A stretch of DNA of 27,329 nucleotides from positions 1 to 27,329 of IMG/VR virus record IMGVR_UViG_3300018082_000024. One strand, written 5' to 3'. Source of the stretch: a virus. The first letter of the stretch is position 1; every line of letters starts with the position of its first letter. The notes beneath the pieces are model-generated. The model saw nothing but the letters and a program-made list of their open reading frames with translations. It did no database searches and had not been told where the DNA came from. Positions 1 to 27,329 of this stretch are shown in pieces. The position numbers and the translations under genes are program-made.

Positions 1-353
1 ACCGGGTAGGTAAACGTATGCCCACCATTTACCGAAAGCCCGAAATCGTAACCCTGCCCAATTGGGTTGTAACGACCAATGGTGATAAGCGCCTCATCCC
101 ACATACCGAGTTTGAGATCGCCTGCCTCGGTGCCAATAGTCGGGTTTTGGCTCGTAGCAGTGAGAGTACTGAATGAGTTATGTGTATGGAACACAAATTT
201 CACCGAGTCGCTTTGCGCTCTCACAACGAAGGCGTAATAGCCATTACTCGCAATGGAAGCCCAAAGGCTATGCTGTTGGAACGCTTCCCCGACATGGAGA
301 ATACTGGTCTCAGACCTGCCCGTTGCAGTGTTGAATTGAGCTAGCCCAAACAA
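1..353 (-). CDS. Partial virion protein, lectin-like, runs off left edge
   Basis: An open frame of 117 codons continues from position 353 to the window edge without a stop. It begins with TTG directly after the TAG of the upstream 772-aa tail gene and is in the same frame. The translation is rich in aromatic and beta-strand-like stretches (ASIASNGYYAFVVRAQ, DSVKFVFHTHNSF), which suggests a jelly-roll or concanavalin-like structural domain. That reading is an inference; no motif is diagnostic. The only Shine-Dalgarno-like element is GGGAG about 13 bases before the TTG, which is far. The segment is therefore either a separate tail gene with a TTG start or a readthrough extension of the preceding tail protein. 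A TTG start directly after TAG also occurs at 4055. Confidence 0.6.
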   Translation of the reverse strand, partial: MFGLAQFNTATGRSETSILHVGEAFQQHSLWASIASNGYYAFVVRAQSDSVKFVFHTHNSFSTLTATSQNPTIGTEAGDLKLGMWDEALITIGRYNPIGQGYDFGLSVNGGHTFTYP

Positions 354-2672
354 CTACGTCCAGGTGCTCCCAACCGTTCGGTACGAACTGTTGTACCAAA
401 TTTCCACCCCATTCCCAACGGTGGGTCGTAAGACGATGTACATCTTGTTCGTCACGTCCCAGGGATCAAGGATATGGTAGCCAACGGCTGCACCAGGCAG
501 GCCAGTCCTGCTAATTGGTATCCAATTCACGGTCCCTGCAGTACGATTCAGCGTGTAAGCGGGGTAGAGTACGTTGCTCTTGATTGCAAGTGTAATGAGT
601 TCCAGGCTCACTGGGCCACCCAAGTCTTCAGATGGCGGCAAGACTACATTACCATCTTCAAGCAACTCGAATTGCCGTGTCTTACGCTCAATGAGCGTGA
701 TCGTCCAGGCTGTATCCCAGCGCTGCATGTTGTTTGTAGAATCATGCCTCACCGCCTGCTCCATTGGGGGCGGCGGGAAGGGCATGACTGACCACACTTC
801 CTCTATGCTTTCCAACCCTGTGTTATCCACGATGTTCGGGTAGAAGATGGTATAGAGGTGCAGCGGGTAAACCGCTTTGCGCATGTGGTCGAGAAAGGCC
901 CGTATCTGCCGCTGCGTGAGACCAGGGAAGGCACTCTCACTAGCTGGAGCGTCAATGGTGAACTCAAAGATGCGGATCGGCTCAGGATTCGGCTGCGCCC
1001 GAATGGTGTAATCAAGAAGAATTGGCGTCGTCGCAGCGGTCGTCGTGGCGAAGTCCCAACGAAAACGGGTACGGCGCTGGATGAACTGCTTAGGTATCAG
1101 GATGACTTGCGGCGTCGGCGTGGTCGTAACACTGAGCGTCCGTGAGTAGGTAGTGCCGTCGTCGGCCTCTAGCACCATCGTGATACTGCCGCCTGTACCG
1201 TTGGCCGCCGCCGTGATGGTGACCTCGAACCAGAGCTTCGGCGTGTTAGGGCAGCCAAGGTCGTTCCAGGGCTCATAGAGGCTGCCGCTTGCGGCGTAGC
1301 GCATCCGTGTGTCCTGCAAGGGGTCAGGGCCAGCAGGGAGCGTCCAATAGGAGGCCTTGAAGCTCAGATCGGTCGCTGTGCTCGCCCAGAGGATAGGCCC
1401 AGAGGTGGACTGGCTTGTGATCCACAGCTCATCACTGGTTGTGGTGCTCAGGTCAAGCAAGGAGCGCCAGACTAATTCGTCCCCCACCTGTTCGAGACAA
1501 ACGATGCGATGCGTGTTGTCAGCCGGCTTCTGAATCTCGGCGTAGAGGTATTGGGTGTCGTCCACCATCGCCCGCACACGCCCGATGAACCGACCAATCG
1601 TTCCTACTTCCAGCGCTCTCTCCTGACTTAAAGCGGGCGCCACATGATAGAAGCGCCCGCCCTGAATCATATAGAGCAGCCCGTAGTGGGTCGGGTAGAG
1701 CATCTTGTCGCCACTCCAGACGTAGGAGTGCCAGCCGTTCCCTCGATCTCGCTTCTTTTGAAGCCCTGGCAGCAGGTCCGTTGTGTTCCCTTGCCCGTCA
1801 AGGTTGAAGATGCCCTCTTCCTTGCCAAACACGGCGTTGTTGGAGAGGCCCACCATCTCGAAGGAGCCAGTGGAAGCGTCGCCTGTCTCGCCTATCGCAT
1901 CAGCAGGGCTCCAGGCGGCGCCACCATTGATGCCGCTGGTGGTCTGGTAATGCAGATTCGGCATCCGCGTCTTATGCAGCACGTCGTTGAGCACCATGAA
2001 CTGCTCGGCTTTATCGTCCGGATTGCCCCGGTTGCTCTCAACCCAGACTGCCCCATCGGTGCTGTAGGCGTACACCGCTGTTTCACCCGCCGCTGCATAG
2101 AGCACATCATCGTAGACCACGAGATCACGGAGCACAGCAGAGCCGTTGGAGTGGGTGAAAACGAGCGTGAAGAAGGCCGTACCCTCTCCTGAGCCAGACC
2201 AGCTACCGAGGCTATAGACTCTTGTTCCCGCTATCGCGACGTAGAGAACGCCCCGAAACTCGACGGCTGCACTGATACGGGCTGGCATAGCTGCCTGTCC
2301 CGAGCCAAGGCCAGCGGTGTACTGGCGTGCCGAGAGCGTGGGGTGGCGCTTGCGGTGATCGACGTTGACGGTGAAGGATGGGCGATTGCCCTTTGGTCGC
2401 TCATAGTAGGCCCCGAAGGGACCATCCCAGGCGCTCTTCTCGAACTGTATCTCTAGGGTTTGGGGGTCGATGGCGTAGCCGTTACGCCCCACGAGGTCAA
2501 CGATAGACCTGCTCGCGTCGTCATATGAGCGATACATCGGCCCATTTTCGCCATCGCGAATCTTGAGGCCGATTTCGCGCAGAATGTTGTTGGGAAGCGT
2601 CTCCTCATCTTCAAATTTCAACTTGATGTGCGAGCTGCCAGGGGGCGCCGCGCGGACCGCAATCCCAGCCAT
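354..2672 (-). CDS. Large tail protein with beta-propeller-like repeats
   Basis: This 772-aa protein contains recurring blade-like units between about residues 130 and 400, such as GVLYVAIAGTRVYSL and DVLYAAAGETAVYAYSTDG, each with paired strands and a W or Y at the end. Such propeller-like repeats are known in phage tail hub or nozzle proteins, so a tail tube-end or nozzle role is inferred from the repeats and from the position after the other tail genes. The C-terminal third is beta-rich and contains a PFPPPPM segment. The ATG follows the TAG of the 460-aa gene with no gap and in the same frame, and no clear Shine-Dalgarno is visible, so translation is probably coupled. It ends with TAG, after which the frame stays open to the window edge. 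Confidence 0.7.
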   Translation of the reverse strand: MAGIAVRAAPPGSSHIKLKFEDEETLPNNILREIGLKIRDGENGPMYRSYDDASRSIVDLVGRNGYAIDPQTLEIQFEKSAWDGPFGAYYERPKGNRPSFTVNVDHRKRHPTLSARQYTAGLGSGQAAMPARISAAVEFRGVLYVAIAGTRVYSLGSWSGSGEGTAFFTLVFTHSNGSAVLRDLVVYDDVLYAAAGETAVYAYSTDGAVWVESNRGNPDDKAEQFMVLNDVLHKTRMPNLHYQTTSGINGGAAWSPADAIGETGDASTGSFEMVGLSNNAVFGKEEGIFNLDGQGNTTDLLPGLQKKRDRGNGWHSYVWSGDKMLYPTHYGLLYMIQGGRFYHVAPALSQERALEVGTIGRFIGRVRAMVDDTQYLYAEIQKPADNTHRIVCLEQVGDELVWRSLLDLSTTTSDELWITSQSTSGPILWASTATDLSFKASYWTLPAGPDPLQDTRMRYAASGSLYEPWNDLGCPNTPKLWFEVTITAAANGTGGSITMVLEADDGTTYSRTLSVTTTPTPQVILIPKQFIQRRTRFRWDFATTTAATTPILLDYTIRAQPNPEPIRIFEFTIDAPASESAFPGLTQRQIRAFLDHMRKAVYPLHLYTIFYPNIVDNTGLESIEEVWSVMPFPPPPMEQAVRHDSTNNMQRWDTAWTITLIERKTRQFELLEDGNVVLPPSEDLGGPVSLELITLAIKSNVLYPAYTLNRTAGTVNWIPISRTGLPGAAVGYHILDPWDVTNKMYIVLRPTVGNGVEIWYNSSYRTVGSTWT

Positions 2673-4055
2673 CTAACGGAAGATTCCGTGCGCGATCCGT
2701 GGTCTAGGAATAGCTATCCCATCGCGCTCCATCGCTGCAGCTTCCGCTTCAAGCTTCTGGACATTCCCATCCCACCGTTGCGTCTCGCCCACCATCTCAA
2801 AGAACGATGCTTTCTGATAGAGCCTTTGAGCCGCAAGCACGGCCAAGTAGTCAGCCGCCTCATCTGAAGGCAACTCCACCGAGTCGGTGGTAGCGCTCAC
2901 GATAGGGTACTTGCCCTCACCGACGATGCGGAGCCAGTGGCCCACAGGGATACCTGGATACCAGTCCTGGTTGCGCGAGAGACGGGTACTGCCCTTTGAA
3001 CCGCCATAGGTGGGACGCTTGTAGAAGCCGTAGCCTCGGTCGTAATACTCCGGTAGGCCGAAGTTCTTGTAGTCGATCACCCGTTCCTTGATGCCAAAGC
3101 CTGCATTGGTCGCAACGCTTGCCTGCTCAAAGTAGCCAAGCTCCACCATAGAGAAGCCGTTCAGATAGAACTCAGAGGCTGGAATGAAGTCCACAAACTC
3201 CTGGATGGTGGCTCCCGTCGTGGAAGCCAGTGGCAGCATGAGCCGTGCATTGTCATAGATAACGGCGCCAGTAGCCTGTGCGGTCAGGACGGCAAAGATA
3301 GGTTGCATCGGGTCCGCTACAGCCTTTGAGACCGTGACGGTGTTCCAGCCTGCCGCCAGCACCGTGTCTACCGTCGTGGTCGTCCCATCGCTGGTGAGTT
3401 GTATGCGTGAAGTGTTGCCAGAGCCAGAGGCCCGCACCGTGAGAATAAGCGTGTCTTGGTCAATCTCGTGAGCAAGTCGAATGCGTTGGCGAATACTTGC
3501 TGAGAGTGGCAGGCTTACCCCATAACGTCCCTCAAAGACCGTCGTAGACTCCCGGGCTGGCGTGCCCGCCACAATCTCCCAATCGAGTAAACGCCCAGTG
3601 GTCAGCCAATACTCGAAGTGCGGGTTGCGCAGCAGGTTCCCAGATGGCATGTCCTCGGAGACGACGTTGGGAATGGCACGCAGAAAGCGTGGATTACGCA
3701 GCGCCTCGTCAATGGCCTGGAGCTTCAACGTTGGGTGGAAACGGTGCATCCGAAAGGTGACACCAGAGGCAATCTGCGCCGAGAAGGGAGTCTGGACGTA
3801 GAGCACCGAGAGATCGGATACGGCATCATCCACCGGCTCGTACTTGGCCGAGGAACGTATCTCGCCACTTGCAGCGCCGCTACTCGGCACGGCATACATG
3901 GGTACCCAGCCGTCGGCAGGACGTTCACGCAATGCGGTCGCTACGAGGTACGTACCGCCAGTGTTGCCAATGGTGGTAGTCGTCAGCGCATGGTAGTCAG
4001 CGATACGTTCTGACATACGCTGCTCGATTTGGAGAACCGTGAAGGTCTGGGCCAA
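2673..4055 (-). CDS. Tail structural protein with central galactose-binding-like domain
   Basis: The product has 460 aa. The start codon is TTG, preceded by AGGAG at 6 bases, which is a good ribosome binding site and decides the start. The N-terminal part looks helical then mixed. Residues about 138-275 begin NLLRNPHFEYW, followed by beta-strands ending in VIYDNARL, a pattern typical of carbohydrate-binding or galactose-binding-like jelly rolls in phage tail proteins. The C-terminus is charged and helical. It lies directly before the propeller-like tail protein, so an adaptor, tube or tail-base role is likely. I do not recognise an exact family. Confidence 0.65.
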   Translation of the reverse strand: MAQTFTVLQIEQRMSERIADYHALTTTTIGNTGGTYLVATALRERPADGWVPMYAVPSSGAASGEIRSSAKYEPVDDAVSDLSVLYVQTPFSAQIASGVTFRMHRFHPTLKLQAIDEALRNPRFLRAIPNVVSEDMPSGNLLRNPHFEYWLTTGRLLDWEIVAGTPARESTTVFEGRYGVSLPLSASIRQRIRLAHEIDQDTLILTVRASGSGNTSRIQLTSDGTTTTVDTVLAAGWNTVTVSKAVADPMQPIFAVLTAQATGAVIYDNARLMLPLASTTGATIQEFVDFIPASEFYLNGFSMVELGYFEQASVATNAGFGIKERVIDYKNFGLPEYYDRGYGFYKRPTYGGSKGSTRLSRNQDWYPGIPVGHWLRIVGEGKYPIVSATTDSVELPSDEAADYLAVLAAQRLYQKASFFEMVGETQRWDGNVQKLEAEAAAMERDGIAIPRPRIAHGIFR

Positions 4056-4064
4056 CTAAGGCTC

Positions 4065-4190
4065 CTATTGCTCGATGATCTGCTTCTGGATGATGTTCTT
4101 GCGCCGCAGCGTGTTCGCCGTCGTGCGCTGTGGCTTCGGCCGCACAGGCTTGCGCGGCGTGTTTCGGTAGACCTTCTTGTCTTTTGGCAT
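4065..4190 (-). CDS. Very basic 41-aa protein
   Basis: The ATG at 4190 overlaps the TAA of the 43-aa gene by one base (TAATG), and AAGGAAG lies just upstream. The product is strongly basic (VYRNTPRKPVRPKPQRTT followed by LRRKN and IIQKQIIEQ), with almost no hydrophobic core. It ends with TAG, and two codons later a second TAG precedes the TTG of the next gene. A nucleic-acid-associated or assembly role would fit the charge but is a guess. Compact spacing and coupled starts support a real gene. Confidence 0.55.
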   Translation of the reverse strand: MPKDKKVYRNTPRKPVRPKPQRTTANTLRRKNIIQKQIIEQ

Positions 4191-4321
4191 TACTTCTTCC
4201 TTGCCTTTCCCGCTTTACGGTAGGCTATGGCTATCGCTTGGCGCTGTGGCTTTCCAGCGTGCATCTCTTTGCGGATGTTTGCTGAAATGACCTTGCGGCT
4301 TGAGCCTTTCTTCAATGGCAT
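4190..4321 (-). CDS. Small basic phage protein, [10 protein letters not shown] type
   Basis: This 43-aa product starts [20 protein letters not shown] and ends GKARKK, with a central [12 protein letters not shown]. Small basic proteins with a QAIAIA...KAGK core are common in phage genomes, and the pattern resembles DUF6496-type sequences; the function is unknown. AGGAG lies about 9 bases upstream of the ATG. It follows the lectin-like gene and is coupled to the next basic gene through a TAATG overlap. The pattern is highly characteristic, so I am fairly sure it is translated. Confidence 0.72.
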
Positions 4322-4335
4322 GTTCTCTCTCTCCT

Positions 4336-5586
4336 CTACCAACGTAGACTACCGACCCATCTCTTATCGAATGCAAATCTATCAATTGCCTTGTCTCCGC
4401 CACCCTTGCCGCCGCCCTTGCCGCCGCCCTTACCACCGCCCTTACCACCGCCCTTGCCTCCACCGCCACCTCCTCCACCGCCGATAGCAGCGCCAGAGGC
4501 TACCACCTCGATCACTACTTGTGACACCCGCGCAATTGTAGGAGAGCCCGCCGCTGTGTATTTGGCCCCAGTCTCAATCGCGTCAATCGCAGCCTTCGTC
4601 CACTGGAGTAACGTCGCCGGGCTGGTCTCTATGACCTCTCTCGTGTAAGCGTAGGTCACCGCCGGATCGACACTACTACCGGTGTAGTTGGTTCCACCCG
4701 TGCGGATGATTCGCTGGAGCGCGGTATTTCCCGCCGCCTCATCGCGCCACCAGGCAAGATATTGGATAGCCTGGATGATCGGTGTATCCGCCAAGTCCGT
4801 CATCGCATAGAGGTCAATCTCGTCCTGAACAGTAGTACTATTGTAGGTCGTATCGTCGTCTTGGTTTGCCTCATCGACGTTCTGGAAGTTGCTCCCTGCG
4901 CTGGGTGTCCACTCAGTGGTAGTGCCTGCCCCGGTAGGAAGCAATGTCCGCACCTCCAGCCCAGTTGCTAAACCACCACCCGAGATATCGTATAGATAAT
5001 TGTTATTGGCTGTACCTTCACCATTACAAATATACACATCGTCATCGTCCACATTACCTGTGTTGATATGAGCGAAAGCCTTTACACCGTCTAAGTGTCC
5101 ATTAGTGGCGAGAGTATCCCCTGTAAATGTGGCGAAGGTGACTCCATCTACTCTGCATTCGAGCAATCCTGCTGCATCATCAATAAAGTGCTTGAACTCG
5201 ATGAAATACCATGTCGCTGTTGAAGCTGCTGTTAATGTCGAGGTTGCAACAACGGTTATATCACGGCGACAGATCAGCTTACCGGTAGCATCATTTACCA
5301 ACGATCCCTCGGAGCTCCCCAAATCCGCGCTGAATGTGTGCCATATAGGATAGGCACCATTGCCTGCTGCAAGGGAACTGAACCGATAGCCCCTTCCCAT
5401 AATGAGCGTCGTTGTGTTCGTGAAAATAGGAGAGTTCAGTTGAGCTGCCTGCTCATTGGTAACTCGTCGACCATTGATGCCAGTCCTAGCAGCCAACGCC
5501 GATGGAGCATTCACCCAAGCAGAGAACGACCACTTCTCGGTGAAAAGATCATAGTGGTCAAAGCTGTCCGCGAAGAGGAGGGTCAT
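4336..5586 (-). CDS. Lectin-like virion protein with Lys-Gly repeat tail
   Basis: The product has 416 aa. The N-terminal half (about residues 1-230) starts [12 protein letters not shown] and is a beta-rich domain resembling the concanavalin/LamG-like proteins often found among phage tail genes. Features include [12 protein letters not shown] and [13 protein letters not shown] second region of about residues 230-370 contains DLYAMTDL and [12 protein letters not shown]. The C-terminus carries about ten consecutive glycines and then five KGGG units encoded by 12-bp repeats, followed by a short tail. The ATG overlaps the TAA of the preceding gene by one base. A surface-exposed or tail-associated adhesin or decoration protein is inferred. 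Confidence 0.7.
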
Positions 5587-5957
5587 TATCGACGCCGAAC
5601 ACCCGTAGTTATTTCCTCTCGAACCCGTCCCAGTCTATCTAGTTCTGCTGTTGATAGGGGAGTCGATCCAGGTATTGTCTCTACCCCAAGGCTCCAGCGC
5701 TGACATTCATCTAGGTCTTTCTGGATGTTTCGCAGTCTGCCTGCTGCATCAGTCGTGACTATGGTTGCTACCTGAGCGCGAGTCAGTGCTGTCCGCCCAG
5801 CGATAGGAGCGTCTGACCACCAGAGGTAACTTGCTCCTTTAGGTTCACCACGTCCGCCAGGAGGCATTCCTTGGGGCGCAATCTGCATCTTGCCCGTTGG
5901 GAGGCCATCTTTATCCAGTTCCGGCGTAGAGACGATGGGTATGGTGTAGTAGGGCAT
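5586..5957 (-). CDS. Hypothetical protein of the tail region, 123 aa
   Basis: I take the start at MPYYTIPIVSTPELDKDG (ATG at 5957). The longer open frame would run back to 6119 over the end of the preceding gene, and its translation there (Arg/Gly/Ser rich) looks like a shadow. The protein contains APQGMPPGGRG and a C-terminal charged helix (AAGRLRNIQKDLDECQRW, then TTGVRRR). It ends with TAA overlapping the ATG of the lectin-like gene. I do not recognise the family; the location suggests a small tail or connector component. No strong ribosome binding site is visible, so the start is uncertain. Confidence 0.6.
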   Translation of the reverse strand: MPYYTIPIVSTPELDKDGLPTGKMQIAPQGMPPGGRGEPKGASYLWWSDAPIAGRTALTRAQVATIVTTDAAGRLRNIQKDLDECQRWSLGVETIPGSTPLSTAELDRLGRVREEITTGVRRR

Positions 5958-6003
5958 GGCTCGTTCGAGACTATCTCGCGGTCGTTTACGAAGATTCCAT
6001 GAA

Positions 6004-6600
6004 TTAACGCACCCCTGGTAGCGAGGCTGAGTTGATTTCAGCCCAAGAGATAGACCAGAGCCATGAAGGCCCTGTCGTTCCTGCCCAGCTATAGACAATA
6101 AAAGCGGCGGGCCCGACAAGAAATATGGGGACAGCAGGCGTCCATAGCGGGCCTGGCAGAATGCCCTCAGCCGGGCTCACGTCAGGAGCAATATCAGCGC
6201 TGAACAAGCGCATCCCGTATCCAGCAATCGCTGTTGGATTGCTGTAGATGCTGCAAATGTTGGGGTTGCCGCCGGATGTTCGATTTGAGACGACTTTCTC
6301 AGATGTGCCCCCCGTGTTGTAGCGGTCGATGCTATCCATCTCAAGAATGAGCTCGATGTCGCCACCAGCCACCGTCCCTGTCTGGGAAAGGTCAACGTAG
6401 AGCGGGATGATTGTGATGCCCAATGGCACGTCGATCAGAAAAGTCGGCGTGGTGTTGGCGAAGGACGTCTGACCCGTAACCGTATCGTTCTGGTCGGCGT
6501 CTGAGGCAATAAAGATTTGTCCATAGATGCCAAGCCCAAGAAGGAGATCGCGGCTTTCCGAGAAGTACTTGCTGAAGTGGTCCCGCGCTACGGTGCTCAT
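6004..6600 (-). CDS. Putative beta-rich virion protein, 198 aa
   Basis: The start ATG overlaps the TGA of the upstream gene (ATGA). The protein opens with a short helix (MSTVARDHFSKYFSESRDLLLGLGIYGQ is split over residues 1-28) and then turns into a series of strands including TPTFLIDVPLG, IPLYVDLSQTGTVAGGDIEL and AAFIVYSWAG. Its composition resembles small beta-sandwich proteins near phage tail genes. A decoration, head-completion or minor tail role is inferred from location only. The C-terminal PSWLWSISWAEINS is unusually Trp-rich. Confidence 0.65.
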   Translation of the reverse strand: MSTVARDHFSKYFSESRDLLLGLGIYGQIFIASDADQNDTVTGQTSFANTTPTFLIDVPLGITIIPLYVDLSQTGTVAGGDIELILEMDSIDRYNTGGTSEKVVSNRTSGGNPNICSIYSNPTAIAGYGMRLFSADIAPDVSPAEGILPGPLWTPAVPIFLVGPAAFIVYSWAGTTGPSWLWSISWAEINSASLPGVR

Positions 6601-7253
6601 CGTGGCGCCGGAGCCGCCTGACGGAGCAAGCCCATTGCCTGCGCCGTCGCTTGGTGCTTGTCGATGATGTGGGCCTCAAGGCGCACCCGAATACGCTCTT
6701 TAGCGTCTCGCCCTACGCCGATGTCTGAGACGAAGAAGTTGGGGTCGTTGCTCATCTCCGTCACCTGCTCCTCTAACCGCTCATCGGGAATCAGGCGCCG
6801 CTTGCCGTGCTGGGCGCAGACGGGGCAAGCAGTGTAGAGCAGCGGCTCCTTACCGGAGCAAGCGTTGAAGCCCTTCTCAGCGTGCTGGGAGCCGCAGATG
6901 GGGCAGACGGGATAGAAACCATGCCGCAGGAGCAACTGAACGTTGGATGAGGGCACAAAGCGCATGTTGCCCTTCGCGTCATACATCCGCACGTTGATGG
7001 GGCCTCGATGCGTCACTGAGCCGATGTTGGAGAGTCCCTGCGTCACGGTAGCTGTAGCAGCCGCGAGGTCTTCTGTGCTTTCAGCGGTACGGTTAGCGAA
7101 GTTCGCGCTGAAAACCTCCTCGTTGGTCACTACTCGCGAGGCAGCGGCGTTCAACTGCTTCCGGTTCTCTGCCATCTTACGTAACCGCTCCCCATTAGCA
7201 GCCCTGGCATCGAGCTGTGCCTGCGTCGGTGGTTTCTTTTCAGTCACTGCCAT
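6597..7253 (-). CDS. Zinc-binding hypothetical protein in the head/tail region
   Basis: This 218-aa protein has a helical N-terminus (about 1-75), then NVQLLLRHGFYPVCPICG and a Cys/His cluster: C117, C120, H124, C132, C143, C146 and H149, spaced like one or two zinc ribbons. The C-terminus is helical and basic. The ATG is preceded by AGGAG at 6 bases. The gene overlaps the upstream one by 14 bp and the downstream one by 4 bp, so it belongs to the capsid operon. An assembly or RNA/DNA-binding role is possible, but I do not recognise the family. Confidence 0.65.
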   Translation of the reverse strand: MAVTEKKPPTQAQLDARAANGERLRKMAENRKQLNAAASRVVTNEEVFSANFANRTAESTEDLAAATATVTQGLSNIGSVTHRGPINVRMYDAKGNMRFVPSSNVQLLLRHGFYPVCPICGSQHAEKGFNACSGKEPLLYTACPVCAQHGKRRLIPDERLEEQVTEMSNDPNFFVSDIGVGRDAKERIRVRLEAHIIDKHQATAQAMGLLRQAAPAPR

Positions 7254-7542
7254 TAGCTGCTCCTATATGTTGCAGGGTGATGGGGTACTCCGGTATCTGC
7301 CCCGATGTCTCCCACACCTCGCTGAAGTCGTCATGCTCAAAGTAGACGCGCCATTCTCGGCTCTCAGGCATATACACGGCGCCTCTGAACTCCGCGCTCT
7401 CAGGGATGCCCTCGAGCACGGTGAACTGGTGGTACTCGCCTCGTTGAAAGAGCGCCTTGAACGCTCCAGCTGTCAGCGCGAAGTAACCAAGGCATCGCCG
7501 CTCCTGGGGCCTTCCATCGAGGTCGCTAGAGATGAGCGGCAT
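7240..7542 (-). CDS. Hypothetical protein, 100 aa
   Basis: The frame sits between two operon genes, with a one-base overlap at its start (TAATG) and a 14-bp overlap at its end. The product is mixed and acidic at the C-terminus: GYFALTAGAFKALFQRG, then GAVYMPESREWRVYFEHDDF. This could be a small alpha/beta domain. Small proteins between capsid and tail genes are often head-tail connectors or chaperones, but nothing here is specific for one. Confidence 0.6.
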   Translation of the reverse strand: MPLISSDLDGRPQERRCLGYFALTAGAFKALFQRGEYHQFTVLEGIPESAEFRGAVYMPESREWRVYFEHDDFSEVWETSGQIPEYPITLQHIGAANGSD

Positions 7543-8123
7543 TAGTAATTGAGTCCTGGATGGCTCTGCCAGTTGCGCAGCTTGTAGCGCATCTGCCGTG
7601 GCTTGTCCGTCACGGGGTTGCGCTTATGCTTCTTGATCCGTTCCTGCAACGCCTCGCGGAACATCTGGTCGAACTGCTCTCTCGGCGGCAGGCCACGCCG
7701 TTCCCGGATGCCCTCGAAGTCGATGGGCCCCTTGCCCTGCTTTTTGAGCTCAGCCTGCTTCTCGAACTCCGCGATAGCGATTTCCTCCAACTCAGCACCT
7801 TCCACGTTGCCGTTGGCGACGAGAAAGAGCGGCTGCGTGCCATCTGGACCAACGATCATGATTGGCTTCGGTGGGAGAGCAGCGCGCCCTCCCACCCGAT
7901 AGGCCAGGTCCTTCACATGTCTCTGGCTCACCGCCATCACCGGCATCTGCTCCGCTGGCGGCAGCAAGTCCTCCATGCCGTTCTTCATCCCCAACATCGC
8001 TGAGGGGAAGAACATACCCTTCGCTCGTAGCCGTGCCTGATAGCGCATGATCTCATCCTCCATCCGTCGCTCGGTAAGAAAGCGTTCTGGGAAGAAAAAC
8101 TCGTCGTGCGCGTAGTCAGGCAT
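7542..8123 (-). CDS. Hypothetical charged protein of the capsid operon, 193 aa
   Basis: The start ATG lies 2 bases after the stop of the preceding gene. The protein begins MPDYAHDEFFFPERFLTERR and is strongly charged. It has a central short strand region (KPIMIVGPDGTQPLFLVANG) and a long charged helical C-terminal half (EEIAIAEFEKQAELKKQGKG, then EALQERIKKHKRNP). This mixture suits an assembly or head-associated factor, but I cannot name a family. It has no signal peptide or membrane segment. Confidence 0.62.
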   Translation of the reverse strand: MPDYAHDEFFFPERFLTERRMEDEIMRYQARLRAKGMFFPSAMLGMKNGMEDLLPPAEQMPVMAVSQRHVKDLAYRVGGRAALPPKPIMIVGPDGTQPLFLVANGNVEGAELEEIAIAEFEKQAELKKQGKGPIDFEGIRERRGLPPREQFDQMFREALQERIKKHKRNPVTDKPRQMRYKLRNWQSHPGLNY

Positions 8124-8125
8124 CG

Positions 8126-8875
8126 TTAGTCTAGTTTCAGCTCAATCATGCCAAACTCGGTGGTAGCGGCAACCTCAATGACATGCCCCACGATAGGTGT
8201 GATCTCAGTAGGAGGCGCAGCCTCCGTGAGACCCCACGCCTCGACGCTGCCATCAGTAGCATTGGAGGCCATGACGCTCAAACCGATGATGACCGTGCCG
8301 TCAATCAAGACGGAGCAAGGCCCCTTTGTCTGAAGCCAGCAACAGTCCCCTGCGACCACGGCCATCTGTGTCACGCCCAGAAGCAGGGCGGTGTTGACGC
8401 TTGCATGAATGATGAAGTCGCGATAAGGGTTCTTGTGCACGCCCACGGTTGTGGCGGCAACGAATGCCAGCTTGACGCCAGTATCCAGGTTGAAGTTGCC
8501 TGTTCCAGCGGAGGCGATGGCGAGATGATTAGCGATGCGGTAGGCATAGCCCTCTCCCGTATCGTCCTCGACGTTGAGGTAGCCCTGTGCGACCTCATTG
8601 AGGTCCATCGCGGTCGCGCCGAGCGTTACGCTCAGTACCTTCGTGCCAATCCCAGGAATATCTACCGCGAGTTCATCCCAGTTGGCCTCGGGGATTTCCG
8701 ATTGCACAAGGTTCCCAGCAGGGATAGTGCCGCCAGCCCTTGCGTAGCGGAACTGTCGTCCACTAGGGGTAACCAGAATGGTGCCCCAGGGATGGCGGCC
8801 CATGCCGTCAGCCTGCGTGGCGTGAATTTCGTACTGGGCGCCCTCGCGCCCGAAGATGATATTCGGAAAGCTCAT
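8126..8875 (-). CDS. Probable capsid-associated (decoration-like) protein
   Basis: The product has 249 aa with a beta-rich sequence. It begins MSFPNIIFGREGAQYEIH and includes GRQFRYARAGGTIPAGNLVQ, KVLSVTLGATAMDLNEVAQG, GEGYAYRIANH and CCWLQTKGPC. Proteins of this layout commonly follow the major capsid gene in environmental phages and are assumed to be structural; their exact role is not established. Its place just after the capsid gene and a membrane peptide supports a capsid-associated or decoration function. An AAAGGAA sequence about 6 bases before the ATG serves as ribosome binding site. Confidence 0.68.
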   Translation of the reverse strand: MSFPNIIFGREGAQYEIHATQADGMGRHPWGTILVTPSGRQFRYARAGGTIPAGNLVQSEIPEANWDELAVDIPGIGTKVLSVTLGATAMDLNEVAQGYLNVEDDTGEGYAYRIANHLAIASAGTGNFNLDTGVKLAFVAATTVGVHKNPYRDFIIHASVNTALLLGVTQMAVVAGDCCWLQTKGPCSVLIDGTVIIGLSVMASNATDGSVEAWGLTEAAPPTEITPIVGHVIEVAATTEFGMIELKLD

Positions 8876-8950
8876 TGCGTATTCCTTTCCCGGCCTGCGG
8901 GCCTACTGTCCCTTTACGCTAGGTGACATAGGGCTGTGCTAGTTACCGCT

Positions 8951-9040
8951 TTAGCAGCCATATTGGAGGCAGTACGCCCCCCAGAGCGATCCGGCTGCAA
9001 GGATCGCCCACCACGCAAGCCACACACCCATGAACAGCAT
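8951..9040 (-). CDS. 29-aa Trp-rich single-membrane-span peptide
   Basis: This very short frame starts with ATG 3 bases after the major capsid stop and ends with TAA. Its first 24 residues form one hydrophobic, Trp-rich stretch (FMGVWLAWWAILAAGSLWGA), followed by a short tail YCLQYGC. A single membrane span is clear from the sequence. Possible roles are a pinholin-like, lysis-associated or virion membrane peptide, all speculative. No strong Shine-Dalgarno is seen, so translation would rely on coupling to capsid translation. The hydrophobic run without a polar break makes a chance frame less likely. Confidence 0.45.
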   Translation of the reverse strand: MLFMGVWLAWWAILAAGSLWGAYCLQYGC

Positions 9041-9043
9041 ATG

Positions 9044-9991
9044 TCACGCGGTGGGCAAAACTGCGTCCGAAGTGATCGTGATCCCAAAAGCTAGGGGCCT
9101 GTGCACACCCGCGACATACGAGCCGGTAAAGACCAGCTCCTTGCCACGCAGGGACACGTCTTCCTGGGTGTCCTCCATTGGCTCGAACTCAGAGACGTAG
9201 ATAAGCCCCTCTCGCGAGCAGACCACGCCCTCAGCATCGTTGGATGCATCCACTGGGATGTTGGCGGAAGTTACGATGGTTGCTCCCGCGAGTGTGCCGA
9301 TGGCCTTGCTCCCCTGTTGGAGCACCTGATCGCCAAAGGCAGTGCGGCCCGGGCCAACGGTGGCGCCCGCAGCGGTTGGCACGTAGACGTTTGTTCCTGT
9401 CGGCACGTCGGTCAGCGGGATGATCCGGTTCGCTACCGAGTGAATGGAGCAGGGATGAAAGATGCCGAAGTAGGGCTCCGGCGCTGGCTCCGGCGTGGTG
9501 ACGTTGTTGCCGACACGGATACCGGCCACGCCCGCCGAGATGAGGCCAGGGCTCAGGACGGTTCCCGCAGCGCCGAGTGTGGCAGTGGTGAAGCTATCGA
9601 ACTCGTTGGCGATGTCGGTGTCTTCCTTGAGGTAGTAGGCAGCCGCCATCATGCGTCCCGTCTGGCGCATGAGATCAGGGTCAGCCACCCGCCGCACGGT
9701 CGTGCGGGGTAGGATGACCTTGAGGCCGACCTCGTTAGGGCTGTAAGCGGTTTGGGCATCAGAGAGGTCTTGCGCCTCGGTGATGTCAACGCCATCGGAA
9801 AGGTCGCGGGCAATCAGCCGTCCGTAGTCCAGGATGACCTTGGAGCGGCCCGAGTGCGGCGCGAGCGTGAACTTGGTGGTGTAGTCCTTCAGCTTCGGAA
9901 TCTCGTCCCGTAGCCGATAGAACTCCGTAATCATGGTATTCAGCGAAGCATCCAGCGCCTCGCCTACGCCTGCCAGTTGCGGTCCGGGCAT
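9044..9991 (-). CDS. Major capsid protein (HK97-fold candidate)
   Basis: The product has 315 aa, directly downstream of the coiled-coil scaffold gene. An optimal ribosome binding site, AAGGAG at 7 bases before the ATG, fits high expression. The sequence shows the layout of major capsid proteins: a helical N-terminus, an extended strand region with HSGRSKVILDYGRL, a domain with helices (QTGRMMAAAYYLKEDTDI), a conserved-looking PYFGIFHPCSIHSV segment, GSKAIGTLAGATIVTSANIP, and a terminal strand (HRPLAFGITITSDAV). No single catalytic motif exists for this family; the assignment rests on length, pattern and the terminase-portal-scaffold-capsid order. Confidence 0.8.
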   Translation of the reverse strand: MPGPQLAGVGEALDASLNTMITEFYRLRDEIPKLKDYTTKFTLAPHSGRSKVILDYGRLIARDLSDGVDITEAQDLSDAQTAYSPNEVGLKVILPRTTVRRVADPDLMRQTGRMMAAAYYLKEDTDIANEFDSFTTATLGAAGTVLSPGLISAGVAGIRVGNNVTTPEPAPEPYFGIFHPCSIHSVANRIIPLTDVPTGTNVYVPTAAGATVGPGRTAFGDQVLQQGSKAIGTLAGATIVTSANIPVDASNDAEGVVCSREGLIYVSEFEPMEDTQEDVSLRGKELVFTGSYVAGVHRPLAFGITITSDAVLPTA

Positions 9992-10002
9992 GGGTTATCT
10001 CC

Positions 10003-10872
10003 TTAGTAGTTCATACCGCTGTTGTAGGCAGCGGTACGTTGTGCTTGTAATTCTTGGTAGGCGGCATCGTCGCCGTCGTTACGAGCCTGGAGGATGGCTG
10101 ACTCGAGGTCGCGAATGGTGGTGAAACCCCTACCCGCTGCACCCGCTGGGCGAGGGACACGCCCATTCTCACGCCTTATCAGCGGCTCTTGTTCCGCCAG
10201 TCTCGCCTTCAGCGCCTCGTTCTCCTTGCGGAGCGTGTCCGCTTCAGACTTGATAGCGGTGGTTGCCTTCTCAGCGGCCTTCTTGGCGATGGTGGGAGCG
10301 ATACGTTCAAAGAACTCCTCAGCCCTTCCCGCCTTCGCTGCGTCCAGCGCGAGGTCAAGCCCATCGGCGTCCTCGAAGCCTAAGACCTCTCGGACAAGCC
10401 TTTGACCAACCCAGCGCTCCGTCTGCTCCTCCACTGTCTCGACGGCGCGGGACTTCTCATTCTCCTGCTCGGCAACCTCACGAGCGCGGTAACGAGCAAG
10501 CTGCTCGTCTTGAGGGGTAACCTCCTCGCCAGCGTCAAGCCTTTGCCTATACGTCTTGGCGAGTTCTTCCTGCTCTGCCGCCTTCAGCGTCGTGGCCTTG
10601 AGCTGATTCCTGGTAGTATCCAGAAGGCTCTGCCACTTGCGCTCATCAGCCTCTTGCTTCTTTTTAAGAGAAGCTATTTCGGCCTGGATCGTTGTGAGTT
10701 CGGGAGTGGAAGCAGGAGATGGAGACTCGACTTGCGGTGTCGCCTCGCTCTCCCCTTCCTGTGCCAAGACAGGTTGCGCGTCCCCCTCTTGAGTTACAGG
10801 CAGCTCCGGTATAGACAGCAGTTCCTCAGCCGCAACCTGAAGTTCCGTTGTCGGTGTCGAAGTCCCGTTCAT
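10003..10872 (-). CDS. Scaffolding protein, coiled-coil
   Basis: I take the start at MNGTSTPTTELQ (ATG at 10872), preceded by GGGAGGT at a longish distance. A longer frame reaching 11019 would cross the hairpin terminator and part of the Com-like gene. The 289-aa product is low in aromatic residues and very rich in Glu, Lys, Gln and Ala. It has long heptad-like helices from about residue 60 (TTIQAEIASLKKKQEADERK) to about 240 (EADTLRKENEALKARLAEQE), and a short basic C-terminus. Internal scaffolds of tailed phages have this composition and sit directly before the capsid gene, as here. Confidence 0.8.
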   Translation of the reverse strand: MNGTSTPTTELQVAAEELLSIPELPVTQEGDAQPVLAQEGESEATPQVESPSPASTPELTTIQAEIASLKKKQEADERKWQSLLDTTRNQLKATTLKAAEQEELAKTYRQRLDAGEEVTPQDEQLARYRAREVAEQENEKSRAVETVEEQTERWVGQRLVREVLGFEDADGLDLALDAAKAGRAEEFFERIAPTIAKKAAEKATTAIKSEADTLRKENEALKARLAEQEPLIRRENGRVPRPAGAAGRGFTTIRDLESAILQARNDGDDAAYQELQAQRTAAYNSGMNY

Positions 10873-10908
10873 TGCCAAGGGTGGCACCTCCCGTGAGACC
10901 CTATAAGA

Positions 10909-10940
10909 AAACCCCTGAAAGGTTGGCCCTCCAGGGGTTT
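10909..10940 (-). terminator. Intrinsic terminator between com-like and scaffold genes
   Basis: AAACCCCTG (10909-10917) and CAGGGGTTT (10932-10940) form a perfect 9-bp inverted repeat around a 14-base loop. Read on the minus strand, the second arm ends in GGGGTTTTCTTATAG, giving a U-rich run after the stem. It lies in the 97-bp gap after the com-like stop and before the scaffold start. It could end or attenuate the terminase-portal transcript before the capsid genes. Confidence 0.6.
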
Positions 10941-10943
10941 GTG

Positions 10944-10958
10944 CTCGCTCTAGGGCGA
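10944..10958 (-). other. Second small hairpin after the com-like gene
   Basis: CTCGC and GCGAG face each other around a 5-6 base loop (plus-strand CTCGCTCTAGGGCGAG region). It is only a 5-bp stem, placed between the com-like stop codon and the main terminator. It may extend the RNA structure there or be incidental. Confidence 0.3.
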
Positions 10959-10969
10959 GTGCTATTGCG

Positions 10970-11152
10970 TTATCGCTGTATAGTAAGCGAATCGATCCCC
11001 GTTTTGTCAATATTTGCATCTAAGGTCAGCGTCACGAAGGTCTTACAACGAGGGCAGCGGGTCTCTATCGTGCCAAAGCCACGACCATCGTGCTTCAAGA
11101 GCAAATGACCACAAGAAGGGCAGCGCCATTCGCGGAGGTTAGCGGTTCTCAT
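10970..11152 (-). CDS. Com-like zinc ribbon protein
   Basis: This 60-aa protein reads LREWRCPSCGHLLLKHDGRG, then GTIETRCPRCKTFVTLTL. C11 and C14 pair with C33 and C36, and the spacing and flanking residues closely match the Mu Com family of small zinc-binding translational regulators. In phage Mu, Com binds mRNA and switches on mom translation; many phages carry Com-like proteins without a mom gene. The ATG overlaps the TGA of the 1331-aa gene by 4 bp. No mom-like DNA modification gene is recognised in this window, so the target is unknown. Confidence 0.72.
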   Translation of the reverse strand: MRTANLREWRCPSCGHLLLKHDGRGFGTIETRCPRCKTFVTLTLDANIDKTGIDSLTIQR

Positions 11153-14100
11153 CGTCCCAGTATTTCTCGAAGGCCACTATTGCGCGTTGGTGCGCCAGCC
11201 GTCGCAGGTACTCTTGTTGAAGCGGCAAGCGGCGGCATTGTCGCTCTGGTAACTGGCGTACTTATCTGGAGCGGCGCGGTCCCTAATGGCGGCACACTCG
11301 GAACCTTCCCACCTTCAATCAACTCCAGCTTCATCTCGTTGCGCACCTTTTCCCGCACCTTGTCTATCACTCGCTCCACGCCCTTCTTCTGAATCTCAGG
11401 CGGCAAGGAAGTAATCGTTGGATCAGACAACAGCTTGCTGAGCGTGTCGTAGACCATCATGCCGCTCACCTGGCGATAGCGATGGGCAGTTTTGCTATCC
11501 ATCTTGATAGACTCGGTCCCGATGGTAAGACGGTCGGAGATAAATCCAGGAGTGACGCCAATATTAACAAGTTGCTCCGTCAGAGGATCAGGAGTATCTG
11601 GCGGCAAAGCAGCAGGCAGGAACGCCATCAGGCCAGAACCACCCTTTCGTTCCACGTCCTTGCCGAAAACGTCCTGACGGGTGAGAACTTGCTGACTAAG
11701 ACCAGGGATGCCCGTCTCAATGCGCTCCCAGATATCGTCCGGGTCTCGCATAATCGTATCAATCGCCTGAGCCACATTACGCTGCAATCCACTCAGGGGG
11801 TTGAATCCACCCGCGATGCTTGCCAGCCACGCTTCGGCATACCGCACGGGGTCAGTGGCCGCATTCACCATGTCGGAGAATCCCCGCAGGAACGACATAT
11901 CCAAAAACGATCCCACCGTGAGCGCTGCTGCAGTAATCGCTGACTCCTCGGGGTCGCTACCTTGCATAAATGAATCACCGATCACCGAGGAAAGGAGCAA
12001 TGGGAAAGCCACGGGACCAAGCCAGCGGTAATCCATCCAGTTGTCACCAATTTTAATGCTATATGGCTGTTTGCCGAGACGGTAGAACTCGTCACGCTGC
12101 GCAGGGGTAGTCGGCGCCCTACCTGTAAGGTTGCCATTGGCGAAAGCGGCGGCGCCCCAAGCGGTCATACCAGAGCCGATTATGCCCTTCGCCAATGTCT
12201 CTGCTGCCTTGGGGTCACGGCGAGCTAATTGCACCAAACCCTGACCTGCGCCATAGGGAGTGAGCGCGAGCCCCTGTCGAAAGATATTCCCTGGTGTTTT
12301 GACAAAGGGAACAATGAAGCGGGCCAGCGGCACCTTCTCCCGAATATCGAGAAACGTCTGGGTAATCTTGCCAGGCTCATCGGTAAAGGTCGCCATGTGG
12401 GAGAACTTCCCGGCCCCGGCGAGCATATCGTCAGTGGGACTCTCTATTAAATCTGCGATTCTATCGGCTTGCGCCTGGCCCTTCAGACCTGCTTTGATTG
12501 CTTTTCGCACAGCCAGTGCTGCCAGCTCTGATTGGAAAGCCATGCTCTTCGCGAAGGCATCGCTGGCTACTAAGAATCGACCTCCTGCATTGAGCGGGTT
12601 AGCGATGCCACCAGGGAACTCATAGTGCGCAGGTCGATCAAACTGGGCAGCGTCTTCAATGTCAAAGCCGTTACGCAACACATGAAGTGCTTTCCGAAAT
12701 CCTTCTGGCATCCCTTGCAAGAAACCCATTGCTGAAGGCAAAGCCTCATCAGGGAAGAACTCTTGTGGGCGTCCTTGCAACTTCGATATGGGATAGTCCA
12801 GGGCTCCTCGGACACCACGAATGGGGATTTGTAGAGTGCCATTGACGGCGTTGCTCACAATATTGCGAATATGCGTTTTGGGGCCAGAGAGCACGTTGGA
12901 AATCCAGTAACTCTGCAACTTATCAAAGTTACTGAACTTGCCCTTGCGCAGGTTGTTCAGCGCCTTTTGAAAAGCAGGGTCTACCTCACCGAGGCCAAGT
13001 TGCTGGCCTCGCGCTAACTGATTTACTTTACGCTCTACCTCAGCCATAATTTTGGGCGGCTGTCCACCGCCTGAAGGTGGCTGTGCCCCAGTTGCAGTTG
13101 GCGGTTTGGGCGGTTCTATCGGTGGAGGTAGCGAGGTTCCAGTAGCCTGCGCAATCGAGCGCTCCAGCGTTTCCTCTAAGGAAGGTTGTGCCTCACGAAT
13201 ACGCTTGACTTCAGCGCCGATGGAGGCCATCTCATCGGGATTGGCCTCTCCCTTCTCGAAGAAGTTGTAGATGCGCCCTCGAAGAGCAGCCCCTTCTGGC
13301 GTTCCAGCTAAGCCTTCAGATCGTAGGAACTCATCGGCCTGCGAGCGCGCAATCGCTCGTTGCTGAGGGTTTGTTGGAGCAGCCTGCGCAAGCTCCCCTT
13401 CTGGCACAGCGGCAGATGGGCCAGGCGTTGCCTTACGACCTTGAAGCCACGCCTCAAACTCGGCTGGCTCATCGAGGCTAGGGATTCCGCGCTTTTGCCG
13501 AACAGCACGAACCATCGTTTGTAGTTCCCTAACATCGGTAATGTCCTTCACCTCTGGCATGAGCACATCAACAATTTGACGCGCTGGTAAACGCTGTGCA
13601 GCCAGTTCTTCAATGCGATCTGAAACACCCATTTGGTCGGCGCGTGCTACCAAACGATCCAAGTCCTGCCGTAGCCAATCTGGGATTCGTGCAAAGCCTT
13701 CCTCAGAGCCCACGAGCTTGTTCAACGGCTGGAAGTTTGCCTGCAAACGCTGTACCAGACCTGGCCTCGTGGCCTCTTGGCCTGAATAGCGGATCATGTC
13801 TGGGTTACGCACCATGTAGATGTTGCCAGACTGAACAGCGTCCAGCCCCTTCTCTTCCATGTAACGCCACACGGCAGCATCAGGATTGCGGCCAATAGAC
13901 TCGCCTACCTCACCGATGATGCTCTTGAGATTGACCTTCCGCACCTTCGCTTTCGGATCGAGGGTGACACGGAACATGCGTGGGCCAGCGCCTTCCGTCT
14001 CACCAGCAGAGACGGCGTAGGTTGCTGCGTAATTCGGGTCTTTCGATAGGTAGACAACGCCACCAGGAGGGGCTGCTAGTTCATCGAAGGCTCTAGTAGC

Positions 14101-15144
14101 GGTCGTGCCGTGAAAGAGCGGAGTTGGTGCACGAGGTCCAACGGCCTCTCCTATTTCTGCTACAGCACGCCTGATGCCTCGCCCTGCTAATCGCCCTCCA
14201 ACCTGTCCTACCTTGCCGACGGGCAAGAAGCCCACAGGGTCAGCGATTGCGCCAAGAGCACCACGGCCAGTCAAACGTCCCAGTAGGGTATTGATGCCAC
14301 CTAATTCACCAACACCTGCGCCTTCTAGGAATGGTTCGGCAGTTGGCAATGAGGAGAGGACGCCGAGAGCTGGGCCGAGTCCAAAGGGGAGATTGCGTGT
14401 AATGGGATTCTGCTGCATCGCCTGGACGTTCTCAGGAATGCTCTGAATCCCGCGCCCATAAGCGTCAAGTTGAGCGCCAATCCCTCGACCGAGGCTGCCC
14501 AGAACACCGCCAAAGCCTGCCCCTTGTCCAGGAGCAGCATTGGCCCTAGCAAGCCGTGCACGCATCTCGGGTGTCATCTGCGGCCCTGCGTCGAAGCCCT
14601 CCGCTTCCTCGCCAGAAGGTGTATATAAGGAAGGCGTCTCGAAGCTTGTGCTCCCACCACCACCACCGAAGTCAGAAGGCCCTCCCGTGGAATATCGGTC
14701 GTAGGAAGCCTGGTACTTTCGTGCGGCGCCTATGGGATCGTAGGGTCGCTGAGCGGCGGCGATGAGTTGCCCTGGTGTGCCCTGGAAGCCTGACTCCAGG
14801 AGTCGCCGCACGTCGGCAGCGAAGCGCTGAGTCTGGCGCACGGGGTCGATGTCGCGGGGAGCCTGGGCGCCCCTTCCTTTAAGGTGCTCTTGGTAGGGGC
14901 CGTAGCTCTGCCCCTGGTCGCCAACGCGGTTGTAATACTCGTTGGGGTCGTCGTAGAAGCCGCCCTCGTTCTCGACCGTGGCGAGGGCGAGGTAGGGGTC
15001 GATGCCCTCTTTCTGGGCAGCGCTGTAGATCGTGCCTCGGATGCCGCCATAAGGAGTAGTCCTTCCTCCATAGGCGTTGGAGACGAGGCCACCGAGACGC
15101 GAGGAGCCGCTACGGTAGCCGGATAGCCGCTCACGGAGGCTCAT
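11149..15144 (-). CDS. Giant multidomain protein: lytic transglycosylase, ART-like, ejection-type region
   Basis: The product has 1331 aa. Residues about 35-150 form a lysozyme-like transglycosylase domain: EGIDPYLALATVENEGGF places a candidate catalytic Glu at 58, and GQSYGPYQEH follows. Residues about 342-455 look like an ADP-ribosyltransferase of the polyvalent-protein type: PLFHGTTATRAFDEL, then VVYLSKDPNYAATYA, then GLDAVQSGNIYMVRNPDMIR. The usual acidic catalytic residue near the third motif is not obvious. A Pro/Gln-rich linker (about 570-700) precedes a long region (about 740-1170) with SGPKTHIRNIVSNAVNG and PLARFIVPFVKTPGNI, recurring in large phage proteins. The C-terminus is a charged helix plus a Pro/Thr tail. 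It probably travels in the virion and is ejected with the DNA (inference). The start overlaps the membrane peptide gene (ATGA). Confidence 0.72.
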   Translation of the reverse strand: MSLRERLSGYRSGSSRLGGLVSNAYGGRTTPYGGIRGTIYSAAQKEGIDPYLALATVENEGGFYDDPNEYYNRVGDQGQSYGPYQEHLKGRGAQAPRDIDPVRQTQRFAADVRRLLESGFQGTPGQLIAAAQRPYDPIGAARKYQASYDRYSTGGPSDFGGGGGSTSFETPSLYTPSGEEAEGFDAGPQMTPEMRARLARANAAPGQGAGFGGVLGSLGRGIGAQLDAYGRGIQSIPENVQAMQQNPITRNLPFGLGPALGVLSSLPTAEPFLEGAGVGELGGINTLLGRLTGRGALGAIADPVGFLPVGKVGQVGGRLAGRGIRRAVAEIGEAVGPRAPTPLFHGTTATRAFDELAAPPGGVVYLSKDPNYAATYAVSAGETEGAGPRMFRVTLDPKAKVRKVNLKSIIGEVGESIGRNPDAAVWRYMEEKGLDAVQSGNIYMVRNPDMIRYSGQEATRPGLVQRLQANFQPLNKLVGSEEGFARIPDWLRQDLDRLVARADQMGVSDRIEELAAQRLPARQIVDVLMPEVKDITDVRELQTMVRAVRQKRGIPSLDEPAEFEAWLQGRKATPGPSAAVPEGELAQAAPTNPQQRAIARSQADEFLRSEGLAGTPEGAALRGRIYNFFEKGEANPDEMASIGAEVKRIREAQPSLEETLERSIAQATGTSLPPPIEPPKPPTATGAQPPSGGGQPPKIMAEVERKVNQLARGQQLGLGEVDPAFQKALNNLRKGKFSNFDKLQSYWISNVLSGPKTHIRNIVSNAVNGTLQIPIRGVRGALDYPISKLQGRPQEFFPDEALPSAMGFLQGMPEGFRKALHVLRNGFDIEDAAQFDRPAHYEFPGGIANPLNAGGRFLVASDAFAKSMAFQSELAALAVRKAIKAGLKGQAQADRIADLIESPTDDMLAGAGKFSHMATFTDEPGKITQTFLDIREKVPLARFIVPFVKTPGNIFRQGLALTPYGAGQGLVQLARRDPKAAETLAKGIIGSGMTAWGAAAFANGNLTGRAPTTPAQRDEFYRLGKQPYSIKIGDNWMDYRWLGPVAFPLLLSSVIGDSFMQGSDPEESAITAAALTVGSFLDMSFLRGFSDMVNAATDPVRYAEAWLASIAGGFNPLSGLQRNVAQAIDTIMRDPDDIWERIETGIPGLSQQVLTRQDVFGKDVERKGGSGLMAFLPAALPPDTPDPLTEQLVNIGVTPGFISDRLTIGTESIKMDSKTAHRYRQVSGMMVYDTLSKLLSDPTITSLPPEIQKKGVERVIDKVREKVRNEMKLELIEGGKVPSVPPLGTAPLQISTPVTRATMPPLAASTRVPATAGAPTRNSGLREILGR

Positions 15145-15227
15145 TTATTCATCCGCCACAGGTGGAGCATCGCCAACCAGAGGAAGGAGTAGGAGACGAG
15201 GATGAGAACGACGGTGAGGACGAACAT
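15141..15227 (-). CDS. 28-aa single-span membrane peptide
   Basis: The short frame begins ATG at 15227 (or GTG at 15230), overlapping the TGA of the zinc-ribbon gene, and ends with a TGA that overlaps the ATG of the 1331-aa gene (ATGA). The translation is one hydrophobic helix (FVLTVVLILVSYSFLWLAML) with a basic end (HLWRMNK), giving a probable N-out/C-in topology by the positive-inside rule. Coupling on both sides supports a real gene. A holin-like role or help with membrane passage of the neighbouring protein is possible but unproven. Confidence 0.55.
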   Translation of the reverse strand: MFVLTVVLILVSYSFLWLAMLHLWRMNK

Positions 15228-15385
15228 CACCCGACTGCTTCAAACGGCAGAGGAAGCACAAGCACTTCAAAATGGTACTGGCAGAGATACACTAACTTCC
15301 CCGTTGCGTACCGATACAGATGAAGCGCGGCAACATTACAACCGCCAGCCTCACACCTTCGCTCCTCAATCCACCCAGGAATCAT
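15227..15385 (-). CDS. 52-aa zinc-ribbon-like protein
   Basis: I take the start at MIPGWIEERRCEAGGC (ATG at 15385). The frame stays open back to 15466, but that part is Arg-rich and overlaps the previous gene, so it looks like a shadow. C11, C16, C35 and H38 have zinc-ribbon spacing (RRCEAGGCNVAALHLY, then LVYLCQYHFE). It lies 4 bases after the preceding stop, and its TGA overlaps the membrane peptide start. The function is unknown; a nucleic-acid or protein-binding role is typical for such folds. Confidence 0.55.
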   Translation of the reverse strand: MIPGWIEERRCEAGGCNVAALHLYRYATGKLVYLCQYHFEVLVLPLPFEAVG

Positions 15386-15389
15386 ACGC

Positions 15390-15623
15390 TTACTCGATCT
15401 CCCCTCGCACCGCCTTCGCCTGCAATTCCATCGCCTCTTCGAGCGTGAGTTCTGCACCCAGGACACGCTGGCGCACTTCTGCCCTCAGCGGCTCTAGCGT
15501 GTAGCCAGCGGGGGCAGGCTCACGGGTATCGACTGCTGGAGGCGGCTCGACCCACTGCTCATGGACTTGCCAGTGAGTCTTTTTGTCCTGTGTCTCATAG
15601 GAGGATAGAAAGTAGGTCTTCAT
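15390..15623 (-). CDS. Hypothetical protein, 77 aa
   Basis: The ATG overlaps the TGA of the Tat-leader gene by 4 bp (ATGA). The protein starts MKTYFLSSYETQDKKTHW, has a Pro-rich middle (EPPPAVDTREPAPAGY) and a charged helical C-terminus (LRAEVRQRVLGAELTLEEAM). No motif or membrane segment is visible. It is a member of the chain of small genes between portal and the 1331-aa protein. Confidence 0.58.
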   Translation of the reverse strand: MKTYFLSSYETQDKKTHWQVHEQWVEPPPAVDTREPAPAGYTLEPLRAEVRQRVLGAELTLEEAMELQAKAVRGEIE

Positions 15624-15820
15624 GCCACGAATGTCACATTATGGACTTGTTCCCAGGAATGTCCGTGCTTTGTAGATCGGTAAAGTTTCTGATCTCCGTT
15701 TGAGAACACGGTGATGTACATTACGCCTGACCATTCGATAGCGCGTTCTTGCAACGGCGCGCCCAGGAATAGCCAAGAAGCGACACCTACAACAGAACCC
15801 AGAAACTGGCGGCGGTTCAT
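15620..15820 (-). CDS. 66-aa protein with twin-arginine-type leader
   Basis: The N-terminus MNRRQFLGSVVGVASWLFLG combines the twin-arginine motif (RRQFLG) with a hydrophobic stretch, as in bacterial Tat signal peptides; GAPLQERA could hold a cleavage region. The mature part, about 35 aa, includes YITVFSNGDQKLYRSTKHGHSWEQV, whose STKHGHSW segment resembles an Asp-box (S-x-x-x-G-x-S/T-W) of sialidase-type repeats. The gene overlaps both neighbours by 4 bp (ATGA on both sides), so it belongs to the head operon. Export of a tiny folded domain is an inference. Confidence 0.6.
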   Translation of the reverse strand: MNRRQFLGSVVGVASWLFLGAPLQERAIEWSGVMYITVFSNGDQKLYRSTKHGHSWEQVHNVTFVA

Positions 15821-16947
15821 CCTCGTAGACTCCCTCCATAGCCGCCGAAGCGCAGGCCAGAACCTACGCCACGACGGAAGATGGCGCGTTGGTATTCTTG
15901 CTCCGCTTCTGGTATCCCTTGAAACTCGCGTGCCTCGGTGTTCGCCGCCAATTCAAACGGCGTGAGGTTGCGCTGAGCCTGTGGTCCCTCGAAGCGGAGA
16001 TACGATGGCGTAGTTCCCTCACCCGCTGGTAATCCCGCCAGCTTGATAGGATCGCCCCGCTGGATTGCGGCCATGCTCGGCGGCATGGGGACGCCGCCTC
16101 CTCCTTGCGCCTGCCCGCTCATATCGACGCCGTAGCCACCGCCTGGGTTGGCTGACATATTAGGGATGCCACCTGCAGCGGCTCCTCCACCTTGAGCAAG
16201 CGTCGGAGCGAACTGGCCGAGGCCGACGTACTGCTGTGGGCTTCCTCTTAATAAGGAAAGGTAGGTGAGCGGTTGGGCTGTTCGAGCGGCCTGAATCTGC
16301 GTCTTCAGCTTCTCCTGCTCAAATTGCGGTAGTTCTAGCTGACTAAACTTCTGTCGCGCCAGATCGAGATAGCCCTGCTCCACCCCACCAGCGCCACCAG
16401 CCTTTTGCAGTCCAGTCAGGATACCCTGCTTAAAGGTAGGTTCATCAATAATCCCCAGGTCGAACGCCGCCTGCCAGTTCTTGTAATCGCCGGTGAAACC
16501 ACCGCCACCCGCTCCTTTCAGCAACTCCTGCTGAATGCGGGCACGATATTTGGCGGCGAGCGTTGTATCTCCGGCCTTATCGGCGGCAACAGCAGCAGCC
16601 TCCAAATCCTTCAGTTCCGCTTGGGAGAACCCACCAGCACCCGTTGTAGCGGGCATCGAGGCAATAACTCGTGGTTTCGTTCCTACCTGGCGCCCAAAAT
16701 CATCAAGGACTGGCTCATTCACGTAGACGGTGGTCTCACCGCCGAAGGTAAACGACTCGAAGCCCTCTGGTAGCCCTGCTGTCCCAGGAGTTGGAGGACG
16801 ATACCCGTATGCGTCCTCAATAGCGACGAGTTGCGCGTTGGCAGCATCATCAGTGAGAGATGCACGCGCTAAGGGCAGGAGCCCCGCGATAGCCCGATTT
16901 CTTTGCCCCGCCGGAATGACGCCTTGTTTGATGCCAGCGTCAACCAC
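15817..16947 (-). CDS. Gly/Ala-rich putative virion protein; start uncertain
   Basis: From the GTG at 16947 the product has 376 aa. It is helical at first (NRAIAGLLPLARASLTDDAA), then Gly/Ala/Gln-rich (about 250-300), with SYLRFEGPQAQRNLTPFELA and a Gly-rich end. It may be an internal virion, ejection or portal-associated protein; I do not recognise the family. The coding-like frame continues upstream (SSPQGNPEIDASEEADILKY) to just after the stop of the preceding gene without any ATG, GTG or TTG. GAGGAGG lies 8 bases before an in-frame CTG (16974), and AAGGAG lies 10 bases before an in-frame ACG (17043), so the true start may be non-canonical. The TGA overlaps the next ATG. Confidence 0.6.
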   Translation of the reverse strand: MVDAGIKQGVIPAGQRNRAIAGLLPLARASLTDDAANAQLVAIEDAYGYRPPTPGTAGLPEGFESFTFGGETTVYVNEPVLDDFGRQVGTKPRVIASMPATTGAGGFSQAELKDLEAAAVAADKAGDTTLAAKYRARIQQELLKGAGGGGFTGDYKNWQAAFDLGIIDEPTFKQGILTGLQKAGGAGGVEQGYLDLARQKFSQLELPQFEQEKLKTQIQAARTAQPLTYLSLLRGSPQQYVGLGQFAPTLAQGGGAAAGGIPNMSANPGGGYGVDMSGQAQGGGGVPMPPSMAAIQRGDPIKLAGLPAGEGTTPSYLRFEGPQAQRNLTPFELAANTEAREFQGIPEAEQEYQRAIFRRGVGSGLRFGGYGGSLRG

Positions 16948-17045
16948 ATCCTGAACATATTTCAGGATGTCCGCCTCCTCAGAGGCATCAATCTCGGGAT
17001 TGCCCTGCGGCGAGGAGGTCTGGACCCCAAATCTGAGTGCCGTGG

Positions 17046-17324
17046 CTACTGTGCTCCTTGTTGTTGCGCTTCCATCGCTAGCTCAGCCTGCGCCTCTTGC
17101 AACGCCTCGGCGATACAGACTTGGCACGGGATCGTCTCCCCGGGTTTATGCAGGCGGTTCTCAGCGTAGGCGTAGTCTTCGGGGCCGTACTTCCTTATAT
17201 CGAAGGTTGAAGGGATGCCAAACTCCTTCTGCATGGCGTCGTCAATGTCCTCGATCTGCTTGACCAGCAGGCGGTAGGCCTCCAGGACTACCTGCTCGAT
17301 GCTACTGGGCTGAGGCATCTTCAT
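17046..17324 (-). CDS. Hypothetical protein with CxxC, 92 aa
   Basis: The protein is mainly helical: SSIEQVVLEAYRLLVKQIED near the N-terminus, then a mixed segment with DIRKYGPEDYAYAENRLHKP, a single CQVC pair, and a Glu/Gln/Ala-rich C-terminal helix. It overlaps the preceding gene by 23 bp; a second ATG two codons in (17318) is an alternative start. It is placed in the operon between portal and the Gly-rich protein. One CxxC could be half of a metal site or a dimer site. The family is not recognised. Confidence 0.58.
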   Translation of the reverse strand: MKMPQPSSIEQVVLEAYRLLVKQIEDIDDAMQKEFGIPSTFDIRKYGPEDYAYAENRLHKPGETIPCQVCIAEALQEAQAELAMEAQQQGAQ

Positions 17325-17526
17325 ACTCGTGAATCTCGTCTAGCCATGAAAGCACGAGGCTACGGACATTCAGTTCATGTGTCTGCGGGAAAAACCGGTA
17401 TGCCTCACCTGAATTGTGCCACACCTTCCACCCAATCTCCGGCGTGTAATGCGGTTCAAATTTGATAACGACCCTACAATTATGCTCTAAACAAGGAACC
17501 GGTAGAACAAAAGGCCTGTAAATCAC
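17302..17526 (-). CDS. Hypothetical protein, 74 aa
   Basis: The GTG start overlaps the TGA of the previous gene (GTGA). The sequence starts with hydrophobic IYRPFVLPVPCLEH, then mixed strands (RVVIKFEPHYTPEIGWKVWH) and an acidic C-terminal helix (LVLSWLDEIHEYEDASAQ). There are two Cys but no metal-site spacing. It is a small operon member of unknown function. Confidence 0.52.
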   Translation of the reverse strand: MIYRPFVLPVPCLEHNCRVVIKFEPHYTPEIGWKVWHNSGEAYRFFPQTHELNVRSLVLSWLDEIHEYEDASAQ

Positions 17527-17723
17527 GGCCTCACCACCCTTTGTCCTTCGCTTGTTCTAGGCTTGGCGATTGCTTCTATCTCTTCTTCAGTAAGACCTTC
17601 CAACTGAGCCGCCTTCCGAATAATCACTTCATCATCTGGCATGAGGCCCAGAGGAGAATGGAACAAGCGATCCAATAGGATAACTACCGCTTGGCGCTGC
17701 AATTCCTCCAATGGTCTTGTCAC
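17523..17723 (-). CDS. Hypothetical helical protein, 66 aa
   Basis: The GTG start overlaps the portal TGA by 4 bp (GTGA), and the stop overlaps the next GTG in the same way. The sequence is helical and charged (PLEELQRQAVVILLDRLFHS, then ADEEV-like region with EGLTEEEIEAIAKPR). Its place right after portal suggests a minor head or portal-associated role, but no family is evident. Confidence 0.55.
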   Translation of the reverse strand: MTRPLEELQRQAVVILLDRLFHSPLGLMPDDEVIIRKAAQLEGLTEEEIEAIAKPRTSEGQRVVRP

Positions 17724-19507
17724 GGCCCATACCTCCGTTGTCCCTCGCTTTCACCAGCCATCGCGTTCTCCAGCTCGCTCACTCGGAGCGCCTCGGCTTC
17801 AGGGGAGCCTGGCGGCTGGTAGATGCGCCCCATCTCAGAGGGTGAGGCGCCCATGCCGGTGAGGTCGCCCGTGCTCATGGCGCTTCCCTTGCCGTTCCTG
17901 CCTGTTTGGGCAGCGCTACGGTCGGCGACAATCAAACCACGGTCAATCAGGTAGCGTTCATAGAGCTTGCCAACGGCCTTGGCGACGATGGGCTGATTGG
18001 CGGCGGCGGCGTCCTCCGACCGTCGTTTGGCGATTTCGGAGATGGGGTCCTGTACCTTGTAGCCGTCCCGTAGGTACTTCTCCTGCGAGATGCCGCCGGC
18101 CTGCCAGTGCTCAAGGGCGGCCCCAGCTTGGCGGTCCATGTCTTCCGGCGGGCCTGCTAGCAGCTCGATCTCGACCGAGTAGGCACCGTCTATGTCCTCA
18201 GAGGTCACGAGCTGGTCCACGTCGTTCCCGTATGGGGAGCGGCCGTAGACCCTTACCCCTTTAGGAAAGACCTCATCCACGATATGCAGCGCCGTGCTCG
18301 TGGCCTGCTCGAACATGCCCTTAGCAGCCAATAATACCGACTCAAAGCGCATTCGTGCCTCCTGGAGTTGGAGGCTGGATTCGGCGGCGGAACTGGTGCC
18401 AGGCTGACGAATACCGGCAATGATGGAGGGAGCGGTATCCCTTGCCAATTCGCCGCGTTGCCATTCCATCATGCGCCACAGGTCGGGAGCGACATCGAGT
18501 TCGATGAGGGGCTTGATGTCCACGTCAGGGGGCACATACTGGGTCTCGCCCGAGCCAGGCCGCAGGTCGGTCATATCCTCGCGGTTCACTCTTAAGGAAG
18601 GGATGATGATCTGATTGACGATGACGTGGCCCATCGCGTACTGTCTGCTCCGTTCGATGATGGCCTCGCGGTGCTGGGTAAGGAGGCCGCGCATGATGTT
18701 CTCCGGTTTCCCCGTGAGATCCCAGAGGCCGTTGCCGCCGATCTTTATGGCGTAGGGCAGGCCAAACATGGTCTTCTTCTTTAATAATGGGTCGCGATCA
18801 CCCTTTCTGAAGATGGCAAATTGCTCATCCTCCCACCATTCCTCCATCTCGTACTCGGTGTCGTCAGCAATATCGCGGGGCAGGTCGCCATCCAGAATCT
18901 CGATCTCTTCTTTGATCTGGTAGCCCCATTTCTTGTAGGTGTCGGTGACCCAGCGAGGCTTGTTGGGGCCGAGGTCCCAGGTGAGCCAAGCGGGATTGGG
19001 CGCGGTGACCCAGAAGGGGAACTGGAGGTGCTGGCCTCGCTCCCAGCGTCTCGTCCGCTTCTTATAGTCCTCGTCCGCTTCACCCATGTCCTGCTTAGGA
19101 GGCTGCTCCTCGTAGCAATCCACGTTGGGGAGGGTTTTGAGGGCGCCCATATCGGTGGCGAAGAGGTTCTTGATAGCCTGCCGGCCGGGGTTTATCTGAC
19201 TCGTTTGCCAGACCATATGCCAGTAGCCGGTGCCCCACTTGCTCCGCTTCTCGGCATCGTCGATGTCCTGGGCAGAGACAGCCTTAGCGTTGACCTTGAG
19301 GTAGCGGATGAGGACATGATCAGTGGGCTCATCCACGATCCGCTGGGCGTCGCCAAGTTTGAGGGCAGGTTGGCCTTCGGGGAACTGCGCGTAGAGGAAC
19401 TCGTTCCGGTAGAGGGACTGGGCGGCGATGACCTGGGTGCGGAACTGGCCGAACTGGCGGTTCGCCAAGTCGATGGTGCGGCGCATGACGAGGTTGGAGG
19501 TGGTCAC
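17720..19507 (-). CDS. Portal protein
   Basis: The product has 595 aa. It starts at a GTG overlapping the TGA of the 89-aa gene (GTGA). The N-terminal half is mixed alpha/beta with charged acidic segments (DGDLPRDIADDTEYEMEEWW). The middle has HREAIIERSRQYAMG, then IIAGIRQPGTSSAAESSLQL and QEARMRFESVLLAAKGMFEQ at about 361-402. That last pattern (Gly/Ser-Ser-Ala-x-x-Ser followed by a long helix) is characteristic of phage portals. The C-terminus is Ala/Arg/Gln-rich. The portal forms the dodecameric DNA gate at one capsid vertex and binds terminase. Length and position two genes after TerL fit. Confidence 0.82.
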   Translation of the reverse strand: MTTSNLVMRRTIDLANRQFGQFRTQVIAAQSLYRNEFLYAQFPEGQPALKLGDAQRIVDEPTDHVLIRYLKVNAKAVSAQDIDDAEKRSKWGTGYWHMVWQTSQINPGRQAIKNLFATDMGALKTLPNVDCYEEQPPKQDMGEADEDYKKRTRRWERGQHLQFPFWVTAPNPAWLTWDLGPNKPRWVTDTYKKWGYQIKEEIEILDGDLPRDIADDTEYEMEEWWEDEQFAIFRKGDRDPLLKKKTMFGLPYAIKIGGNGLWDLTGKPENIMRGLLTQHREAIIERSRQYAMGHVIVNQIIIPSLRVNREDMTDLRPGSGETQYVPPDVDIKPLIELDVAPDLWRMMEWQRGELARDTAPSIIAGIRQPGTSSAAESSLQLQEARMRFESVLLAAKGMFEQATSTALHIVDEVFPKGVRVYGRSPYGNDVDQLVTSEDIDGAYSVEIELLAGPPEDMDRQAGAALEHWQAGGISQEKYLRDGYKVQDPISEIAKRRSEDAAAANQPIVAKAVGKLYERYLIDRGLIVADRSAAQTGRNGKGSAMSTGDLTGMGASPSEMGRIYQPPGSPEAEALRVSELENAMAGESEGQRRYGP

Positions 19508-19773
19508 AGTAGGCGATACTCCCCATGCTCGAGTACGTACAAATCGTCGTGTACGTCCTCATCGCTTCCTATCATAAAGGAGGGAACGATACGCTTTTCG
19601 GCCAACAGACGGCCCATCAGATCAGGGTATAATTCCATCAAAGCAACAATATGTAACGGGTGAAACACCAAAGGGCGGTCAGGAGCAGTGGATCTGAGGA
19701 TCGCTTCATCCATATCCATCGTTATTGCGAGTCCCACGCCGTCATCGCGCTCAAACATCACTTTATAACTCAC
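19504..19773 (-). CDS. Hypothetical protein between TerL and portal, 89 aa
   Basis: I place the start at the GTG at 19773, which overlaps the TerL TGA by 4 bp (GTGA). The frame is open further upstream, but only as an Arg/Gly-rich shadow of terL. The protein reads SYKVMFERDDGVGLAITMDM near the start, then an LHIVALMELYPDLMGRLL helix and an acidic segment (GSDEDVHDDLYVLEHGEY). The stop overlaps the portal GTG. The function is unknown; a small packaging or portal cofactor is possible. Confidence 0.6.
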   Translation of the reverse strand: MSYKVMFERDDGVGLAITMDMDEAILRSTAPDRPLVFHPLHIVALMELYPDLMGRLLAEKRIVPSFMIGSDEDVHDDLYVLEHGEYRLL

Positions 19774-21119
19774 GCTACGCCTACCCAGCGCTTCGGCTTG
19801 CCCAATTTCTGGCTCCCGCTCTGGCCGATAACGTGCGTCAAGACAAACCCCCCTGCGTCGTAGGCGTGATCCTCCGTCTTCTCCACGTCCTCGTAGCCCT
19901 GCGCGGCGTCGCGGTACTGCAATCTCGGCAACTCCCAAATCAACCGTGTACAGGTATTGAATATGTACAATCTAGGCGCAGGCGCCTGATGCGTCAAATA
20001 ATGAATGCGCTCGGGGCTCTGTTGGAGGGCCAGTTTCCAGGCTTGCAACCTATTTGCCCGGGTGCTGCCTCGGTCGGCTGGGCCTTCGGAGGCGAGCATG
20101 ATGTGACCGAGCCACCTGCCAAACTCCTTGAAGGCTGACCATTCGAGGGGCCGCTCAAGGTCCCTTACCATCGCCATTCTTGGGTCAACCCAGGTGCCGA
20201 TCAGCCGGTCTCCTTGGCTCATGGCGGCAATGGCCTTGGCGTTGGTCTCGGCGTTCTGCCCGCGCTGTTCGTACTCTCGGAACACAAAATAGTTGCCATC
20301 AGGGTCCTGCGTCATCCACTCGCAGACGGTGGGAGCGTTGGTGCCGTAGTCGATGCCTCTCCAGACAGGCCAGCTCCTTGGAATCTCGAACGGCGTCACG
20401 ACATGGACTTCAGAATCGAACTCGGGGAGGGCCTGGCCCTCGAACACATCGCGTGAGCCCAGGATGAGGCGCCGGTATTGGTCCTCGGTGTAGCTCTTCC
20501 TTCTGCTATCCTCGAAGTCCGCTGGCAGATTCCCAGCGTTGTCCGTCCAGAGGCTCTGAATGAAGACGAACTCGTCCGGGTACTTGCTCTCCATAGCGTA
20601 GAACCAGTCCATGCGTGGGCTAGGGTTCCAGGTAAGCAGCATCCGGTAACGAGGCCGCTCCCCATTGGGAAGAATCTGACGGAGCCGTCCATTGAGCAGT
20701 CGCACCGTGTTCTCCGGCACTTCCTCCACCTGATCGACGGCGATGCAGCCGTACTCAGCGGATGGGGAGTAGTCCTTGAGCCCAAGAAACGTGACGCGGC
20801 TGCCGTTGTGGAACCGTGTCCAGGCAGGAGCGGACCGATAAATCTGAGCGACCTCACCCTGGGCAACGAGACGGTGGAACAGATCATAAATCTGGGTAGG
20901 AGCCATAACGTCGGAGTAGTCGTAGCGAGCGATAACGCACTCGATGCCCGGATACTTGCGCATCACGAGGATGGTGACCATCGCTTCCCAGAAGGTCTTG
21001 CCACCACCCTCCGCCCCACCATACCCCGTCCAGCGAGCCCGTACCGCTGTCGCCTCCCGTTGCTTGGGATTGGGCGGCTTTTCCGCAGCAAGAATTTGAC
21101 GAGGCGCAGCAACAGCCAT
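19770..21119 (-). CDS. terL: Terminase large subunit
   Basis: The product has 449 aa. It holds an N-terminal ATPase and C-terminal nuclease, the motor that packages DNA through the portal. Walker A is GGAEGGGKT (34-42). Walker B is CIAVDQVEE (about 125-133) with D129 and the following Glu. A coupling-type motif, LLTWNPSP, lies at about 161-168. The nuclease part shows RGIDYGTN (D257), GTWVDPRM (D312) and DHAYDAGG (D421), the acidic triad expected of an RNase H-like fold. The sequence NPKQREATAVRARWTGYGGA is typical of the adenine-binding entry. It starts 4 bases after a 65-aa gene. It is the clearest gene of the window. Confidence 0.93.
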   Translation of the reverse strand: MAVAAPRQILAAEKPPNPKQREATAVRARWTGYGGAEGGGKTFWEAMVTILVMRKYPGIECVIARYDYSDVMAPTQIYDLFHRLVAQGEVAQIYRSAPAWTRFHNGSRVTFLGLKDYSPSAEYGCIAVDQVEEVPENTVRLLNGRLRQILPNGERPRYRMLLTWNPSPRMDWFYAMESKYPDEFVFIQSLWTDNAGNLPADFEDSRRKSYTEDQYRRLILGSRDVFEGQALPEFDSEVHVVTPFEIPRSWPVWRGIDYGTNAPTVCEWMTQDPDGNYFVFREYEQRGQNAETNAKAIAAMSQGDRLIGTWVDPRMAMVRDLERPLEWSAFKEFGRWLGHIMLASEGPADRGSTRANRLQAWKLALQQSPERIHYLTHQAPAPRLYIFNTCTRLIWELPRLQYRDAAQGYEDVEKTEDHAYDAGGFVLTHVIGQSGSQKLGKPKRWVGVA

Positions 21120-21123
21120 TTAG

Positions 21124-21321
21124 CTACGTTTTAGCAGACTTGACAGGAACCTTGCAATCAGCGTAGATTCGCGTCAATCGAATAGCAGGGTATTCCCGTT
21201 TGGTGTTTGGAGTCTCGTCTACGCCGTCCCAGAAACCCCTAACCGCCGTGAGGCCGGAGCCGAGAGCGTAGATACTCAGCAATGAGCGTCGTGGCCCACT
21301 CACCGTAAACGGGGGTACCAT
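21124..21321 (-). CDS. Hypothetical basic protein, 65 aa
   Basis: The ATG is preceded by TAGGAGGGG, which includes the stop of the previous gene, so the site is strong but close. The protein is basic with no motif: MVPPFTVSGPRRSLLSIYAL, then AIRLTRIYADCKVPVKSAKT. It ends 4 bases before terL. It is plausible as a small operon gene, but the translation is not distinctive and could be partly spurious. Confidence 0.42.
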   Translation of the reverse strand: MVPPFTVSGPRRSLLSIYALGSGLTAVRGFWDGVDETPNTKREYPAIRLTRIYADCKVPVKSAKT

Positions 21322-21327
21322 CCCCTC

Positions 21328-21543
21328 CTAGCCCCACTTACTCGGACGTACTCTTAGCTTCCCCCTGCGAAACACTACCTTCAATCCCTTCGCCGCCATC
21401 AGCTGCGTACTCGTCGGGTAAATCTTCTCCTCACCACAGAACTTGCAAACGCCGTAGTTCTGCTTCTGCTTCTGGCCGTTCACCTCAATGAACCGCCAAG
21501 CAATCGCCTCTTGATGCGCCCCTGTCGGACTACCATCACACAT
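21328..21543 (-). CDS. Small zinc-ribbon-like protein
   Basis: The 71-aa product contains AIAWRFIEVNGQKQKQNYG, then VCKFCGEEKIYPTS, a single CxxC in the style of small phage zinc ribbons (W..I..NG....GVCK.CG), with a basic C-terminus (VFRRGKLRVRPSKWG). A GGGAG lies very close to the ATG. It is downstream of the promoter at 21565-21592 and upstream of terL. A nucleic-acid-binding role is plausible. Confidence 0.6.
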   Translation of the reverse strand: MCDGSPTGAHQEAIAWRFIEVNGQKQKQNYGVCKFCGEEKIYPTSTQLMAAKGLKVVFRRGKLRVRPSKWG

Positions 21544-21564
21544 AACTCCCTTTTTACCGCTTCT

Positions 21565-21592
21565 ACTATAAAAAGTAAATCGTCCACCTCAA
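21565..21592 (-). promoter_or_regulatory. Candidate promoter for the terL transcript
   Basis: On the minus strand, TTGAGG (21592-21587) and TATAGT (21570-21565) are separated by 16 bp. The -10 is five of six to consensus and the -35 four of six. It lies about 22 bp upstream of the 71-aa gene that leads to terL. Confidence 0.5.
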
Positions 21593-21783
21593 TCCCCTTT
21601 TCCTGGGATCGCAGTAAATGTGAGACGCCCTACCGAGACGTGGCCCGGCCTCACTCCCCAAGCCTTCGTTTGATGGGGCGAAGCCAATACATACGCTCAC
21701 GTCAGCATTAGAGTATGAGAGCGTAGCGGCAGCGGTGTAACGCATAGTCTAGGGCTTGGTACGATTGCGGTCACGCAGTGGGC

Positions 21784-21876
21784 TGTAAGGTAACGCTTGT
21801 AAGGTTGTAAGAATGCAGCGTCGCTATTCGTACCTTATGTTGCCTTATAGGTTTAGGTGCTTACGTTAGCTTACAA
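21784..21876. repeat. GTAAG direct and inverted repeat array
   Basis: TGTAAGG occurs at 21784-21790 and 21798-21804, and TGTAAG at 21806-21811. The opposite orientation appears as CTTAC at 21860-21864 and 21870-21874, the latter within GCTTACAA. The longest pair is GTAAGGTAACG (21785-21795) against CGTTAGCTTAC (21864-21874), 10 of 11 positions complementary. This organisation looks like binding sites for a DNA-binding protein, for example TerS at a pac site. Confidence 0.6.
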
Positions 21877-21892
21877 TGTTTCACGTGAAACT
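21877..21892. promoter_or_regulatory. parS-like centromere site
   Basis: TGTTTCACGTGAAACT contains a perfect 14-bp palindrome (21878-21891) and differs from the bacterial chromosomal ParB-binding consensus TGTTNCACGTGAAACA only at the last base. It overlaps the terS stop codon. No parA or parB gene is in the window, so binding would be by a host protein or one encoded elsewhere. Confidence 0.65.
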
Positions 21893-22286
21893 AAGGCTCC
21901 GGCCACTCGGTCTTGACGATAACTTGGTTGACGTTCTGGACTGAGACTCCACCCATACCACGACCTGCTACCTTATCATCAAGTATGCCAAGAGCGACTG
22001 CGAGATCACGCAACTCGCCGGGTTTCACGCTGTCGATAGCGACCTCGAAGCGCTCTGTTAGCTTCGATAACAGGTGCTCACGGCGTATCTGCAAGCCTTC
22101 CTGGACCTGCTCACGCGGCGCTTCTCCTCTTTCATGGGCAACGGACGCCTCCCGGGCGAGGGAGGCTAAGGCACGTCTCACAGTTATCTCTGCGATACCG
22201 ACTTGTCTAGCAGCGGTCTTAGGTGGAACGCCTTGTTCAATAAGGGCTAAGGCTTGAGCGCGTTCTTCGGTCTTCTCGGGATTCAT
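21891..22286 (-). CDS. terS: Terminase small subunit (probable)
   Basis: The product has 131 aa. Residues about 11-42 form a helix-turn-helix (ALALIEQGVPPKTAARQVGI, then AEITVRRALASLAR), as in DNA-recognition domains of small terminases. A long charged helical middle (VQEGLQIRREHLLSKLTERF) can support oligomer formation, and GELRDLAVALGILDDKVAG is a pattern seen in TerS-type proteins. It is the first gene of the minus-strand virion module, with terL downstream after two small genes. A transcription regulator with a similar HTH is the alternative. Confidence 0.68.
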   Translation of the reverse strand: MNPEKTEERAQALALIEQGVPPKTAARQVGIAEITVRRALASLAREASVAHERGEAPREQVQEGLQIRREHLLSKLTERFEVAIDSVKPGELRDLAVALGILDDKVAGRGMGGVSVQNVNQVIVKTEWPEP

Positions 22287-22440
22287 AAGGTCACTCTAAG
22301 TGAACGGTGCAGCGGCGACAAGTTTTACACGGTATTGGGCAAAACTCTCACACTTATTGGTGGGTAGCATGGTTGACATGGATAGCGCGGTATACTATAG
22401 TTAGGGTATCAAGCGGTAACGAGACATCGGAGGTAAGACG
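22287..22440. promoter_or_regulatory. Divergent intergenic control region
   Basis: This 154-bp spacer separates the minus-strand virion genes from the plus-strand early genes. It includes a strong plus-strand promoter (22373-22401), a palindromic TTCACTTAGAGTGA just upstream of terS, and an inverted repeat AGTTTT...AAAACT (about 22321-22346). No convincing minus-strand promoter is seen. Confidence 0.5.
22373..22401 (+). promoter_or_regulatory. Strong sigma70-type early promoter
   Basis: TTGACA (22373-22378) and TATAGT (22396-22401) are separated by exactly 17 bp; the -35 is perfect and the -10 five of six. Expected start of transcription is near 22408, about 33 bases before the first plus-strand ATG. 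Confidence 0.72.
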
Positions 22441-22686
22441 ATGGCATACACATTCCAGACATGCGACTGCGGAGTAGCACACGATACCGCTCACCACTTC
22501 TACGTGAGCGTCCTCGACGGCAACCGCAAAGGCTACCTACTAGGTCCGTATGACACGCACCAAGAAGCACTAGACAACGTGAAGCGTGGAACCAAGATGG
22601 CATACGACAGTGATACCAAGGCTCCCTGGTACGCCTACGGAACCGCCAGCACCGAACGAATCCTCAAGACGGTATTCGGAGCATAA
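22441..22686 (+). CDS. Small early phage protein, 81 aa
   Basis: GGAGGT lies 6 bases before the ATG. The protein has AHHFYVSVLDGNRKGYLLGP, then YDTHQEALDNVKRGTKMA and APWYAYGTAS. The pattern FYVS..DG...GLL.GPY.TH..AL...A.YAYGTAS is familiar from small phage proteins of unknown function. It is the first gene after the strong promoter, and a stable hairpin follows it, so it may be transcribed at a higher level than the genes behind it. Confidence 0.7.
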   Translation: MAYTFQTCDCGVAHDTAHHFYVSVLDGNRKGYLLGPYDTHQEALDNVKRGTKMAYDSDTKAPWYAYGTASTERILKTVFGA

Positions 22687-22699
22687 CCAACAAAGCGGC

Positions 22700-22724
22700 G
22701 GGCTCCCTCTAGTCCAGGGAGCCC
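22700..22724 (+). terminator. Stable hairpin after the first early gene
   Basis: GGGCTCCCT (22700-22708) and AGGGAGCCC (22716-22724) form a perfect 9-bp stem with a 7-base loop. No U-run follows (ATAGACAC), so it may be a weak or partial terminator, or an mRNA-stabilising hairpin that separates the first gene from the rest. Confidence 0.42.
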
Positions 22725-22750
22725 ATAGACACAACGACTAGGGGGTCGAA

Positions 22751-23260
22751 ATGTCCACACAGATTCTAACAGGTCACGACAGCGCGGTGACAGCCTACGT
22801 AGTCGAGGACTACCCTTACGGATTCAGGCTTCGCACCTCAATCCGATATTGGATAGAGACTCGCCCGGGCTACGGCCAGCGGTTTATGAGCCAGACGCTG
22901 AATCCAAAGACTGGACGCTGGAATAAGCCGAAAGCATCCACGTACAACGTTCTCATGATCATGCACCTAGACGCTCAGGAACATGTGACCTACGCCACAC
23001 CTGAAGAGTTCGACCTATTCCGCGGTGACGAGGGGCTAGACCGCTTCGAGGCCGCTTACAGTGAGGCGTTCGGGAACTACGAGAGAGAGGCTATCCGCTA
23101 CCTACGAGCTCGCAATCGGGCGGACAAGCGCGTCACCTGGACCGTCAAGCCCTATGTTCAAGGTGATCCGGTGCAGACCTTGAAAGAGCAGGCGCAGCTT
23201 TACGGCGCCGTCGTTCGGGATGAGCTGTGGAGGGAATCGGAGGAGGCGCGACGTGGCTAA
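22751..23260 (+). CDS. Phage protein of unknown function, 169 aa
   Basis: AGGGGGTCGAA precedes the ATG. The sequence begins MSTQILTGHDSAVTAYVVED and continues YPYGFRLRTSIRYWIETRPG, then SQTLNPKTGRWNKPKASTYN. This beginning, with a tyrosine-rich strand region and a WNKPK.STY motif, is common to a family in many phage genomes, with no assigned role. The C-terminal half is helical and charged (FGNYEREAIRYLRARNRADK). It overlaps the next gene by 8 bp. Confidence 0.72.
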   Translation: MSTQILTGHDSAVTAYVVEDYPYGFRLRTSIRYWIETRPGYGQRFMSQTLNPKTGRWNKPKASTYNVLMIMHLDAQEHVTYATPEEFDLFRGDEGLDRFEAAYSEAFGNYEREAIRYLRARNRADKRVTWTVKPYVQGDPVQTLKEQAQLYGAVVRDELWRESEEARRG

Positions 23261-23441
23261 CCTACAGACCGCTATCCTTGGCCTCTGTCTCGCGGCTGTG
23301 CTCACCATCCTCGGGCTGCAAATCGCCCGGGATCCATTCAGCCAACGCAACTTTGTGTGCCAAGAGGACGAGGCTTTGGTTTTCATCGACACACCCACCA
23401 AGGACCGCACCGGCTGCGTCAACCTCGACCGTCTGGACTAA
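23253..23441 (+). CDS. Small membrane-anchored protein, 62 aa
   Basis: The start is GTG at 23253, with GGAGGAGG 6 bases before it, overlapping the preceding stop. The N-terminus LQTAILGLCLAAVLTILGLQ is a single hydrophobic segment, followed by IARDPFSQRNFVCQEDEALV and a short polar domain with two Cys (about residues 36 and 54) that could form a disulfide outside the membrane. The role is unknown; superinfection or lysis-related functions are typical of such proteins but not shown. Confidence 0.62.
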   Translation: MANLQTAILGLCLAAVLTILGLQIARDPFSQRNFVCQEDEALVFIDTPTKDRTGCVNLDRLD

Positions 23442-23452
23442 GGAGAATCAAA

Positions 23453-23557
23453 ATGCCACGGTTAGACTCATACGCCTACAAATGCAGATGCGGCAATTGG
23501 ATTCACAAAGACATGGCCTATCTGCGCTGGAAGGAGCGAGATGACTTTAGATACTGA
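23453..23557 (+). CDS. 34-aa Cys-containing peptide
   Basis: AGGAG lies 7 bases before the ATG. The product starts MPRLDSYAYKCRCGNWIHKD and ends KERDDFRY. C11, C13 and H18 could bind a metal ion, though a full site would need another ligand or a dimer. It overlaps the start of the next gene by 17 bp. The strong ribosome binding site is the main support. Confidence 0.5.
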   Translation: MPRLDSYAYKCRCGNWIHKDMAYLRWKERDDFRY

Positions 23558-23849
23558 ATGGTGGTCAAGGATTTGGAAGGAACTAGAACCACAGGTCTAT
23601 TTAGAGCTAGAAAGACTAGAACAGGAGTCCACCTACATGGAAACTCAGGACGCTCTGAATGCCGTCCATAACGGAGAGCTAGTGAACTGCACACGGGATG
23701 AATATATCGCCACGATCCGTACAGCACTTCAAGAGTACGCTAGTGACCGCGTGGATAACGGCGACGCGCTGCGAATGTACCTAGCGCTGTCAGAAGTGAA
23801 GCGATTGGATGCGCTATACAAGCCATTCGGCAAAGCACGAGCCTCCTAA
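23541..23849 (+). CDS. Hypothetical acidic helical protein, 102 aa
   Basis: AAGGAG lies 4 bases before the ATG. The protein is rich in Glu and aromatic residues and mainly helical (EWWSRIWKELEPQVYLELER, then IRTALQEYASDRVDNGDALR and YLALSEVKRLDALYKPFGKA). There are no metal sites or membrane segments. The stop (TAA) overlaps the next ATG. I do not recognise a family. Confidence 0.6.
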   Translation: MTLDTEWWSRIWKELEPQVYLELERLEQESTYMETQDALNAVHNGELVNCTRDEYIATIRTALQEYASDRVDNGDALRMYLALSEVKRLDALYKPFGKARAS

Positions 23850-24055
23850 TGCCTACCGTCAACATACGCTCAGTTCCCGACGAGGTGAGGGCCCGCTTCA
23901 ACGCGGGCGCCTCCCTACGCGGCCTTACACTCGCCAAATACCTTGAACGATTGCTAGAGCTCCACGAGGGTCTGCGAAGGGACAGCCTCATCGAAGGTCA
24001 CACCGAAATCCTGCTCTACGAACTCGGTCTCCAATCCGTCCACAAGGAAGGCTAG
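23849..24055 (+). CDS. Ribbon-helix-helix protein, antitoxin or repressor type
   Basis: The 68-aa product begins MPTVNIRSVPDEVRARFNAG, then ASLRGLTLAKYLERLLELHE. A beta-strand TVNIRSVP followed by two helices is the ribbon-helix-helix layout of Arc/FitA-type DNA-binding proteins, which act as dimers. It starts at a TAATG overlap with the preceding gene. An inverted repeat with a promoter lies just downstream (24063-24104), a possible operator. No adjacent toxin gene of a known type is seen, so a repressor is the simpler reading. Confidence 0.68.
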   Translation: MPTVNIRSVPDEVRARFNAGASLRGLTLAKYLERLLELHEGLRRDSLIEGHTEILLYELGLQSVHKEG

Positions 24056-24062
24056 GTATCCT

Positions 24063-24104
24063 TACCATTGCCCTCTTGCACACGTACACAAGTAATGGTA
24101 CCCT
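24063..24104 (+). promoter_or_regulatory. Extended -10 promoter with inverted repeat
   Basis: TTGCAC (24076-24081), 17 bp, then TACCCT (24099-24104) with TGG before the -10 (extended -10). Transcription would begin at about 24111, exactly the next ATG, so the mRNA could be leaderless. A perfect 7-bp inverted repeat, TACCATT (24063-24069) and AATGGTA (24094-24100), flanks the -35 and touches the -10, as an operator would. Confidence 0.45.
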
Positions 24105-24110
24105 GTAGGC

Positions 24111-24344
24111 ATGCAGATTCGGCTAGAGAGGCGTTGCGATAATTGCGGGGCGTTCTACAGCCCAAAGGCCAACGTGGTAACAGGCAAGAAGCGACAGCGG
24201 TTCTGCTCCAAAGAATGTCGGCTGACCTACTGGAAGCGAGTCCTTAAGGCACTCCGCACAGCCGCTCTCTCAGCATACGAACAAAGCGAGACTCCCGACC
24301 GAGTGAGCCAGGAGTCTCTAGCCGCTCAAGGAGGTAAGCCATGA
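24111..24344 (+). CDS. Zinc-finger-like small protein, 77 aa
   Basis: C9, C12, C32 and C36 form a treble-clef or MYM-like metal site: RRCDNCGAFYSPKA, then KRQRFCSKECRLTYWKRVLK. The F-C-S-x-x-C-R segment is typical of phage and bacterial zinc fingers in nucleases and DNA-binding proteins. Nothing like a Shine-Dalgarno lies before the ATG, in keeping with the possible leaderless promoter. It overlaps the next gene by 4 bp (ATGA). Confidence 0.65.
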   Translation: MQIRLERRCDNCGAFYSPKANVVTGKKRQRFCSKECRLTYWKRVLKALRTAALSAYEQSETPDRVSQESLAAQGGKP

Positions 24345-24679
24345 GCAACACAACCCCAGTATCGCAGCCCCTGCAAGAGACCGCAACGCACACGCCGGGG
24401 CCTTGGCATCGGGGGATTGCGCACGGCAATCCTCTCCTCATCTTCGAAAACGCCAAGGACGCTCGACTCGTTGCGAGTGCCTCCATACCGCACTTCACTG
24501 CGCACGAACGAGAAGCCAACGCACGGCTCATAGCGGCAGCGCCCGACTTGCTCGAAGCACTGCAAGCCGTCGTTGACATCTGCGATGTGGACGAGACGAA
24601 CGACCGTATCGTGAGCGCGAGCATCCGGTATTTGCTCCCAGAGATGCGAGAGGCAGTCGCCAAGGCCACACAGCCATGA
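24341..24679 (+). CDS. Phage protein with HTPGPW and ANARLIAAAPDLLEAL motifs
   Basis: AGGAGGTAAGCC precedes the ATG. The 112-aa product has HTPGPWHRGIAHGN and, later, EREANARLIAAAPDLLEALQ. These two motifs define a widespread family of small phage proteins of unknown function. The C-terminus is helical (LLPEMREAVAKATQP). It overlaps the previous gene and the next 44-aa gene by 4 bp each. Confidence 0.75.
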   Translation: MSNTTPVSQPLQETATHTPGPWHRGIAHGNPLLIFENAKDARLVASASIPHFTAHEREANARLIAAAPDLLEALQAVVDICDVDETNDRIVSASIRYLLPEMREAVAKATQP

Positions 24680-24810
24680 CCATGGCCGCGCCTCTACGTA
24701 TCTGGCCTTGTTGTGGTGGCATAGGATTGCATTCATACCGCTGCGCAGTCTTAGCGAAGATGAACCGTTATAGAAATGTTGGAAGGCGCAACAAGGAGAG
24801 AAGGCCATGA
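24676..24810 (+). CDS. 44-aa Cys-containing basic protein
   Basis: The ATG overlaps the stop of the 112-aa gene (ATGA) and the stop overlaps the next ATG (ATGA), which strongly suggests a real coupled gene. The product has RIWPCCGGIGLHSYRCAVLA and a very basic C-terminus (MNRYRNVGRRNKERRP). C12, C13, H19 and C23 could bind zinc. A nucleic-acid-binding role fits the charge. Confidence 0.52.
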   Translation: MTMAAPLRIWPCCGGIGLHSYRCAVLAKMNRYRNVGRRNKERRP

Positions 24811-25121
24811 CCGCTGAACTCCAGGCTGCCGGCGTTATTCTTTCCAGCGATCCGCTCACAACGTTGACCGCTGATCTCGTCAATCATGAGGTGGTGCTGA
24901 CACTCAAAACGCCGATAGGCGACGGCTTCTATGCTCCTGTACACTCGCTCCGCATCGGCGGTCAGAAGCTCCTCGACCTCATACGGTTCGCTCAGTTGGC
25001 AGTCGAGAAGCCTTCCCAATGTTGGCGGTGTGAGCGTCCCATGATAACCAGTTCGCTCTACTGCTCTGTCTGCCACATGCAAGATCACTGCCCTGATTGC
25101 AGCGAATGGCTACACCTGTGA
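24807..25121 (+). CDS. Small protein with C-terminal zinc ribbons, 104 aa
   Basis: AGGAGAGAAGGCC precedes the ATG. The N-terminal 65 residues are a mixed domain (LVNHEVVLTLKTPIGDGFYA). The C-terminus has three Cys pairs: CWRC (72-75), CSVC (86-89) and CPDC (95-98), as in tandem zinc ribbons, and ends SEWLHL. Such domains often mediate nucleic-acid or protein binding. No specific family is recognised. Confidence 0.65.
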   Translation: MTAELQAAGVILSSDPLTTLTADLVNHEVVLTLKTPIGDGFYAPVHSLRIGGQKLLDLIRFAQLAVEKPSQCWRCERPMITSSLYCSVCHMQDHCPDCSEWLHL

Positions 25122-25384
25122 TCCACAACGGCCCGACGATGGGCGAGCCCACTACCTCCCGTTGCGGGAGTACACCCAACGTATGTGGGCGATGACCCCA
25201 TCGAAGGGCCCATGACCCTAACCGTATACGGCACTAGCAGGCAGGTGATGAAAGAGAGACAGACCGAGATGTGGAGCCAGCCCTGTAGAGAGATCGCAAC
25301 TCTAACGGACATCCCAGTAGCTGGCGTCTTGGGGAGCATGGCCCCAAGCCTGACGTAAGCCTAGTGAACCAAAGGAGACTGAAA
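25122..25384 (+). other. 263-bp stretch with only a weak short frame
   Basis: No gene of normal quality is seen between the stop at 25121 and the ATG at 25385. All frames carry stops early in the segment. One 48-codon frame (25212-25358) is the only candidate. AAAGGAG at the end is the ribosome binding site of the next gene. The segment may hold a decayed gene or a regulatory leader. Confidence 0.5.
25212..25358 (+). CDS. Possible 48-aa protein, weak
   Basis: An ATG frame of 48 codons (MTLTVYGTSRQVMKERQTEM...) fills the gap before the next gene. There is no good ribosome binding site. The translation is unremarkable, with no motif, so it could be a chance frame or the remnant of a longer gene: the same frame is open back to the stop of the 104-aa gene (SPLPPVAGVHPTYVGDD). 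Confidence 0.25.
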   Translation: MTLTVYGTSRQVMKERQTEMWSQPCREIATLTDIPVAGVLGSMAPSLT

Positions 25385-25726
25385 ATGAGCACCATCCAGA
25401 AGACACTCAGCCTTGATGAACTCATGACACTCTGGGAAAGCACGCGGCTTGGCTCAGAGATCGCGCGGACTACCGTGGGCATCGTTTGGGATCACGTCCC
25501 CATCCTTATCGAGGCTCTACGGCAACATGATGCTATGTGGGGCATCACCCTGCTCGGCGAACTCAACGCCATCAGCGAACTGCTGAATATCAGAGGCGAC
25601 GAGAGCGAGCCTGCGAATAACGCCAGGAAATACCAAGCTCATACCCGCCTCGACCAGCTACGCGTCCGCATCAGCCGCGACGTGCGCCGCCTACAGGAGC
25701 AAGAGGCCGGGTCCACCAATGGCTAA
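25385..25726 (+). CDS. Hypothetical helical protein, 113 aa
   Basis: AAGGAG lies 7 bases before this ATG, which decides the start; an upstream in-frame GTG (25364) has no such site. The protein is helical: SLDELMTLWESTRLGSEIAR, WDHVPILIEALRQHDAMWGI, then a charged C-terminal helix (LDQLRVRISRDVRRLQEQEA). The family is not recognised. The stop overlaps the following gene by 8 bp. Confidence 0.65.
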   Translation: MSTIQKTLSLDELMTLWESTRLGSEIARTTVGIVWDHVPILIEALRQHDAMWGITLLGELNAISELLNIRGDESEPANNARKYQAHTRLDQLRVRISRDVRRLQEQEAGSTNG

Positions 25727-26105
25727 CATTGAATCCAAGTACATGTTCTACTGCACGGCAGAAGATGCCCAAGCGTTCAAGGACTTCCTCGATGGAAAGA
25801 AATTTCCGTCTGCCGAGATCCGCGAGCGTCCCAACTCCATTGAGACGCACCGCAACGCCGCTGGAGCATGGAGTGTCACGGTCAAAGTATACTTCGGAAA
25901 CACGCAGGAGGACGCCGAAGCCGCGAACGAATGGCTGAATGAGCTGAACCTGCGTCTACTGCTCACCTATGCGCCGGCCGACATCATCCAGTCCGAGGTC
26001 ATGGCCGCTAAGTTGGAGCGCAGCCTAGAAGCTGCGAGAGAACGGGATACCATCAAGCCTGCCGCTGGCGCTATGCGTGAAAGGATTATCAAGGAACTTG
26101 AGTGA
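25719..26105 (+). CDS. Hypothetical protein, 128 aa
   Basis: The start overlaps the preceding gene by 8 bp. The first 65 residues are strand-rich (YMFYCTAEDAQAFKDFLDGK, then WSVTVKVYFGNTQEDAEAAN), suggesting a small alpha/beta fold; the rest is helical (EVMAAKLERSLEAARERDTI). There are no motifs. The stop overlaps the start of the next gene (TGATG). The function is unknown. Confidence 0.62.
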   Translation: MANIESKYMFYCTAEDAQAFKDFLDGKKFPSAEIRERPNSIETHRNAAGAWSVTVKVYFGNTQEDAEAANEWLNELNLRLLLTYAPADIIQSEVMAAKLERSLEAARERDTIKPAAGAMRERIIKELE

Positions 26106-26587
26106 TGACCGCACTGAGTGAACCAAAGAGCCTCCCTATCGCCCTCCTGCGCTACCAGCAGCAGGTCAAAGCCTACGTCCCAGAGGCACGATGCCGCCTG
26201 TCCCGCGATGGGTTGCGCTATGAAATCATCGACCCTGACAAGGGTAAAGAGGTCAACATCAACCTCTGGGGCATCGACGGCAAGGTCAAGGCAGGTGAAG
26301 CCATAGCCGCTGTCCCCTTCGGCATACGCGAACCTGGGGGCCTAATCGAATACCGCGCATGGCAAGCCGCCGCAAGGCTTCTGTCCGGCGAGTGGGATAC
26401 CAAGAGCCAGGGCTGGAACCTGGACGACATCGCCTCCACCATCCTTGAGGTCAAGATGGTCCCAAGTCAGAGTACCCCTGGCAAGGTGTACGAGCTCGTG
26501 AGAACAGGCGTTGGTTGGCAGCACGTCGATACGCGCTGCCTTGGCTGGCTGGAGACCGGGACGTGCTGGCACGTGGAGCGTCAGTGA
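26105..26587 (+). CDS. Phage protein with SWIM-like C-terminus, 160 aa
   Basis: The ATG overlaps the preceding TGA (TGATG); GTG at 26102 is an alternative start. The sequence includes RCRLSRDGLRYEIIDPDKGK, then NLWGIDGKVKAGEAIAAVPF. The C-terminus VYELVRTGVGWQHVDTRCLG, then WLETGTCWHVER resembles a SWIM zinc motif (CxC...CxH), with only C145, C154 and H156 present: the first Cys is replaced. Such domains bind DNA or proteins. The stop overlaps the next ATG (TGATG). Confidence 0.58.
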   Translation: MTALSEPKSLPIALLRYQQQVKAYVPEARCRLSRDGLRYEIIDPDKGKEVNINLWGIDGKVKAGEAIAAVPFGIREPGGLIEYRAWQAAARLLSGEWDTKSQGWNLDDIASTILEVKMVPSQSTPGKVYELVRTGVGWQHVDTRCLGWLETGTCWHVERQ

Positions 26588-26859
26588 TGAATACAGAATT
26601 AGCTCATTCTGAGACAGAACGTGAGCCGATTTACCTCCAGCGAGAACGGTTTCGCATCTATGGAGAAGGCTTGTGTTATGCCTCCGTTTGCTCATCGTTG
26701 CCACTAGAAGAAGTAGCTGCGCGGATGATGAGCCACGAAACAGGCATCAGTTCACAGTGGCATTTCAGCGATGAACGCGAGTTCTCATCAGGGCAATCGA
26801 ACCCTTGCCCCTGTACTGCCTGGCCTGACACCCACACCCACTATCTATTCGTCTGTTAG
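26587..26859 (+). CDS. Small phage protein with PCPC ending, 90 aa
   Basis: The ATG at 26587 overlaps the previous stop (TGATG). The core RFRIYGEGLCYASVCSSLPL, then HETGISSQWHFSDEREFSSG and the end NPCPCTAWPDTHTHYLFVC form a pattern seen in many small phage proteins of unknown function. The Cys and His at the end (CPC, HTH, C) suggest a metal site. The family pattern makes it very likely to be real. Confidence 0.68.
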   Translation: MNTELAHSETEREPIYLQRERFRIYGEGLCYASVCSSLPLEEVAARMMSHETGISSQWHFSDEREFSSGQSNPCPCTAWPDTHTHYLFVC

Positions 26860-26868
26860 GAGCAACCA

Positions 26869-27329
26869 TGACCACAGAATCACCCGAAACAACCGAGGTT
26901 ACAGCTCTCGCCACCATCAGCGGCGACGTGCTGGCCCGCATCGAAGAACTAGAGGATACCGCTATCGTCGAAGCGCTCACCGGATCGATCACGGCTGTTT
27001 GGGCATACAGCTTTCCTGTGGGCGGCAAGCAGATCAATGGCCTCAGCTCCAAGGGCGTCGAGGAAGCTGGCCGAGAAATGGCGAAGCAGGGCGAGGCACT
27101 GCGAGAGATCGACGTGCGCGTGGACTACGAGGACGAGACCGAGGCGCGATTCATAGCCAAGGCAGGCCGCTATGCCATCGGCGGCAACGGGTCTGAGGTC
27201 ATGCTTGACTCAGCCATTCGAGGCAAGCGCCAGCCTAAGTACATGATGGCCAACGGGCGCAAGGTGTTCGATGAGAACTGGTATGAGAAGGGCGTGACCA
27301 AGGCCAACCGCAACGCCAAGGAAGCCCTC
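26869..27329 (+). CDS. Partial early protein, possibly recombination-associated
   Basis: AGGAG lies 5 bases before the ATG. The first 153 residues are in the window and the gene runs off the right edge. The sequence has TISGDVLARIEELEDTAIVE, then YSFPVGGKQINGLSSKGVEE and a final VTKANRNAKEAL. The layout (GLS-type motif, a GV helix, a central mixed domain, then a K-A-N/Q-R-N-A motif) resembles a phage family found near recombination and replication genes. That is a resemblance only; a decisive call needs a profile search of the full protein. Confidence 0.6.

Follow-up and report, generated by a model that had tools for sequence, protein, structure and literature searches.

We found that a gene of 66 codons in the late region of a virus contig (15620..15820, minus strand) is very probably optional cargo in an exchangeable slot of an operon for internal virion proteins, because the same junction of its only syntenic relative holds an HNH endonuclease gene instead and the homology between the two phages is interrupted very nearly at the stop codon of one neighbouring gene and the start codon of the other. 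Regarding the product of the gene, the reading that we prefer, with a probability of about 45%, is that of an accessory protein, small and anchored in the inner membrane, with one beta-propeller blade outside the membrane, which would act in the envelope and would not be a part of the head. The swappable slot and the resemblance to a propeller blade are the new facts reported here.

The window, that is, the whole stretch of DNA analysed, is a linear virus contig of 27,329 bases (IMGVR_UViG_3300018082_000024). The late genes considered here lie on its minus strand. They include the terminase large subunit (19770-21119), a portal-like protein (17720-19507) that was named from its position and its synteny with the relative, without a family match, a 376-aa gene (15817..16947), the 66-aa gene, a 77-aa gene (15390..15623) and a gene for a 1331-aa gp16-like internal virion protein (11149..15144), as well as small genes, a scaffold-like gene, the capsid protein and tail genes. 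The 1331-aa protein matched phrog_6651 (E 1.9e-30) and was similar, with 20-29% identity in tblastn, to internal virion protein D of T7-like Roseobacter, Synechococcus and Desulfovibrio phages; this gp16-like gene beside the slot identifies the operon as a T7-like internal virion protein operon. The earlier note had spoken of a head operon, which is roughly right, the exact place of the 66-aa gene being between the 376-aa gene of the virion operon and the 77-aa gene, shortly before the gp16-like gene.

Some other features of the region were observed in passing. A short motif of the SLR..LG type recurs at the C-terminus of the 376-aa protein (GGSLRG) and at both the N-terminus (MSLRERL) and the C-terminus (LREILGR) of the gp16-like protein, and likewise in the relative. 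Between the gp16-like and scaffold-like genes there is a zinc-ribbon ORF of 60 aa (10970-11152, minus strand) that resembles the Mu-like Com translational regulator. The plus-strand gene region contains an ORF of 73 aa (23220-23441) with a strong transmembrane span, which matches PF17463 (Gp79) and phrog_828.

The 66-aa protein, MNRRQFLGSVVGVASWLFLGAPLQERAIEWSGVMYITVFSNGDQKLYRSTKHGHSWEQVHNVTFVA, is encoded exactly at the position described before, and the ATGA overlaps on both sides, with the end of the 376-aa gene and with the start of the 77-aa gene, were confirmed by reading them directly. Further upstream in the frame there is no ATG, GTG or TTG. The in-frame codon log-odds of the ORF was 0.049, higher than that of every out-of-frame window of 66 codons in the large genes of the phage, but low (7.5th percentile) among the in-frame windows of these genes. 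Therefore, the ORF is probably coding, though its codon use is not typical. Taking the frame and the coupling together, we consider it very likely that this is a real gene. An overlapping ORF of 66 aa in another frame (15639..15839) was rejected as coding, its codon score being -0.206.

Operon profile scans for further relatives gave a single one in IMG/VR, IMGVR_UViG_3300043331_001286 (hereafter L002), and none in the GTDB genomes. The gene order is kept in L002: portal, a 93-aa gene, a 387-aa gene, the slot, a homologue of the 77-aa gene and, last, the gp16-like gene. The protein identities are 55% for the portal, 50% for the 376/387-aa pair, 70% for the 77-aa protein and 43% for the gp16-like protein, and the last 21 residues of the 376-aa protein are identical to those of its counterpart. 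The DNA flanking the slot is 76% identical in blastn; this homology ends around 15827 and resumes around 15626, and these two points bound the slot (15626..15827, minus strand). In L002 the slot is occupied by an HNH endonuclease gene (HNH_3, PF13392, E 4.7e-9) unrelated to the 66-aa gene, located at L002:5328-5777 (its start codon is uncertain), whose stop codon overlaps the start of the 77-aa homologue as ATGA. What separates the two phages here is thus one gene cleanly replaced by another, from the stop codon on one side of the slot to the start codon on the other. As a separate observation, the terminase large subunits (L002:528-2144 in the relative) look different despite the 55% identity of the portals, which suggests a module swap, although the two were not aligned directly.

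The translational coupling of the gene within this operon, shortly before the gp16-like gene, would also fit a minor component of the virion or of the ejectosome; in that case a short hydrophobic protein would be produced alongside the internal virion proteins and would be ejected in their company. Nevertheless, L002, the one syntenic relative, has kept the neighbouring genes but lacks the 66-aa gene, and an HNH gene would not be expected to stand in for an essential part of the ejectosome. The gene is dispensable at the level of the clade, as represented by one relative, which argues against a core role in the head or in ejection, and we regard the virion component as improbable.

A second difference from L002 was found between the 77-aa and the gp16-like genes, where the window has two ORFs on the minus strand and L002 has nothing. 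One is a Cys/His-containing ORF of 52 aa (15227..15385), and the other encodes a 28-aa peptide with a single membrane span, MFVLTVVLILVSYSFLWLAMLHLWRMNK (15141..15227). The gene of the peptide has a typical codon score and overlaps the 52-aa ORF as TGATG and the gp16-like gene as ATGA. The fact that two small ORFs, hydrophobic or bearing a leader, lie between the 376-aa and the gp16-like genes recalls lysis genes, and actually the annotation of Desulfovibrio phage ProddE has a putative spanin just before the gene of internal virion protein B, and a holin/endolysin pair in the head operon. The 66-aa protein could then be a lysis-associated protein (holin-like, anti-holin or spanin-like) of the late structural operon, perhaps working with the 28-aa peptide. 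Nevertheless, it matched none of the lysis families in Pfam or PHROGs, no endolysin was recognised among the ORFs scanned in the window, and the blade-like beta part described below fits no known holin or spanin. We consider this explanation quite unlikely.

The leader of the protein (residues 1-27; 15740..15820, minus strand) consists of MNRRQFLG followed by SVVGVASWLFLGAP and LQERA. The segment RRQFL (residues 3-7) agrees with the TatP pattern RR.[FGAVML][LITMVF], as quoted in PMC6085387. In a simulation, a random N-terminus of the composition of the phage combined the motif with 13 uncharged residues at P ~0.0022, which gives 0.08 expected per 35 genes, a calculation framed after the sequence had been seen. 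The h-region is uncharged and its hydrophobicity (KD13) is 1.95, as compared with 1.92 +/- 0.36 for 30 Tat signals of P. aeruginosa taken from the table in PMC6085387. The Pfam model TAT_signal (PF10518) had one match in the whole window, which is this leader, with E 0.015 and 11.7 bits, below the cut-off of 22.7 bits, and the NCBIfam scan of the protein gave no matches. The only candidates for cleavage are VAS|W, which would leave a very short h-region, and LGA|P, with Pro at +1, and neither is convincing. Uncleaved anchors do occur among Tat signals. The leader is thus credible as a membrane-directing segment, since its motif and hydrophobicity are typical, while Tat is unproven owing to the score below the cut-off and the lack of a convincing cleavage site. 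From its sequence, the Tat route is plausible in preference to Sec. We judge it likely that the protein is inserted into the membrane or exported, and rather doubtful that such export would depend on Tat.

The Tat-type leader proposed in the earlier note therefore stands as to the RR motif and the hydrophobic stretch, and is weaker as to the family score and the signal-peptidase site. The same note had concluded that there is a folded product outside the membrane. This does not follow, because Tat export is not established and a single blade of 39 residues would be an odd folded cargo. A true Tat substrate would be a small protein, folded and perhaps oligomeric, that passes through TatABC to a site of action in the periplasm or outside the membrane. 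MNRRQFLG is near the consensus S/T-R-R-x-F-L-K, in line with this proposal, but the cargo would be of only ~39-51 residues, and the score and the cleavage candidates speak against it as well, so we hold it to be unlikely. An uncleaved membrane anchor fits the leader as well as a Tat substrate does. No study of a Tat substrate encoded by a phage came up in a literature search, but most subscription papers were outside its coverage and this negative result is therefore weak.

The rest of the protein (residues 28-66; 15623..15739, minus strand) resembles a single blade of a beta-propeller, with a degenerate Asp-box, STKHGHSW. When these residues were compared with the PDB by phmmer, 21 sequences were matched, nearly all of them Asp-box or related beta-propellers, with a best E of 1.9e-5, a value that is the sum over many blades per target. 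The propellers matched were GH74 xyloglucanases, sortilin, a BNR hydrolase and an exo-arabinanase, always at the hairpin LYRST..G.SW. Blade by blade the alignments are weak (at best 5.9 bits in the top target), and the full-length protein as query gave only E 0.13. Of the control queries, the reversed one and the two shuffled ones had best E values of 6.7, 0.52 and 0.23, all with unrelated matches and none below 0.2. A single-sequence AlphaFold2 model, made without an alignment, predicted four strands in residues 26-59, with a block pLDDT of up to 84, and the top structural matches of this model in VIA-align were blades of sortilin, sialidase and GH43, with Z of at most 3.8. Foldseek against the PDB gave no matches at E 0.001 or better, the low-confidence leader spoiling the query. 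On the basis of the model and of these matches, a blade-like fold is somewhat more probable than not for the C-terminal part.

Regarding the Asp-box-like motif pointed out before, Ser, Gly, Ser and Trp of S-x-D-x-G-x-T-W are kept, whereas Lys replaces the defining Asp. Only Asp or Asn occupies this place in known structures (PMC2716378), and therefore STKHGHSW, with Lys at the D/N position (position 5 of the motif) of S/T-x-D/N-x-G-x-T/S-W, does not qualify as an Asp-box under that rule. The Pfam model BNR_6 (PF15899), an insensitive one of 14 positions, had no matches in the window at E 10. "One degenerate blade" is a fair description, and "Asp-box protein" is not. A short Asp-box-like motif, AYSTDGAVW, was also observed in the 772-aa tail protein (354-2672, minus strand), and propeller-like blades may exist in the tail too. 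An origin of the 66-aa gene from this tail protein was rejected, the BLASTP match having E 0.06 over 12 residues only.

Homologues of the 66-aa protein were found neither in IMG/VR nor among phages, GTDB genomes and plasmids, and family scans of Pfam, NCBIfam, PHROGs and PADLOC gave nothing, so it appears to belong to no family tested. With a leader and then just a single degenerate blade, the gene looks like the 5' end of a host gene for a Tat-exported Asp-box propeller protein, and a recently acquired fragment of such a gene, without a selected function, would be in keeping with the atypical codon use, the loss of the Asp and the lack of homologues found. Against this explanation, the ATGA coupling is neat at both ends, and the in-frame codon signal is still above all the wrong-frame windows. 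We take the host fragment to be unlikely, although less so than a lysis protein.

Coming back to the envelope protein that we prefer, its position and coupling signals were observed, and they suggest that the gene would be translated late through coupling to its neighbours. The RR leader would take the protein to the membrane, for insertion or passage through either Tat or Sec/YidC, and would probably be kept uncleaved as an anchor, leaving outside a beta-meander of 39 residues that resembles one propeller blade. More speculatively, this blade might bind to or pair with a protein of the envelope or the virion, or with its own copies, and could there block the entry of further phages or assist lysis. 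Superinfection exclusion, in line with the entry exclusion suggested in the earlier note, is an unlikely role on present grounds, and a role in lysis even a little more so. A much bolder possibility, which we consider very improbable, is that a single-blade mini-protein of a lytic phage is exported by Tat and assembles, alone or with a propeller of the host or of the phage, into a beta-propeller outside the membrane that blocks rival phages. If that were true, a separate single-blade gene would sit naturally beside the ancestral-blade hypothesis. Self-assembly of the lone blade, if this is how it folds, would have implications for the origins of propellers, and export of the protein by Tat, if real, would make this phage an unusual user of that route. 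As it stands, the 66-aa gene is one among many orphan cargo genes; small accessory genes wedged in virion operons are a main store of phage functions yet to be explained.

Comparing the gene with known systems, the Asp-box (BNR) beta-propellers such as sortilin, GH74 xyloglucanases and sialidases share with it the predicted four-stranded meander, and residues 33-62 align to their blade hairpins as MYI..(S)NG..LYRST..G.SW..V. Nevertheless, the 66-aa protein has one blade and not a full propeller domain, and has Lys for the invariant Asp/Asn (rule in PMC2716378). The likeness to Tat signal peptides lies in MNRRQFLG with its RR-x-F-L, in the uncharged h-region and in the typical hydrophobicity, whereas the score below the PF10518 cut-off, the lack of a good AxA site and a cargo far smaller than usual set it apart. 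In its layout, and only as an analogy, the protein recalls Ltp, a membrane-anchored exclusion lipoprotein from the lysogeny module of the temperate phage TP-J34 (PMC3952083), which is also small, encoded by a phage and made up of a membrane signal at the N-terminus and a short domain outside; the likeness is not based on sequence similarity, and the leader of the 66-aa protein has no Cys and its gene lies in a virion operon. Finally, although the occupant in the window is not an endonuclease, the slot itself is comparable to the homing-endonuclease and cargo slots of phage structural operons, since exactly the same junction of L002 is filled by an HNH_3 endonuclease gene.
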